Part shown: positions 1 through 64,000 of the stretch, one piece after another | How positions within the stretch are numbered: position 1 is the first letter of the stretch | Layout: each line of letters begins with the position of its first letter | Origin: Cyanobacteria bacterium CG_2015-22_32_23 | GTDB lineage: Bacteria; Cyanobacteriota; Cyanobacteriia; Cyanobacteriales; Cyanobacteriaceae | Assembly: GCA_009993045.1 (NCBI GenBank) | Contig: JAACUG010000083.1 | Span: 1 to 64,000 of the forward strand | DNA: 64,000 bases | Direction of reading: 5' to 3' | The notes under the pieces: generated by a model | The model's database searches: none | What the model was told of the DNA's origin: nothing | The model's input: the letters and a program-made list of their open reading frames with translations, nothing else | Position numbers and translations under genes: made by a program

Positions 1-1
1 T

Positions 2-154
2 TTAATCGGTTATTTATTAGAGATTAATAATGAGATGGGCAGAAGTAGTGCCATTGATTTAGAAATAGAAAGAGGTCAAAATCGGTTACGTCAAATTGAT
101 CATCGTACTATTAATTATTTAATTTTTAAAAACACTAAATATCTTGTTAAATAA
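2..154 (+). CDS. C-terminal end of a hypothetical protein (5' end outside window)
   Basis: An open frame runs from base 2 to a TAA at 152-154 and gives the last 50 residues of a protein whose start lies before the window. The visible part is hydrophilic and charged, contains the stretch DLEIERGQNRLRQIDHRTI and ends in FKNTKYLVK. I do not recognise the family and no catalytic motif is visible. The 188 bp between it and the next gene carry no clear promoter or terminator that I can support. Confidence 0.55.
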   Translation, partial: LIGYLLEINNEMGRSSAIDLEIERGQNRLRQIDHRTINYLIFKNTKYLVK

Positions 155-342
155 AAACTATTAATAATAGGAAAAAACGAAAAGTGATAATCATAGAGAT
201 ATATTTGATTTATTTTGTCACGATATTAACATTAATCTAAATGATTAGATAGTAGAAATTATATCAAGGATACTTAAATAGCCTAAGTATCATGAACAAG
301 GTACAATTTTAAGTTAAACTCAAGCAACTATAAGAAAATACT

Positions 343-1665
343 ATGAAAAATTACCAACTCAAAAGAGTTTTAGCTTTATTTATTAGTCTTAATTGGTTAA
401 CCGTTGGCTGTGGTATGTTTGGCACAACGGGAGAAAATACCACCACCATACCAGAAACAGAAAATACGGATACTGCTGAAAATAGTAGTGAAGGCTTGAA
501 ATTAGGAGCATTATTTCCTATCACTGGGGATTTATCGTCTATTGGGCAAAATATGCCTATTGCGTCTCAATTAGCGGTGGATACTGTTAACGCTTGTGGG
601 GGTGTCAATGGTAAACCTGTAACTTTAGTGAAAGAAGATGATCAAACTGATCCTGTAGCTGGAACTTCTGCTATAACGAAATTAGCGGAAGTGGATAAAG
701 TATCAGGAGTAGTTGGTTCGTTTGCCAGTAGTGTTTCTACGGCTGCTTTGGATGTAGCGGTGAGAAATAACGTTATGATGATTTCACCTGGTAGCACAAG
801 CCCTGTTTTTACTGATAGAGCGAAAAAAGGAGAATTTAACGGATTTTGGGCGCGCACAGCACCTCCAGACACCTATCAAGCCCAAGCCTTAGCCGCTTTA
901 GCCCAGAAAGAGGGTTTTAAAAATGTTTCTACAGTAGTGATAAATAATGATTATGGAGTAGCATTTGAATCGCAATTTGTCAATGCTTTTACTACGGCAG
1001 GAGGCAACATTCTCAATCAAGAAAAACCAGTACGTTATGATCCAAAAGCCACTACATTAGATTCAGAAGCAGGATTAGCCTTTGGAAATAACCCTGATGC
1101 GGTAGCGGCGGTATTATATGCAGAAACAGGTAGTTTGTTATTACAAGCGGCTTATAAACAAGGTTTAACTAAAGGCGTTACGGTATTGTTAACTGATGGT
1201 GTTTATTCGGAAGATTTCACGAAACAAGTAGGAAAAACTGCCGATGGTACATCTATCATAGCTGGTGCATTAGGCACTGTACCCGGGGCTGACGGTAAGG
1301 CTTTACAGGATTTTACCACTTTGTGGAAGGAAAAAACAGGAGATAAACCAGTGACGGCTTTTGTGCCTCATACATGGGATGCAACGATTTTATTAATGTT
1401 AGCGGCACAATCAGCAGGAAGTAATACTGGAGAAGGGATTAAGAGTAAAATTCGAGAAGTATCAGGAGGTGAAGGTACAGAGGTTACAGATCCTTGTCAG
1501 GCTATGGAATTATTACGCAAGGGTGAGAAAATTAATTATCAAGGTGCTAGTGGTAATGTGGATGTGGATGAAAATGGTGATGTTGTGGGAGTTTATGATG
1601 TTTGGAAAGTCAACCCTGATGGTAGTTTAGCGGTTATTGATAAGATTTCCCCTATCATTAAATAA
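343..1665 (+). CDS. ABC transporter substrate-binding lipoprotein, branched-chain/neutral amino acid type
   Basis: This is a type I periplasmic binding protein of the LivJ/NatB kind (Peripla_BP_6). It would capture amino acids, or a related small ligand, outside the plasma membrane and deliver them to an ABC permease. The N-terminus is a lipoprotein signal: basic residues 7-8, a hydrophobic stretch and a lipobox-like TVGC with Cys23. The mature domain opens with LKLGALFPITGDLSSIGQ near residue 52, typical of the fold, and 440 residues is a usual length. No permease or ATPase gene lies beside it, so the partner subunits are elsewhere, as is common for cyanobacterial Nat systems. The ligand cannot be assigned from sequence alone. 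Confidence 0.85.
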   Translation: MKNYQLKRVLALFISLNWLTVGCGMFGTTGENTTTIPETENTDTAENSSEGLKLGALFPITGDLSSIGQNMPIASQLAVDTVNACGGVNGKPVTLVKEDDQTDPVAGTSAITKLAEVDKVSGVVGSFASSVSTAALDVAVRNNVMMISPGSTSPVFTDRAKKGEFNGFWARTAPPDTYQAQALAALAQKEGFKNVSTVVINNDYGVAFESQFVNAFTTAGGNILNQEKPVRYDPKATTLDSEAGLAFGNNPDAVAAVLYAETGSLLLQAAYKQGLTKGVTVLLTDGVYSEDFTKQVGKTADGTSIIAGALGTVPGADGKALQDFTTLWKEKTGDKPVTAFVPHTWDATILLMLAAQSAGSNTGEGIKSKIREVSGGEGTEVTDPCQAMELLRKGEKINYQGASGNVDVDENGDVVGVYDVWKVNPDGSLAVIDKISPIIK

Positions 1666-1867
1666 CTCATTTTTATAATTTTTTAAATTTGACTAACTTT
1701 GACTATCATTAATTTACTAATATTATGTATATTAATAGTTTGAAAAAAGTTTATTAGTTATCAAAAATATTTACTAAAAATTAGAGTTATTGTCAATATA
1801 ATTAGTTAACAATTAATTTCATCAACACAGTTTAATTTTTCAGATATTTACCAATAATTTTACTATT

Positions 1868-2461
1868 ATGTTTATCGCCATTGTTTCATTAAAAGGAGGC
1901 GTAGGTAAAACTACTACTGCCATACATTTATCAACTTATTTACATACTGATAAACCGACTTTATTAATAGATGCTGATCCTAACCGTTCTGCGTTAGTAT
2001 GGGCTAGGGAAGATAATCTACCTTTTATCGTAGCATCTCAAGCTGGTTCTGCAACATTTGTGCCAAAGCATAGCCATATTATCACGGATATGAAAGCTCG
2101 ACCAGAGGAAGACGATTTATTAGATTTAGCGAAGGGAAATGACTTAATTATTATTCCGACAACACCGAATCATCTCGATTTAGATGCCACTATTAAAGCA
2201 GTGAATTTTTTCAAAAAACATAATGTTAATAATTATAAAATTCTCTTGACAAAAGTTGATTCAAGAACTACTAATAGTAAAACAGCTAAACAATTTTTAA
2301 TCAGAGAAAATATCCCTTTATTTAAAACTGAAATTCCGTTATTAATTGCCTTTGAAAGAGCATCACAAAATGGCAAAACTGTTAAAGATTATCATGATTC
2401 CCGTGGTAAACAAGCATGGAAACAATATGAATCTGTTGGCAAAGAAATAATTAATTTATAA
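1868..2461 (+). CDS. Orphan ParA/MinD-family ATPase
   Basis: A 197-residue P-loop ATPase with the deviant Walker A motif KGGVGKTT near residues 9-16 and a DADP switch at about 38-41, as in ParA. Such proteins bind ATP, dimerise and position DNA or protein cargo. No ParB gene and no parS-like repeats are visible. Instead a serine-recombinase-like gene follows after only 12 nt, so the two are probably cotranscribed. The small size fits the short ParA class. A role in plasmid or chromosome partition is not shown by the context. The 202 bp upstream are AT-rich with no site I can name. Confidence 0.85.
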   Translation: MFIAIVSLKGGVGKTTTAIHLSTYLHTDKPTLLIDADPNRSALVWAREDNLPFIVASQAGSATFVPKHSHIITDMKARPEEDDLLDLAKGNDLIIIPTTPNHLDLDATIKAVNFFKKHNVNNYKILLTKVDSRTTNSKTAKQFLIRENIPLFKTEIPLLIAFERASQNGKTVKDYHDSRGKQAWKQYESVGKEIINL

Positions 2462-2473
2462 ACTTATATTATT

Positions 2474-3802
2474 TTGATTATCGCTTATATTTACACTAAT
2501 CCTATGATAGAAATAACTCCTGATTCTTTTTTTTGGGGTTGTGAAATTGAGGCGATTTATCAAGATATTGGTGAGAGACAACAATTAGTAAAGTTAATTC
2601 GTGATTGCGAAAAAAATGCGCCAAGTTATCTATTAATTCGCAGTTTATCTGAATTTGGTAATAGTTTAGATGAGGTTACTAAAACTATAACTGTAATAGA
2701 AGAATTAGGTATAGAAATTATTGCTATTGATGAAGATTATAATAGTAGTAAATTCAAAATAATTAATAATAGTAAGACTAAAGAAAAATTACTTAATATT
2801 TGGAATGATATTAGGCAAAAAATCCATCAAAAAAAATTATTAAAATCCCACGGTAATAATCGTTTAAATATTTTACCACCACCGGGTAAAGCACCATTTG
2901 GTTATTTAAAAGGAAAAGATAGTTATATTATTAATAGAGCAACTTCTTCTATTGTTAGAGACTTTTTTGAACATTTTTTGTTATATTCTTCTGTCAGTGA
3001 TAGTGTTAGATATTTAGCGAAAAAATATGATAAGAAAATTGCTTTATCCACAGCTATTAATTGGTTAAAAAATCCTGTTTATCGAGGAGATTTAAACTAT
3101 AAAAATAAAGAAATTATTTCCGATACCCACACCCCGATTATTAGTCGAGAAGAAGGGGCACAAATTGATAGAATCTTAAAAAGTCATCGGTTAGTAAAAC
3201 CCAGAAGTGCGTCAGCAAATTATTCTTTAGCAGGTTTATTAAGGTGTCAACAATGTGAATCATCTTTTAGAATTAGCAAGGTAAAAAATAAAAAATATCC
3301 TGAAAAATATTTATACCTAATTCCGACTAAATGTCAAGGTAATTGTAATTATAAATCGGTTAAATATGACTTAGTTTTTTCTGAGGTTATTAATAAAATT
3401 TGTCGAGATTTTCCCTTATTAAGTAAAAATACTAATTCTCCTGATTCTAGGGTAATCAAACAGCAGTTAGAAACTAAAATAAAAGAGAATGAAGATATTT
3501 TAAATAAACTGAAAACTTTAGAAATAGAAAAAATTTTAGATAAAGAAACAACATCTTTAAGAAGTTATAAAATTAACCTAGAAATTGGACAATTAAAACA
3601 ACAAATTGCACAGTTACCTCCTGATAATTTAGAAAAAATTGCAGTGGCGATTTCTAATCCTCAATTTTGGTATGATTTATCTGCTATAGAGTGTCGCTTT
3701 TATTTAAGAGAATTTATTAAAGTCATTAAAATTAATTCTGTTAATAAAGAGGAGAAATATATTGATATAACTTTAGAATTTATCTTTCAAAGTAATGTAT
3801 AA
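2474..3802 (+). CDS. XisF-like large serine recombinase with degenerate catalytic motifs
   Basis: The layout is that of a large serine recombinase: an N-terminal resolvase-like domain (about 1-115), a recombinase domain (about 135-235), a zinc ribbon with CQQC and CQGNC near 250-290, and a C-terminal helical region. The catalytic part departs from the family. Where active enzymes have Y-x-R-V-S, this protein reads YIYTNP (5-10) with no serine nucleophile, and the usual LDRLGRS segment reads LSEFGNS (58-64), without both arginines. It resembles the cyanobacterial xisF-annotated family. The TTG start is preferred because the first beta strand (IIAYIY) precedes the first ATG. It lies 12 nt after parA. 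Recombinase activity is doubtful; a DNA-binding role is possible. Confidence 0.7.
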   Translation: MIIAYIYTNPMIEITPDSFFWGCEIEAIYQDIGERQQLVKLIRDCEKNAPSYLLIRSLSEFGNSLDEVTKTITVIEELGIEIIAIDEDYNSSKFKIINNSKTKEKLLNIWNDIRQKIHQKKLLKSHGNNRLNILPPPGKAPFGYLKGKDSYIINRATSSIVRDFFEHFLLYSSVSDSVRYLAKKYDKKIALSTAINWLKNPVYRGDLNYKNKEIISDTHTPIISREEGAQIDRILKSHRLVKPRSASANYSLAGLLRCQQCESSFRISKVKNKKYPEKYLYLIPTKCQGNCNYKSVKYDLVFSEVINKICRDFPLLSKNTNSPDSRVIKQQLETKIKENEDILNKLKTLEIEKILDKETTSLRSYKINLEIGQLKQQIAQLPPDNLEKIAVAISNPQFWYDLSAIECRFYLREFIKVIKINSVNKEEKYIDITLEFIFQSNV

Positions 3803-3838
3803 TTGTTAATGTTAATTCTCATGGCTAAATTAATTATT

Positions 3839-4252
3839 ATGCGTATTTTACACACAATGTTACGAGTGGGTAATCTCGAAAAATCTCTTGATTTCTATTG
3901 CAATGTTTTAGGGATGAAGTTATTACGAAAAAAAGACTATGAAAGCGGTAAATTTACCCTTGCATTTGTAGGTTATGGTGACGAAAAGGATAACAGCGTC
4001 ATCGAACTTACTCACAATTGGGATACGAATAGTTATGATATTGGTAACGGTTATGGTCATATTGCGTTAGGGGTTGATGATATTTTCCGTACTTGTGATC
4101 AAATTAAGTCTTTAGGTGGTAAAGTGACTAGAGAACCGGGGGCAATGAAACATGGTTCAACAATAATTGCTTTTGTAGAAGATCCCGATGGTTATAAAAT
4201 TGAGTTAATTCAAGTTAGTACTCAAGGAAATAAAACAGAATCAAAAAATTAA
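3839..4252 (+). CDS. gloA: Glyoxalase I (lactoylglutathione lyase)
   Basis: GloA converts the hemithioacetal of methylglyoxal and glutathione to S-lactoylglutathione in the cytosol. The metal-binding residues are visible: His5 (MRILHTMLRV), Glu in SVIELTHN, His in GYGHIAL and Glu in YKIELIQ. The open frame extends upstream to directly after the recombinase stop, but the conserved family N-terminus is MRILHTMLRVGNLEKSLDFY, so the ATG at 3839 is chosen. That gives 137 residues, the usual size. It may be transcribed with the upstream recombinase gene, although the functions are unrelated. Confidence 0.93.
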   Translation: MRILHTMLRVGNLEKSLDFYCNVLGMKLLRKKDYESGKFTLAFVGYGDEKDNSVIELTHNWDTNSYDIGNGYGHIALGVDDIFRTCDQIKSLGGKVTREPGAMKHGSTIIAFVEDPDGYKIELIQVSTQGNKTESKN

Positions 4253-4321
4253 TTATTAATTCATTCAACTTTTGATAATTTGTGTTAGCATCAGCAATAA
4301 ATCATTGAGAGTAATACCTTT

Positions 4322-4819
4322 ATGGCTAAGGTTTTAGTTTTGAATGCTTCCTATGAGCCGCTCAATATTACTAACTGGAAAAGAGCGGTGGTTTTGTTAA
4401 TAAAAGGTAAAGCTGAGCCTTTAGAGCATCATTCGCAATTTATTCATCAAACTTTTTCATTGCCATCAGTGATTAGGTTACGTCACTATGTCAAAGTGCC
4501 TTATAAAGACATTCCTTTGACTAGAAAAAATATCTTTGAAAGGGATAAAAATTCTTGTCAATATTGTAGTTATAAAGGAGATCAACTAACTTTAGATCAT
4601 ATCATACCTCGTTCTCGTGGTGGTGCGGATAGTTGGGAAAATTTGGTGGCGGCTTGTGTACGTTGTAATATAAAAAAAGGGAATCGTACACCTAAAGAAG
4701 CTCAAATGCCTTTACATAAACAACCTAGAAAACCTTATAGTAGCCTTCATTTTGAAATTGCTAAATGTACTAAAGATAATCATAATCATGAATGGCGTAA
4801 GTATGTTATTGGTATTTAA
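4322..4819 (+). CDS. HNH endonuclease family protein
   Basis: This 165-residue protein has the HNH nuclease core CQYCSYKG...LTLDHIIPRSRGGADSWENLV...CVRCN in its second half, with two CxxC zinc-binding pairs around the DH of the metal-binding finger. The N-terminal half (MAKVLVLNASYEPLNITNWK) is characteristic of a family found across cyanobacteria and other bacteria. The family is predicted to cut or nick DNA, but its physiological role is not established. It stands alone, with no methyltransferase or phage gene beside it. Confidence 0.85.
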   Translation: MAKVLVLNASYEPLNITNWKRAVVLLIKGKAEPLEHHSQFIHQTFSLPSVIRLRHYVKVPYKDIPLTRKNIFERDKNSCQYCSYKGDQLTLDHIIPRSRGGADSWENLVAACVRCNIKKGNRTPKEAQMPLHKQPRKPYSSLHFEIAKCTKDNHNHEWRKYVIGI

Positions 4820-4921
4820 TAATTGAACATTGTTAATCTTCTTTTTTTTCAATACCAAATGCTGTCAATATTGGGTACATTAATTATTGATTGAAAGCAA
4901 ATTTTTTTACCCATAATTACC

Positions 4922-5401
4922 ATGAATTTATTAAAATTAATTAGTCTGACTTTAGCATTGATTCTTAGTTTGATCACCATAGTTAATCCTGTAGAAGCCT
5001 TAGATTATACTAAAAGAGATTTATTTGAAAGTGATTTTTCTGGACAAGATTTGGTAGGATCAACTTTTAATAAAGCAAATCTTCGTAGTAGCAATTTAAG
5101 CAAAGCAAATTTACAAGGGGTTAGCTTTTTTGGTGCTAACATGGATTCAGCTAATTTAGAAGGTGCAAATTTAACCAATGCAGTATTGGATTCAGCGAGA
5201 ATGACAAGAGTTAATCTTCATAACGCTATTCTTGAAGGTGCTTTTGCTACTAATACTAAATTTGAACAAGCAAATATTGAAGGTGCAGATTTTACAGATG
5301 TATTGTTACGTCCAGATTTAGAAGAATTATTATGTAGTATGGCAACGGGTACTAATCCTATTACGGGGAAAAATACCCGTGATACTCTTTATTGTGAATA
5401 A
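4922..5401 (+). CDS. Secreted pentapeptide-repeat protein
   Basis: The N-terminus is a Sec signal peptide (hydrophobic 8-22, likely cleavage after VEA near 27). The rest is a run of A(N/D)Lxx pentapeptides: FSGQDLVGSTFNKANL, then repeated ANL, ANM, AVL and ADF units to about residue 130. Such repeats fold into a right-handed beta helix. A short C-terminal tail holds two cysteines (LLCSMATG and LYCE) that could form a disulfide in the periplasm or thylakoid lumen; lumenal pentapeptide proteins are known in cyanobacteria. No enzymatic motif is present. Confidence 0.85.
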   Translation: MNLLKLISLTLALILSLITIVNPVEALDYTKRDLFESDFSGQDLVGSTFNKANLRSSNLSKANLQGVSFFGANMDSANLEGANLTNAVLDSARMTRVNLHNAILEGAFATNTKFEQANIEGADFTDVLLRPDLEELLCSMATGTNPITGKNTRDTLYCE

Positions 5402-5456
5402 CAATTTATCCTTAGGGTTTGCACAGAGAAATCACAAATTTTTTTTCAGCAATTCC

Positions 5457-7202
5457 CTAGTTAATAAACAACCATTTTTTTAACATTTCTTGTTGTTTTT
5501 TCGAGGGATTATCGATGATTTTTACTAGATAATTAGATGCTTGGGGAGAAGCTAATTTTATCTCGATAGTTTTCAATTCTTCTTGATGAAAATAAGTTAA
5601 TTTAATTATGTCGTTTTCTTGATAATCTAGTAATCTTTCGTTTAAATTATCTGCTGTTACTCGAAAACCATCAATAGCTAATAATTCGTCTCCAGCATCA
5701 ATTCCAGCTTTTCCTGCTGGGGAATTCGCTTCCACAAAAGTTATTTCTTCGCTGCCATTTTTTTTCGTGATATTTAAACCTAAATAAGGAGGAATATTTT
5801 TGTCTATTTGTGGTTCTAATTTTACCCCAAAAGGCTCAAAATATTGATTAAAGGGTAATTCTGCGGTGGTATCTAAATATAAGTAGAAAAATTCCTTTAA
5901 ATTTGTATTGGCAATGAGTTCTATTTCTGTTTGTAATTGTTCAGGGGTAAAACCTATTTCTGATACTCCAAATTTTAACCACATAGTTTTCATCACATCA
6001 TCAAAAGACTTTTCATTGTCGGTATTTTTTCTAATCAATAAATCTAATAATAGAGTAATAAATTGCCCTTTTAAATAATACGAAATCTGATTATTATTAC
6101 TATAAGCATCTCGGCGATATAATTTAATCCAAGCATCAAAACTAGATTCTTTTAAAGGTTGAATATTTCGCCCTGAAGTGGTTAAATATTGACTAATATC
6201 TTTACTTAATAACTCGAAAAATGTTTGATAATTATAAATACCAGCTCGAAGAGGAATAATCATGTCATAATAACTGGTTGTACCTTCAGAAAACCATAAA
6301 GAAGTGGTATAATTTTCTTGATCATAATCGAAATTTTCTAAGGCTTTAGGACGAATTCTTTTTACATTCCAAAGATGGAAATATTCATGGGCAACTAATT
6401 GTAAAAAACGATAATATTTTTCTTGTTTTTTGAAGCCAAAACGAGGATAATTTAAGACACAACAATTTTTATGTTCTAATCCTCCAAAGCCACTAGCGGA
6501 TAAATGTAATAAGAAAAAGTAATTATCATAGGGTAAATTACCAAATATTTTTTCTTCAGTTTTAATAATTGTTTCTGTATCTTTAATTAGTTTCTGAATG
6601 TCAATATTTCCCTCTCCCCAAATTACCCATTGATGAGGTTTATTTTCTAAGGTAAAATCATAAATTTTTTGTGTACCAATTTCAAAAGGGCTATCTACTA
6701 AAGTATCAAAATTATCAGCTAAAAAAGTATTTTCTAAAGATGATATTTTTGGTAAAGATGTTGAAACTTGCCAAGAATAGTGAGGCACATTAATAGTAAT
6801 TGTAAGAGGTAAATTTTCGTAATTAGGTATATAAAAGAATAACGCAGCACCATTAAAATAACCGTGAGTAGCATCTAAATGATTAGTTCTAACAGTTAAT
6901 TCATTAGCGTAAATTTGATATTTTACTGTTATATTTTGCTCATTATTTGCAGTAACTAACCAATTATTTTTAGATGTTTTTTCCCAGTTTAATTTATTAT
7001 TATTTACCGTTGAATAAGCTGTAAAATTTTGTAAATGTCGAGAATATTCCCTGACTAAATATGAGCCGGGTGTCCATACGGACATTTTACAATTTAGAGT
7101 TGTTTCTTGCCAGTTTTCAATGTTTAAGGTGACTTCAAATAAGTGAGATTCGGGACAAGGCATCGAAACAAAATAATGGATATTTGGACTTAATTTATTC
7201 AT
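5457..7202 (-). CDS. M61 family metallopeptidase with PDZ domain
   Basis: A 581-residue zinc peptidase of the glycyl-aminopeptidase (M61) family. It has an N-terminal beta-sandwich domain (about 1-170), a catalytic domain with HEYFH at 272-276 followed by LWNVKRIRP, the downstream FSEGTTSYY segment carrying the third zinc ligand, and a C-terminal PDZ domain (about 465-560, PYLGLNITKK...VEANSPAGKAGIDAGDELLAIDG). No signal peptide is visible, so it is probably cytosolic. It runs towards the pentapeptide gene (convergent) and follows the Crp-like gene with a 46-bp gap. Confidence 0.9.
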   Translation of the reverse strand: MNKLSPNIHYFVSMPCPESHLFEVTLNIENWQETTLNCKMSVWTPGSYLVREYSRHLQNFTAYSTVNNNKLNWEKTSKNNWLVTANNEQNITVKYQIYANELTVRTNHLDATHGYFNGAALFFYIPNYENLPLTITINVPHYSWQVSTSLPKISSLENTFLADNFDTLVDSPFEIGTQKIYDFTLENKPHQWVIWGEGNIDIQKLIKDTETIIKTEEKIFGNLPYDNYFFLLHLSASGFGGLEHKNCCVLNYPRFGFKKQEKYYRFLQLVAHEYFHLWNVKRIRPKALENFDYDQENYTTSLWFSEGTTSYYDMIIPLRAGIYNYQTFFELLSKDISQYLTTSGRNIQPLKESSFDAWIKLYRRDAYSNNNQISYYLKGQFITLLLDLLIRKNTDNEKSFDDVMKTMWLKFGVSEIGFTPEQLQTEIELIANTNLKEFFYLYLDTTAELPFNQYFEPFGVKLEPQIDKNIPPYLGLNITKKNGSEEITFVEANSPAGKAGIDAGDELLAIDGFRVTADNLNERLLDYQENDIIKLTYFHQEELKTIEIKLASPQASNYLVKIIDNPSKKQQEMLKKWLFIN

Positions 7203-7248
7203 GTTTTATCTTCAATAATTGGTGAAATTTATAAGTTATATTTGATAG

Positions 7249-7941
7249 TTATTCGTTACCTAATTTACCGATAATATGATGTAATTGTTTAATATTAAAA
7301 ATATAAAAAATATCATTATTTGATTTTAGATAAATTACTTTTTTTTCTTCTAATTTATTCATAATTTGACTACATTCTTCTAAAGTTAATTGAGCTAAAT
7401 CTGCTAAATCTTGTCTTAAAAAAGGATAAAGTTTAATGCCTTTTTCTGTGATTTCACCATATTTATCTGCAAGGGAAATTAAAACAGTAGCTAATCTTAC
7501 TTTTCCTGTTTGGCGATGAAATTGACAATATTTTTGATATTCGGTAACTCGACTTACCATCAATTTTAGAAAACGGTTTTGTATTTGAGAATCTCGAAAT
7601 AATATTTGTAAAAATCTTTGGGCGGAGATACTTAATACTTCTACCGCCGAAATGGCGATAACTCGACTGTTACCGTTAAGAGTACTTAAAATTCCTGCTT
7701 CTCCTACACAGCCACCTTTACCGATAATTTCTAATGTGACATTTTCTTCGCTATAAATATTTTCTAGCTTTACCCATCCCGAAACTATAAAATAAATAGC
7801 TTTTCCCCAGTCGTCTTCGGCAATAATCACTTCTTCTGATTCATAATTGTCACTGTCTGCCATAGAAACTAGCCATTCTATGGTTTCAGTATTTAGGTTA
7901 TGGAATAGGGGAAAAAGATCGCTAATTTCTTGCGTCTCCAT
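7249..7941 (-). CDS. Crp/Fnr-family transcriptional regulator
   Basis: This 230-residue regulator has an N-terminal cyclic-nucleotide-binding-like jelly roll (about 15-130, including AIYFIVSGWVKL and IIGKGGCVGEAGIL) and a C-terminal winged helix (about 150-225, LAQLTLEECSQIMNKLEEKK). It lacks the PRAS-like RxS phosphate-binding signature of true cAMP receptors (GNSRVIAIS only partly fits), so the ligand is unknown. It is distinct from the two Crp paralogues near 25-28 kb. It is transcribed away from the MITE-bearing gap at 7942-8527. Confidence 0.85.
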   Translation of the reverse strand: METQEISDLFPLFHNLNTETIEWLVSMADSDNYESEEVIIAEDDWGKAIYFIVSGWVKLENIYSEENVTLEIIGKGGCVGEAGILSTLNGNSRVIAISAVEVLSISAQRFLQILFRDSQIQNRFLKLMVSRVTEYQKYCQFHRQTGKVRLATVLISLADKYGEITEKGIKLYPFLRQDLADLAQLTLEECSQIMNKLEEKKVIYLKSNNDIFYIFNIKQLHHIIGKLGNE

Positions 7942-8110
7942 GAAATATTAATTAAATATAAGAAGTTGATTTTAAGATCTTGAACTACTGCATTCTACTC
8001 GATTTAGTCAATAAACATCAACTAATTTAAAATTACTTCCGTTGAGAGCAGGTTTCAGGTTTAATATCCTCGAATTTAGGTGATTAGTCAATCAAAAGTG
8101 TAAAATTTTT

Positions 8111-8308
8111 ACTGAGATCTTGCATCAGATCAAAAATACTTAATAAGCAAAAGTCAAAAAATCGATTTTAGTATAGTTTGAGTCAATTTTAATCCCATTG
8201 CCCATTGCCCTTTGCCCATTGCCCATTGCCCATTGCCCATTGCCCATTGCCCATTGCCCATTGCCCTAACTTCACCAGTTAATTTTTAACGAGGTGCAAG
8301 ATCTGAGT
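8111..8308. mobile_element. MITE-like element, family 1, copy A
   Basis: A 198-bp non-coding element bounded by imperfect terminal inverted repeats, ACTGAGATCTTGCA at the left and ACTCAGATCTTGCA (reverse complement of the right end), 13 of 14 matching. TTT on both sides could be a 3-bp target duplication. The same sequence recurs in reverse orientation at 40369-40524 and is nearly identical outside the internal heptamer array. No transposase gene is present, so it would need one in trans. It occupies most of the 586-bp gap between two divergent genes; the rest of that gap is AT-rich with no site I can name. Confidence 0.8.
8194..8263. repeat. Ten tandem CCCATTG heptamers
   Basis: Ten consecutive 7-bp units, nine CCCATTG and one CCCTTTG (third unit), followed by a partial CCC. 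This is a short tandemly repeated repetitive (STRR) heptamer array, a repeat class known from cyanobacterial genomes. It sits inside the MITE-like element; the other copy of that element carries four degenerate units. Heptamers shift the frame if translated, but no gene spans them. Confidence 0.95.
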
Positions 8309-8527
8309 TTTACCCCTACACCACCAAAGATTTTATAGTTAACGGATGGTAAAATTAAAGGACATGGGCCATAAGAAACTAACCAAAAAATATTTATGGA
8401 AATCTTAAGTTTTCCTTACATTAACTTTACTTTATTTTGGAAAAATGTAAAAATAGATACAGAAATAAAAAATATTTTAGCAATTTTAAACAAAAAAATT
8501 ATATCTATAACCTAAAGAGAAAATAAT

Positions 8528-8917
8528 ATGAAAATGAAATATCGTGGCAATCAATATAAATCAGAAACTTCCGTGCTGGAAATGAAAGAAAGTGACATTA
8601 TCGGCAAATATAGAGGTAGTGAATGGAGTTATAAATTACCCAAACATATTCCACAACTTCAACCTAAATTATTTTTAACCTATCGTGGTACGAGTTATAG
8701 TACTTGCCCTAATGCTATTCCTTTGATGATGGAGACAAAAACACCCATAACTACTTCTCATCTTGTCACTACGGTAGCAGAATGTAATTTAGAGCAAGTA
8801 CATTTATCTAACTTGAGAAGAAACTTAGAAAGAAGAATCAAAGTGGCACAAGAAAACCACAATGATTATTTATTAGAAATGTTGAAACAAGAATCTCAAC
8901 AATTAGCCGTTAACTAA
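8528..8917 (+). CDS. DUF4278 protein with three YRG motifs
   Basis: A 129-residue soluble protein with the short DUF4278 motif (K/T-YRG-x-x-Y/W) three times: KYRGNQY (4-10), KYRGSEW and TYRGTSY. A charged helical C-terminus follows (about 90-129, LRRNLERRIKVAQENH). DUF4278 proteins are common in cyanobacteria and have no established function. A purine-rich stretch (AAAGAGAAAAT) just upstream can serve as ribosome binding site. It converges on eno with a 4-bp gap between the stop codons. Confidence 0.8.
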   Translation: MKMKYRGNQYKSETSVLEMKESDIIGKYRGSEWSYKLPKHIPQLQPKLFLTYRGTSYSTCPNAIPLMMETKTPITTSHLVTTVAECNLEQVHLSNLRRNLERRIKVAQENHNDYLLEMLKQESQQLAVN

Positions 8918-8921
8918 TTAA

Positions 8922-10983
<2,062 letters not shown>

Positions 10984-11057
10984 GAAAATAAATTACCTAA
11001 ATATTTTGATGTGATAACTACTTAGTTTGAATTTTACTTCCTTTTATAAAGAAAAAA

Positions 11058-14000
11058 TTAAATAGATTTGAGAAAATATTTTTTAATCATGGTAGAAAAT
11101 GCTTCGATTTGGATGGGTTTACTTAAATAGTTATCCATACCTAAAGTTAAACAACGATCTTTTTCTCCTTTGACAGTTCCAGCAGTAAGGGCGATAATGG
11201 GTGTATGATGGTTAGATTTTTGTAAAGATCTAATTTTTTGTGTAGCTTCATAACCGCTCATAATGGGCATTTGTATATCCATTAAGATAATATCAGGGTT
11301 ATATTGTTGATATTTTTTGATGGCTTCTTCTCCATGATTAGCTTCGATAATGTTAATGTCAGGTAAAACTTTCTGAATAATAACTTTGGCTAACATCATG
11401 TTAATTTTATTATCTTCCACCAAAAGAATGCTATAGGATGAATAATCGAAAAAAGTATCTTCTTGAGAGGATGTTATGGGTAAAAGATGATTATCTATGT
11501 CTGCGGTTTCGGTTTTAACTTTGAGGGTAAAAAAGAAACGACTTCCTTTATTTAATTGACTTTCAAGTTTTAATTTACTGCCCATTAAATATAAAAGTTT
11601 ATTAGAAATCGTCAAGCCTAAACCTGTGCCTCCATATTTACGAGTAGTAGATTCATCTTCTTGAGAAAAGGCTTCAAATATTATTTTTTGTTTTTCGGGA
11701 GATATACCAATACCCGTATCTTTTACGGAAAATTCTATAGTAGCAATATTGGTTATTTTATCAATATTTAATAGCTTAATCGCTAATTCAATTTCTCCTG
11801 TTTCTGTGAATTTTGTGGCGTTACTGAGAAGGTTAATTAATACTTGTTTAAGTCTTAAATCATCTACCCATACAAAACGAGGTAATTTAGGAGAAATATT
11901 TAATCTTAATTCAATTTCTTTATCAATAATTTTAAAACAAATTATATCCATTATTAGCCTCGAAAGTTCCCATAAATCATATTTATTAATGGCTAATTCT
12001 AGTTTTCCTGCTTCTATTTTAGAAAAGTCAAGAATATCGTTAATTAAATCTAATAATATATCTCCTGATTGATGAACAAAATTTAAGTATTCTTGTTGAG
12101 TTGAGTTTAAATCAGTTTCCAATAATAATTCAGAAAACGCAATAATACCATGAAGAGGAGTGCGAATTTCGTGACTCATATTTGCTAAAAATTCTGATTT
12201 GGCACGACTAGCAGATTCCGCTTGTTGTTTTGCTTTTAATAAATTTTCTTCAAGGTTTTTTCTTTGAATTGCACTAGAAATACTATCGGCAAAACTAGAT
12301 AATAAACTAATTTCGGCTTCTGTCCAAATTCTTTCTTCATGACAGTCATCAAAACCAATAATTCCCCTAGTTATTCCATTATTTAGGATAGGAAAATAAA
12401 TTAAAGATTTGATGTTTTTTTCTACTAATATGGGTTTAAAAAGTACATCATCAGCAATATTTTTAATTAAAATATAAAAGGTTTTTCCTGCTAAGATTAC
12501 TTTTTCTGCTTCAGGGAAAAATGAGGTAGGAATATTTTGTAATTCAGGACTATTAATAACAGGTTCTCTTTCGTCTCGATAACATTCATATTTATGATTA
12601 CAAACTAACTCATGACCATTATGTTCTAAAGTGAAATAATAGGCTTGATCTGCTTCTATAGCATGGCATAAAATATTTAAAGAATTGGCAATGGCATTGT
12701 CAACATTTTTATTAGATAATAATTCTTTTGTGGCTTGAGAAATAGCCAATAACATTTTTTCTTTCTGTTGTAATTTATTCTCTGTTATTTTCTGTTTATT
12801 TATATCAAAAATAATGCCTTCAATAAAAAGCAATTCACCTTCATTATCATAAATTCCTTTACCTTTATCTAATACCCAAATTTTGTTTCCTTCCATGGTA
12901 ATTAGAGGGTATTCCACAGCAAAAGATTCTTTGTTTGTCAAAGATTTTGTGATCTTTTCGTGAACTTTTTTAATATAATCTGGATGAATAATAATATTCA
13001 AATTGATAGTTTGATTATCAAAAAAATCTTTTGGTTTATATCCTGATAATCTTTGAATTTCATCACTGATAAAAATAGTCGTAAAATCTTCATCATTTAA
13101 ACATTGATAGGCTACCCCCGACATATTTGCAATGAGATTTTTCAGTTTATTTTCACTCTCAATTAAGGCAATTGTTGTCTGTTGATTCTTAGTTATATCT
13201 GTAACAATTCCATCTATTCTAATGCGATCGCCATCATCATTAAAGATATATTTGGCTTTATTAGAAATCCATTTTATTTCACCATTAGGTTTGATAATAC
13301 GATATTCGGTCACAGAATAACCTTTAGTTTCCATATTATGCCAAATAACATTAACAATACCTTTATCTTCAGGGTGAATAATTTTCTCCCAATAACTATA
13401 ATCATTCATCCAATCTTCATAGGAAATACCATAAAAATCTTCCACAGAAGGAGTAATAAAAAGTACCTTATAATCAGGTAAACTAACAGACCAAATTACT
13501 TCATTAAGAGAGTCTAAAATACTTTGTAATTGATTTTTTGTCGCTTTAAGTTCAATTTCTGCTCGTTTTTTATCAGTAATATCTGTTTGTGTACCAAACC
13601 AAAACCAATTATTTTTATCATCTTGTTGGGGTTGAGATTTTACCTCCATCCAACGAATTTCATCATGGACAATAAATCTTGCAGTATGATGAAAGTTAGA
13701 TTTAGTAGCAATGGCTTCATCATTTTTTGCCATAAATAATTCTCTATCATCAGGGTGAATAATATCTACTGCTAATTGAGAATTGCGTAAAATATCTTCT
13801 TCTTTTATACCATTAAGATTACACCAAACAGGACTGACATAAATAAAATTAAAATCTTCTCTTAACTTATAAATTCCCATAGGAATAACAGAGACTAATT
13901 CATTAAATTCTTTAGTTTTTTCTATTAAGGCAATTTCATTTAATTTTTGTTTATTAATATCTTGAAATGAGCCATAAATTCGAGAACATTTACCTTCTTT

Positions 14001-15092
14001 AAACTCAGATTTAATTATAGCTTTTACCCAAATTTCTATGGCTTTAGCGGTGATAAATTGCACTTCTACAATAGAATTTTTACCTAAATTAATAGCATCA
14101 CTTACTGCTTTTTTGATCTTTTCTCGACTTTCTCCTTTTTTATAAAAATTAATAGCTTCTTGTAAAGTAGGTTGATAATCTAAAGGTACATCATGAATAA
14201 TTTTAGTCATATCAGTCCATTTAGAAATATGATTAATTAAGTCAACTTCCCAACCGCCAACTCTAGCTAATTCGTTAGTTTGATTTAAAAATTCTTTAGT
14301 TTGATTAAGTTCAATTTCTATATATTTTTTTTCGGTTATATCTTCAGAAATACCTAATAAATAAGTTGTTTCTCCTGCTGAATTAATAACAGGAATTTTT
14401 TTTGTATATAATATTCTTTTTCCATTATTTAAAGTAGTTATCTTTTCTTCTACTTCAATCTTTTTAGCATTTGTGATAACTTCTTTATCATTTTGATAGA
14501 AAAAATTTGCTTCCTCTTCAGGAAATAAATCATAATCATTTTTACCTAATAAATCATCTTTTTTAAACCCAGTTATAATTTCTGCCACTTTATTAAATTC
14601 AACAAAACTTAAATCTTCCGCTTTTTTTACGAATAACATTAAGGGAATATTATTAATAATTTCAGATAAAAATTGTTGACTTTCTCTTAATGCTAATTCT
14701 GTTTTTTTCTCCTCAGTAACATCTCTTGCTACTGCGTAAATTAAATTATTATAGATTATTGATTGCCACTGTATATGACGAAATGTACCATTTTGGTGAC
14801 GATAACGATTTTCAAAATTATGTATAGGTTGATTATCGGCTAATTTAGCCATAATATTAATGGTAGATGGAACATCATCAGGATGAACAAAATCAAGAAA
14901 TTTACTGCCTTCTAACTCTTTAATAGAATAACCTAAAACCGATTCCCAAGCGTTATTAACTCGTAAAAAATACCCTTCTAAATTGGCAATACATAGCAAA
15001 TTTAATGCTAAAAGGAAAAATTGTTGTAAATCTTTGTCAGATATTTCTCCTAAGTTTTCATTATTTTGATTAGTTGATTTTTTGGGAGTCAT
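11058..15092 (-). CDS. Hybrid sensor histidine kinase with six PAS domains, GAF and receiver
   Basis: A 1344-residue cytosolic sensor kinase with no membrane segments. I count six PAS/PAC units in tandem (about 20-135, 140-255, 265-385, 390-510, 515-640 and 650-765), each ending in a (D)IT/DIN-type PAC tail, then a GAF domain (about 785-955). The HisKA box FLANMSHEIRTPLHG has phospho-acceptor His974. An HATPase_c domain with DTGIGI and GGTGLGLTIS follows, and a C-terminal receiver with SILLVEDNKIN and phospho-acceptor Asp1272 in LMDIQMP. No separate response regulator or Hpt gene is adjacent. The input signal cannot be read from sequence; the GAF lacks an obvious bilin-binding Cys motif. Confidence 0.93.
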   Translation of the reverse strand: MTPKKSTNQNNENLGEISDKDLQQFFLLALNLLCIANLEGYFLRVNNAWESVLGYSIKELEGSKFLDFVHPDDVPSTINIMAKLADNQPIHNFENRYRHQNGTFRHIQWQSIIYNNLIYAVARDVTEEKKTELALRESQQFLSEIINNIPLMLFVKKAEDLSFVEFNKVAEIITGFKKDDLLGKNDYDLFPEEEANFFYQNDKEVITNAKKIEVEEKITTLNNGKRILYTKKIPVINSAGETTYLLGISEDITEKKYIEIELNQTKEFLNQTNELARVGGWEVDLINHISKWTDMTKIIHDVPLDYQPTLQEAINFYKKGESREKIKKAVSDAINLGKNSIVEVQFITAKAIEIWVKAIIKSEFKEGKCSRIYGSFQDINKQKLNEIALIEKTKEFNELVSVIPMGIYKLREDFNFIYVSPVWCNLNGIKEEDILRNSQLAVDIIHPDDRELFMAKNDEAIATKSNFHHTARFIVHDEIRWMEVKSQPQQDDKNNWFWFGTQTDITDKKRAEIELKATKNQLQSILDSLNEVIWSVSLPDYKVLFITPSVEDFYGISYEDWMNDYSYWEKIIHPEDKGIVNVIWHNMETKGYSVTEYRIIKPNGEIKWISNKAKYIFNDDGDRIRIDGIVTDITKNQQTTIALIESENKLKNLIANMSGVAYQCLNDEDFTTIFISDEIQRLSGYKPKDFFDNQTINLNIIIHPDYIKKVHEKITKSLTNKESFAVEYPLITMEGNKIWVLDKGKGIYDNEGELLFIEGIIFDINKQKITENKLQQKEKMLLAISQATKELLSNKNVDNAIANSLNILCHAIEADQAYYFTLEHNGHELVCNHKYECYRDEREPVINSPELQNIPTSFFPEAEKVILAGKTFYILIKNIADDVLFKPILVEKNIKSLIYFPILNNGITRGIIGFDDCHEERIWTEAEISLLSSFADSISSAIQRKNLEENLLKAKQQAESASRAKSEFLANMSHEIRTPLHGIIAFSELLLETDLNSTQQEYLNFVHQSGDILLDLINDILDFSKIEAGKLELAINKYDLWELSRLIMDIICFKIIDKEIELRLNISPKLPRFVWVDDLRLKQVLINLLSNATKFTETGEIELAIKLLNIDKITNIATIEFSVKDTGIGISPEKQKIIFEAFSQEDESTTRKYGGTGLGLTISNKLLYLMGSKLKLESQLNKGSRFFFTLKVKTETADIDNHLLPITSSQEDTFFDYSSYSILLVEDNKINMMLAKVIIQKVLPDINIIEANHGEEAIKKYQQYNPDIILMDIQMPIMSGYEATQKIRSLQKSNHHTPIIALTAGTVKGEKDRCLTLGMDNYLSKPIQIEAFSTMIKKYFLKSI

Positions 15093-15220
15093 ATAACAAT
15101 TAACAAATAATAATTAATGATTATTCTACTTTATCACTTGAAGATATAATAAGTTTTAATGTTAGTGCAACATCATATCATAACTTATTGACCTTCGATT
15201 TTTCTTAAAATAATTTTATT

Positions 15221-15324
15221 TATAAGCATTAAAAGTATTTAGGGATTATATAGTTTGAAATTAATAAAAATAACTAATAATATTTGTTGCCTCTTGCCTA
15301 TAATTAATTTTGCCTACTTACTTA
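15221..15324. repeat. Dispersed repeat D, copy 1
   Basis: This AT-rich segment shares its left part (TATAAGCATTAAA), a central block (AATAAAAATAACTAATAAT) and its right end (TTAATTTTGCCTACTTACTT) with 35881-36021 in the same orientation. The two copies differ mainly in a central TTGCCTC-like heptamer stretch. The right end covers the stop codon of the fibrillin-like gene. I see no convincing terminal inverted repeats and no coding content. Confidence 0.7.
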
Positions 15325-15908
15325 TCCATGACTTTTTTCCATAACGCTAAACCTCCTCCTCTACCTCTAGCCGCAATTATATTTTCTGAGACATAAAAAT
15401 AACTAAAAAAGGCTTGTTGATTAATATTTTTTTGATAAAATTGACTATGACTATCTTTGCCATTTCTGATATTCATTTCATAGGTTTTTTGTCCTAAAAT
15501 AAACATTTTTAAATAGGTAAAATCAAAGGCTATTATATTTTTTTTTAGAATAAATTTACTAGGGCCATCAATAATAAATTTTACTAACCCAAATTTAACA
15601 ATATTTTCGATTTTTCCTTGATTTTTTTCCTTTAAATTTTCTTCCGAGGAATAAGAAATAATAACTTTAACAAGAGAAGGTAAATAAAAACCACTACCGA
15701 GAAAATTACCTAACTTTTTTTGACTGTTTTTAGTACCAGTAATGAAATGTAACTGCCAATGTCCTATTAATTGCTCAAATTGATATTGAGTTTTTTCTTG
15801 ATGACTATATTTTTCTGCTGCTAATAAAGCCTCCACCAATAAGTTACTTTTTGGTAAAGAATTTTTATCATTAACAGCATTATTTAAAATCTCAATAAAA
15901 TCTATCAT
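15318..15908 (-). CDS. Fibrillin/PAP-like conserved cyanobacterial protein
   Basis: A 196-residue protein with no signal peptide or membrane segment. The region LIGHWQLHFITGTKNSQ resembles the opening strand of the plastid-lipid-associated protein (fibrillin) beta-barrel. The C-terminal FFSYFYVSENIIAARGRGGGLALW is a strongly patterned, conserved-looking motif. Fibrillins bind lipophilic molecules at thylakoids and plastoglobules. The assignment rests on these two stretches and is moderate. Its stop codon lies within dispersed repeat D. Confidence 0.55.
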   Translation of the reverse strand: MIDFIEILNNAVNDKNSLPKSNLLVEALLAAEKYSHQEKTQYQFEQLIGHWQLHFITGTKNSQKKLGNFLGSGFYLPSLVKVIISYSSEENLKEKNQGKIENIVKFGLVKFIIDGPSKFILKKNIIAFDFTYLKMFILGQKTYEMNIRNGKDSHSQFYQKNINQQAFFSYFYVSENIIAARGRGGGLALWKKVMDK

Positions 15909-15996
15909 TATCGTTATTTTATCTACTTAATTTAACTAAATTTTTTATATTTTACTCGGATAATATCTTCAATATTTTGATAATTAATATCTTATT

Positions 15997-16764
15997 TTAA
16001 ATAAAATCTGTAACTTTTAAAACAACTTTATTTGCCCCTGCTTTCAATAATTGCTGACTATATTGATTAATATTTTCATCCCCTTGAATATGAGGTGGCA
16101 AAACCCCTACTGCAATGAATTCTCTTTCAGGTTGAAATTTTCTAGCGTTAATGATGGTTGTCATATCCGCTACAGTATCCCCTAAATATACCACAGGCAA
16201 TAATGACGGTAATGATAATTTTTCTTCTATCAATTGTACTGCTAAAAATAACCCCGTAGGATCTGGTTTTCCTAAAGCGTCTTCCATCGCTATTAATACG
16301 GGATTTTCTAAGGCTAAACGATGTTTTAAAATGTATTCTGCTGATCCCCTAGTTGCACCACTAAAGAAGCCCCAACTATATTTATTAGCGGTTAAAGTAG
16401 TAAAATATGCTTGAGTTACTAATAATGGCTCAGTTGTAATATAACCTTCCCAAGTTTCGGGTTTGTCAGGTTGGCTACCACGATAACGACTTTGAAAAAA
16501 GTTGACAATGTCTGAATAGCTATAACTAACATCATCACGAGATTTTCCGATACTTTCAAAATAACGCAAAATTAGCTCCTGTGAGCCTTCCCAATCATTA
16601 TTCCAAATTCCTTCGGCTTTTAAATTATCAATATCATCCATACTGGGGCGATAATTATAATTCGTATAATATTCCACTGTGTCCGCTAAAGCACGACGAT
16701 ATGAGCCTGTTACGTCTCGGATAACCCCATCAATATCAAAAATAACAATACTTTTCATTTTCAA
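15997..16764 (-). CDS. HAD-superfamily IA phosphatase (TIGR01548-like)
   Basis: A 255-residue haloacid-dehalogenase-type hydrolase. Motif I is FDIDGVIRDVTGSYRRA near residues 9-25 with the two aspartates of the nucleophile DxD. Motif II is GFFSGATRG, and motifs III/IV are KPDPTGLFLA and VYLGDTVADM. Members of this cyanobacterial/archaeal subgroup are annotated as HAD-IA hydrolases of undetermined substrate. It is separated from the fibrillin-like gene by 88 bp, and the two may be cotranscribed. Confidence 0.85.
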   Translation of the reverse strand: MKMKSIVIFDIDGVIRDVTGSYRRALADTVEYYTNYNYRPSMDDIDNLKAEGIWNNDWEGSQELILRYFESIGKSRDDVSYSYSDIVNFFQSRYRGSQPDKPETWEGYITTEPLLVTQAYFTTLTANKYSWGFFSGATRGSAEYILKHRLALENPVLIAMEDALGKPDPTGLFLAVQLIEEKLSLPSLLPVVYLGDTVADMTTIINARKFQPEREFIAVGVLPPHIQGDENINQYSQQLLKAGANKVVLKVTDFI

Positions 16765-17039
16765 AGAACTTAATTTATCACGATTTTAACTAAGGATTAC
16801 CTAATTTTGATGTTAAAAACCTTGTCATTGATAAGGCGTTAAAAGGCTTAGGTAAGCATATTCTACCTTAACAAAAGAATTAAACAAGGATAAATGACTA
16901 ATGTTTCCATCAATTATTACTCTTATCTCCCCATAAACAGTGATAATTTTCTGGTTCACTGAGGGAGGATCAATCTTAGGTTATAATGTCCTAATATGTT
17001 AAATTATTTGTCTATAAAAATTATTATTTGGAGGTTTAC

Positions 17040-17363
17040 TTGGAAGCGGTAGAAACTAAAATTGACTCTCGATTTGTGTTAAAAGTTGTCTGGTTAGATA
17101 AAGATGTTGCTCTTGCCGTTGATTATGTCATCAGTAAAGGTACTAGCCCTTTAACAGCATACTATTTTTGGCCTCGTAGTGATGCTTGGCAAGAATTAAA
17201 AGACGAGTTAGATAAAAAAAATTGGATTACCGATGGGGAAAAAATCCAGTTACTTAATCAAGCCACTGAAGTTATTAATTTCTGGCAAGAAAAAGGTAGA
17301 ATTACCAGTATGTTTCAAGCTCAACAGAAGTTTCCTGAAGTGGTTTTCTCTGGTACTAATTAA
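17040..17363 (+). CDS. ycf65: Ycf65 / PSRP-3, 30S ribosomal protein of cyanobacteria and plastids
   Basis: The sequence [21 protein letters not shown]...[22 protein letters not shown]...[11 protein letters not shown] is the Ycf65/PSRP-3 family, a small-subunit ribosomal protein restricted to cyanobacteria and plastids. The frame is open from 17028, but a strong GGAGG at 17030-17034 lies five bases before a TTG at 17040, so that TTG is chosen (107 residues). A TATAAT at 16982-16987 could be the -10 box of its promoter. The 263 bp upstream contain only this and short imperfect hairpins. Confidence 0.9.
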
Positions 17364-17529
17364 ATTGTTTAAGTTAGAAAAAACCCTGACACTTTTTTTG
17401 TTGAATTAAGACTATGATCAATGTTCCGTTAAAATAAGTTACAGTTTTATTACTACTTTAAATTTAACGGAAACAATTTTCAAAATATGTTATAAATAAT
17501 TACATTAATTTAAGTTACTATATTTTTTT

Positions 17530-17712
17530 ATGGATTTATCTTTTCATCATCTAATGGACTATAGTTTCTTTTTTGCTCAAGTAATTAAAGATCCTGATAT
17601 TATAGGTCAAATTACCGATGCTTGGAATAATTTTATCGAATCAGGTCAAGTATGGGCGATGTTGACAGGGGTTTTTTTCGGTTATGTTTTCGCTAATTTT
17701 ACTCGATTTTAA
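17530..17712 (+). CDS. Small hypothetical protein with C-terminal membrane segment
   Basis: A 60-residue ORF in a gap between ycf65 and argH. Residues 40-57 (VWAMLTGVFFGYVFANF) form a likely membrane segment; the front half is polar with FHHLMDYSFFF. I do not recognise it as a photosystem or cytochrome small subunit. Codon usage is like its neighbours and it is not antisense to any gene, so it is probably real. Confidence 0.55.
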   Translation: MDLSFHHLMDYSFFFAQVIKDPDIIGQITDAWNNFIESGQVWAMLTGVFFGYVFANFTRF

Positions 17713-17824
17713 CGGTTAATAATTTTCAAAACTTCTACTGTTCATCTTTTAAATGTAATAAATAATACTATTTCTTGATCATTTTTAGAAAAATATTATA
17801 AATAATCAATATTCATAATTAACC

Positions 17825-19213
17825 GTGACTAAAAAACAGACTTGGAGCGATCGCTTTGAAACTTCTTTACATCCAGTTATAGCGGTATTTAATGCTAGTA
17901 TCGGCTTTGACATCGAATTAATTGAGTATGATCTCACTGGATCGACTGCTCATGCTAAAATGCTTGGTCATACGGGGATTATCTCTGAAGAAGAAGCAGA
18001 AACTCTCATCAAAGGTTTAGCTCAAATTCGTCAAGAATACCGAGACGGAAATTTTAACCCCGGAATTGATCAAGAAGATGTACATTTTGCCGTAGAAAGA
18101 CGTTTAACGGAAATTGTGGGAGATGTAGGGAAAAAGTTACATACTGCCCGTTCTCGTAATGATCAAGTTGGTACTGATATTCGGTTATATTTACGAGATC
18201 AAATTCAGCAAATCCAAGGATTATTAAGAAATTGGCAACAAGCATTATTAAACCACGCGCAAAATCATATTGAAACTTTAATACCGGGTTATACTCACCT
18301 ACAACGAGCGCAACCCATAAGTTTAGCTCATCATCTCATGGCATACACTCAGATGGCACAAAGAGATTGGGAAAGATTAGGACAAATTTATGAGCGTACG
18401 AATATATCTCCTTTAGGCAGTGGTGCTTTAGCAGGTACGACATTCCCTATTGATCGTCATTTTAGCGCCAAAGAGTTGGGATTTAGTTCTGTTTATGAGA
18501 ATAGCTTAGATGGTGTTAGTGATCGAGATTTTGCCATTGAATTTTTATGCGCTTCTAGCTTGATAATGGTGCATCTTAGTCGTATCAGCGAAGAAATGAT
18601 TTTATGGGCATCTCAAGAATTTAGCTTTATTACTCTTAAAGACAGTTGCTCTACAGGATCAAGTATTATGCCTCAAAAGAAAAATCCTGACATTCCTGAA
18701 TTAGTCAGAGGCAAAACAGGGCGAGTTTTTGGGCATTTACAAGCATTATTAACCATCATGAAAGGTTTACCTCTTGCTTATAATAAAGACTTGCAGGAAG
18801 ACAAAGAAGCGATTTTCGATACCGTTAATACCGTTAAAGGTTGTTTATCAGCCATGACTATTTTACTGTCTGAAGGGTTAGAGTTTCGTACTTCTCGCTT
18901 AGAAGAAGCCGTTAACGAAGATTTTTCTAACGCTACGGATGTAGCTGATTATTTAGCTTCTAAAGGTGTGCCTTTCCGAGAGGCTTATAATTTAGTTGGT
19001 AAAGTTGTTAAAACCAGTTTAGCCGCAGGAAAACTCCTTAAGGATTTAACCCTTGAGCAATGGCAAGAGTTACACCCCGCTTTTGAGTCTGATATATACG
19101 CCGCTATTGCACCTAAACAAGTTGTATCCGCTCGTAATAGTTATGGTGGTACAGGTTTTGAACAAATTAAACTGGCCATCGCCAATCTTAAGGAAAAAAT
19201 GTCTGTAAGTTAA
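17825..19213 (+). CDS. argH: Argininosuccinate lyase
   Basis: ArgH cleaves argininosuccinate to arginine and fumarate, the last step of arginine synthesis. The protein has 462 residues. The fumarase/lyase superfamily signature [15 protein letters not shown] is present, with the catalytic Ser in this loop, and conserved regions HTARSRNDQ and [10 protein letters not shown] are also visible. The start is GTG at 17825. It begins after a 112-bp gap and is followed by a hairpin (19225-19249). Confidence 0.97.
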
Positions 19214-19224
19214 AATAATCAAAA

Positions 19225-19249
19225 GTCCCCTTAACTTCAAACAGGGGAC
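19225..19249 (+). terminator. Hairpin after argH
   Basis: GTCCCC at 19225-19230 can pair with GGGGAC at 19244-19249 across a 13-base loop, 12 bases after the argH stop. No T-run follows, so termination would be inefficient or of another type. It also resembles the CCCC/GGGG hairpins scattered elsewhere in this window. Confidence 0.4.
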
Positions 19250-19317
19250 AAATCAATTCCTAATCAACATCGAAGTTAGTGTAAAATTGAGTAAGAATAA
19301 TTACCCAATAGTAAGTT

Positions 19318-20967
19318 GTGTCCATAGAAAATATCCCATTTAACACCATTGAAGAAGCCTTAGCAGAGATAAAAGCAGGTCACTCCATTGTAGTTGTCGA
19401 TGATGAAAATAGAGAAAATGAAGGCGATGTGATATGTGCGGCGGAATTTGCCACCCCTGATATGATTAATTTTATGGCAGTAGAAGCGAGAGGTTTAATT
19501 TGTCTTGCCATGACTGGAGAAAGGTTAGACGAGTTAGATTTACCTTTGATGGTGACGAAAAATACCGATAGTAATCAGACGGCTTTTACCGTAAGTATTG
19601 ATGGGGCAAAGCATTGGGGAGTTAGTACGGGAATTTCTGCTGAAGATCGTGCAAAAACCATTCAAATTGCGATAAATCCTACCACACAACCCGATGATTT
19701 AGCAAGGCCTGGGCATATTTTTCCCTTACGCGCCAAAAAAGGAGGAGTTTTGAAACGTGCAGGGCATACAGAAGCCGCCGTAGATTTGTCTCGTTTAGCT
19801 GGTTTATATCCTGCTGGAGTAATTTGTGAGATTCAAAATCCTGACGGTAGTATGGCACGTTTACCAGATTTATATGAATATGCCCAACAACATAATTTAA
19901 AATTAATTAGTATTGCTGATTTAATTAGTTATCGCCTAAAGTATGATCGTTTTGTCTATCGGGAAACAATTTGTAACTTTCCTAGTCAATTCGGAGATTT
20001 TCAAATATATGCTTATCGCAACGGTTTAGATAATACAGAACATTTAGCTATCGTTAAAGGGGATATTAGTCAATTTGCCCATCAAACCGTCATGGTAAGA
20101 ATGCACTCAGAATGCTTGACAGGTGATGCTTTAGGCTCATTACGTTGTGATTGTCGAATGCAGTTACAGGCGGCTTTAAAAATGATTGAGAATGCAGAAT
20201 TAGGTGTAGTTGTGTATTTACGTCAAGAAGGGCGAGGTATCGGTTTAGTAAATAAACTCAAGGCTTATACTTTACAAGATAGAGGTTTTGACACTGTTGA
20301 GGCTAACGAAGAATTAGGTTTTCCTGCGGATTTGCGCGATTATGGTATGGGCGCTCAAATGTTAAATGATTTAGGCATAAATAAGATTCGTTTAATTACG
20401 AATAACCCTCGAAAAATTGCTGGTTTAAAAGGTTATGGTATCGAAATTATTGAACGTTTACCGTTGTTTATAGAAGCTAATAATTATAACTCCAATTATT
20501 TGGCAACTAAAGCAGAAAAATTAGGACATTTATTATTACAATCTTATGTTTGCACTGTAGCTATTACATGGAAAAATCCATTAAATTCTGCTACAAAACG
20601 TTATCAAAAATTAGAAAATTTACGAAATTTAGCACGGAGTAATAATCTAATTGTACAAGAAGAGACTCGCCCTGTTTCCATTGCTTTATTTAGTCAACCA
20701 TCTATGATTTTTCATTTAGGTTTTGATAAGCCAAATAAGATAAAAATTAATTGGTATAAAGATGTTAATAATACAGAAGTAAAAGCTATTTTAGACATTT
20801 TAAATCAAATTACTTCTTGGGAAAGTTTAGCCACCTTACAATTTTTAATAGCTGATGGTGACGATCCAATGTTAAGTTTAAAAGTAACTTTGGATAGAGA
20901 AAATATTAATCAAGATTTTTCTGTTAATAATTGGCAAACTCAAACTGTTTATATCTATCAAAAATAA
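19318..20967 (+). CDS. ribBA: Bifunctional riboflavin synthesis protein RibBA (DHBP synthase / GTP cyclohydrolase II)
   Basis: The N-terminal domain (about 1-205) is 3,4-dihydroxy-2-butanone-4-phosphate synthase, with [11 protein letters not shown] binding Mg2+ and the substrate loop around [11 protein letters not shown]. The second domain (about 208-400) is GTP cyclohydrolase II, with zinc ligands in [16 protein letters not shown] and the GTP-binding RQEGRGIGL. Together they feed both branches of riboflavin synthesis. A C-terminal extension of about 150 residues has no catalytic motif, as in other cyanobacterial RibBA proteins. The start is GTG at 19318; no FMN riboswitch is visible in the 104 bp upstream. 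Confidence 0.95.
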
Positions 20968-20993
20968 TTATTTGAAAAGCCACTAAATTTAGG

Positions 20994-21021
20994 GTGTTGG
21001 GGTATTAGGGTGTTGGGGAGA
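20994..21021. repeat. Direct duplication of a 14-bp G-rich unit
   Basis: TTAGGGTGTTGGGG occurs at about 20991-21004 and again at 21007-21020, separated by two bases. It lies between ribBA and the sufB promoter, just after ribBA. It resembles the short heptamer-like STRR repeats found elsewhere in the window. No function is evident. Confidence 0.6.
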
Positions 21022-21197
21022 TTTTTTTCCAAAAATAGTTAAAAACTTACCTATCTGGCACTATTTGTTAGTTTCAGAAATTGATATTTAAGGAGAATCA
21101 AAATCTTCTGTCAATCTTGAGAGGCAATTCCATAACATTTGAAACGCATTATTACAGTTTCTAAGGAATTGTCAATTATCCATTCTCAATTGTAAAA

Positions 21198-21228
21198 TTG
21201 ACTTTAGCAACTAAAATGTTGTTAAACT
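21198..21228 (+). promoter_or_regulatory. sufB promoter with SufR operator
   Basis: CAAC-TAAAAT-GTTG at 21208-21221 is a perfect match to the cyanobacterial SufR operator CAAC-N6-GTTG. It lies between a TTGACT (-35-like, 21198-21203) and a TAAACT (-10-like, 21223-21228), 39 bp before the sufB start. SufR is the Fe-S-cluster-sensing repressor of suf genes; its gene is not in this window. Repression by occlusion of the promoter is the expected mode. Confidence 0.75.
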
Positions 21229-21259
21229 ATAAAAAAAGAATCACTATACTAAAAAAAAT

Positions 21260-22699
21260 ATGAGCGCCGCCGTTAAAACCTTAGTTAATCAGCCTTATAA
21301 ATACGGATTTATTACAGATATTGAGTCAGATACTATTCCTAAAGGCTTAAGTGAAGATGTTGTCAGATTAATTTCTGCGAAGAAAAATGAGCCTGAGTTT
21401 ATGTTAGAATTTCGCCTCAAGGCTTATAGTCAATGGTTAAAAATGACTGAACCTACATGGGCTCATGTGGGTTATCCTAAAATTAATTACCAAGATATTA
21501 TTTATTATTCTGCACCTAAACAACAAAAAAAGAAACTTGATAGTTTAGATGAAGTTGATCCCACTCTCTTAGAAACCTTTGAAAAATTAGGTATCTCATT
21601 ATCTGAGCAAAAAAGATTAAGTAATGTTGCCGTTGATGCTATTTTTGATAGTGTTTCTATCGGTACAACTTTTAAAGAAAAATTAGCTAAAGATGGTGTC
21701 ATATTTTGCTCAATTTCTGAAGCTCTACAGGAACATCCTGAGTTAGTACAAAAATATTTAGGCAGTGTTGTACCTTCGGCGGATAACTATTTTGCCGCCC
21801 TTAACGGTGCTGTATTTAGTGATGGTTCATTCGTATTTATTCCCAAAGGTGTAAAATGTCCGATGGAATTATCTACTTATTTTCGGATTAATAACGGCGA
21901 TACGGGGCAATTTGAACGGACTTTAATTGTAGCAGAAGAAGGCGCATCCGTGAGCTATTTGGAAGGTTGTACTGCTCCTATGTATGATAGTAATCAACTT
22001 CATGCGGCAGTGGTGGAATTGGTGGCTTTAGATAACGCAGACATCAAATATTCTACCGTGCAAAATTGGTATGCAGGAGACGAAAAAGGTAAAGGCGGTA
22101 TTTATAATTTCGTTACCAAGCGCGGTTTATGTAAAGGGGTTAACTCGAAAATTTCTTGGACTCAAGTGGAGACTGGATCTGCGATAACATGGAAATATCC
22201 TAGCTGTGTTTTAGTGGGTGATAATTCTGTGGGGGAATTTTATTCCATCGCTTTAACAAATAATATGCAACAAGCCGATACTGGTACTAAAATGATTCAT
22301 ATTGGCAAAAATACTCGCAGTACGATTATTTCTAAGGGAATATCCGCAGGAAACTCTAAAAATAGCTATCGTGGATTAGTGAAAGTAGGGAATAAAGCCA
22401 CTGGTGCAAGAAATTACTCTCAATGTGATTCTATGCTGATTGGCGATAACGCTGAAGCTAACACCTTTCCTTATATTCAAGTGGACAATAACGGTGCTAG
22501 AGTTGAACATGAAGCCTCTACTTCTAAAATTGGTGAAGATCAATTGTTCTATTTTGCTCAACGAGGTATATCTGAAGAAGACGCAGTCTCAATGTTAGTA
22601 AGTGGTTTCTGTAAAGATGTTTTAAACGAGTTACCCATGGAATTTGCCGCCGAAGCTGATAAACTTCTCAGTCTCAAATTAGAAGGCAGTGTCGGATAA
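21260..22699 (+). CDS. sufB: Fe-S cluster assembly protein SufB
   Basis: SufB is the scaffold subunit of the SufBCD complex, the main Fe-S assembly machinery of cyanobacteria and plastids. At 479 residues it is full length. It has the conserved SufB beta-helix core with [19 protein letters not shown], the [10 protein letters not shown] segment and the C-terminal [22 protein letters not shown]. Downstream, where sufC, sufD and sufS normally follow, there is instead a palindrome-containing gap and a DNA methyltransferase gene. The upstream SufR site supports native regulation. Confidence 0.97.
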
Positions 22700-22738
22700 T
22701 TGACAAGATTAGTTTTTATCACAATATACTCAATAAAG

Positions 22739-22754
22739 TCCCCATAATTGGGGA
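22739..22754. repeat. REP-like palindrome after sufB
   Basis: TCCCCATAATTGGGGA forms a perfect 6-bp stem with a 4-base loop, followed by ATTTAGGGGCG and a degenerate second CCTAATGGGGGATTTAG copy. The same CCCCA-N4-TGGGG core with a nearby ATTTAGGGG occurs after pilQ (there reversed) and, more loosely, after apcE. There is no T-tract directly after the stem, so it is not a clear terminator here. Confidence 0.6.
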
Positions 22755-22833
22755 TTTAGGGGCGAAATTAAGCAACATCAACCTAATGGGGGATTTAGTG
22801 GACGAAAAAAAAGCGAAATTTTGAGATATTAAA

Positions 22834-24522
22834 ATGATTAAAAAACTTTATTACGGTGATAATTTAGACATTCTTAAAAATCATATTAGTGATGAAATAA
22901 TAGATTTAATTTATCTTGATCCTCCTTTCAATTCTCAAGTAAATTATAACGTTATTTTTAACACTCCAAAAGGAGAAAAATCTGAGGCACAAATTACTGC
23001 TTTTGAAGATACTTGGACATGGAATATTGAGTCAGAAAGATGTATCCAAGATTTAAAACAAATTAGAGGAGATTTAGCGGAATTATTAGATTTATTAGTA
23101 CGCACTTTAGGTAAAAATTCCCTATCAGCTTACTTAGTAATGATGGCAATTCGGTTAGTAGAATTACATCGAGTTTTAAAGCCTACAGGTAGTTTATATC
23201 TTCATTGTGATCCTACTGCATCTCATTATTTAAAGATGATTTTAGACATTATTTTCGAGGCTAAAAACTTTAGAAATGAGATTATTTGGGAAAGAAGTAA
23301 AAATCGTTCTTCTATCAGTAAAAGTCTTCGTAAAGCCCATGATGTAATTTTATTTTATAGTAAGTCAAATAATTATATTTTTAACCTATTATATAAACAA
23401 TTATCAAAGGCATCTTTAGAAAATTATCGATACGAAGATGAAAAAGGAAAATATCGTTTAGTGCCTTTATTAGTAAGTGGTAAAAGAAATGGAGAAACAG
23501 GTAAAGTTTGGCGAGAAATTGATCCAAATAAACAAGGCAAATCAGGTATGCACTGGGTAACAATACCAGAAAAGTTAGAAGAATATGATCGACAAAATTT
23601 GATTATTTTTTCTAAAAACAATATTCCTAATTTAAAATATTATCTTGAAGATAATTCTGGAGTTCCATTAAGTGATAATTGGTATGATATACCTTTAATT
23701 TCTTCAAATTCAAAAGAATCTTTAGGTTATCCAACTCAAAAACCATTAAAATTATTAGAGAGAATCATCGAATCAAGTAGTAATGAAAATGACCTAATTT
23801 TAGATCCTTTTTGCGGTTGTGGTACAGCAGTTCATGCCTCCGAAAAATTAAATCGTCAATGGATTGGTATTGATATTACTCACCTTGCAATTTCCCTCAT
23901 TGAAAAACGTTTACGAGATGCTTTTAGTGAAAAATATTTAGATAATTCGGAAGATTTAATCAAGAAAAAAACAGACTTTTTTGAAGTAGAAGGTACACCA
24001 AAAACTTTAGATGCCGCCGTAGATTTATTTAACCGAGACGCTTATCAATTTCAATGGTGGGCAATCTCTCTGGTTAACGCTCAACCTTATCAAGGTAAGA
24101 AGAAAAAGGGTGCTGATTCTGGTATTGATGGTATTATTTATTTCGATGATTTTGATAGTAAAAAAAGTGAATCTGTTATCAAAAAAATTATTGTCAGTGT
24201 TAAAGGTGGTAAAAATATTAATGTATCCATGATTCGTGATTTACGAGGCACAATGGAAGCAAATAACGCTAGTATGGGGTTTTTTATTACTCTTACTTCT
24301 CCCACAAAACCGATGATTCAAGAAGCAGCAAAAGCAGGTTTTTATCAAGCAGGAAATGGGAAAAAATATCCAGTAATTCAAGTCTTTAGTATTGAAGGTT
24401 TAATTAATGGTAATGAAGAAGCAAAATATTATGATTTAAGTTGGGGAAAAAGTACTTTTAAACAAGCACAAAAAGAGCGAGAATCTAATGGAAAACAAAT
24501 AGAAATTAACGGTATTTATTGA
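22834..24522 (+). CDS. DNA methyltransferase fused to an Mrr-type endonuclease-like domain
   Basis: Residues 1-350 are an N4/N6 amino-methyltransferase of the beta class. The catalytic motif DPPF is at 29-32 (YLDPPFN) and the SAM-binding motif LDPFCGCGTA is near 323-332, the motif order of type III Mod and related enzymes. The remaining 210 residues resemble the Mrr_cat/PD-(D/E)xK fold, with GADSGIDGIIYF near 427-438 and IIVSVKGG near 451-458. The usual Q/E of the VQVK motif is Ser. One chain could therefore modify and restrict DNA, or recognise methylation. No separate Res or specificity gene is adjacent. It lies directly after sufB and looks acquired. Confidence 0.85.
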   Translation: MIKKLYYGDNLDILKNHISDEIIDLIYLDPPFNSQVNYNVIFNTPKGEKSEAQITAFEDTWTWNIESERCIQDLKQIRGDLAELLDLLVRTLGKNSLSAYLVMMAIRLVELHRVLKPTGSLYLHCDPTASHYLKMILDIIFEAKNFRNEIIWERSKNRSSISKSLRKAHDVILFYSKSNNYIFNLLYKQLSKASLENYRYEDEKGKYRLVPLLVSGKRNGETGKVWREIDPNKQGKSGMHWVTIPEKLEEYDRQNLIIFSKNNIPNLKYYLEDNSGVPLSDNWYDIPLISSNSKESLGYPTQKPLKLLERIIESSSNENDLILDPFCGCGTAVHASEKLNRQWIGIDITHLAISLIEKRLRDAFSEKYLDNSEDLIKKKTDFFEVEGTPKTLDAAVDLFNRDAYQFQWWAISLVNAQPYQGKKKKGADSGIDGIIYFDDFDSKKSESVIKKIIVSVKGGKNINVSMIRDLRGTMEANNASMGFFITLTSPTKPMIQEAAKAGFYQAGNGKKYPVIQVFSIEGLINGNEEAKYYDLSWGKSTFKQAQKERESNGKQIEINGIY

Positions 24523-24569
24523 TAAGTAAGGAATATAATGCTAGTCTTACTCAATTCTTAACTTTTTAA

Positions 24570-24610
24570 TGTACGGTATCGTACAGACAATTCCGTAATA
24601 TTGCTAACAT
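24570..24610 (+). promoter_or_regulatory. NtcA-type promoter upstream of first crp-like gene
   Basis: TGTACGGTATCGTACA at 24570-24585 is a perfect TGTA-N8-TACA palindrome, the extended NtcA box. TAACAT at 24605-24610 fits the TA-N3-T -10 element and lies 20 bases after the TAC half-site, within the range known for NtcA-activated promoters. The flanking AA before and GACAA after are shared with the second site at 25463. A Crp-family regulator other than NtcA, including the adjacent gene product, could also use it. Confidence 0.65.
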
Positions 24611-24646
24611 AATTATGTATGGATATTAAGTTTTGAAAATATACCC

Positions 24647-25363
24647 TTGAGCAAATATAAATTATCTCCCGTTAATCAATTATTAAGGACTTTACCCATT
24701 GAGGAATATCAAAGACTTGCACCCCATTTACAAGAATTGGTATTAGTGTCAGGTCAAGTGTTACACGAACCCTATGAAGAAATTAAGTCTGTCTATTTTC
24801 CCATTACTGCCATGATTTCTCTGGTATCTATTATGGAAAATGGCTCAACTACAGAAATTGGCTTGATAGGCAATGAAGGAATGATTGGATTACCGATATT
24901 TTTAGGAGGAGAATACACCATTAGTCGTGCCATTGTGCAAATGTCGGGCAAAAGCTGGAAAATAAGCTCAGATATTGTCTTGCGTGAATTTAAGGAAGCA
25001 GGTACATTACAAAAAATATTACTTCTTCATACCCAAGCTAGATTAACTCAAATTGCCCAAAGTGCTGCTTGTAATCGTCAACATAAAATTGAAGCACGAT
25101 TGGCACGATGGTTATTATCAGTCTATGATTGCGTCTTAAAAGATGAATTAGACTTGACTCAAGAATTTATTTCTAATATGTTAGGTGTTCGTCGTGCAGG
25201 AGTAACTATTGCCGCTAATGCTTTACAAGATGCAGGAATAATTCGTTATAACCGAGGTAAAATTGTTATTCTTGATCATAAAAAACTTGAAGAAACTTCC
25301 TGTGAATGTTATCGAGTTGTACAAAAAGAATTTTTACGATTACTCGGATCTCGTAGGGGCTAA
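24647..25363 (+). CDS. Crp/Fnr-family transcriptional regulator, paralogue 1
   Basis: A 238-residue regulator. The N-terminal jelly roll (about 15-130) carries VYFPITAMISLVSIMENGSTTEIGLIGNEGMIGLPIFLGG. A C-terminal helix-turn-helix carries LGVRRAGVTIAANALQDAGI and a terminal TSCECYRVVQKEF. This subgroup lacks the cAMP-binding RxS motif and its ligand is unknown. The only plausible start is TTG at 24647, without a clear Shine-Dalgarno. The gene sits 37 bp after an NtcA-type promoter. It is closely similar to the gene at 27278, with which it brackets a diguanylate cyclase. Confidence 0.85.
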   Translation: MSKYKLSPVNQLLRTLPIEEYQRLAPHLQELVLVSGQVLHEPYEEIKSVYFPITAMISLVSIMENGSTTEIGLIGNEGMIGLPIFLGGEYTISRAIVQMSGKSWKISSDIVLREFKEAGTLQKILLLHTQARLTQIAQSAACNRQHKIEARLARWLLSVYDCVLKDELDLTQEFISNMLGVRRAGVTIAANALQDAGIIRYNRGKIVILDHKKLEETSCECYRVVQKEFLRLLGSRRG

Positions 25364-25462
25364 TAAATAATTAACAATTGGGTATTAACCATCAATAATC
25401 GAAGTAAAATGCTAGAGAATGAAGGTAAAATAACTATCAACTATGAATAATAAAATATCTAA

Positions 25463-25505
25463 TGTACCATACAGTACAGACAAAATTTAAGAATACAACT
25501 AAAAT
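25463..25505 (+). promoter_or_regulatory. NtcA-type promoter upstream of diguanylate cyclase
   Basis: TGTACCATACAGTACA at 25463-25478 matches TGTA-N8-TACA perfectly, and TAAAAT at 25500-25505 (TA-N3-T) follows 22 bases after the TAC. This is the canonical class II NtcA promoter layout. A start near 25512 would give a leader of about 157 nt before the GGDEF gene. AATGTAC...GTACAGACAA is shared with the site at 24570. The rest of the 305-bp gap is AT-rich and holds nothing else I can name. Confidence 0.65.
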
Positions 25506-25668
25506 TAAATTAGACTAAATTGTTCTTAATAATATATCAAATAGTGTTAGGGCTTACCAGCTATTACCTCTTTTAATTAAAAATTTTTACAGCGTATTTT
25601 AGATACATAAAATATATACAGATCAGTCTAGGTAAATTTTAAATAGTTATAAGCAAGAGGATTTTATT

Positions 25669-27165
25669 ATGACGTATCAAGTTTTTAACTCTACTTTACC
25701 CATTGTGAAAACAGAAATTGATCAGTTTTTAAAAAATTATTCTAGTGACCATTATTATAAAAAAGCATTATCTATTCCTTATTTTCGTCAAAAATTAATT
25801 GCTAAAATTCTCAATATAATTCCTAATAAACATATCATCATTGATGAGTGTTATAATTTCGCCGATGATTTAACTTTTTGTATTGGTTCATTAGAAGAAC
25901 AATTGTTAATTAATAAGCAAATTATGGATAATTTAAATCAAATTGTTGAAGAATATAATCAATTTAATAAAACTCATAATAACCAAAATTATAACTATCC
26001 AAAACAAAGTACAATTAACCTAAATGAACTGTTTTGGTGGATTAGATTTGATACAGTAAAACCTTTTGCTACTTACTATTTTGGTCCTTTTGATAGCGTC
26101 TCAGAAGCCTCTAAAAATTGTAGTGGTTATCTTGAAGACTTAATGGCAGAAAATGCTCAAGAAATTAGTTTTTCTTTTCAATTTATGAATCCTCCGTCAT
26201 TGACTGTTATTAATGATATGGAAGATTTACAAATAGAAAATGAACAATTATTAGAAAGTTTATGGAATACTGAAAAAGAAAATAAGTATTATGAAAATCT
26301 ATTTTTAAGTTCTCCTGATAGTTGCTTAATTATCAATCAAGATAACATCATAACAGTGGTAAATAAAAATGCAGAAATACTGCTTAAAACATCTAAAGAA
26401 AAGTTAGTCAATCAACCTTTAAATTCTTTTCTTAATGCTTCTAATATAGATAGTTTTTCTCATTTTCTTCTTTCCTTAAACAGCAAAACTGATCAAGATC
26501 ATAAACAATCTTTTCTTAGTTTAAATTTATTATTACCTGATAAATCTACTCTTAATGTGAGCATGAAAATATCAGCCATAAACAATCATCATAATCATAT
26601 TATCGGTTGGTATTTATCTTTTCATGATGTAACTGAACTTCAACAAAGACAAGATGAACTTTATCATCAATCCCGTAATGATTGTCTAACAAATTTACCA
26701 AATCGCCGCTCATTATTAGAATTTTTAGACAGTATTTTAAATGAAGCAGAAAAAAACTATTCTAGTCAATTTGCTGTATTATATTTAGACATCAATAAGT
26801 TTAAAATAATTAATGATACTTTTGGACACTTAGTAGGAGATCAAGTTTTAATTACTTTAGCAAAACGATTAATTACTTGTGTCAGAAGTTTTGACCATGT
26901 CGCTCGATTGAGTGGTGATGAATTTATGATTGTTCTTAGTCATATTCATTCTACCGAAGAAGCCAGAGATTGTGCCAATCGGATACAAGAATCATTATCA
27001 AACTGTTTTCATATTGATGACCATGATATTATGGTTAGCGTTAGTATTGGTATTGTTATTGGAACTCCTAAAGTTTCTAAAATATCTACTTTGTTAGCTA
27101 ATGCTGATATAGCGATGTATCAAGCAAAATATAATGGACAACTTTTTTCCATGTATCGTTGTTAA
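25669..27165 (+). CDS. Diguanylate cyclase with DUF1816 and PAS domains
   Basis: A 498-residue soluble signalling protein. Residues 1-95 are helical and unrecognised. Residues about 119-180 match DUF1816 (LFWWIRFDTVKPFATYYFGP...YLEDLMAENAQEI...PPSLTVI), a small cyanobacterial domain of unknown role usually seen in short stand-alone proteins. A PAS domain spans about 205-322, and a GGDEF domain about 330-497 with the active-site loop RLSGDEF (SGDEF at 415-419), a variant compatible with c-di-GMP synthesis. No EAL domain and no RxxD inhibitory site is obvious. A good AAGAGGATTTT ribosome site precedes the ATG. It is flanked by two crp-like genes. Confidence 0.9.
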   Translation: MTYQVFNSTLPIVKTEIDQFLKNYSSDHYYKKALSIPYFRQKLIAKILNIIPNKHIIIDECYNFADDLTFCIGSLEEQLLINKQIMDNLNQIVEEYNQFNKTHNNQNYNYPKQSTINLNELFWWIRFDTVKPFATYYFGPFDSVSEASKNCSGYLEDLMAENAQEISFSFQFMNPPSLTVINDMEDLQIENEQLLESLWNTEKENKYYENLFLSSPDSCLIINQDNIITVVNKNAEILLKTSKEKLVNQPLNSFLNASNIDSFSHFLLSLNSKTDQDHKQSFLSLNLLLPDKSTLNVSMKISAINNHHNHIIGWYLSFHDVTELQQRQDELYHQSRNDCLTNLPNRRSLLEFLDSILNEAEKNYSSQFAVLYLDINKFKIINDTFGHLVGDQVLITLAKRLITCVRSFDHVARLSGDEFMIVLSHIHSTEEARDCANRIQESLSNCFHIDDHDIMVSVSIGIVIGTPKVSKISTLLANADIAMYQAKYNGQLFSMYRC

Positions 27166-27277
27166 ATTTTAAGATTCTATAGCAAAAAGTAAAGGGATTA
27201 AAATTAATTTTTTTACTTTTCCTTACTAATATTTAACAATCAATCTTTATTAAGTTACGATTAAGAACCCATTAAGT

Positions 27278-27994
27278 TTGTATAAAGTGCAAAATAACCT
27301 AATTTTAGATAATCAAATTTTAGCTGTAATACCTAAAGAGCAATATCAAGCACTTTTTGCTAATTTAGAAAATGTCTCTCTAATATCAGGACAAGTTATA
27401 TATAAGTTACACCAAAAAATTGATCATGTGTATTTCCCCCTTCATTCTATGATTTCTTTAGTATCAGTATTAAAAAATAAAGCTACTACGGAAATCGGCT
27501 TAATTGGGAATGAAGGATTTGTAGGACTTCCTGTCTTTTTAGGTGGTAATTATGCCACCAGTGACACCATTGTGCAAATACCAGACAGCGCCATGAGATT
27601 AGAGGCAAAAATATTTAAAGAAGAGTCTCACCGTATCGGAAAACTTCAAGAAATATTATTACTCTATACTCAGGCTAGAATTACCCAAATATCTCAAAAC
27701 GCTGTTTGTAAATGTCATCATCCTATTAACAATCAATTTGCTTGTTGGCTACTATATGCCCATGATTGTGTTAATCAAGATGAATTACCTTTAACTCAAC
27801 AATTTATCGCCCAAATGTTAGGAGTGCGTCGGGCTACTGTTACTCTTGTGGCACAAAAATTTCAAGAAAAAGGGATTATCCGTTATGCTCGTGGTAACAT
27901 TACAATCTTAAACCGAGATCTTTTAGAGTCTAATGCTTGTGAATGTTACGATTTTGTCAAGTCAGAATTTTCCCGATTATTGAATTTTACTTAA
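27278..27994 (+). CDS. Crp/Fnr-family transcriptional regulator, paralogue 2
   Basis: A 238-residue paralogue of the gene at 24647, with the same length and matching blocks: VYFPLHSMISLVSVLKNKATTEIGLIGNEGFVGLPVFLGG, LGVRRATVTLVAQKFQEKGI and SNACECYDFVKSEF. Sensor-domain divergence is mainly in the 100-165 region. The start is TTG at 27278 or the in-frame GTG at 27287; neither has a strong ribosome site. No NtcA-type palindrome is present upstream, so it may rely on readthrough from the GGDEF gene 112 bp away. It converges on hemF. Confidence 0.85.
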   Translation: MYKVQNNLILDNQILAVIPKEQYQALFANLENVSLISGQVIYKLHQKIDHVYFPLHSMISLVSVLKNKATTEIGLIGNEGFVGLPVFLGGNYATSDTIVQIPDSAMRLEAKIFKEESHRIGKLQEILLLYTQARITQISQNAVCKCHHPINNQFACWLLYAHDCVNQDELPLTQQFIAQMLGVRRATVTLVAQKFQEKGIIRYARGNITILNRDLLESNACECYDFVKSEFSRLLNFT

Positions 27995-28005
27995 CTTCTT
28001 ACTCC

Positions 28006-29028
28006 TTATTCTTCCGCCCAATTTTGGGGTTTTAAAAACACTTCATATAATTGGGCTTCGGGGGTATTTGGTTCAGGTTTATAGCCATATTCCCAACGTA
28101 CAAGGGGAGGTAGTGACATTAATATTGATTCCGTACGACCATTGGTTTGTAGCCCAAAAATAGTACCTCTGTCATAGACTAAATTAAATTCGACATAGCG
28201 ACCACGACGATATAATTGAAAATCCCGTTCACGATGCCCATATTCTGTATTTTGACGTTTTTCGGCAATAGGCACATAAGCAGGTAAAAAAGCTCTACTA
28301 CAATCTTGTACAAAAGCAAATAAATCTTCCCAACTACGATTATCTTGAGGTGGTAATGCCCGACTATAATTAGCTGCTTCTTTATCACTATGAGGGCCAC
28401 GATAAAGAGGATCTGTACCGTCTTGGTAATCAAAAAATAATCCACCTATACCTCTAGTTTCATCACGATGTTTGAGATAAAAATATTCATCACACCAACG
28501 CTTAAAAACAGGATAATATTCAGGATGATGTTGATCACAGGCTTGTTTAAAAGTAGTATGAAAATGTTTAGCATCTTCAGCAAAAGGATAATAAGGCGTT
28601 AAATCTGCACCACCACCAAACCACCACACAGGCCCTGCTTCAAAATAACGATAGTTAAGGTGTACAGTAGGAATGTAAGGGTTTTTAGGATGTAAAACCA
28701 TAGATGTCCCCGTAGCATAAAAAGAATGTCCTTCCGCTTCAGGACGTTGTTGTAATATACTCGGAGGAAGATGATTTCCCCAAACTTCGGAAAAGTTAAC
28801 CCCTCCTTGTTCAAAAATATTACCATCTGTCATTACCCGTGTGCGACCGCCGCCTCCTTCTTCCCGTTGCCAACTATCTTCGATAAATTTACCTTTACCG
28901 TCTAAGGTTTCTAAACCTGAGCAAATCTCGTCTTGTATCGTTTTCATAAATTGACTAACTCTTGCTTTTGCATCTTCAGGAGGAAAAGAAGTTATCACAG
29001 GAGATTGTTTTTCTGAGGTAGTAGTCAT
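28006..29028 (-). CDS. hemF: Oxygen-dependent coproporphyrinogen III oxidase
   Basis: HemF oxidatively decarboxylates coproporphyrinogen III to protoporphyrinogen IX in haem and chlorophyll synthesis, using O2. The protein has 340 residues and shows the family blocks [50 protein letters not shown] and [29 protein letters not shown] (in parts). No HemN gene is adjacent. The 184 bp between it and dnaB hold no site I can support. Confidence 0.97.
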
Positions 29029-29212
29029 GTTCTTATAAATATTTACTAATATAACCTACAATCTACCAATCTAAACTGTCAGAGCAACTTTAGACTATGA
29101 TTATTTGTAGATCTTAATATTCTGCAACACTGAAATCCTAAAAAAATATTATGTATTTCTTTGCTCCTTTACACTACTAAAAATTACTGAGTTAGGTATT
29201 AGATGTTAAAAA

Positions 29213-30556
29213 CTATCTTTGCTTGATGTTTAAAAATTGGGTTAATTCTGGACGAAATATGAGTTTAACTTGTCCTGTAGGTCCATTACGATGTTTAGCG
29301 ATAATTACTTCCGCAACACCTTGATCAACCGTATCAGGATGGTAATATTCATCACGATATAACATCATGACTAAATCTGCATCTTGCTCGATAGATCCAG
29401 ACTCACGCAAATCTGATAACATAGGACGTTTATTGGTACGTTGTTCGACTGCACGACTAAGCTGAGATAATGCAATAATCGGGGCATTTATTTCCCTTGC
29501 CAAACTTTTTAACGAGCGGGTAATTCTCGATAATTCTTGTACACGATTATCACTACTACCCTGCATTAATTGTAAATAATCGATTAAAACTAAGCCTAAT
29601 TTGCCTTTTTTTTCTGCTTGTAAACGACGAACTTCTGAACGCATTTGCATAACAGTTAAATTACCGCTATCATCAATATAAATTGGTAACTCAGATAATT
29701 TCCCCATAGCCGTCATTAAAGGTTCCATTTCTTGCTCTGTAATTCTACCAGTTCTTAATCTGCTACTTTCTAATTTTCCCTCCGCCGAAAGTAATCTCAT
29801 GGCTAGTTGTTCCCTTGACATTTCTAAGCTAAAAATAGCTACGGCTAAATCATGTTGTTTAGCAATATTTGCTGCAATATTTAAGGCAAAACTTGTTTTT
29901 CCCATGGCAGGACGACCAGCTATAATAATTAAATCAGAAGGCTGAAAACCACCGCCCATTAAAGCATCTAAATCATAAAAATCACTACTAAGGCCAGGTA
30001 AAGCTAGTTTTTCTTGAAAGTTTTGAATTTCGGTAAAAGTATCAATTAAAGTATCTGAAATAGGGATTAATCCTTGTTGAATTCTTGCTTGAGTAAGTTT
30101 AAATATTTTTTGTTCTGCTTCATCTAAAACTTGATCTAAATCTTTCGTTGTATCATAACCTAATTCGCTAATTTCTTTAGCTGTAGTTATTAATAATCGC
30201 CTAACATATTTATCCGTAATTAAAGGTACATAACGGTCAATATTAGCAGAAGAAACAGTACGATCTAGTAAACTAACTATTTTAGGAGTACCACCAATTT
30301 TGTCTAATAAATTATGATCATTTAACCATGTACTAATCGTCATTAAATCTACTGGTTGCCCTTGAAAATATAAATTTCTGGCGGCTTCATAAATTTGGCG
30401 ATGACCATTGACATAAAAGGCTTCTGGTGGTAGTATATCAATAATTTTACCCATAGCGTTAGGATCAAATAAAATTCCTCCTAAAATGATTTCCTCTGCT
30501 TCTATATTCTGTGGTGGTAAAGAGGTTGCGGCTAAATCTGGGGTAAAGTCGTTCAT
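29213..30556 (-). CDS. dnaB: Replicative DNA helicase DnaB
   Basis: The hexameric replication-fork helicase. The N-terminal primase-interacting domain (about 1-150) contains PQNIEAEEIILGGILFD. The RecA-like motor has Walker A GRPAMGKTSF near 215, Walker B LGLVLIDYLQLM and the C-terminal KHRNGPTGQVKL. At 447 residues it is uninterrupted, with no intein, although DnaB inteins are frequent in cyanobacteria. It stands alone in its neighbourhood. Confidence 0.97.
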   Translation of the reverse strand: MNDFTPDLAATSLPPQNIEAEEIILGGILFDPNAMGKIIDILPPEAFYVNGHRQIYEAARNLYFQGQPVDLMTISTWLNDHNLLDKIGGTPKIVSLLDRTVSSANIDRYVPLITDKYVRRLLITTAKEISELGYDTTKDLDQVLDEAEQKIFKLTQARIQQGLIPISDTLIDTFTEIQNFQEKLALPGLSSDFYDLDALMGGGFQPSDLIIIAGRPAMGKTSFALNIAANIAKQHDLAVAIFSLEMSREQLAMRLLSAEGKLESSRLRTGRITEQEMEPLMTAMGKLSELPIYIDDSGNLTVMQMRSEVRRLQAEKKGKLGLVLIDYLQLMQGSSDNRVQELSRITRSLKSLAREINAPIIALSQLSRAVEQRTNKRPMLSDLRESGSIEQDADLVMMLYRDEYYHPDTVDQGVAEVIIAKHRNGPTGQVKLIFRPELTQFLNIKQR

Positions 30557-30792
30557 TATAGATAATAGAGATTAATGACGTTTATTAGGGGCAAAAACAG
30601 ATATTATTTAATTAATCTATCATTATTAAGTTCACAATCATCTATTGCTAATTATTAGTAACTATAATACTATTTTTAGAAGGGTAAAATTGATCACTTT
30701 CCTTTGAACAGAAAATGGAAAATTATCCCTTGGCAATCTCAGAATAAATAACTGATTTACCATAAATATTAATTAACTATCTGGATAATGGC

Positions 30793-32388
30793 GTGATGAA
30801 AAAAAGAGCATTAAAAGACTGCATTCTCGGTGCTATTGATATTGGCACAAATTCGATACATATGGTAGTTGTAAAAATTAACGCTCAAATTCCTTCTTTC
30901 AGTATCATTGCTAAAGAGAAAGATACCGTTAGATTAGGCGATCGCAATTTTGAAACAGGGAATCTTACAGAAGAAGCGATAAATCGTTCTTTAGCAGCCC
31001 TAAAACGTTGTAAACATTTAGCGCAGAGTTTAAAAGTTGATCAAATTATTGCAGTAGCGACAAGTGCCACAAGAGAAGCACCGAATGGGAAAGATTTTTT
31101 AAAACAAATAGAGACAGAATTAGGTATTGTGGTGGACTTAATTTCAGGTCCTGAAGAAGCTCGAAGAATCTATCTAGGAGTGCTATCTGGCATGGATTTT
31201 GGCGGAAAAGTTCATGGTATGATTGATATTGGCGGAGGCTCAACAGAGATAATTTTAGGAGATAATCAAGAGGCAAGATTTTTAAGTAGTACAAAAATTG
31301 GTGCAGTTAGTCTTACAAGAGATTTTATTCATAGTGATCCCCTCAGCAATCAAGAATATATTACTTTACAATGTTACGTTAGAGGAATATTAGAGCGCCC
31401 CGTAGAAGAATTTAAAAACGCCCTCAAATTAGGGGAAAAGCCTGTATTAGTAGGCACATCAGGCACAGCAGAAACTTTAGCCTTAATTCATTCTTCGGAA
31501 AATCAAGGAGTAGCACCTTTAAAGTTAAATGGTTATCAAATATCAAGACAAGATATAGAAAAAATTTTACATAAATTAATTGGGATGAATTACGCCCAAA
31601 GGGCTAGTTTACCAGCAATGTCCGAACGTAGAGCCGAAATTATCATCTCAGGCACTATAATCTTACTAGAAGCCATGAAAATGTTAGATATTGATTGTCT
31701 CACTATTTGTGAACGGGCTTTAAGAGAAGGAGTTATTGTTGACTGGATGTTGCAAAATGGCTACATTGAAGATCGTCTTTCCTTTCAAGGAGAAGTTCGC
31801 CCTCGTAATATTTATAAAATAGCTCATAAATATCAAGTGGACTTAAACCACGCTGATAAAATAGCCGATTTTGCCCTTAATATCTTTGACTCCATCAAAA
31901 ATCAATTACATTTCTGGGGCGATTTAGAGCGAGAATACCTTTGGTCTGCTACTATTTTACATAATTCTGGTTTGTATATTTCTCATAGCGCCCATCATAA
32001 ACACTCTTATTATTTAATCCGCAACGCCGAGTTATTGGGATTTAGTGAAATCGAAATCGAGTTAATTGCTCAAATTGCCCGTTATCACCGTAAAAGTAAA
32101 CCAAAGCGTAAACATGAAACCTATGCTAATTTATCGGATTCTCACCGTAAAATGATTAAACAATTAAGTGCTATTCTTAGATTAGCCATTGCCCTTGATC
32201 GTCGTCAAATTCGAGCTATTAAAACCTTAGAATGTAGATATGATCATGAATATAGACAACTTCATTTACATTTAACTCCTCGTCAACCCAATGATGATTG
32301 TGCTTTAGAATTATGGAATTTAGATTATAAAAAACCTATTTTTGAGCAAGAATATCAAGTTAAAGTTTTAACCACTTTACATAAATAA
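30793..32388 (+). CDS. ppx: Exopolyphosphatase / guanosine pentaphosphate phosphohydrolase
   Basis: A 531-residue member of the Ppx/GppA family, which releases phosphate from polyphosphate and can hydrolyse pppGpp. The ASKHA fold is marked by AIDIGTNSIHMVVV near the N-terminus and GMIDIGGGSTEIILG near 140. A C-terminal HD-like domain has HNSGLYISHSAHHKHSYYLI. Two adjacent ATG codons (30793 and 30796) are possible starts. Ppx and GppA activities cannot be separated by sequence. cpcE follows 30 bp later, so they may be cotranscribed. Confidence 0.9.
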   Translation: MMKKRALKDCILGAIDIGTNSIHMVVVKINAQIPSFSIIAKEKDTVRLGDRNFETGNLTEEAINRSLAALKRCKHLAQSLKVDQIIAVATSATREAPNGKDFLKQIETELGIVVDLISGPEEARRIYLGVLSGMDFGGKVHGMIDIGGGSTEIILGDNQEARFLSSTKIGAVSLTRDFIHSDPLSNQEYITLQCYVRGILERPVEEFKNALKLGEKPVLVGTSGTAETLALIHSSENQGVAPLKLNGYQISRQDIEKILHKLIGMNYAQRASLPAMSERRAEIIISGTIILLEAMKMLDIDCLTICERALREGVIVDWMLQNGYIEDRLSFQGEVRPRNIYKIAHKYQVDLNHADKIADFALNIFDSIKNQLHFWGDLEREYLWSATILHNSGLYISHSAHHKHSYYLIRNAELLGFSEIEIELIAQIARYHRKSKPKRKHETYANLSDSHRKMIKQLSAILRLAIALDRRQIRAIKTLECRYDHEYRQLHLHLTPRQPNDDCALELWNLDYKKPIFEQEYQVKVLTTLHK

Positions 32389-32418
32389 TTATTCATTATT
32401 CACTATATACTATTAATT

Positions 32419-33240
32419 ATGAATACAGAAATATCTATGACTCCAGAAATTGCGATCGCCAATTTGAACCAAAAAAAAGACTTAGGATTAAGATATTATG
32501 CAGCGTGGTGGTTAGGAAAATTTCGAGTAAAAACAGCCATAGCCGTAGAAAGCCTGATAAAAGCCCTCAAAGATGAAGAAGATAGAGCACCTGATGGGGG
32601 TTTTCCTTTGCGTAGAAATGCGGCTAAAGCCCTAGGTAAACTAGATGATTTGAGGGCTGTTGAGCCTTTAATTCAATGTTTTGAGTGCGATGATTATTAT
32701 GTCAGAGAATCCGCCGCCCAAGCCTTAGAAATGTTAGGAGATTCAAGAGCAATTCAACCTTTAATGAATCTTTTAGATAATGCCGTTAAAGAGGATAAAT
32801 TAACGAATTATGCAGTAGAACAAGTCATCGGTAAACCTTATCTAAATCAGCCCTATGAAGCGATTATCGAAGCTTTAGGAACACTTTTCGCTAAAAATGC
32901 TATAAATCTAATTAAACCCTTTCTTGAGCATCCTACCCCAAAGATAGCTTATGCCGCCGCTAGGGCGATGTATCAATTAACCGATGATGATGTTTATGGA
33001 GAAATATTAGTAACTGCATTAAAAGGTAAAGAGTTACAACTAAGAAGATCCGCTTTGATGGATTTAGGCGCTATTGGTTATGTAAAATCAGGGGAAGCCA
33101 TTGGTAAAGCCTATGCAGAAAATAGCTTAAAATTGATTGCCATGAAAGGATTATTAGAGTCTCAAGTCAAAAAAGATTCTACCACCGAATTATCCCCAGA
33201 TACCATTAAATTAATGGCAATAATGGATAGCCTTTTATAG
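32419..33240 (+). CDS. cpcE: Phycocyanobilin lyase subunit CpcE (HEAT-repeat)
   Basis: With CpcF, CpcE attaches phycocyanobilin to Cys84 of the phycocyanin alpha subunit. This 273-residue protein has the typical CpcE opening LGLRYYAAWWLGKFRVKTAIAVESLI, PLRRNAAKALGKLDDLRAVEPLI and YYVRESAAQALEMLGDSRAI, which are HEAT/PBS-lyase repeats, and continues with repeats to the C-terminus. No phycocyanin genes and no cpcF are adjacent, so it has left the cpc operon. An EF-class lyase for another bilin protein cannot be excluded, but the length and motifs favour CpcE. Confidence 0.8.
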   Translation: MNTEISMTPEIAIANLNQKKDLGLRYYAAWWLGKFRVKTAIAVESLIKALKDEEDRAPDGGFPLRRNAAKALGKLDDLRAVEPLIQCFECDDYYVRESAAQALEMLGDSRAIQPLMNLLDNAVKEDKLTNYAVEQVIGKPYLNQPYEAIIEALGTLFAKNAINLIKPFLEHPTPKIAYAAARAMYQLTDDDVYGEILVTALKGKELQLRRSALMDLGAIGYVKSGEAIGKAYAENSLKLIAMKGLLESQVKKDSTTELSPDTIKLMAIMDSLL

Positions 33241-33272
33241 TAATTAATGATTTTTTCTATCTCCTAAAAATT

Positions 33273-34223
33273 ATGATTGAAGTTGAAAATTTAAGTAAAA
33301 TTTACGGTGCGACTCAAGCCATTAAAGATATTTCTTTTTCCGTAGAAAAGGGTACTATTTTAGGATTTTTAGGAGCGAATGGTGCTGGTAAAACCACCAC
33401 AATGCGTATTCTTAGCGGTTATATTCCAGCAACGACAGGAAAAGTCACCATAGCTGGTTTTGAAGTCCATGAAAACCCTATGGCAGTAAGAGAAAGAATT
33501 GGTTACTTACCTGAAAATCCTCCTCTTTATACGGATATGACAGTGAGAGAATATCTTAGTTTCGTGACAAAAATTAAAGGAGTTTCGAGAACACAACGAG
33601 GAGAAAAAATCAAAAAGGCTTTACAATGTTGTCAGATAGAAGATCGAGCAGATACCATTATCAGAAAATTATCTAAAGGTTATCGTCAAAGAGTTGGTAT
33701 CGCCCAAGCTATTGTTCATGATCCACCCGTGATAATATTAGATGAGCCTACCGTAGGTTTAGATCCTCGTCAAATTATCGAAGTTAGAAACCTGATTAAA
33801 AGTTTAGCAGGAGAAAGGACTGTTATTTTATCTACCCATATTTTACCCGAAGTAAGTATGACCTGTGATTTAGTTACAATTATCAATAAAGGTATGGTTG
33901 TAACAACTGGAACTCCTGATGAACTTTTGCAACAAATGCAAGGTAACGCAGGTTATGAAATAGAAGTAGAAGGCGATATTAGTAATTTAGTTATCAAATT
34001 AAAGCAAATTTTAGGAGTTAAAACTGTCAAGATAACAGAAATAAGTGAAAGAAAAAATCGTTTTTTGATTAATATTTCCCTTGATAAAAATTATGATATG
34101 GGAAAAGATATTGCTTCCACTATTGTTTATGAAGGCATTGGTATTTATGAGATGAAAAGAAGTCATCCTTCCCTTGAAGATGTCTTTTTACAACTTACAA
34201 CTAACGAAAATTTAACGGAATAA
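33273..34223 (+). CDS. ABC-2 type transporter ATP-binding protein
   Basis: A 316-residue ABC ATPase with Walker A GANGAGKTT near 36-44, Q-loop region YLPENPPLY, signature LSKGYRQRV, Walker B VIILDEPTVGLD and the H-loop STHIL. The C-terminal 80 residues are the extension typical of NatA/GldA-type exporters. The usual downstream ABC-2 permease gene is absent; the next gene is a convergent ferredoxin. The substrate is unknown. Confidence 0.9.
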   Translation: MIEVENLSKIYGATQAIKDISFSVEKGTILGFLGANGAGKTTTMRILSGYIPATTGKVTIAGFEVHENPMAVRERIGYLPENPPLYTDMTVREYLSFVTKIKGVSRTQRGEKIKKALQCCQIEDRADTIIRKLSKGYRQRVGIAQAIVHDPPVIILDEPTVGLDPRQIIEVRNLIKSLAGERTVILSTHILPEVSMTCDLVTIINKGMVVTTGTPDELLQQMQGNAGYEIEVEGDISNLVIKLKQILGVKTVKITEISERKNRFLINISLDKNYDMGKDIASTIVYEGIGIYEMKRSHPSLEDVFLQLTTNENLTE

Positions 34224-34315
34224 TTTTGAAAAGATGCGTTACGATTAATTAACACATCTCCTAAAATAATTAAAAGTTTTTTATTTATACATAAATATTG
34301 TTAAATTATCACAAA

Positions 34316-34648
34316 TTAAAAATCTAATAAAGCGTCTTCTTGATGAGTTAAAATAACACAGTCAGAAGTAACAAAAGTTCGACAAGTTAATAAAAATCCT
34401 GCTGCTTCTTCTTCAGGTTTTAAAAAAGTATGATCATGAATAATTGTACCTTCTAAAAGTTTAGCCGCACAAGTGACACAAATTCCAGCATTGCACGATA
34501 AAGGTAAATTAATTCCGTTAGCTATTGCTACATCACTAATATATTCATTTTCTTTGACGTTTAAGATTACTTTTTCACCGTCAGGTTTTATTAATGTTAC
34601 TTGATGAGTTTTAATAGATAAAGGAGAATTTATCTTCATAGTAGTCAT
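34316..34648 (-). CDS. Plant-type [2Fe-2S] ferredoxin
   Basis: A 110-residue soluble electron carrier. The cluster ligands are Cys52, Cys57 and Cys60 (SCNAGICVTC) and Cys89 (LLTCR), the CX4CX2C...C plant-type pattern. Compared with photosynthetic PetF it has an extended N-terminus (about 14 residues) and the tail ILTHQEDALLDF, seen in minor ferredoxin paralogues of cyanobacteria. The electron partner is unknown and no reductase is adjacent. Confidence 0.88.
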   Translation of the reverse strand: MTTMKINSPLSIKTHQVTLIKPDGEKVILNVKENEYISDVAIANGINLPLSCNAGICVTCAAKLLEGTIIHDHTFLKPEEEAAGFLLTCRTFVTSDCVILTHQEDALLDF

Positions 34649-34989
34649 AATTTTTATTTTTTAAATTAATGAGTGAATTATTCATTATCACTAAATAATT
34701 TTTGATTTTTTTTAACTTAACTTTCGTAATAGTTTTTTTTGGTTTTACTGCCGATATTTTTGATTTTTATAGTTAAATTGGTAAATTTTTTATAATTAGT
34801 ATCTAGACTTCTAATATTAAGTTTTGTAAAAATTTTAATTATTTTTTTGGTGATAATTGTTCGTATTGTATCAATTAAAACATTAATGCAAAAGATTATT
34901 GTTAAAAATCGTAAGAAATATTAATATTACAAAATATATCTATCAGAGTAAATGCCATTAACCCTCACCAAAATACTATGAGGCAAATC
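34649..34989. other. Intergenic region between ferredoxin and SWIM genes
   Basis: 341 bp of very AT-rich sequence upstream of the ferredoxin gene and downstream of the SWIM gene. I see no ORF with a credible start, no tRNA, no strong terminator and no recognised operator. It presumably holds the ferredoxin promoter. Confidence 0.5.
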
Positions 34990-35805
34990 CTAATTAGTAA
35001 GAGCAATGGTCATAGCTTTAGCTGGTATGGTATTATAAACTTGGGTTAAATATTGCATTACTGCCTGAGAATCGTTAAGAGATAAAGGAATATTACCTAA
35101 GACATCAAGGATAGTTTTATTTTCCGTTGGTGGTACAATTACCACTAAAGAAGAATCTAAAGCCTCGTCATATTCCCAGAAGTTATCAATAGTTAAAGGT
35201 GCAGATATTTTGTTAACATTATTTTTACTCTTCGGAATTGACTTGATTTTGCCTAACATTTCAGGTTGTAAAGTTTTTCCTGATAGTTGATGACTACGAC
35301 ATATTCGCAACCCTTCTAAAATTTGCTCTTTACTTCTACCGCGCAATTGGAATATGATAAAAGGGTCTTCACTAAAACGATCTGCTAATTGATAATAAAC
35401 TGCACCAATATGTTTACAAGGATTAGCTTTATCAGGACAAGTACAACGAGATTTGACATCCGTTAAGTTAAAGGGAAATAAACTTAAACCGTTTTTGATG
35501 AAAACTTGCTCTATTTCTGAAGGCATTTCACCTACTAACAATTGTGCGGCTAAAATTGCCTTTTCTGCCATAGTAGTAATGACATATCCCCAATCTTCAT
35601 CGGAAAAAGCATCTAATGCTAATGTTACCTTATAGGGTTTTTCTTCTGTGCCTTGCACTTCTGCAATTAATTGAGATTGTTTAAATTCGATATTTAAGAC
35701 ATTACCTTCACGAGAGTAATTACGCGCCCTTTCTAGCCTTTTTTTGAAACGATAAGAATCTAATAATTCTAACCATTTTTCTACCCACCATTGTCTATTA
35801 ATCAT
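34990..35805 (-). CDS. SWIM zinc-finger protein
   Basis: A 271-residue protein with a SWIM zinc finger, CTCPDKANPCKH: Cys121, Cys123, Cys130 and His132 in the CxCxnCxH pattern. The N-terminal part (WWVEKWLELLDSYRFKKRLERARNYSREG) is characteristic of bacterial SWIM proteins that often sit beside SNF2-family helicases and act in DNA transactions. No helicase is adjacent here. smc lies divergently upstream, which may be coincidence. Confidence 0.85.
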   Translation of the reverse strand: MINRQWWVEKWLELLDSYRFKKRLERARNYSREGNVLNIEFKQSQLIAEVQGTEEKPYKVTLALDAFSDEDWGYVITTMAEKAILAAQLLVGEMPSEIEQVFIKNGLSLFPFNLTDVKSRCTCPDKANPCKHIGAVYYQLADRFSEDPFIIFQLRGRSKEQILEGLRICRSHQLSGKTLQPEMLGKIKSIPKSKNNVNKISAPLTIDNFWEYDEALDSSLVVIVPPTENKTILDVLGNIPLSLNDSQAVMQYLTQVYNTIPAKAMTIALTN

Positions 35806-35880
35806 ATTGTTTAATTTTTAATTTTCTGAAGATAACAGATTAAACGTAAATAATCTCTTTCTCTGATGTTTAAAGATTAA

Positions 35881-36021
35881 TATAAGCATTAAAGCATTTA
35901 TAAATAGTATATTTTAAAAGTAATAAAAATAACTAATAATCTTCCCTGCCTTTTGTCTTTTACCCTTTACTCTTTGCCCTTTGATAAAGTAAACATACAA
36001 TTAATTTTGCCTACTTACTTA
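35881..36021. repeat. Dispersed repeat D, copy 2, with heptamer insert
   Basis: The same flanks as 15221-15324 (TATAAGCATTAAA at the left, TTAATTTTGCCTACTTACTT at the right), in the same orientation. The centre is expanded by heptamer-like units (TTTTGTC, TTTTACC, CTTTACT, CTTTGCC). It occupies part of the 388-bp gap between the divergent SWIM and smc genes. The remainder includes TTTCTAATA-type repeat fragments near 36165-36187 and presumably the smc promoter. Confidence 0.7.
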
Positions 36022-36193
36022 ATTATTATAACCTTGATAAACTATGGAATTTCTGATGATCCTATGTCAGACAAATGATAGAATAAAATGACTAAAATTA
36101 GAATTAATTGTCAACCTTAGCTTTAAATATGAAATAAGTAATTGTTAATAACTCTTAATTCCTCATTTCTAATATCCCATTTCTAATTAAAAT

Positions 36194-39100
36194 ATGGTAT
36201 TTGTTAAACGTGTAGAATTGTCTCGTTTTAAATCTTTTGGAGGTAATAATTCAGTTCCTTTTTTACCCGGATTTACTGTCATTTCAGGACCAAATGGCTC
36301 AGGAAAATCTAATATTTTAGATGCTTTATTATTCTGTTTAGGTTTAGCAAGTTCAAAGGGAATGAGGGCGGAAAGACTACCAGATTTGATTAATAACAGT
36401 CAAAACGGTAATGGAAAAGTGATGGAGACAGTAGTTTCAGTTACCTTTGATTTAGAAAATTTAGAAGGGTTAAATAACAGTATAGTAGAAAAAAAAGAAG
36501 ATATTAATATCATTAATTATTCAGAAAAAGAAGAATTTTATACAGATAATCAAGAAGAAAATAAATTAAATAATATTGAAAATAAAGAAGAAAAAAAGCT
36601 AAATTTAGAATCACTATCAGAATTAAAAGTAACAAGACGTTTAAGAGTAACAAAAGGAGGAAGTTATGCCTCGACATTTTATTTGAATGATAGTCCTTGT
36701 ACAGCTAATGAGCTACATGAGCAATTAAATCGTCTGCGGATTTATCCTGAAGGTTACAACGTGGTTTTGCAAGGGGATGTTACTCGCATTATTACCATGA
36801 ATACCAAGGAAAGACGAGGAATTATTGATGAATTAGCAGGAGTTGCAGAATTTGATCGCAAAATTGAGCAAACTAAGGCAACCTTAGATGGAGTAAAGGA
36901 AAGAGAGGAGAAATGCCATATTATTCAAGATGAATTAATCCAAAATAGTGCTAAGTTGAAGCAAGATTCCGAAAAAGCAGCAAAATATCAAAAAATTAAG
37001 GTACAAATTCAGGAAAAAAAACAGTGGGAAATAGTAATTAATTTTCGTTATTTAGAGCAACAGAAAAAGGAGATAGAAAAGCAGTTATTAGATTTAGAAA
37101 TTCAGCAGAAAAATAAGACAGAATTATTAATTAAAATTCAAAATAAAATTAATGATAATAAAATTGAGTTAGTCAAATTAAATCAAGAAATTAAAGCATT
37201 AGGAGAAGAAGAACAAATTAATGTTGCTTCTCGTCTAGCTACTCAAAAGGCAAAACGACAACAATTACAGCAAACACTAGATGGATTAATAAAAAATGAG
37301 AAAGAAACAAAAATTAAAGAGGAAGAAATAACAAAAAAAATAAAAGACTATCAGCAACAATTAGAGAGTTTATCGGCAAAAATTGAGCAGTTAGAAAACG
37401 AGCATATTCCTCAATTAGAAAGTCAAAAAAATTATGTTAAAACTGAGTTAGATAACTATAAAAAACAAGCACAAGAAATAGCTTCTCAATCTCAAGCGTG
37501 GGTAGCAAAGCAAACAGAATTAAACCAAGAAATCGGCGTTATTCAAAAAGAGTTAAATCCTTTACTAACTCAACAAGCATTATTAACAGAAAGATGTCAA
37601 CAATTGCAATTAACTATTAAAAATGAAAATGAGCAATTAAAGAAGTTAGATGAAGATATTATTAGTAAAGTTGACCAAGTTTCGCTTTTTATCGCTGAAA
37701 ATCAAGATTCAGAGGGGAATATTCAAACTTTAGCCGAAAAATTAGCAAAAATTGAAGCAGAAATTTCCTTAAACCAAGATACCATCAATCGCCTACAAAT
37801 TGAGCAACGGGAAAAACAACGAAAGTTAGACAAATTAGAAGCAACCAAACAAGCACAACAAGAAGTACAAGGCACTTATGCAAGTAAGATTATTCTTAAC
37901 TCAGATTTACCCGGTGTATGTGGTTTAGTGGCACAATTAGGGGAAGTCAATTCTCTTTATCAATTGGCGTTAGAAATCTCGGCGGGTAGTCGTTTAGGCT
38001 TTATCGTGGTAGAAGATGATTCCATTGCGGCGATGGGTATTAAATTATTAAAGCAACAAAAGGCTGGAAGGGCGACTTTTTTACCGTTGAATAAGATACA
38101 GTCTCCCCGTTTAAATATTCCTAGAGAAATTTCTCAAGCAAAAGGTTTTATTGATTTAGCGGCTAATTTAGTTAAGTTTGAGCCTAAATATCAAGGAATT
38201 TTTGCTTATGTTTTCGGAAATACTGTTATTTTTGAAGATTTAGACTCCGCACGAAAACTAACAGGGCAAGGGCGTATTGTTACTTTAGATGGAGAGTTAT
38301 TAGAAACTTCTGGGGCGATGACTGGAGGAAGTGTGTCTCAACGTTCAAGCCTTAAATTTGGTAGGGTTTCATCAACGGAAAGTAAAGAGTTTCAGGAGTT
38401 AAATGACCGTGTTAGAGAAATTGAAGACATAATTATCCAGCTTAGTTTGAAAATATCAGAAAAAAGAGACTTTGTCAAGCAGTGGTCAGAACAGTTAAAT
38501 CAAGAAAGACAAAAAAGACAGAAAAAACAGTTAATTTTAGAGCAATGTCAGCAAGAAATTAGTCGTTTAGAAAAAGAGAAAGAAAAAATTATTGAGTCCA
38601 ATGCTAATAACTATCAAGATTTAGTTAAAGGAAAACAAGAGTTAACTAAACTTGAGAAAAACTTGCCTTTATTACAAGAAAAATTAATAGAAAAACAAGG
38701 AGAATTAAAAGATTTAGAATCTAGCTATGATAATCAACAGTGGCAAAATTTACAGCAGATAATTAGTCAACAAGAATTGTTATTAGAAGAAAGACAATTA
38801 GCATTAAATGAAAGTAAGCAAAATTTACAAAGATTAATTAGTCAAAAGGAAGATTTACAAATAAGAATCCAAGATAGTCAGGAAAATATTAATAGCTTAT
38901 TGACTCAACAAAATCAAGTCAAGGAAGATAAAGTTAAGTTAACTAATGAGTTAAAAATAATTGAGGAAGATATTAATAAGTATGAAAATATTTTTCAAGA
39001 ATTAGCTCAAAAATTAGAGACAATTAAAGAAATAAGAAATAAACAAGAAAGTCAGATTAAAAAGTTAGAAAGTGAACAACAACAGTTACAATGGGCATTA

Positions 39101-39928
39101 GAAAAAATAGTTTTACAACACCAAGAATCTCAAACAAAATTATATGATCTAACTTTACAAATAGAAGAAATTAGCCAAGATTTACCCAATCCTTTACCTG
39201 AAATTCCTTGGTTAGTTAATAATAGTAAAAGTGGTGAAATTAATAATAAAATAACCTTCGATAGTTTACAAGATCAACTAGAGCAAATTAAACAAGAAAT
39301 TCGTCAAGGAGAGAAAAAATTAGAAGCCCTTGAGCCTGTTAATATGTTAGCTTTAGAACAGTACAAAAAAAATCAGGAAAGACTAGAAGAATTGTCAAAA
39401 AAATTAACAACTTTAGTAAAAGAAAGAACAGAATTATTATTACGAGTAGAAAATTTTACTACTTTAAGATTAAGAGCATTTAAAGAATCTTTTACTGCGG
39501 TTAATGAAAACTTTAAAACAATTTTTGCGACTCTTTCTGAGGGGGATGGTTACTTAAAATTAGAGGACGAAAATAATCCTTTTAATGGTGGTTTAACTTT
39601 AGTTGCTCATCCTAAAGGAAAACCAGTACAAAGATTAAGTTCGATGTCGGGGGGAGAAAAATCTTTAACGGCTTTAAGTTTCATTTTCGCTTTACAAAGG
39701 TATCGCCCTTCTCCTTTTTATGCCTTCGATGAGGTAGATATGTTTTTAGATGGTGCGAATGTAGAAAAACTGTCAAAAATGATTCAACAACAGGCGAAAT
39801 CTGCTCAATTTATTGTGGTAAGTTTAAGACGACCAATGATTGAGGCTTCTCAACGTACTATTGGAGTAACTCAAGCTAAAGGTGCTTATACTCAAGTTTT
39901 GGGGATTAAGTTAACCATGGATAATTAG
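36194..39928 (+). CDS. smc: Chromosome segregation protein SMC
   Basis: A 1244-residue condensin ATPase that organises the chromosome with ScpA/ScpB. The N-terminal head has Walker A GPNGSGKSN near residues 31-39. Long coiled coils flank a hinge (about 560-690, GVCGLVAQLGEVNSLYQLA...TGGSVSQRSSL). The C-terminal head has the signature LSSMSGGEKSLTALSF and Walker B FYAFDEVDMFLDG. An acidic, low-complexity insertion near residues 95-145 (many E, N and K) interrupts the N-terminal head. ScpA/B genes are not in the window. Confidence 0.96.
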   Translation: MVFVKRVELSRFKSFGGNNSVPFLPGFTVISGPNGSGKSNILDALLFCLGLASSKGMRAERLPDLINNSQNGNGKVMETVVSVTFDLENLEGLNNSIVEKKEDINIINYSEKEEFYTDNQEENKLNNIENKEEKKLNLESLSELKVTRRLRVTKGGSYASTFYLNDSPCTANELHEQLNRLRIYPEGYNVVLQGDVTRIITMNTKERRGIIDELAGVAEFDRKIEQTKATLDGVKEREEKCHIIQDELIQNSAKLKQDSEKAAKYQKIKVQIQEKKQWEIVINFRYLEQQKKEIEKQLLDLEIQQKNKTELLIKIQNKINDNKIELVKLNQEIKALGEEEQINVASRLATQKAKRQQLQQTLDGLIKNEKETKIKEEEITKKIKDYQQQLESLSAKIEQLENEHIPQLESQKNYVKTELDNYKKQAQEIASQSQAWVAKQTELNQEIGVIQKELNPLLTQQALLTERCQQLQLTIKNENEQLKKLDEDIISKVDQVSLFIAENQDSEGNIQTLAEKLAKIEAEISLNQDTINRLQIEQREKQRKLDKLEATKQAQQEVQGTYASKIILNSDLPGVCGLVAQLGEVNSLYQLALEISAGSRLGFIVVEDDSIAAMGIKLLKQQKAGRATFLPLNKIQSPRLNIPREISQAKGFIDLAANLVKFEPKYQGIFAYVFGNTVIFEDLDSARKLTGQGRIVTLDGELLETSGAMTGGSVSQRSSLKFGRVSSTESKEFQELNDRVREIEDIIIQLSLKISEKRDFVKQWSEQLNQERQKRQKKQLILEQCQQEISRLEKEKEKIIESNANNYQDLVKGKQELTKLEKNLPLLQEKLIEKQGELKDLESSYDNQQWQNLQQIISQQELLLEERQLALNESKQNLQRLISQKEDLQIRIQDSQENINSLLTQQNQVKEDKVKLTNELKIIEEDINKYENIFQELAQKLETIKEIRNKQESQIKKLESEQQQLQWALEKIVLQHQESQTKLYDLTLQIEEISQDLPNPLPEIPWLVNNSKSGEINNKITFDSLQDQLEQIKQEIRQGEKKLEALEPVNMLALEQYKKNQERLEELSKKLTTLVKERTELLLRVENFTTLRLRAFKESFTAVNENFKTIFATLSEGDGYLKLEDENNPFNGGLTLVAHPKGKPVQRLSSMSGGEKSLTALSFIFALQRYRPSPFYAFDEVDMFLDGANVEKLSKMIQQQAKSAQFIVVSLRRPMIEASQRTIGVTQAKGAYTQVLGIKLTMDN

Positions 39929-40117
39929 CTTTTTCTTACGAATTCTCTTTGATTAAATTGGAGATATTCACAACGTGGCACTGTGGGGTTGCTAATATTT
40001 TGTATTATTTTACCATCTTTTCATGTTAATTATAATTTTGCAAGAGGTATATTCAAGAAAATGAGCAAATTCCGATAAAATGGAGAGTTGTTAATTAAAT
40101 AAATATTAGAAATTACC

Positions 40118-40318
40118 ATGGAAGTAGGACAAAAAGTCAAAATTTGTCGTTTAAAAGAGAAAGTATCGCCTGAAATTATAGAAAAAGCACAACAAGGACA
40201 ACAAGGTGTAATTAAATCTTTCAAAATGACGGATGGTAGCGGTATCGGTGTATTTGTACAATTTTCTGATGCTACTACTAACTGGTTTTTTGAAGATGAA
40301 ATCCAAGTTGTAAGTTAG
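40118..40318 (+). CDS. DUF2862 small protein
   Basis: A 66-residue soluble protein, MEVGQKVKICRLKEKVSPEI...GQQGVIKSFKMTDGSGIGVFVQF...WFFEDEIQVV. It matches the small cyanobacterial/plastid DUF2862 family with an SH3-like beta-barrel appearance. The function is not established. An ATTACCATGGAAG context gives a clear ATG; the gene stands alone before the second MITE copy. Confidence 0.8.
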   Translation: MEVGQKVKICRLKEKVSPEIIEKAQQGQQGVIKSFKMTDGSGIGVFVQFSDATTNWFFEDEIQVVS

Positions 40319-40368
40319 AAATTTGCAATCTGTCGGGGTGAATTGGTTTCACCCAAATAATAGTTATT

Positions 40369-40524
40369 ACTCAGATCTTGCACCTCGTTAAAAATTAACT
40401 GGTGATGCTAGGGCAAAGGGCAAGGGGCAAAGGACAAAGGGATTAAAATTGACTCAAACTATACTAAAATTGATTTTTTGACTTTTTTTTATTAAGTATT
40501 TTTGATCTGATGCAAGATCTCAGT
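40369..40524. mobile_element. MITE-like element, family 1, copy B (inverted relative to copy A)
   Basis: A 156-bp element with terminal inverted repeats ACTCAGATCTTGCA and ACTGAGATCTTGCA (reverse complement of the right end). Its reverse complement matches 8111-8308 almost base for base on both sides of a heptamer array. Here the array has only four units (GGGCAAA-like, 40411-40440). ATT on both sides may be a 3-bp target duplication. It lies in the 432-bp gap between DUF2862 and the membrane-protein gene. No transposase is encoded. The rest of the gap is AT-rich without recognised sites. Confidence 0.8.
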
Positions 40525-40750
40525 ATTAGAAATAACGGACACTTTAACTCTTTATTTTTGATACATTGATACCGTCAATTAAAAATAAATAATTTTTTCT
40601 TAAAATTGCTGAATTTTTGCATAAAATCTTAAAACGAGACTGATAAATAAATAAGGGGATTTTTGATGTATAAGTTAATAAAATAATCTAAATTTGAAAA
40701 ACTTATCTATTATAGATTTTACCCTCATTAAATTTACTTTGGAGTTGTTA

Positions 40751-42118
40751 ATGAAAGAATCTCATGATTTAGATAAAGCACGTCAGGCGATCGCATGGAT
40801 CATCAGTACTCGACCAGATTTAGTTCAAAAAGCCAAAGAAATAGCAGAGGGAAAACTTCAGCAATCTTCAGAAAAAGATAATTCTCCCTTGTGGAAAAAG
40901 GCGATTAGAAAAATTAAAGAAATATGTGTAGTTGATCCGAAAGACTTACATGGACACGTTTACGTTACTAAAGGTTTACAAAAAAACTCAAAAATTACTG
41001 CAAATACAATCACCCTAAGTAATGTTTTAGACGCAGGATTTAACTTTCCTCTTTTTTACTTCTGTTTTCAAGGAATGAATCCTGTAATTGCTTTCATTAT
41101 CGCTTTAACCTCTACTGGGTTTGTGTTTGCTTCAGGGAATGAATTAGGTGCAGCAGTAGCCAGAAATAAGCCAAGTAACCGTAGTTGGTCAATTTGGGCT
41201 TGTTTGGGCTTAATCAGTCTTAATGTATTACAAACAGGTGCAACGGGAGTCGGTATCGAATTAATTAATAATCGGGCAGAATTAGAAGAAATTTACAGCT
41301 CAAAAATAGCTAATCAATATTTAGAAAAAAAACAGCGAAAAATAGCAGATTTATCAACTATTAAAGATCCGATATATCAAACAGTACAACAAAAATGCCA
41401 AGAAGGAGAAGCAAAATTAAATAGTTTATCTCGGAGTAATCCCCTTTGGAATACTTATTATGTTCGTTTATATGGTTTATTTGACGAAAGAAGTAGCAAC
41501 TGGGAAAAAATCCCCTATCAACAATTACCAGTATGTCGTCAAGTTACCCGTCTTGAAGATGAAAATAACCTAAAATATCAAAAAGCCTTTAACGAATATC
41601 AATTTTTATTAACGGCGCGTACCGATGGAGGATCTGATTTACAATTCTTGAAAAATCATGCCCAGAGTGCATTTGAGCAACATTTTAATAGTGAAGGGCA
41701 AATGAAATCAGGACCAATTTTAGTAGGTTTAGCTACCACTCAAGTATATACTAAATTATTTAACGGTAAATGGTCAGAATTAGGATTATCTTTATTTATC
41801 CTTGCCATCTCTGCTATTACCAGTCTTGCTGCTTGTACTATGGCTATTAGTCACGCTTTAAATAAAGACATAAAATTATCCTATGACGAAGATTTACAAA
41901 AAGAAATTGACTATTATTTTCAAAGTTTACGCCTTGCTTTAATGGAAGCACAAAAACAAGATACCTCTTTTTTCCCTAACTCTGACACCGACTTAGAAAC
42001 CACAAAAACTATCTTAGAAGAAACTTTAGAAAATGAAACCTCTGAAACTGACAGCTTTGGAAAACCTTATTCTGTTAAATCTTTACCAACATACGATGAA
42101 GAATACGGGATTGATTGA
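40751..42118 (+). CDS. Unrecognised multi-pass membrane protein
   Basis: I do not recognise this family. A GGAG at 40741-40744 placed six bases before the ATG at 40751 decides the start (455 residues), although the frame is open further upstream. The N-terminal 75 residues are soluble (ESHDLDKARQAIAWIISTRPDLVQ). Hydrophobic segments lie near 94-108, 111-128, 147-171 and 360-386, and a large charged loop of about 190 residues with conserved-looking Cys (QQKCQEG, LPVCRQV) separates the third and fourth. The C-terminal tail is acidic. The end overlaps the next ORF and a GATTGATT duplication, so this may be the front part of a longer protein. Confidence 0.65.
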   Translation: MKESHDLDKARQAIAWIISTRPDLVQKAKEIAEGKLQQSSEKDNSPLWKKAIRKIKEICVVDPKDLHGHVYVTKGLQKNSKITANTITLSNVLDAGFNFPLFYFCFQGMNPVIAFIIALTSTGFVFASGNELGAAVARNKPSNRSWSIWACLGLISLNVLQTGATGVGIELINNRAELEEIYSSKIANQYLEKKQRKIADLSTIKDPIYQTVQQKCQEGEAKLNSLSRSNPLWNTYYVRLYGLFDERSSNWEKIPYQQLPVCRQVTRLEDENNLKYQKAFNEYQFLLTARTDGGSDLQFLKNHAQSAFEQHFNSEGQMKSGPILVGLATTQVYTKLFNGKWSELGLSLFILAISAITSLAACTMAISHALNKDIKLSYDEDLQKEIDYYFQSLRLALMEAQKQDTSFFPNSDTDLETTKTILEETLENETSETDSFGKPYSVKSLPTYDEEYGID

Positions 42119-42638
42119 TTTACATGACATTGATGTGTTAGTTAATCGTTATAAGGCAGGAGAGAGAAATTTAACGGTGATTCCTTCTTTTAAAGAAAAT
42201 AAACCTTCCGTATCTTTATCATCTAGTGATACTCTTATCAAATCTAATGACGAGGAAAATAATGCTTTACCAGAAAATAATCAAAATTTAAACCCTGAAA
42301 TTACACCCGAAAATAATCATCAAAATTTGAGTCAGCATAATCATCTTGAAACTTCAACTAACTATCAAAATTTGAGCCAAGATAATAGTCAAAATCTTAA
42401 TGTTAATTTTATTGATGAATCACAAAATATTGTTATTGACAAAGAAATACCTCTGAATAAATCAGAAAAAATTAATGAGAATAATATAGAACAAAAATCA
42501 CCAAAAATAACTTTTGATTTGGCTAGAATAATTTTAGAATTACATTTAGAGGAGATTGCAGAAAACTTAGTTAATCCATCTGATAAAGCCTTAAATCCTG
42601 ATTTAAAACCTAATTTTAAAATGTTCAAAAAAGAATAA
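42096..42638 (+). CDS. Asn/Gln-rich ORF, probably the displaced C-terminus of the preceding membrane protein
   Basis: 180 residues from the first internal ATG (42096); the frame is open further upstream, to 42033. The middle is low complexity, with repeated QNLS/QNLN motifs rich in Asn, Gln and Ser. The end (ITFDLARIILELHLEEIAENL) looks like a structured helical module. There is no ribosome binding site at 42096 and it overlaps the preceding gene by 23 nt. Removing one GATT of the GATTGATT at 42113-42120 would join the two frames as YGID-LHDIDVLVNRY. I read it as a frameshifted C-terminal part, but translational coupling is possible. Confidence 0.5.
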   Translation: MKNTGLIDLHDIDVLVNRYKAGERNLTVIPSFKENKPSVSLSSSDTLIKSNDEENNALPENNQNLNPEITPENNHQNLSQHNHLETSTNYQNLSQDNSQNLNVNFIDESQNIVIDKEIPLNKSEKINENNIEQKSPKITFDLARIILELHLEEIAENLVNPSDKALNPDLKPNFKMFKKE

Positions 42639-42765
42639 AAATAAGATATTAACTAACTTAAATTATTTGTAAATTATAATTCTATTAATGATAAAGTGGT
42701 TAAGATTATGTTAAACTAATTTTATTTAAAATTCTATTAATCATTACCGTAAATTAATTATAAAA

Positions 42766-43866
42766 ATGGCTTTTATACTCACATTCTTAGGCAAAGGTGG
42801 CATTGGTTGCACCACAACTGCCATAGCATCGGCTAAAAAATACGCTAATCTAGGCAAAAAAGTCTTATTAGTCATCCAAGATTCTACACCCTCAATTCTT
42901 TTGCAAATAGGAGTTGAATTAAAATCTACTATCACAGAAATAAGCTCAAATTTAGACGCAATTCAGTTACAAAGCAGTCAATTATTAGATAATAGTTGGG
43001 AAGAATTAAAAAAACTTGAAACTAAATATTTGCGATCGCCCGTACTAAATAATATATTTGCCCAAGAATTAGCATTATTACCCGGTATGGATGATGCCTT
43101 AGCTTTAAATTATCTCAGAGAACAAGACGAAACAGGAAAATATGACGTTATCATTTATGACGGAAAAAGTAGTCTTAACGTGGTAAGAATGTTCGGCATT
43201 CCTGAAACTTTAAGTTGGTATATCAGAAGAATGCGAAATTTATTAGAAAATTCAGACATAGTTAAAACTTTATCTCCTTTCATCCAACCTGTCACTAGCG
43301 CTGTTTTAAACGTTTCTTGGAGTGCAGATAATTTTGCACAGCAACCTAGTAATGAAGCTAATCAAATATTAGATCAAGGAAAAAATGCTGTCAATGATCC
43401 TAGTCGAGTTGCGGCTTTTGTGATTACTAATTCTACCCCAGAAGCCATAGCAACGGCGCGATATTGGTGGGGAAGTGCGCAACAAGTGGGTTTAACCGTT
43501 GGCGGTGTGTTACTCAATCAAAGAGAAATCACCCCAGAAATTGAAACCGCCTTTAATCTTTTAACCATTAATTCGATTCCTAATATAGAATCTAATAACT
43601 TAGAAGAATTATCTGCCGCCTTACCTGATTTTCAAAAACAAGCCTTAAAAGCACCAAAACCCCTAACTATTGACACGAATAATAGAGAAGTTAGACTCTT
43701 TTTGCCCGGATTTGACAAAAAACAGGTAAAATTAAGTCAATCTGGACCAGAATTAACTATAGCAGCAGGGGATCAAAGACGTAATATATTCTTACCATCG
43801 CCATTAAAAGGGCAATCCGTCAAAGGTGCAAAATTTCAAGACGCTTATTTAATTGTATCTCTATAA
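42766..43866 (+). CDS. Get3d-like ArsA-family ATPase with C-terminal alpha-crystallin domain
   Basis: A 366-residue P-loop protein of the ArsA/Get3 family. Residues 1-280 form the ATPase-like domain. Residues about 285-366 are the ArsA_HSP20 alpha-crystallin-like domain (NNREVRLFLPGFDKKQVKLSQSGPELTIAAG). This pairing is that of Get3d, a class tied to photosynthetic organisms. The Walker A is FLGKGGIGCTTTA: the signature Lys10 is present but the P-loop Lys is Cys15, so ATP hydrolysis may be lost or altered. Hydrophobic residues near 160-200 could form a client-binding region. It lies 127 bp after the membrane-protein ORFs on the same strand. Confidence 0.8.
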   Translation: MAFILTFLGKGGIGCTTTAIASAKKYANLGKKVLLVIQDSTPSILLQIGVELKSTITEISSNLDAIQLQSSQLLDNSWEELKKLETKYLRSPVLNNIFAQELALLPGMDDALALNYLREQDETGKYDVIIYDGKSSLNVVRMFGIPETLSWYIRRMRNLLENSDIVKTLSPFIQPVTSAVLNVSWSADNFAQQPSNEANQILDQGKNAVNDPSRVAAFVITNSTPEAIATARYWWGSAQQVGLTVGGVLLNQREITPEIETAFNLLTINSIPNIESNNLEELSAALPDFQKQALKAPKPLTIDTNNREVRLFLPGFDKKQVKLSQSGPELTIAAGDQRRNIFLPSPLKGQSVKGAKFQDAYLIVSL

Positions 43867-43946
43867 AGTAGGGTGGGCATTGCCCACAAGTCATAATCTG
43901 TAAAGGTTTGAGGATTTATTAATATAATAATTATCTCATTGTTTAC

Positions 43947-43975
43947 TATAAGTATTAAAGCATTTAGGAATTATT
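43947..43975. repeat. Fragment of dispersed repeat D
   Basis: TATAAGTATTAAAGCATTTA at 43947-43966, followed by GGAATTAT, resembles the left end of repeat D at 15221 and 35881. As at 15221-15324, it overlaps the stop codon of a minus-strand gene. Only the left part is present. Confidence 0.5.
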
Positions 43976-44513
43976 TTTGTAATTCTTCTAACTTAGCTAA
44001 AACTTCTTGAGAATGAATTGCAGGGCGCACCCCTAAAAATTGAGCCACTAAAACGCCATCAGGGTTAATAATATAACTATGACGCAGCGATCTTCCACTT
44101 AACCACGAACCATAAGCCTTACTAACTTTACCATCGGTATCGGCTAACAGTGGAAATCTTAACCCTTCTTCATCGCAAAATTCTTGATGAGAATTAACAT
44201 CATCGACGCTTATGCCAATAATTTCTGTATTGATAGCTTGATACTTAGGTAAATCTTGTTGAAATCTTTGGGCTTCGAGGGTGCATCCAGGAGTAAAATC
44301 TTGAGGATAAAAGTATAAAACAAGCCATTTACCTTGATAATCAGTCAAAGAAATATCACCATCTCCTGTATTTGTTGGTAAAGTAAATTGTGGTGCTAGT
44401 TCATTTAAAGGAGGTTGTACACCTCCTAAAGCGAAAACAGGATTAATAAAATTAGAAGAAATCGTCATAATTATACTGAAGATAATTACAATTTTTACTA
44501 AATATTTAGACAT
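43971..44513 (-). CDS. Exported PrxQ/BCP-type peroxiredoxin
   Basis: A thiol peroxidase that reduces peroxides with electrons from a thioredoxin-like partner. The N-terminus is a Sec signal (residues 1-28, ending NPVFA), so it acts in the thylakoid lumen or periplasm. The peroxidatic Cys77 lies in FTPGCTLEAQRF. The resolving Cys five residues later, typical of PrxQ, is absent (Gln). A second Cys at 113 (EFCDEEG) might resolve instead. 180 residues in total. The gene is isolated. Confidence 0.88.
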   Translation of the reverse strand: MSKYLVKIVIIFSIIMTISSNFINPVFALGGVQPPLNELAPQFTLPTNTGDGDISLTDYQGKWLVLYFYPQDFTPGCTLEAQRFQQDLPKYQAINTEIIGISVDDVNSHQEFCDEEGLRFPLLADTDGKVSKAYGSWLSGRSLRHSYIINPDGVLVAQFLGVRPAIHSQEVLAKLEELQK

Positions 44514-44645
44514 TTTTATAATTAGTAATTAAATAATTTTTGCTGAAGATAAGTAACTATTTTATTCCACATTTATCAATAATTGTTAATTGTTAATTAG
44601 ACCTCTTGCAAAATAAAAAGTAAAATCTATTTTAGGATGGAAAAC

Positions 44646-44694
44646 GTTAATTTCTTAACTCATTACTCATTACTTATTACTCATTACTCCACTT
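44646..44694. repeat. Heptamer-like repeat (ACTCATT/ACTTATT)
   Basis: A short run of 7-bp units of the ACTCATT type (TTAACTCATTACTCATTACT...) in the 209-bp gap between prxQ and ndk. It belongs to the same general STRR class seen near 55.5 kb. A short ORF across it is not credible as a gene. Confidence 0.7.
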
Positions 44695-44722
44695 CTGCAA
44701 GAAGTCTATTGTTGGTTATTAT

Positions 44723-45172
44723 TTATTCAACTATCCAAGGTTTACTAACATTTTCCCATGAAACTAATTCATCTTCTTTAAACCATAAAGCAATTTCTCT
44801 TTGTGCAGTTTCAATGGCATCCGAACCATGAATGAGATTTCTACCAATGTTGATCCCATAATCACCTCTAATCGTACCCGGTTCTGCCACTAAAGGATCA
44901 GTTGCACCGATAATTTTACGCGCAGAAGCCACAACTCCTTCTCCCTGCCATACCATCGCTACCACAGGAGAAGAAACGATAAAATCAACTAAGCCACTGA
45001 AAAAAGGTCTTTCTTTATGTACATCATAATGTTTCTCCGCTAATTCCCGAGACACCGCCATTAATTTTAAGCCAACAAGAGTAAAACCTTTTGCCTCTAA
45101 CCGTTTGATAACTTCGCCCACGAGGTTTCTTTGTACCCCATCAGGTTTCACCATTAAAAAAGTACGTTCCAT
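44723..45172 (-). CDS. ndk: Nucleoside diphosphate kinase
   Basis: Ndk transfers the gamma phosphate between nucleoside triphosphates and diphosphates through a phospho-histidine. The 149-residue protein starts [21 protein letters not shown] and has the active-site His in [18 protein letters not shown]. Conserved ATP contacts GTIRGDYG are present. Length and motifs are standard. Confidence 0.97.
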
Positions 45173-45274
45173 ATTTTTTGTTTATCAATGTTAAATTTTT
45201 GTTCCCTAAAAAAGATTAACCTAAGATGTGACTTTCAACAATTAGTATTTGCTTTATTCTTGCTTTAAAATTCT

Positions 45275-45745
45275 TTAACAATACCATTGACTATAAGGAT
45301 TTTTCGCTAAATTAGAATTATAATAACGTCCATCGTCAGTAACTTCTTTTCCTATCCATTCAGGTAAAGTAACTTCTTGATTTTCTTTCTCTAACTCCAC
45401 TTCCGCTAAAATTAAACCCTGATTCTCTCCTAAAAAATTATCAACTTCCCAAGTTAATTCATCTATTTTTACCTTATATCTGATTTTTTCAATTAATGGG
45501 CGATCGCATAAAATATCTAACATTTCTGTTGCTTCATTGAAGGGTATTTCATATTCAAATTCAGATCTAACATTCCCTTTAGTTTTACCTTTTAAAGTCA
45601 AATAACCCTGATTACCTGCGATTCTAACTCTAACAGTATTACCATTTTGAGTATAAATATAACCTTGACGATATAAAACACCATTATCAGGCCATCGCCA
45701 TAAAGAATCATTAACTAAGAATTTACGTTCAATTTCTAAACCCAT
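45275..45745 (-). CDS. CYTH-domain triphosphate tunnel protein
   Basis: A 156-residue member of the CYTH superfamily. It opens with the diagnostic ExExK motif (LEIERKFLV, residues 3-11), followed by alternating charged strands (YIYTQNGNTVRVRIAG, YLTLKGKTKGNVRSEFEYEI) that line a triphosphate-binding tunnel. Bacterial members hydrolyse inorganic triphosphate or other phosphoanhydrides; the true substrate here is not known. The gene lies next to tRNA-Cys, transcribed away from it. Confidence 0.88.
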   Translation of the reverse strand: MGLEIERKFLVNDSLWRWPDNGVLYRQGYIYTQNGNTVRVRIAGNQGYLTLKGKTKGNVRSEFEYEIPFNEATEMLDILCDRPLIEKIRYKVKIDELTWEVDNFLGENQGLILAEVELEKENQEVTLPEWIGKEVTDDGRYYNSNLAKNPYSQWYC

Positions 45746-45803
45746 AATATTTAACTTGCCAAAAAATATTTTTTTACGTTATTATGAAATAGTGTGAAAA
45801 AAT

Positions 45804-45875
45804 GGCGGCGTAGCCAAGTGGTAAGGCAAGGGTCTGCAAAACCTTCATCCCCCAGTTCAAATCTGGGCGTCGCCT
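45804..45875 (+). tRNA. tRNA-Cys (anticodon GCA)
   Basis: A complete cloverleaf of 72 nt. The acceptor stem is GGCGGCG with CGTCGCC (one G-U pair) plus discriminator T, as usual for tRNA-Cys. A short D arm follows. The anticodon stem is AGGGT/ACCTT with loop CTGCAAA, giving anticodon GCA. The T arm is CCCAG-TTCAAAT-CTGGG. The CCA end is not encoded. No intron. Confidence 0.96.
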
Positions 45876-46001
45876 TTTAAAAACGATACCTTATTTATTA
45901 GTCAGAGAGAAGTTGAAAGTAAAGATTTTAGTCTTTTTTCTCCTCTCGTTATAGTCTAATTAATTAACTATCATAATTAACTATTCTGTAATAATAATAT
46001 A

Positions 46002-48322
46002 ATGATCAATGAAAATACGACAAATAACAGAGAAAGTGATTGGTATTTAGGATTAACTTATTTGTTAGAAGGAGATGAATCATCTGCGGAAAATATTTGG
46101 ATGTCTTTAATTTTTGATAATTTAGAAAATAGTGATAATTTAATCCAAGATTTACTATTATTTTTAGATACTAATGGTGTTAAACAATTAACTGAAAACA
46201 ATATTGATAATGCCATTAAAATTTATCAAAAAATCAAAGAAATTAATCCTAATTGTTATCCAGTATCTTTGCAACTTAATATAATTATTAATCAATGGAT
46301 AAATGAAGCGATCAATTTATCAAAAAAAAATCAGTTTAACGAAGCAAAAAATAAATATAAATTAATTCTTAAATTTGATTATAGTAATAGTAATTTATGG
46401 CAAAATTTAGCCTTAGTTAATTATCATTTATTAGACTATAAAAATGCTTATCAAAATATTTTACAAGCTATTAATTTAGATACTAAAAACTATCTTAATT
46501 TTTATTATGCAGGAATATTTTTAGAAAAACTTAATTATATTAAAGAATCAGTTTCATCTTATCAAACAGCCATTAGTTTAAATTATAATCATATAGATAG
46601 TTATAATAATTTAGGAAATATTCTCAAGGAAAATAATAAGTTAATTGAGGCAGAAAAATATTATAAATTAGCTTTAACAATTGATAAAAAAAATTATGAA
46701 ACTTATATAAATTTAGGGAATCTATATTTAAAATTTAAAAAAATTAGTGAAGGTTTAAAAAGCTATCAAAAAGGACTAGAATTAAGTAAAAATATAGAAA
46801 TTTTTTTCTCCGTTGTTAATAACATTCGCTCTTTTAATTATATTAAAGAAGCCATACAATTTGCTCAAGAAAACAATAATTTATTTTCTGATAATCTATT
46901 AGTAAAATTAGAATCTTATAGAATATTACCTTTTTTATATCAAGAAGAATCAGAAATAGAATATTATCGTCATAACTTAACGTATTTTTTGGAAAATATA
47001 TCTAAAAATTTTTCTTTAAATTCTGCTAAAGATCAAAAATTAGCTTTTAATTTAATAGATACTCATACTAATTATCATTTACACTATCAAAGTAAAAATG
47101 ATTTATATTTACAATGTTTATATGGTAAGTTTATTCATCAAGTTATGAAGACAAATTATCCTGATTATTGTGAAGAAATTAAACCTAAATTTAAAGAAAA
47201 TAATTCTAAAGTAAAAGTTGGTTATATTTCTTATTGTTTAAGAAGTCATGTTGTAGGAAAATTATCTTTAGGATGGATTAAATATCTTGACAAAGAAAAA
47301 TTTGATATTTACTGTTATTATTTAGGTAATTTTTCAGAAGATAAAATTACTGAAGAATTTAAACAATATAGTGATAAATTTTATCACTTGAGCGATGTAT
47401 TAACCATTGAAAATATAGCTCAACAAATTCAGAAAAATGACTTAGATATATTAGTTTTTTTAGATTTGGCAATGTATCCGAGAATGTCACAATTAGCCGG
47501 ATTAAGATTAGCAAAAAATCAATGTGTTACTTGGCTTCATCCCATAACATCTGGAATTCCTACTATCGATTATTTTATTTCCAGTGAATTAATAGAAAAA
47601 GAAACATCAGAAAATCATTATTCAGAAAAATTAATCAAATTACCTAATTTAGGTATAGTTTATCAACAAAGAGATTTTCCCCTAATAGAAAAAAATAAAA
47701 CAAAATTTAGCTTAAAAGAAGAGAATATTATCTACATTTCTTCTCAATTTCCTTCTAAATATTTACCACAATATGACTATATTTATCCTGAAATAGCTAT
47801 CAAGGTAAAAAATGCCCAATTTGTTTTTATACATCCTAAAGTCAATCAAAATAATGATGTAATTACTAACGCTTTGTGGAATAGAATCAAAGCAAGTTTT
47901 AGTAAATATAAATTAAATTATGAAGAATATTGTGTTTTTTTGCCCACTATAGAAAATAGAGAAGATTATTTTCAGTTATTTTACAGTTGTGATATTTTTT
48001 AGATACCATTGGTTTTACTGGTTTTAATTCAACTTTAGACGCATTAGAATCTTCTTTACCAGTAGTAACCTTTTCAGGAGATTTTTTTCGTACTCGACAA
48101 TCAGAAGGAATATTAAAAATGATTCAAGTTACTAATACTATTACTAAAAGTAAGGAAGATTATCTAAAAATTGCCATTGAATTAGGTATAAATGATAAAT
48201 GGCGACAAAGTATTGTTAATAAAATTAAGAAAAATATTTCCTTACTATATAATGACTTAAAACCTGTTAAAGTCTTAGAAACATTTTATGAAAATATTGT
48301 CAACAATAAATATCTAAAATAG
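46002..48322 (+). pseudogene. TPR/GT41 (OGT/SPINDLY-like) glycosyltransferase, frameshifted
   Basis: The N-terminal 275 residues are tetratricopeptide repeats (YYAGIFLEKLNYIKESVSSYQTAISLN, SYNNLGNILKENNKLIEAEKYYKLALTID in parts). The region from about 400 is a glycosyltransferase 41 catalytic domain (VGYISYCLRSHVVGKLS, ISSQFPSKYLPQ). Translation stops at 48000-48002 after YSCDIF. In the -1 frame it continues LDTIGFTGFNSTLDALESSLPVVTF, the expected C-terminal sugar-nucleotide-binding part, to 48322. The shift falls in a six-T run (47995-48000), so one T appears lost. It may be a true mutation, slippage-based switching or a sequencing error. Confidence 0.75.
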
Positions 48323-48415
48323 TATTCTTTTTTGATAGTTTTCCATTAATTATTAACTATAAATTTAATTTATTCATCTTCATAAATAAGTCTCTCACAT
48401 TGCACACTTTAGCTA

Positions 48416-48433
48416 AATGTAACGAAATATTAC
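48416..48433 (-). promoter_or_regulatory. Weak HLR1-like (RpaB) site upstream of hemB
   Basis: On the plus strand, AATGTAAC-GA-AATATTAC resembles the inverted HLR1 layout of two octamers separated by 2 bp. The first is a perfect WWTGTAAC and the second matches 6 of 8. It lies 79-96 bp before hemB. This is suggestive only. Confidence 0.25.
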
Positions 48434-48511
48434 CAAACTCTAGGGGAAAAGTCGGCGATCGCCGTAAACTAAAAGAAAAGTAATTATTAAATTAAATTAT
48501 AATATTAAACT

Positions 48512-49504
48512 ATGTTTCCCATTAATCGTCCTCGTCGTTTGCGTCAAAATTCCCAACTTAGACGTATGGTACAAGAAACCGTATTAACTGCCAATGATTT
48601 AATTTATCCTCTTTTTGCTGTACCCGGAAACGCCATCGCAAAAGAAGTTAAATCCATGCCGGGGGTATATCAATTATCCGTAGATAAAATCGTCGAAGAA
48701 GCCAAAGAAGTTTATGATTTAGGTATTCCAGCTATTATTTTATTCGGGATTCCCACCGATAAAGATAACGATGCTACGGGTGCATGGCATGATTGCGGAA
48801 TAGTACAAAAAGCAGCCACCGCCGTTAAACAAGCTGTACCAGATTTGATTGTGATTGCCGACACTTGTCTTTGTGAATATACTCCCCATGGACATTGTGG
48901 CTACTTAGAAGTAGGAGATTTAACTGGAAGAGTTTTAAATGATCCTACCCTAGAATTACTCAAAAAAACCGCTGTTTCTCAAGCCAACGCAGGTGCAGAT
49001 ATTATCGCTCCTTCAGGTATGATGGATGGTTTTGTTACCTCCATTCGTCAGGCTTTAGACGAGGCCGGTTTTGAAAATACCCCCATTCTTTCCTATGCCG
49101 CTAAATATGCTTCTGCCTATTATGGCCCTTTTCGTGATGCCGCCGAATCTGCTCCTAGTCATGGCGATCGCCGTACTTACCAGATGAACCCCGGAAATGT
49201 TATAGAAGCCTTAAAAGAAGTAGAATTAGACATAGCAGAAGGTGCAGATATGTTAATGGTGAAACCTGCTTTATCTTATATGGATGTAATTTGGCGAGTG
49301 AAAGAAATGACCAACTTACCCGTAGCAGCCTATAACGTCTCAGGAGAATATTCTATGATAAAAGCCGCCGCCCTTAACGGTTGGATAGACGAAAAAAAAG
49401 TAACCATCGAAACCCTAACCAGTTTTAAACGTGCAGGAGCAGACTTAATCTTAACCTATCACGCAAAAGATGCAGTACGTTGGCTTAATCAAGTTAGTTT
49501 TTAA
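48512..49504 (+). CDS. hemB: Delta-aminolevulinic acid dehydratase (porphobilinogen synthase)
   Basis: HemB condenses two 5-aminolevulinate molecules to porphobilinogen, an early step shared by haem, chlorophyll and bilin synthesis. The protein has 330 residues. The metal-binding loop [16 protein letters not shown] and the Schiff-base lysine region [14 protein letters not shown] are present, as are [18 protein letters not shown] and YQMNPGN. It stands alone, 189 bp after the frameshifted glycosyltransferase; a HIP1 palindrome lies upstream at about 48453-48462. Confidence 0.97.
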
Positions 49505-49593
49505 AAATTCAAGAATAATGGACAATTAAAAATTTTCCTATCTCCTGTCTCCTATCTCCTAACTTTAGACAGTATTAAAAAACACAAAAAGAA

Positions 49594-49611
49594 ATTGTAA
49601 CAAATTTTAAC
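49594..49611 (-). promoter_or_regulatory. HLR1-like (RpaB) site upstream of apcE
   Basis: Read on the minus strand, GTTAAAAT-TT-GTTACAAT matches the HLR1 consensus (G/T)TTACA(T/A)(T/A) repeated with 2 bp between copies. One octamer is perfect and the other has a single mismatch. It lies 84-101 bp before the apcE start. RpaB is known to bind HLR1 at high-light and phycobilisome genes, so light control of apcE through this site is plausible. Confidence 0.45.
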
Positions 49612-49691
49612 AAACTAACTATGAAACCCCAAAAAGATTTAATCTATAACCAATGAATTAATAATGAAACTCGGTTTAAAAATAAAAATAA

Positions 49692-52409
<2,718 letters not shown>

Positions 52410-52429
52410 TTTACTTTTTCCTAATCCCA

Positions 52430-52466
52430 ATTCTGGGGAATGCCCCTAACCCCAATTCTGGGGAAT
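52430..52466. repeat. Tandem CCCAATTCTGGGGAAT units after apcE
   Basis: CCCAATTCTGGGGAAT occurs twice (about 52427-52442 and 52452-52467), separated by GCCCCTAAC. Each unit can form a short CCC(C)A/TGGGG hairpin of the same class as the palindromes after sufB and pilQ. It lies between the apcE stop and its intrinsic terminator. Confidence 0.65.
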
Positions 52467-52490
52467 CAGAATAAATACTTAAAATAAAGA

Positions 52491-52524
52491 GAAGTCGGGA
52501 CATTATATCTCGGCTTCTTTTTTT
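52491..52524 (+). terminator. Intrinsic terminator of apcE
   Basis: GAAGTCGGGA (52491-52500) pairs with TCTCGGCTTC (52508-52517) over a 7-base loop; the 10-bp stem includes two G-U pairs. Seven T residues follow directly. It lies 82 bp after the apcE stop. Confidence 0.88.
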
Positions 52525-52615
52525 GATGTAAGCACTCAGCAATTTAATACAATATATTTTTCTTCAATATAAATGATCGCCCTTTGCCATATCTTTTTCC
52601 CTAAATTTATATTCT

Positions 52616-52839
52616 AATAATTAGGGGTTGCTGAAAAAGTCTGAGGAAGGGGTAGGGCAAAGGGCAATGGGCAAAGGTTTTAATGATTTTGATTTTTGAA
52701 ATTAGAGTTTGTAACTGTATAATACTACCCTGTTTTTTGAGCAAAAATGCCTAAAACTACGCACTTTCTTATTAACTTAACGATGCCCCAAGCCTTGATT
52801 TTAATAGCTTTCTGATTTATTCAGCAAACCCTAATTATT
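52616..52839. mobile_element. MITE-like element, family 2
   Basis: A 224-bp non-coding element with 20-bp terminal inverted repeats: AATAATTAGGGGTTGCTGAA on the left and AATAATTAGGGTTTGCTGAA as reverse complement of the right end, a single mismatch. The internal sequence contains three GGGCAAA/GGGCAAT heptamers (about 52652-52676), the same heptamer type as in MITE family 1. No ORF of a transposase is present. It lies in the 491-bp gap between apcE and nrdA (convergent), together with the apcE terminator. Confidence 0.75.
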
Positions 52840-52900
52840 GTATTCTTATTTTTATTAAATTTTATCAAAAGTTTATTACTTATTACTTATTATATGCTAC

Positions 52901-55189
52901 TTAATTCGCACAAGCTGTACATTCTTCCTTAAAAGAATCTCGTTGCACAATACGCACATAATAAACAGCTTTACAACCTTTTTCCCATGAAAGCAATAAT
53001 GTATCATAAATGTCTTTAGCTTTTAACGCTCTTTCAGGTTCGTCAGTGAAATAGACTCCTTCATTGAGATTAAAAAGTAACTCCATTGAAATTCCTGTAT
53101 CTATCCATTTTTGAATGACAGCGATCGCCTTGACGACTTCGTCTTGATTAAAGTGTTTATTTTCTTGATAAAACCACTGTTTATCACTAATAAAAGGAGG
53201 TGCAATGGGTACAGTACCTTTAGCCCATTTATCATAGAAAAAACGACTATAAACAGGCAAAACACTAGCGGTACAACCTTGTACTAAAGATGAGGAAGTA
53301 TTAGGAGCTATAGCAGTAATATGAGAGTTACGAATACCGAATTGTTGAATATCTTGGGATAATTGTCGCCAACGAGGTTTATTATAAGCGTTTTCCTCAA
53401 ACCATTCTACGGGTTGACAACCGATTAATAAGCCTTTACTCCAATCGCTACCATCAAAGGCGGGATAAGCACCCCTCTCCCTAGATAATTCCATAGAAGC
53501 ATGAGTACAATAATAACCAATATCTTCAAATAAATTACTGATTTGTGAGAGATTACTATATCTTAGATTTCGTTTTGCTAACCAATCAGCCAGTCCCATT
53601 GCACCGACTCCGATGGTACGATAGCGATTATTATGGGCAGCAGCGTCGGCGAAAGGAGGTAGGGTAATTTCGATGGTATTATCTAAAATTCTTACAGCTA
53701 AAGTGCAAGTCGTCTCCATTTCTTCTTCTTCTAAATTAGCAAGGTTAAGAGAGACTAAATTACAGCAGTGAGCATATTTATCAGGTGTAACATTAGAGAA
53801 TGACTCTGTACATAAATTTACTCCGGGTATATAACCATCATGTTTATTGGGATTAGCTTTGTTGATAGTATCTTTAAAGGCAAGATAGGGCATTCCTGTT
53901 TCTACTTGCGCCCTCATGATATGTTTGAATAATTCTCTGGCGTTGACTTTTTTATAGATTTTTATTTTCGTGTCAAGATTTGCTTCTATAATACTATAGG
54001 CTTTTTCAAATTCTGCTCCCCATAACGGTGGTAAATCAATATTTAAAGCATTTTTAACTTCAAAAGGATCAACTAAAGTCCATTCTTGCTTATGCTTAAC
54101 TCGGCGCATAAATTCATCAACTAAAATAAGCTGAGGAAATACATCATAAGCCTTACGACGTTGATCACCATTTTCTGTTTGCATCTCCAAAAATTCTGGT
54201 ACATCGAGATGCCATATATCTAAACCTACAGTCACAGCACCTGCTCGTCTTCCTCCCTGATTTACGGCTATAGCGGTATCATTAAGGAGTTTGATCCAAG
54301 GTATCACCCCTCCTGATGCGTTCTTTTTACCCATAACGGAGCTTCCTGTAGCCCTAATTCTGGAGACATTTACTCCTACTCCTCCCCCGTTTTTGGAAAT
54401 TCTAGCAGTATTAGTAATTTCTTGAAAAATACTTTCTAAGTTATCATCAATACTCACAATAAAACAGCTAGTTAATGAGCCGTTAGGCACTCTTAAATTT
54501 GCTAAAATAGGTGTTGCTAAAGAAATACGACGGGATGCGATCGCCTGATAAAATTGACGAGCGTAAGTTAATCTCACCTCTGGAGTTTCCACCATCGCTA
54601 ATAATAAACTACAGGTAAGGAAGGCTTCTTGAGCTAATTCTTGAGGCAAAAGATAACGACTGCTTAACAAGACAACTCCAGCATAATCATAATCTAAATC
54701 CCAGTCTGGATTAATCCAACTATTGGCAATTTCTAATTCTTCTGGGGAATAAGTTAAGATTCGAGGATCATATTTGCCTTCTTTCACAAAATTAGCCACC
54801 GTTTGAGGATAGTTACCATAGTTATAACCCCTCCTGGCTAGGGTATCTTTCCATAAACTCCAAGTATGTAATCGCCCTGCTACATAACGCCAGTCAGGTT
54901 CTTCTAAGTTACACATTTCTAAGGCACAATTGATTAAATTGTCTTGAATATCTCTAGTAGTGATACCGTCACGCAGACGAGTTTTTAAACCAGATTCTAA
55001 GGCAATAGAATTGACATCTTTTCCATTACAAGCCCAGTTGACTACTTTTCTGATTTTACTAATATCAAGAGGTGCTGATTTTCCATTGCGCTTTATTACT
55101 TCGATACTCTTTGTCGAGCTACTAAAATGCTCATTATAAGTCGTTGATGAATGGCTAGAGATCGTATTTTCTTGCGTATCCAATAACAT
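52901..55189 (-). CDS. nrdA: Ribonucleoside-diphosphate reductase alpha subunit
   Basis: The large subunit of class I ribonucleotide reductase, which makes deoxyribonucleotides with a radical from NrdB. A 762-residue protein with an N-terminal ATP-cone (about 29-115, IEVIKRNGKSAPLDISKIRK). The active-site Cys pair lies in SLTSCFIVSI and CCNLVSLNLAN, the thiyl motif is NLCTE, the radical-transfer tyrosines are in KAVYYVRI, and the C-terminal shuttle cysteines are CTAC. No intein interrupts it. nrdB is not in the window. Paired NrdR-like boxes lie upstream. Confidence 0.95.
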   Translation of the reverse strand: MLLDTQENTISSHSSTTYNEHFSSSTKSIEVIKRNGKSAPLDISKIRKVVNWACNGKDVNSIALESGLKTRLRDGITTRDIQDNLINCALEMCNLEEPDWRYVAGRLHTWSLWKDTLARRGYNYGNYPQTVANFVKEGKYDPRILTYSPEELEIANSWINPDWDLDYDYAGVVLLSSRYLLPQELAQEAFLTCSLLLAMVETPEVRLTYARQFYQAIASRRISLATPILANLRVPNGSLTSCFIVSIDDNLESIFQEITNTARISKNGGGVGVNVSRIRATGSSVMGKKNASGGVIPWIKLLNDTAIAVNQGGRRAGAVTVGLDIWHLDVPEFLEMQTENGDQRRKAYDVFPQLILVDEFMRRVKHKQEWTLVDPFEVKNALNIDLPPLWGAEFEKAYSIIEANLDTKIKIYKKVNARELFKHIMRAQVETGMPYLAFKDTINKANPNKHDGYIPGVNLCTESFSNVTPDKYAHCCNLVSLNLANLEEEEMETTCTLAVRILDNTIEITLPPFADAAAHNNRYRTIGVGAMGLADWLAKRNLRYSNLSQISNLFEDIGYYCTHASMELSRERGAYPAFDGSDWSKGLLIGCQPVEWFEENAYNKPRWRQLSQDIQQFGIRNSHITAIAPNTSSSLVQGCTASVLPVYSRFFYDKWAKGTVPIAPPFISDKQWFYQENKHFNQDEVVKAIAVIQKWIDTGISMELLFNLNEGVYFTDEPERALKAKDIYDTLLLSWEKGCKAVYYVRIVQRDSFKEECTACAN

Positions 55190-55262
55190 TGCTTCTGCCT
55201 CGCTTACTTTAAGTATTTCTACTCAAAAAAAAATTTACTGCTGTTTAGTTCTTCTCTTTTAT

Positions 55263-55310
55263 ACCATACATATGGGGTAGTCTGCTCTCTCCATACACCA
55301 TATATAAAAT
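55263..55310 (-). promoter_or_regulatory. Paired NrdR-like boxes upstream of nrdA
   Basis: ACACCATATATAAAAT (55295-55310) matches the NrdR consensus ACACTATATATAGTGT at 12 of 16 positions, and ACCATACATATGGGGT (55263-55278) at 11 of 16. Their starts are exactly 32 bp apart, three helical turns, the spacing typical of cooperative NrdR box pairs. In gene orientation a TATAAA-like -10 lies just after the proximal box, so NrdR would block the promoter. The boxes lie 74-121 bp before the nrdA start. Confidence 0.6.
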
Positions 55311-55370
55311 TTAGTCAATAAAGTTAAATGCTTATTTCAATAAATAATAATAAATACTACTATTTTTCAG

Positions 55371-55391
55371 GTTTCAGGTTTCAGGTTTTAA
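55371..55391. repeat. Three tandem TTTCAGG units
   Basis: Three consecutive 7-bp units (TTTCAGG). Related CCTGAAA-type units recur in reverse at 57017-57095. This is a heptamer STRR repeat in the nrdA upstream gap. Confidence 0.8.
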
Positions 55392-55464
55392 AGAATGAGT
55401 TTATAGACATCAAATTAGATAGTTTTTATTCTAGTTAAATTATTAGACTATTCCCCGTTTTCTT

Positions 55465-55577
55465 TCTAATTTCTAATTTCTAATTTCTAATTTCTAACTC
55501 CTAACTCCTAACTCCTAACTCCTTACTCCTAACTCCTTACTCCTTACTCCTTACTCCTTACTCCTTACTCCTTACTC
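55465..55577. repeat. Composite heptamer array (TTTCTAA / CTCCTAA / CTCCTTA)
   Basis: About sixteen consecutive 7-bp units: first TTTCTAA about four times, then CTCCTAA and CTCCTTA units. They end at the 3' side of the sugar-binding-protein gene. The gradual change of unit from one variant to the next fits expansion by slippage. No gene spans it. With the NrdR boxes and the TTTCAGG repeat it fills most of the 395-bp gap. Confidence 0.9.
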
Positions 55578-55584
55578 CCATTTC

Positions 55585-56904
55585 CTACTTATTATTCCAT
55601 TGGTTAGCAGCATCGGTAACGGCTTGTTCTACTGTCTTCTCTTTTAACATAGCACTTTGTAGATTTTCGTGAATAATTTTTTTCAATTCGTTAATATTTT
55701 TCACAGGAGGAATTAATATTTGTGCATCTTTTAGCTGTGTCGCACTAATTCTTCTCGCTTCGGTGACAATATCTTTATTTCCATCTTTCTCTAAGTTACT
55801 AATATATTTTGCGATCGCCTGATTATGAGAAGGTAAAACATTGGCTTCTTGGGCAAATTTTAATTGATTATCACCGTTAGTAACAAATAAAGCATAATTA
55901 ATCGCCTCTTTTGATTTAGTGGTATCTTTAGGAATAACTAAATTCATCACGGATACATTTTGTTTATTGGTTTTTCCTGTAATTTGAGAAGATACAGCAG
56001 ATTGCTCATAAACAGTAGGCGCATTAGTGGCAATAGTTTTCAAAAATTCCGCACCTGTACCGATTAAAGCTAACTCCCCAGCCTGATATAATTCAATACC
56101 ATGACGATGACCTTGAGTCATAATTTCTGGGGGTAATAAATCTTTTTGGTATAAATCTGTCCAATAACGAAAAACTGCAATACCTTCAGGAGTATTAAAA
56201 CCAGCTTTACCATCATTATCTAATAAATTAGCTCCCATTTTCACAAAAGACTGTAAAATTTCGTTAGAGTCATTTGTCACTAAAGGTACAAAAAAAGCAT
56301 ATTTCCCTGTTTTACTTTTAATTTTCTCGGCGACGATGGCTAAATCTTCATAATTAGTAGGCGGTTGAGTAATACCAGCTTGTTTGAATAATTCTTGATT
56401 ATAAACAGTAACGGTAGTGGTTAAATACCAAGGAATACCAAAAGTCATGGTTGTACATTTATCCTTTTCTTGACAAACTTCCATTTGATTCCCCTCCCAA
56501 ATTTTTTCTAAATATTGACTTTTTACTTGGGGAGAAATTTCTGTATCTAAATTTAACCATGCGTTTCGACTAGCTAATTGAGAAGCAAAATCAGGATTCA
56601 GATTAACCACATCAGGGGCACTTTTTGCGGATACTGCCGTTAAAATTTTACTCTCCATGGCACTCCAAGGCACATCTACCCAACGAATTTGAGAAGGGGA
56701 ATTATCTTTTTCAAAACTTTGATTTAACTGGGTAAAATAAGCGGTAAACTGAGGCTGTAACTGCATTGTCCAAAATTCAATCTCGTTAGTCACAGGCTTA
56801 GGGGTTGTACAACTAACTAATAATGTAATTAATAATCCTGAAATAAACCAACCGATATAGACAATGAAATTATGTTTATAGCTATGAGATGAGGAAAAAA
56901 ACAT
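55585..56904 (-). CDS. Sugar ABC transporter substrate-binding lipoprotein
   Basis: A 439-residue family 1 solute-binding protein. Residues 14-32 form a hydrophobic signal with lipobox LLVSC (Cys32). The mature part begins with EIEFWTMQLQPQFTAYFTQL and includes WVDVPWSAMESKILTAVSAKSAPDVV in parts, GIPWYLTTTVTVYNQELFKQAGI and AGELALIGTGAEFLKTI, typical of maltose/glycerol-phosphate-type binding proteins. No permease genes are adjacent. The sugar cannot be assigned. Confidence 0.88.
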   Translation of the reverse strand: MFFSSSHSYKHNFIVYIGWFISGLLITLLVSCTTPKPVTNEIEFWTMQLQPQFTAYFTQLNQSFEKDNSPSQIRWVDVPWSAMESKILTAVSAKSAPDVVNLNPDFASQLASRNAWLNLDTEISPQVKSQYLEKIWEGNQMEVCQEKDKCTTMTFGIPWYLTTTVTVYNQELFKQAGITQPPTNYEDLAIVAEKIKSKTGKYAFFVPLVTNDSNEILQSFVKMGANLLDNDGKAGFNTPEGIAVFRYWTDLYQKDLLPPEIMTQGHRHGIELYQAGELALIGTGAEFLKTIATNAPTVYEQSAVSSQITGKTNKQNVSVMNLVIPKDTTKSKEAINYALFVTNGDNQLKFAQEANVLPSHNQAIAKYISNLEKDGNKDIVTEARRISATQLKDAQILIPPVKNINELKKIIHENLQSAMLKEKTVEQAVTDAANQWNNK

Positions 56905-57331
56905 TTATACTAATCCTAAATAATAGTCAATTTTTATCTGAGTAAACCATAAAATTATCAGTCAAGAGAGGAGACAGGAGATAGGAAGAGTATTGAATAA
57001 TCTATCAACTCATTATTAAAAACCTGAAACTCGCACCCGACACCTAAAATCTGAAACCTAAAACCTGAAATCCAAAACCTGAAATCCAAAACTCTAAATT
57101 TCAATGCTGACAACTAACTTTCACAATATTTTGTAATAAAATTAAATTAATAAATAATACGAGTTTTTTTATCAGTTTTTGAGTATGATTTAGATTAAAT
57201 AATATTTGATTATAGTTTGTTTGTTTATCCTGTCAAAAAGGAAATAATGATCCGTTGTTTTAGATAGGGTAAGATATGTTTATTAAATCTTTATCTTATA
57301 TCCGTAAATATACGGAAAAGGAGCTAAGAAA
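56905..57331. other. Divergent intergenic region before pilM with repeats and a palindrome
   Basis: 427 bp between the divergent sugar-binding-protein and pilM genes. They contain GGAGACA/GGAGATA heptamers (56970-56985), a run of AAACCTGAAA-type repeats (57017-57095) and, at the end, the palindrome before the pilM ribosome site. No ORF or RNA gene is recognisable. The promoters of both flanking genes must lie here but have no textbook boxes. Confidence 0.6.
57301..57316 (+). promoter_or_regulatory. Perfect 16-nt palindrome abutting the pilM Shine-Dalgarno
   Basis: TCCGTAAATATACGGA forms a 6-bp stem with an AATA loop. It ends one base before AAGGAG (57318-57323), which sits eight bases before the pilM ATG. 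It could be an operator or an mRNA hairpin at the ribosome site. No known regulator motif is matched. Confidence 0.4.
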
Positions 57332-58444
57332 ATGTTAGATTTTTTAACTAATTTGATCGGGGGAAAAAGTAGTGGCGTAGGAATAGAAATTAATCCTGAC
57401 AAAATTACTTTAACTCAACTAACCAAAAAAGGACAGCAATATAAACTGTTAAAATACCACTCCATTGATGTCCCTGAAGACATTTTTCAAGAAGGACAAA
57501 TCGTTGATTCTTCAGGATTAGCTGAATTAATTGATCAATTACTCAAAGAAGCGAAAGTTAAACCAAAACAAATCGCTACGGCAGTACCCATGAAAGAGTC
57601 TATTATTCGCATTATTCCTATTCCTGCGGAGTTAAATGATCAAGAATTGCGAGATATGGTATTAAATCATGAAGCTAGTCTTTATCTTCCTTATCCTAGA
57701 GAAGAAGTTGATATAGACTTTCAGAAATTAGGTTATTTTGTTGATGATGACGGCATTGAAAAAGTACAGGTTTTATTGGTAGCTACTCGCCGAGAAGTAA
57801 CAGATTTATATCTTGAGACTTTTCAACAAGCTGGTTTAAAAATCAATGTCTTAGAAATTAATAGTTTTGCTTTAATTAGAACCATAAAAGAGCAGTTAAA
57901 ACAATTTTCTTCTAGTGAAGCTGTGGTTTTAGTGGATATTGAATTTGATACTACCGAAATAGCTATTATTGTGGAAGGAGTACCTCAATTTTCTCGTACT
58001 ATTCCCATTGGTACATATCAAATGCAAACCGCTTTAGCTCAAGCCATGAATTTACCAACATCTAAAAATACTGAATTACTACAAGAAATCACTATTCCCA
58101 ATAATCCCGAACAAAGTACAACGAATACTACCAGTAGTCAAACATGGATTAATCCGGGTATGGACTCTTTATTAAGGGTTTTAGGTGAATTAGTGGATGA
58201 ATTACGTCGTTCCATTAATTTTTATCTTAATCAAAGTGGTGACGTTGAAGTAGTACAATTACTTTTAGCAGGGCCAGGTTCTGGTTTATCTCAAATTGAT
58301 GAGTTTTTCACCAAAAAATTAAGTCTTCCTGCCATGCAAATTGATCCTGTTTCTGCACTATCTTTAACTTTTAAAGAAGATTTATCGGTGATGCAAAGAG
58401 CTGGATTAGGTACAGTAATCGGTTTAGGTATGAGGATGATCTAA
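57332..58444 (+). CDS. pilM: Type IV pilus assembly protein PilM
   Basis: The cytoplasmic actin-like component of the type IV pilus alignment complex; it binds the N-terminus of PilN. A 370-residue ASKHA-fold protein: SSGVGIEINPDKITLTQL near the start, VPMKESIIRIIPIP, VLLVATRREVTDLY, VVLVDIEFDTTEIAII and LLLAGPGSGLSQIDEF. AAGGAG precedes the ATG at a good distance. It is the first gene of pilMNOQ, with a 2-bp gap to pilN. Confidence 0.95.
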   Translation: MLDFLTNLIGGKSSGVGIEINPDKITLTQLTKKGQQYKLLKYHSIDVPEDIFQEGQIVDSSGLAELIDQLLKEAKVKPKQIATAVPMKESIIRIIPIPAELNDQELRDMVLNHEASLYLPYPREEVDIDFQKLGYFVDDDGIEKVQVLLVATRREVTDLYLETFQQAGLKINVLEINSFALIRTIKEQLKQFSSSEAVVLVDIEFDTTEIAIIVEGVPQFSRTIPIGTYQMQTALAQAMNLPTSKNTELLQEITIPNNPEQSTTNTTSSQTWINPGMDSLLRVLGELVDELRRSINFYLNQSGDVEVVQLLLAGPGSGLSQIDEFFTKKLSLPAMQIDPVSALSLTFKEDLSVMQRAGLGTVIGLGMRMI

Positions 58445-58446
58445 TT

Positions 58447-59298
58447 ATGTATAAAATTGATATTAATTTTTTAAAAGATCGTAAACTAGATACTTCTACT
58501 GTTGGTACTACTGCTTTTAAGAAAAAAACTGATACTCCTCTAATTGAAAAACTACCCATTTTAATTGGTGCTGGTGTTGCTGTCGCTTTTATTGCGGCTA
58601 CTGGAGGCGCTTTATTTTTCTTAAATAATCAAAAAACTACCACCGCTAGTGCGATCGCCCAGTTAGATGCAGAAATTCAGCGTTTACAAGGACAAAATGC
58701 CCAAGTTAATGCTATTAAAACAGAAATCGATGGTGTTAATCGAGAAATTGGCATCCTTGCTAGTGTTTTTAATCAAATTAAACCTTGGTCAGCGATGTTG
58801 TCAGAAATTGGCAGTGTTACACCTCCTTCGGTTCAAATTCAGTCTATTTCGCAATCAGAAAATAAGATCTTAACCATTGCTGGTTATGCTGATTCCTATG
58901 ACAATGTTAACGATTTTGTTTTAACTCTCAAAAATTCTCGTTTTCTCGATGGCGAACAAACTAAACTGACAACTACCAGTCTTGCAGATAATCCTAGTCA
59001 AATAATTTCCAATCGACAACAATTAATTGACGAAGTAAATGGTAATACCCCAACAGAAGGAGGAACAACAAATTCAGATCTCATAACATTACCTCAAGTA
59101 GTTTCTTATAGTATTACCGCTCAAATTAACGATAAACCATCGGAAGAATTACTTAATGTGCTTAATAGTAGAGGTGCTATTGGTCTTGTGTCAAGATTAA
59201 CCAACTTACAGCGAAAAGGAGCGTTAAAATTAGAAGAAATAGCTAATACAACACCAACACCACCAACACCAACACCAGAAGGAGAAACTAAACCATGA
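58447..59298 (+). CDS. pilN: Type IV pilus assembly protein PilN
   Basis: An inner-membrane protein of the pilus alignment complex. The cytoplasmic N-terminus has the PilM-binding consensus MYKIDINFLKDRK. One membrane segment lies at about 35-58 (LIGAGVAVAFIAATGGALFFL), followed by a short coiled coil and a periplasmic ferredoxin-like domain. The tail is Pro/Thr-rich (TPTPPTPTPEG). 283 residues. Its stop overlaps the pilO start by ATGA, so translation is coupled. Confidence 0.93.
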   Translation: MYKIDINFLKDRKLDTSTVGTTAFKKKTDTPLIEKLPILIGAGVAVAFIAATGGALFFLNNQKTTTASAIAQLDAEIQRLQGQNAQVNAIKTEIDGVNREIGILASVFNQIKPWSAMLSEIGSVTPPSVQIQSISQSENKILTIAGYADSYDNVNDFVLTLKNSRFLDGEQTKLTTTSLADNPSQIISNRQQLIDEVNGNTPTEGGTTNSDLITLPQVVSYSITAQINDKPSEELLNVLNSRGAIGLVSRLTNLQRKGALKLEEIANTTPTPPTPTPEGETKP

Positions 59299-60065
59299 CA
59301 ACATCTTTTACTACTTCCGATGAATTCGATCCCCAAGATGGTGATTTTGGCGATGATGGAGACTCTCCCAAAGCCTTTGGTATAACTTTTACTCCCAAAG
59401 TAACAGGCATTGCTATTGGCGTAGGTGGTTTTCTTATGGCAGGTTACTTGTTTTATAGTCAAGTACTTCCTGTATGGACGGAATTATCGGACTTAAACAA
59501 ACAAAAACAGGAAAAACAAGCTCAATTAGAGCAAATTAATTCAGGGGAATTAGATCAAATTATTGCCAGTAAAGAAAATGAATTAGATCAAGCTAAAATT
59601 CTCAAAGAAGATGTACTTAAACTTTTTGCCACAGATCAAAACTTAGAAACTTTATTGTTAGATGTTAATAACTTTACTAACTTTAATGATATTAAAATGA
59701 CAAGTTATGTTCCTTCCGCAGAAAAAGAAAAAGTTGGTGATGATTCTTTAGGTTCTTTAGCTACTAATAATTTTCAAGTTAAAACTTATAATCTTGATTT
59801 AGAGGGTAACTTTACGCAATTACAGTTATTTTTACAAGATCTTGAAAGGTTACAACCTTTATTAGTTGTGCAAAATCTTAACACATCCACCATAGATCCA
59901 GCCAAATATTTACTAGAAAATAACCAATTAGTAACCGTAGGAAATCCTAAATTAAAAACAACTATCACTGTTAAGGCAGTCTTTCCTGACTTACAACCAG
60001 TAGCTCCACCTCCTCCTGCAGAAGGAGAAGCTAAAGGTAAAGGCGAATCACCTCCTGCCAAATAA
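59295..60065 (+). CDS. pilO: Type IV pilus assembly protein PilO
   Basis: A partner of PilN in the inner-membrane alignment complex. It has 256 residues: an acidic N-terminus, one membrane segment near 38-55 (VTGIAIGVGGFLMAGYLFY), a coiled coil of about 60 residues (LSDLNKQKQEKQAQLEQI), and a periplasmic PilO domain (NFTNFNDIKMTSYVPS...LQLFLQDLERLQPLLVV). It ends in a Pro/Ala-rich tail. The start overlaps pilN by 4 nt. Confidence 0.93.
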   Translation: MTTSFTTSDEFDPQDGDFGDDGDSPKAFGITFTPKVTGIAIGVGGFLMAGYLFYSQVLPVWTELSDLNKQKQEKQAQLEQINSGELDQIIASKENELDQAKILKEDVLKLFATDQNLETLLLDVNNFTNFNDIKMTSYVPSAEKEKVGDDSLGSLATNNFQVKTYNLDLEGNFTQLQLFLQDLERLQPLLVVQNLNTSTIDPAKYLLENNQLVTVGNPKLKTTITVKAVFPDLQPVAPPPPAEGEAKGKGESPPAK

Positions 60066-60154
60066 AAATAATAACCTTTGTGGTTTTCCTTTGTTTTGTC
60101 AAACTATTTCATAATCAGACTATAAAAAAATTAAGTGTGTGTAGGAACAAATCC

Positions 60155-62152
60155 ATGATCAAATTTTCTGTTAATCAAATCAAGTTTTTAAGTAGTACTG
60201 CTATTGTTCTTCTTTCTTCTCAGTCTTTAGCATTAGCAAATCCTAGTTTACATAAAAAACTAACTTTTAAAAAACAACCTCAATCTATTGCTCAATCTTT
60301 TCCTCCTAATCAAGATGTCTTATTTCCGAATCCGGGGATTAAAATTGATGGCAAACCAGTGGAAAATTCTCAACCTACACCTCCGCCTTTTCTGCCCAGA
60401 GCCGTAGCTCCACCTGTAGGTGATATGTCAGTGTCTAATGTAAATAGTAGTACTCCTACGATCAATTTAGGTACAAATATTACTGTACCTCGTTTAGTTT
60501 TGAGAGATGCACCAGCTACCGAGGTATTAGCCTTATTAAGTCGTGCCGCAGGATATAACATTATCTTTACTGATAAAAATACCGATGAAAAAACCACAAA
60601 TACTGTATCTTTAGATTTAGAAAATGAACCAGTACAAGATGTTTTTAATAGTGTTTTAATGATTTCTGGTTTAAAAGCTAGTGTTCAAGGTAAAACTATT
60701 TTTGTAGGCAGTAAGTTACCCCCTTCTGTGAGAAATACCATTACTCGTAGTATTCGCTTAAATCAATATAGTTCGGTGGGAGCAGCTAGTTTTTTAAATA
60801 GTCAAGGAGCTCAAGGTAACATTGTTGAAGTTAAAGACGAAGAAAAAGACGGTAAAGTTACCAGAACTTTTGAAGTTAAAAAATTAGAAAGTGCGGAAAA
60901 AGATAACGAATATTTGGTATTAAAAGGTTTGACAGTTCATGCAGATCCTATTAATGATACTGTTACCCTTGTGGGTGATGCTAATTTAGTGCAAATGGCT
61001 ACTTCTTTCTTAACTCAGTTAGATGTTCGTCGTCGTCAAGTAGCGGTTAACGTGAAAGTTGTTGACGTACAACTAGATCAAAATGATAGTTTTGGTTCTA
61101 GTTTCTCTTTTGGGATTAATGACACTGGAGTAGTTCAAGATGGTGGTGTGGGAGTAATTAACTTTGGTACAAATAATACGAACGTAAGTTCTCAACAATT
61201 CAGAATTGATCCTGATGGTAATTTAACTCCTGCTTTTCAAGAAAATCGTAGTATTATAGACTCATTTAATAGCAACTTGACAAACGAATTTCTCAGAGGA
61301 GAACTAAGTCGATCTTTACAAAATGGTACAACTGGGATAAGCCGAGATGTTATAAATAGTTTACTTTTAAAATCTCCAGATGTAGATACCCTACCCTTAG
61401 GAACACCCAATTCGGGTCAAATTTCTCCCTTTGGTTCAACAGCAGATCCTACTCAACCGGGGAATGCCGCTCGTGTTACCCCGGGTACTAATTTTAACGT
61501 ACCTCAAGCATTTTTAGCCCAAATTAGAGCTAATGTATCTTCAGGAAATGCCAAAATTTTAACTGATCCTACTTTAGTGGTACAAGAAGGTCAAGTTGGT
61601 ACAGTAGAATTAATCCAAAACGTTGTAACTAGCGTTAATACTTCCATTGATCAATTAAGTGGTGTTAGAACTACAACTCCTGTTATTGAACCAGCAGGGT
61701 TAACGTTAGGAGTTCGTATTGATAAAATTGATGATAATGGTTTTATTAATTTACAAGTAAATCCTTCCATTAGCGCCCCTGGGCCCGCACAAGTTTTCAG
61801 TAGTGGTAATGGTGCAGATAACGTCATTACTCCTTTACAAAAAAGAACGGTATCTTCTGGGTTAATTCGTTTACGGGATGGACAAACTTTGATTTTATCA
61901 GGAATTATCTCTGATGGTGAAAGAACAAATATTTCTAAAGTGCCGATTTTAGGAGATTTACCCATTATTGGTAGTTTATTCCGCTCCACTATTAAAGATA
62001 AAGCTCGTTCAGAAGTAATTGTTATGCTTACACCTCAAGTTCTTAATGATTCCGAAGGTTCTAGTGGATTAGGTTATAATTACACTCCTTCTCGTGAAAC
62101 AGGTAAATATTTGCGCGATCGTGGTTTAAATATACCTACTACTCCATACTAA
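60155..62152 (+). CDS. pilQ: Type IV pilus secretin PilQ
   Basis: The outer-membrane secretin through which type IV pili pass. AGGA at 60143-60146 and the signal-peptide start MIKFSVNQIKFLSSTAIVLL place the start at 60155, although the frame is open further upstream. Cleavage is likely after SLALA near residue 28. An STN domain (LVLRDAPATEVLALLSRAAG) near 113-190, N-domain repeats and a secretin core (QVGTVELIQNVVTSV...LRDGQTLILSGIIS...IIGSLFRST) follow. 665 residues. It closes the pilMNOQ operon and is followed by stacked terminators. Confidence 0.95.
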   Translation: MIKFSVNQIKFLSSTAIVLLSSQSLALANPSLHKKLTFKKQPQSIAQSFPPNQDVLFPNPGIKIDGKPVENSQPTPPPFLPRAVAPPVGDMSVSNVNSSTPTINLGTNITVPRLVLRDAPATEVLALLSRAAGYNIIFTDKNTDEKTTNTVSLDLENEPVQDVFNSVLMISGLKASVQGKTIFVGSKLPPSVRNTITRSIRLNQYSSVGAASFLNSQGAQGNIVEVKDEEKDGKVTRTFEVKKLESAEKDNEYLVLKGLTVHADPINDTVTLVGDANLVQMATSFLTQLDVRRRQVAVNVKVVDVQLDQNDSFGSSFSFGINDTGVVQDGGVGVINFGTNNTNVSSQQFRIDPDGNLTPAFQENRSIIDSFNSNLTNEFLRGELSRSLQNGTTGISRDVINSLLLKSPDVDTLPLGTPNSGQISPFGSTADPTQPGNAARVTPGTNFNVPQAFLAQIRANVSSGNAKILTDPTLVVQEGQVGTVELIQNVVTSVNTSIDQLSGVRTTTPVIEPAGLTLGVRIDKIDDNGFINLQVNPSISAPGPAQVFSSGNGADNVITPLQKRTVSSGLIRLRDGQTLILSGIISDGERTNISKVPILGDLPIIGSLFRSTIKDKARSEVIVMLTPQVLNDSEGSSGLGYNYTPSRETGKYLRDRGLNIPTTPY

Positions 62153-62190
62153 TTTATGCCTCTAAATCTGAGACAGGAAACTTTTTTTTA

Positions 62191-62270
62191 TAATACGCCC
62201 CTAAATCCCCAAATCTGGGGACTTTTTTTGTAATACGCCCCTAAATCCCCAAATATGGGGACTTTTTTTC
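62191..62270 (+). terminator. Two 40-bp tandem units, each an intrinsic terminator
   Basis: The unit at 62191-62230 is repeated at 62231-62270 with 38 of 40 bases identical. Each contains TCCCCA-AAT(C/A)-TGGGGA-like hairpins (62206-62221 and 62246-62261) followed by CTTTTTTT. Two complete intrinsic terminators therefore stand in series 55-120 bp after pilQ. The TACGCCCCTAAATCCCC part links them to the dispersed CCCCA/TGGGG palindromes. Confidence 0.85.
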
Positions 62271-62280
62271 TAGAGGCGGT

Positions 62281-62450
62281 AATCAATTTATCTCCCTAAA
62301 TCTGGGGCAGGAAACTTTTTTTCTCCCCCAAAGTTGGGGGCTGGGGGGCGAGAATCAATTTATGCCCTAAATCTGAGGCAAGAAACTTTTTTTCTCCCCC
62401 AAAGTTGGGGGCTGGGGGGCGGTAATCAATTTATCTCTCTAAATCTAAAG
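62281..62450. repeat. Tandem 71-72-bp hairpin repeat after pilQ
   Basis: Units start at AATCAATTTAT: 62281-62352, 62353-62423 and a truncated third from 62424. Each full unit contains CTAAATCTG(G/A)GGCA(G/A)GAAAC, a T-run, and the hairpin CCCCCA-AAGT-TGGGGG followed by CTGGGGGGCG. A related remnant (CTCTAAATCTGAGACAGGAAAC) lies at about 62160-62181. The array reaches the stop codon of the convergent EI24 gene. Together with the terminators it fills the 306-bp gap. Confidence 0.85.
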
Positions 62451-62458
62451 CGGAAGGC

Positions 62459-63262
62459 TTAGTTATTTCTAGCTTTATCGCAGACTAATAATGTTCCTGC
62501 ACAAACACAAATAGGAATTACAATTAAATTAAATAAAGGAATACTAATCAAGGTTAAACAAATTAACCCAAATCCTGCGGTAGTGGGAAAACCTTGCCAA
62601 ACAAATTTTAATTTTTCTCGAAAATGTAGGCGTTTTCTTTCTAAAATTGCGTCACAAAAATCTAAGCAAATAATAGTAGTAGTTAAAGTAAATCCGATGG
62701 TTAAAGAAACTAAGTTACCTATACTGGGAATTAAGTTAAACAGAAAAAAAGGAAGACTAACTATCACTATTAACAATAGTTTTTTTAGTTCAAATAAAAT
62801 TGCTCTAAATATATCTTGGAATATACTTACTTCTATTATTTCTAGTTTTCCCGTGCGGAAAATTTCTAATTGTTCTGATAATTTCCCATACCAAGGTGAG
62901 CCTAAAATTGAACCAAATTGGACAATAATAAAACCGATTATTATTAGTAATAAAATAAATAGAAATGCCTTTAATAAAAAACTAATAAAAAGTATTATAT
63001 AAACTAAAAAATGTGACCATTCAGGTAGTTTATCTATGACTTTATCTACCCATAAAATTACATTATTAGTAATAGTGTCAAAAAGTTTTAAACTAGGATT
63101 TAATAATAAAATATAAGTAGTTATTCCTGCCAAAAAATTGATTAGAATAGGAATAATTAAATATTTCCATAATTTACGATTTTGTCCTAAAATTCTTATG
63201 GCTTGAAAAGGATAACTTACTCCCGTAAAAAAACCAAATCCTGTTAAAATCTGTTTACTCAT
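62459..63262 (-). CDS. EI24/CysZ-like membrane protein
   Basis: A 267-residue integral membrane protein of the EI24 domain family. The N-terminus FFTGVSYPFQAIRILGQNRKLWKYLIIPILINFL is typical. Hydrophobic segments lie near 32-56, 85-120, 160-200 and 225-260. The cytosolic LDFCDAILERKRLHFREKL loop is also characteristic. Family members include the sulfate permease CysZ, but no cysteine genes are adjacent and sulfate transport is not shown. Confidence 0.8.
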   Translation of the reverse strand: MSKQILTGFGFFTGVSYPFQAIRILGQNRKLWKYLIIPILINFLAGITTYILLLNPSLKLFDTITNNVILWVDKVIDKLPEWSHFLVYIILFISFLLKAFLFILLLIIIGFIIVQFGSILGSPWYGKLSEQLEIFRTGKLEIIEVSIFQDIFRAILFELKKLLLIVIVSLPFFLFNLIPSIGNLVSLTIGFTLTTTIICLDFCDAILERKRLHFREKLKFVWQGFPTTAGFGLICLTLISIPLFNLIVIPICVCAGTLLVCDKARNN

Positions 63263-63419
63263 AAATAAAAAAAGACTAAATCTTAATATAGAAATATATT
63301 TTATTACTTTAATAAATTAAAGTGTGGTTATCACTATTTACTTTGAAGATATAATAATCAAAAGTTACATTATATTAAAGTTGAAGATATTTTTTTGAAT
63401 ACGGAGTAAATTAATCATA

Positions 63420-63776
63420 ATGGAAAACAATACTTTATTTAGTATAATTCAAGAAGGGTTTAGAACTGCTATTGGTGCGACAACTTCGGCGGTGGAAACT
63501 TTACAAGATAATCAAAAACGTAGTCAAGTTTTATCAGATTTGAATGCACAATGGCAACAAAAATCAAAAGAATGGGAAGAAAAAGGTACTATAACTGAAC
63601 AAGAAGCTAAAAAAATCATCGAACAATTTTTTAACGGCGTTAAATTTGATAGTAATAAATCTTATCAAGATATAGAGATTAATTCTGGGAATAAGAAAAA
63701 TGATGACATTCAAGAACTTACAAAAGAAGTTATTAGTTTAAGAGAAGAATTAGAAAAACTAAATTTATCTCGCTAA
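63420..63776 (+). CDS. Phasin-like small coiled-coil protein
   Basis: A 118-residue helical protein. LFSIIQEGFRTAIGATTSAVETLQDNQKRSQVL resembles the start of phasin-like (PhaF/PhaI-type) proteins. EWEEKGTITEQEAKKIIEQFF matches the family's KGE-TE-EAR motif, and a C-terminal leucine-zipper-like helix follows (LTKEVISLREELEKLNL). Phasins coat polyhydroxyalkanoate granules, but a cyanobacterial relative may do something else. No pha genes are adjacent. Confidence 0.65.
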   Translation: MENNTLFSIIQEGFRTAIGATTSAVETLQDNQKRSQVLSDLNAQWQQKSKEWEEKGTITEQEAKKIIEQFFNGVKFDSNKSYQDIEINSGNKKNDDIQELTKEVISLREELEKLNLSR

Positions 63777-63835
63777 AGATAATTGAGTGTTAAATATTTA
63801 TTTTTTGGAGGGTTAATCAACTTAACCCCTATATT

Positions 63836-64000
63836 TTAATCATTATCCCAGTTTTCTACTCCTAATAAATCCCCTATGCGATCGCGCAATAAATAATCTT
63901 TTTCTTCTAGTTGTTTTTCAATGGATAACCATTCTCTAGGGGGAATATAATTAGCAAGACTGTAAATCCTTTGATGACGGCTAATTGTACCTCTTTCTAA
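63836..64000 (-). CDS. C-terminal end of a hypothetical protein (5' end outside window)
   Basis: The minus strand is open from the window edge to a TAA at 63836-63838 and gives 54 residues, containing RIYSLANYIPPREWLSIEKQ and ending VENWDND. It is hydrophilic and helical. A HIP1 palindrome lies inside the coding sequence (LRDRIG). I do not recognise the family. Confidence 0.6.
   Translation of the reverse strand, partial: LERGTISRHQRIYSLANYIPPREWLSIEKQLEEKDYLLRDRIGDLLGVENWDND

Follow-up and report, generated by a model that had tools for sequence, protein, structure and literature searches.

Two palindromes in the window (the whole 64,000-nucleotide stretch of cyanobacterial DNA analyzed here), one 5' of a Crp/Fnr-family gene, crp1, and one 5' of a diguanylate cyclase gene, dgc, are quite probably operators (consensus GTACGnTAnCGTAC) of a Crp1 subfamily protein that would control its own gene, dgc and, through a third site, a haem-protein operon. 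A Crp1 dimer would bind 5' of its own gene and 5' of dgc, and one signal would set both the level of Crp1 and the synthesis of c-di-GMP; in the same genome, Crp1 would also read the site before an operon of DUF4079 and Tll0287-like haem-protein genes. A sequence-only reading of the region had offered two wirings. An autoregulated Crp/c-di-GMP module appears well supported by position, conservation and covariation between recognition helix and operator. The other wiring, in which NtcA would switch on both genes under nitrogen limitation, is contradicted by the half-site, by a glnA control and by the distribution of the motif. Binding by Crp1, the direction of control and the start sites given below are what we infer from such comparisons.

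Genes of the crp1-dgc locus

The genes had been annotated correctly, with a Crp-like gene at 24647-25363 and a DUF1816-PAS-GGDEF gene at 25669-27165, both on the forward strand. The former, crp1, encodes a Crp/Fnr-family protein of 238 aa from a TTG start, the exact position of which is uncertain; its product is the proposed binder of both operators. Crp1 matched HTH_Crp_2 above the cut-off, and scored 27.4 bits against a cut-off of 27.5 for cNMP_binding. Its AlphaFold2 model (pLDDT 89) has an ordinary Crp fold, for which Foldseek returned GlxR as the best match (4.5e-13), with NtcA also among the matches. The predicted structure thus combines a beta-roll of the cNMP-binding kind with a Crp-type winged helix, as found in Crp/Fnr factors. 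No conserved Arg-Ser pair was seen at the expected place of the phosphate-binding cassette in Crp1 alignment A2, judged by eye against E. coli CRP, and the ligand of Crp1 is probably not cAMP.

The product of dgc comprises an uncharacterized N-terminal domain followed by DUF1816, PAS and GGDEF domains. It carries the signature SGDEF, with an RxxD product-inhibition site five residues before it, and SGDEF or GGDEF, the signature of a cyclase, was present in all six orthologues checked and in a Synechocystis relative. The N-terminal domain (window 25669-25920), which in Hydrococcus and Crocosphaera also exists as a small protein of its own, had no Pfam or PDB match, and its interpretation as a ComFB-like c-di-NMP receptor was dropped. 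A second Crp-like gene, crp2 (27278-27994, forward strand), encodes a paralogue with about 52% identity to Crp1, and a palindrome was not found upstream of this gene.

Operators and promoters

The palindromes lie where they had been placed, TGTACGGTATCGTACA at 24570-24585 and TGTACCATACAGTACA at 25463-25478, on the forward strand, and the flanks they were said to share (AA on the 5' side, GACAA on the 3' side) are present at both. So are the TA-N3-T elements, TAACAT (24605-24610) beginning 20 bases past the first palindrome and TAAAAT (25500-25505) beginning 22 bases past the second. Predicted operator 1, 5' of crp1, has the core GTACGGTATCGTAC (24571-24584), and predicted operator 2, 5' of dgc, the core GTACCATACAGTAC. 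Each adjoins the hexamer CAGACA (24584-24589 and 25477-25482, forward strand), which occurs on the gene-facing side only and may be either a -35-like element or an extended contact. The -10 region of crp1 presumably falls within 24605-24613, as TAACAT (24605-24610) or CATAAT (24608-24613), and transcription is predicted to start near 24619. The -10 box of dgc, TAAAAT, lies 17 nt past CAGACA, and the predicted start of this gene's transcript is near 25512.

At all seven promoters of dgc orthologues, TAN3T stands at an identical offset from the operator, and the same offset recurs at both haem-gene promoters. Because of this constancy, the center of the operator is predicted to lie at about -41.5 from the start site at the dgc and haem promoters, which matches class II activation. 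Since the operator sits at this activator position, activation of the cyclase and haem promoters is likely. The promoter of crp1 itself is less uniform: in relatives it has a stronger, TATAAT-like box that is 1 to 3 bases closer to the operator, whereas the best -10 box of the window genome is one base further away. Because the -10 box of relatives is stronger and the spacing varies, either self-activation or self-repression could occur there.

Such promoters also bring up an alternative, in which Crp1 represses by occupying the -35 region, CAGACA-N17-TAN3T being simply an ordinary promoter. The gene-facing GACA might belong to a weak -35 element; together with the 17-nt spacing it resembles a weak sigma-70 promoter, and near-perfect TATAAT boxes are found in the crp1 promoters of relatives. 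However, the hexamer agrees with TTGACA at four of six positions only, and a center near -41.5 is the usual place of a class II activator. We regard repression by Crp1 at these promoters as somewhat unlikely.

Conservation within the family

If the palindromes matter, they should recur in relatives, as the sequence-only reading had proposed to check; they do: each of the seven family genomes with an intact crp1 has one 5' of crp1 and another 5' of dgc. These are the window genome and G083, G117, G173, G013, G041 and G215, in which the crp1-dgc pair is syntenic (the contig of G215 is truncated), and in each GTAC-N6-GTAC precedes crp1 and again dgc. The palindrome of crp1 in G083 has been displaced from the gene by an insertion sequence; in this same-genus genome, a transposase gene lies between operator and crp1 (L018, about 300-1520; L023). 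Elsewhere in the family, G147 keeps only remnants of crp1, and the gene is broken in G064, where no dgc orthologue was found. The G064 copy is in two pieces about 1 kb apart, with the operator intact (L028, L035).

Alignment of 17 sites from the crp1, dgc and haem-gene promoters of the family yielded the consensus GTACGnTAnCGTAC, followed on the gene side by (A/G/C)GAC, the xxGAC being kept in 14 sites. The C at core position 4 and the G at position 11 were invariant in all 17, and apart from the -10 box almost nothing else was conserved.

A third site before a haem-protein operon

The third exact flanked site in the window genome is on contig C69, 5' of a DUF4079 gene that stands between the promoter and a Tll0287-like gene. 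The latter lies near the contig end, and its reading frame is short relative to those of relatives. In G117, the Tll0287-like gene has an orthologous promoter with GTACGATAACGTACAGACA. Of the loci with the operator before a Tll0287-like c-haem gene (L001/L299 on contig C69; L211/L298), that of G117 has a rhodanese-domain gene next. Tll0287 proteins that stand alone are haem proteins of the c type, probably with a function in redox processes (PMC12889525, preprint). The haem target appears to be lineage-specific, because G041 and G064 have relatives of the Tll0287-like gene without the site. A possible weak site in G215, GTACAACATCGTAC, before a small gene preceding the Tll0287-like gene, was not counted, its flank being missing.

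Conservation beyond the family

A wider survey, covering 80 loci that the Crp1 alignment retrieved and 23 further ones, placed the palindrome before crp1-type genes of Hydrococcus, Richelia, Calothrix, Rivularia, Plectonema, Crocosphaera, Cyanothece, Mastigocoleus and others, often with a second copy just 3' of crp1. Within about 500 bp upstream of crp1, the exact motif occurred at 27 of 53 loci, and at 33 if up to one mismatch was allowed; ten rounds of dinucleotide shuffling gave none, as did the reversed pattern. With up to one mismatch, 24 of the 53 also had it just downstream. Because the loci are related to one another, and at least one contig is present in duplicate (L022/L089), the counts do not represent independent occurrences. 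Among 293 genomes from the order, 19 of the 44 with crp1 had the exact motif, versus 18 of the 249 without (p = 1.4e-8), and in eight of those 18 the motif adjoins a more distant, weaker or broken crp homologue. Synechocystis-type genomes keep the crp1-dgc pair, yet no clear palindrome was found in them.

The genes that follow crp1 differ: in the family of the window genome, a cyclase; in Hydrococcus and Crocosphaera, small proteins that resemble the Dgc N-terminal domain; and in Nostocales, far downstream, a small zinc-ribbon protein. At three loci (L100, 8288-8503; L094, 8266-8478; L098, 8238-8450), about 500 bp with no clear gene separate the operator 3' of crp1 from the zinc-ribbon protein. 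Many Oxalobacteraceae loci (L112-L168) carry TGTTCG-N4-C(G/A)(G/T)AC some 200 bp 5' of the stretch that matched crp.

Identity of the binding protein

Recognition helix and half-site vary together in three classes: RRSGVT(V/I/T)AA with GTACG, RRTGVTEVA with GTCCG (Pleurocapsales), and RRESITAAA with GTTCG (Oxalobacteraceae), where the site is less palindromic. When aligned with the GlxR helix RETVNK, the varying residues correspond to CRP 181 and 185, which contact the base pair that differs between the half-sites. This covariation favors Crp1 as the candidate binder, although helix classes follow phylogeny and the pattern may rest on two changes only; the operators also satisfy the minimal NtcA consensus.

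Binding by Crp2, or competition between both paralogues for the operators, would fit the presence of crp2-type genes beside crp1 in most loci. Nevertheless, the sites precede crp1-type and not crp2-type genes, the change in the half-site tracks the helix of Crp1, and G173, which gave no crp2 match, keeps both sites. A role of Crp2 (27278-27994) as the binder is therefore improbable.

Less probable still, and by a long way the less favored of the two original wirings, is that NtcA binds both sites, in which case the crp gene and the cyclase would both come on under nitrogen limitation. The description of these regions as textbook NtcA promoters stood in part: a GTAN8TAC core is there, followed about 22 bp further on by TAN3T, at a -10 spacing that fits class II activation (PMC3898017), and the genome encodes NtcA; the half-site and the distribution did not fit. 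As in the class II promoters of NtcA, a Crp/Fnr factor, a 14-bp palindrome, TAN3T and a center near -41.5 are involved, but the sites here are GTACG with a central TA, whereas those of NtcA are GTAT[CA]-like (PMC3898017). In Anabaena ChIP-seq data, T and C were favored at positions 4 and 5 of the GTAN8TAC boxes (PMC3898017); the sites at this locus have C at position 4 and mostly G at position 5. Upstream of glnA, which NtcA typically controls, 12 of 13 family genomes had a GTAN8TAC at -80 to -91, all with T at position 4 (GTATCAATAGCTAC, GTATAAAAAGTTAC and others), in the same genomes in which C4 and G11 never vary at the crp1-type sites. The match at glnA of the window genome lies elsewhere and is doubtful, and the regions upstream of ntcA, taken as a further control, were uninformative, with a single GTAN8TAC match in one genome. 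NtcA was found in all 15 family genomes (above the family cut-off in 14), whereas none of the seven without an intact crp1 and its operator had the exact motif, the distribution of which follows crp1, not NtcA. Similar sites, finally, occur 5' of the homologous gene in Oxalobacteraceae, where the cyanobacterial NtcA is not expected.

Rarity of the motif

By itself, TGTA-N8-TACA is near chance in the AT-rich window (three occurrences versus 1.3 expected), and GTACN6GTAC alone is no commoner than its reversed control in the family genomes; because of the latter, only the extended motif is informative. AATGTAN8TACAGACAA has three exact places in the 3.27-Mb genome, where base composition would lead one to expect roughly 0.03, and none with one mismatch genome-wide, a background with two and three mismatches lying beyond. 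TGTACN6GTACA occurs at four places, the three flanked sites and one inside purE (L004), which was taken as chance. Given this rarity, the cross-genus conservation and the controls, a coincidence or a mobile repeat, to which only the near-chance frequency of the short palindrome would lend itself, is hardly credible.

Discussion

The cyanobacterial LexA box, AGTAC-N4-GTACT, has GTAC half-sites in common with the operator described here, but its spacer is of four bases instead of six. Clp of Xanthomonas and Bcam1349 are Crp-family regulators with c-di-GMP as a ligand, and the Clp structure 3iwz was one of the Foldseek matches of Crp1. A Crp fold is coupled to c-di-GMP signaling in those cases as well; there, however, c-di-GMP is the ligand, whereas Crp1 probably controls an enzyme that makes it. 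The sites of SyCRP1 and AnCrpA (TGTGAN6TCACA; PMC2633013) are also of the Crp family and share the 16-bp frame (5+6+5) and a TAN3T about 22 bp downstream. They differ in having TGTGA in place of TGTAC; the recognition helix is different, and the cAMP-binding residues are apparently not conserved in Crp1. A full-text search of partial coverage on DUF1816, PtrA, and Crp and c-di-GMP in cyanobacteria yielded no account of the module, and the NCBIfam PtrA score was far below its cut-off.

GTAN8TAC on its own often serves to predict NtcA regulons, and a look-alike operator can here be told apart from that of NtcA. The analysis provides a testable operator, regulator and set of targets for a Crp subfamily that many cyanobacteria possess, and it would assign to a diguanylate cyclase a regulator dedicated to it. 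The natural variants of operator and helix are material for working out a recognition code, and the transposase insertion in G083 is a natural test of promoter displacement. More speculatively, there may be a widespread, hitherto undescribed Crp/Fnr subfamily with an operator code of its own, in which the third half-site base (A, C or T) is determined by the residues that align with CRP 181 and 185. Responding to a new ligand, this subfamily would serve as a self-regulating switch for c-di-GMP synthesis and a haem/redox protein.

Two other features of the window deserve mention. Directly 5' of crp1 (22834-24522) is a gene for an N6_N4_Mtase DNA methylase fused to an Mrr-type nuclease domain. 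A third TGTA-N8-TACA, at 8446-8461, lies 5' of a 129-aa gene at 8528 (beginning MKMKYRGNQY); it is without GTACG half-sites and could be of the NtcA type.
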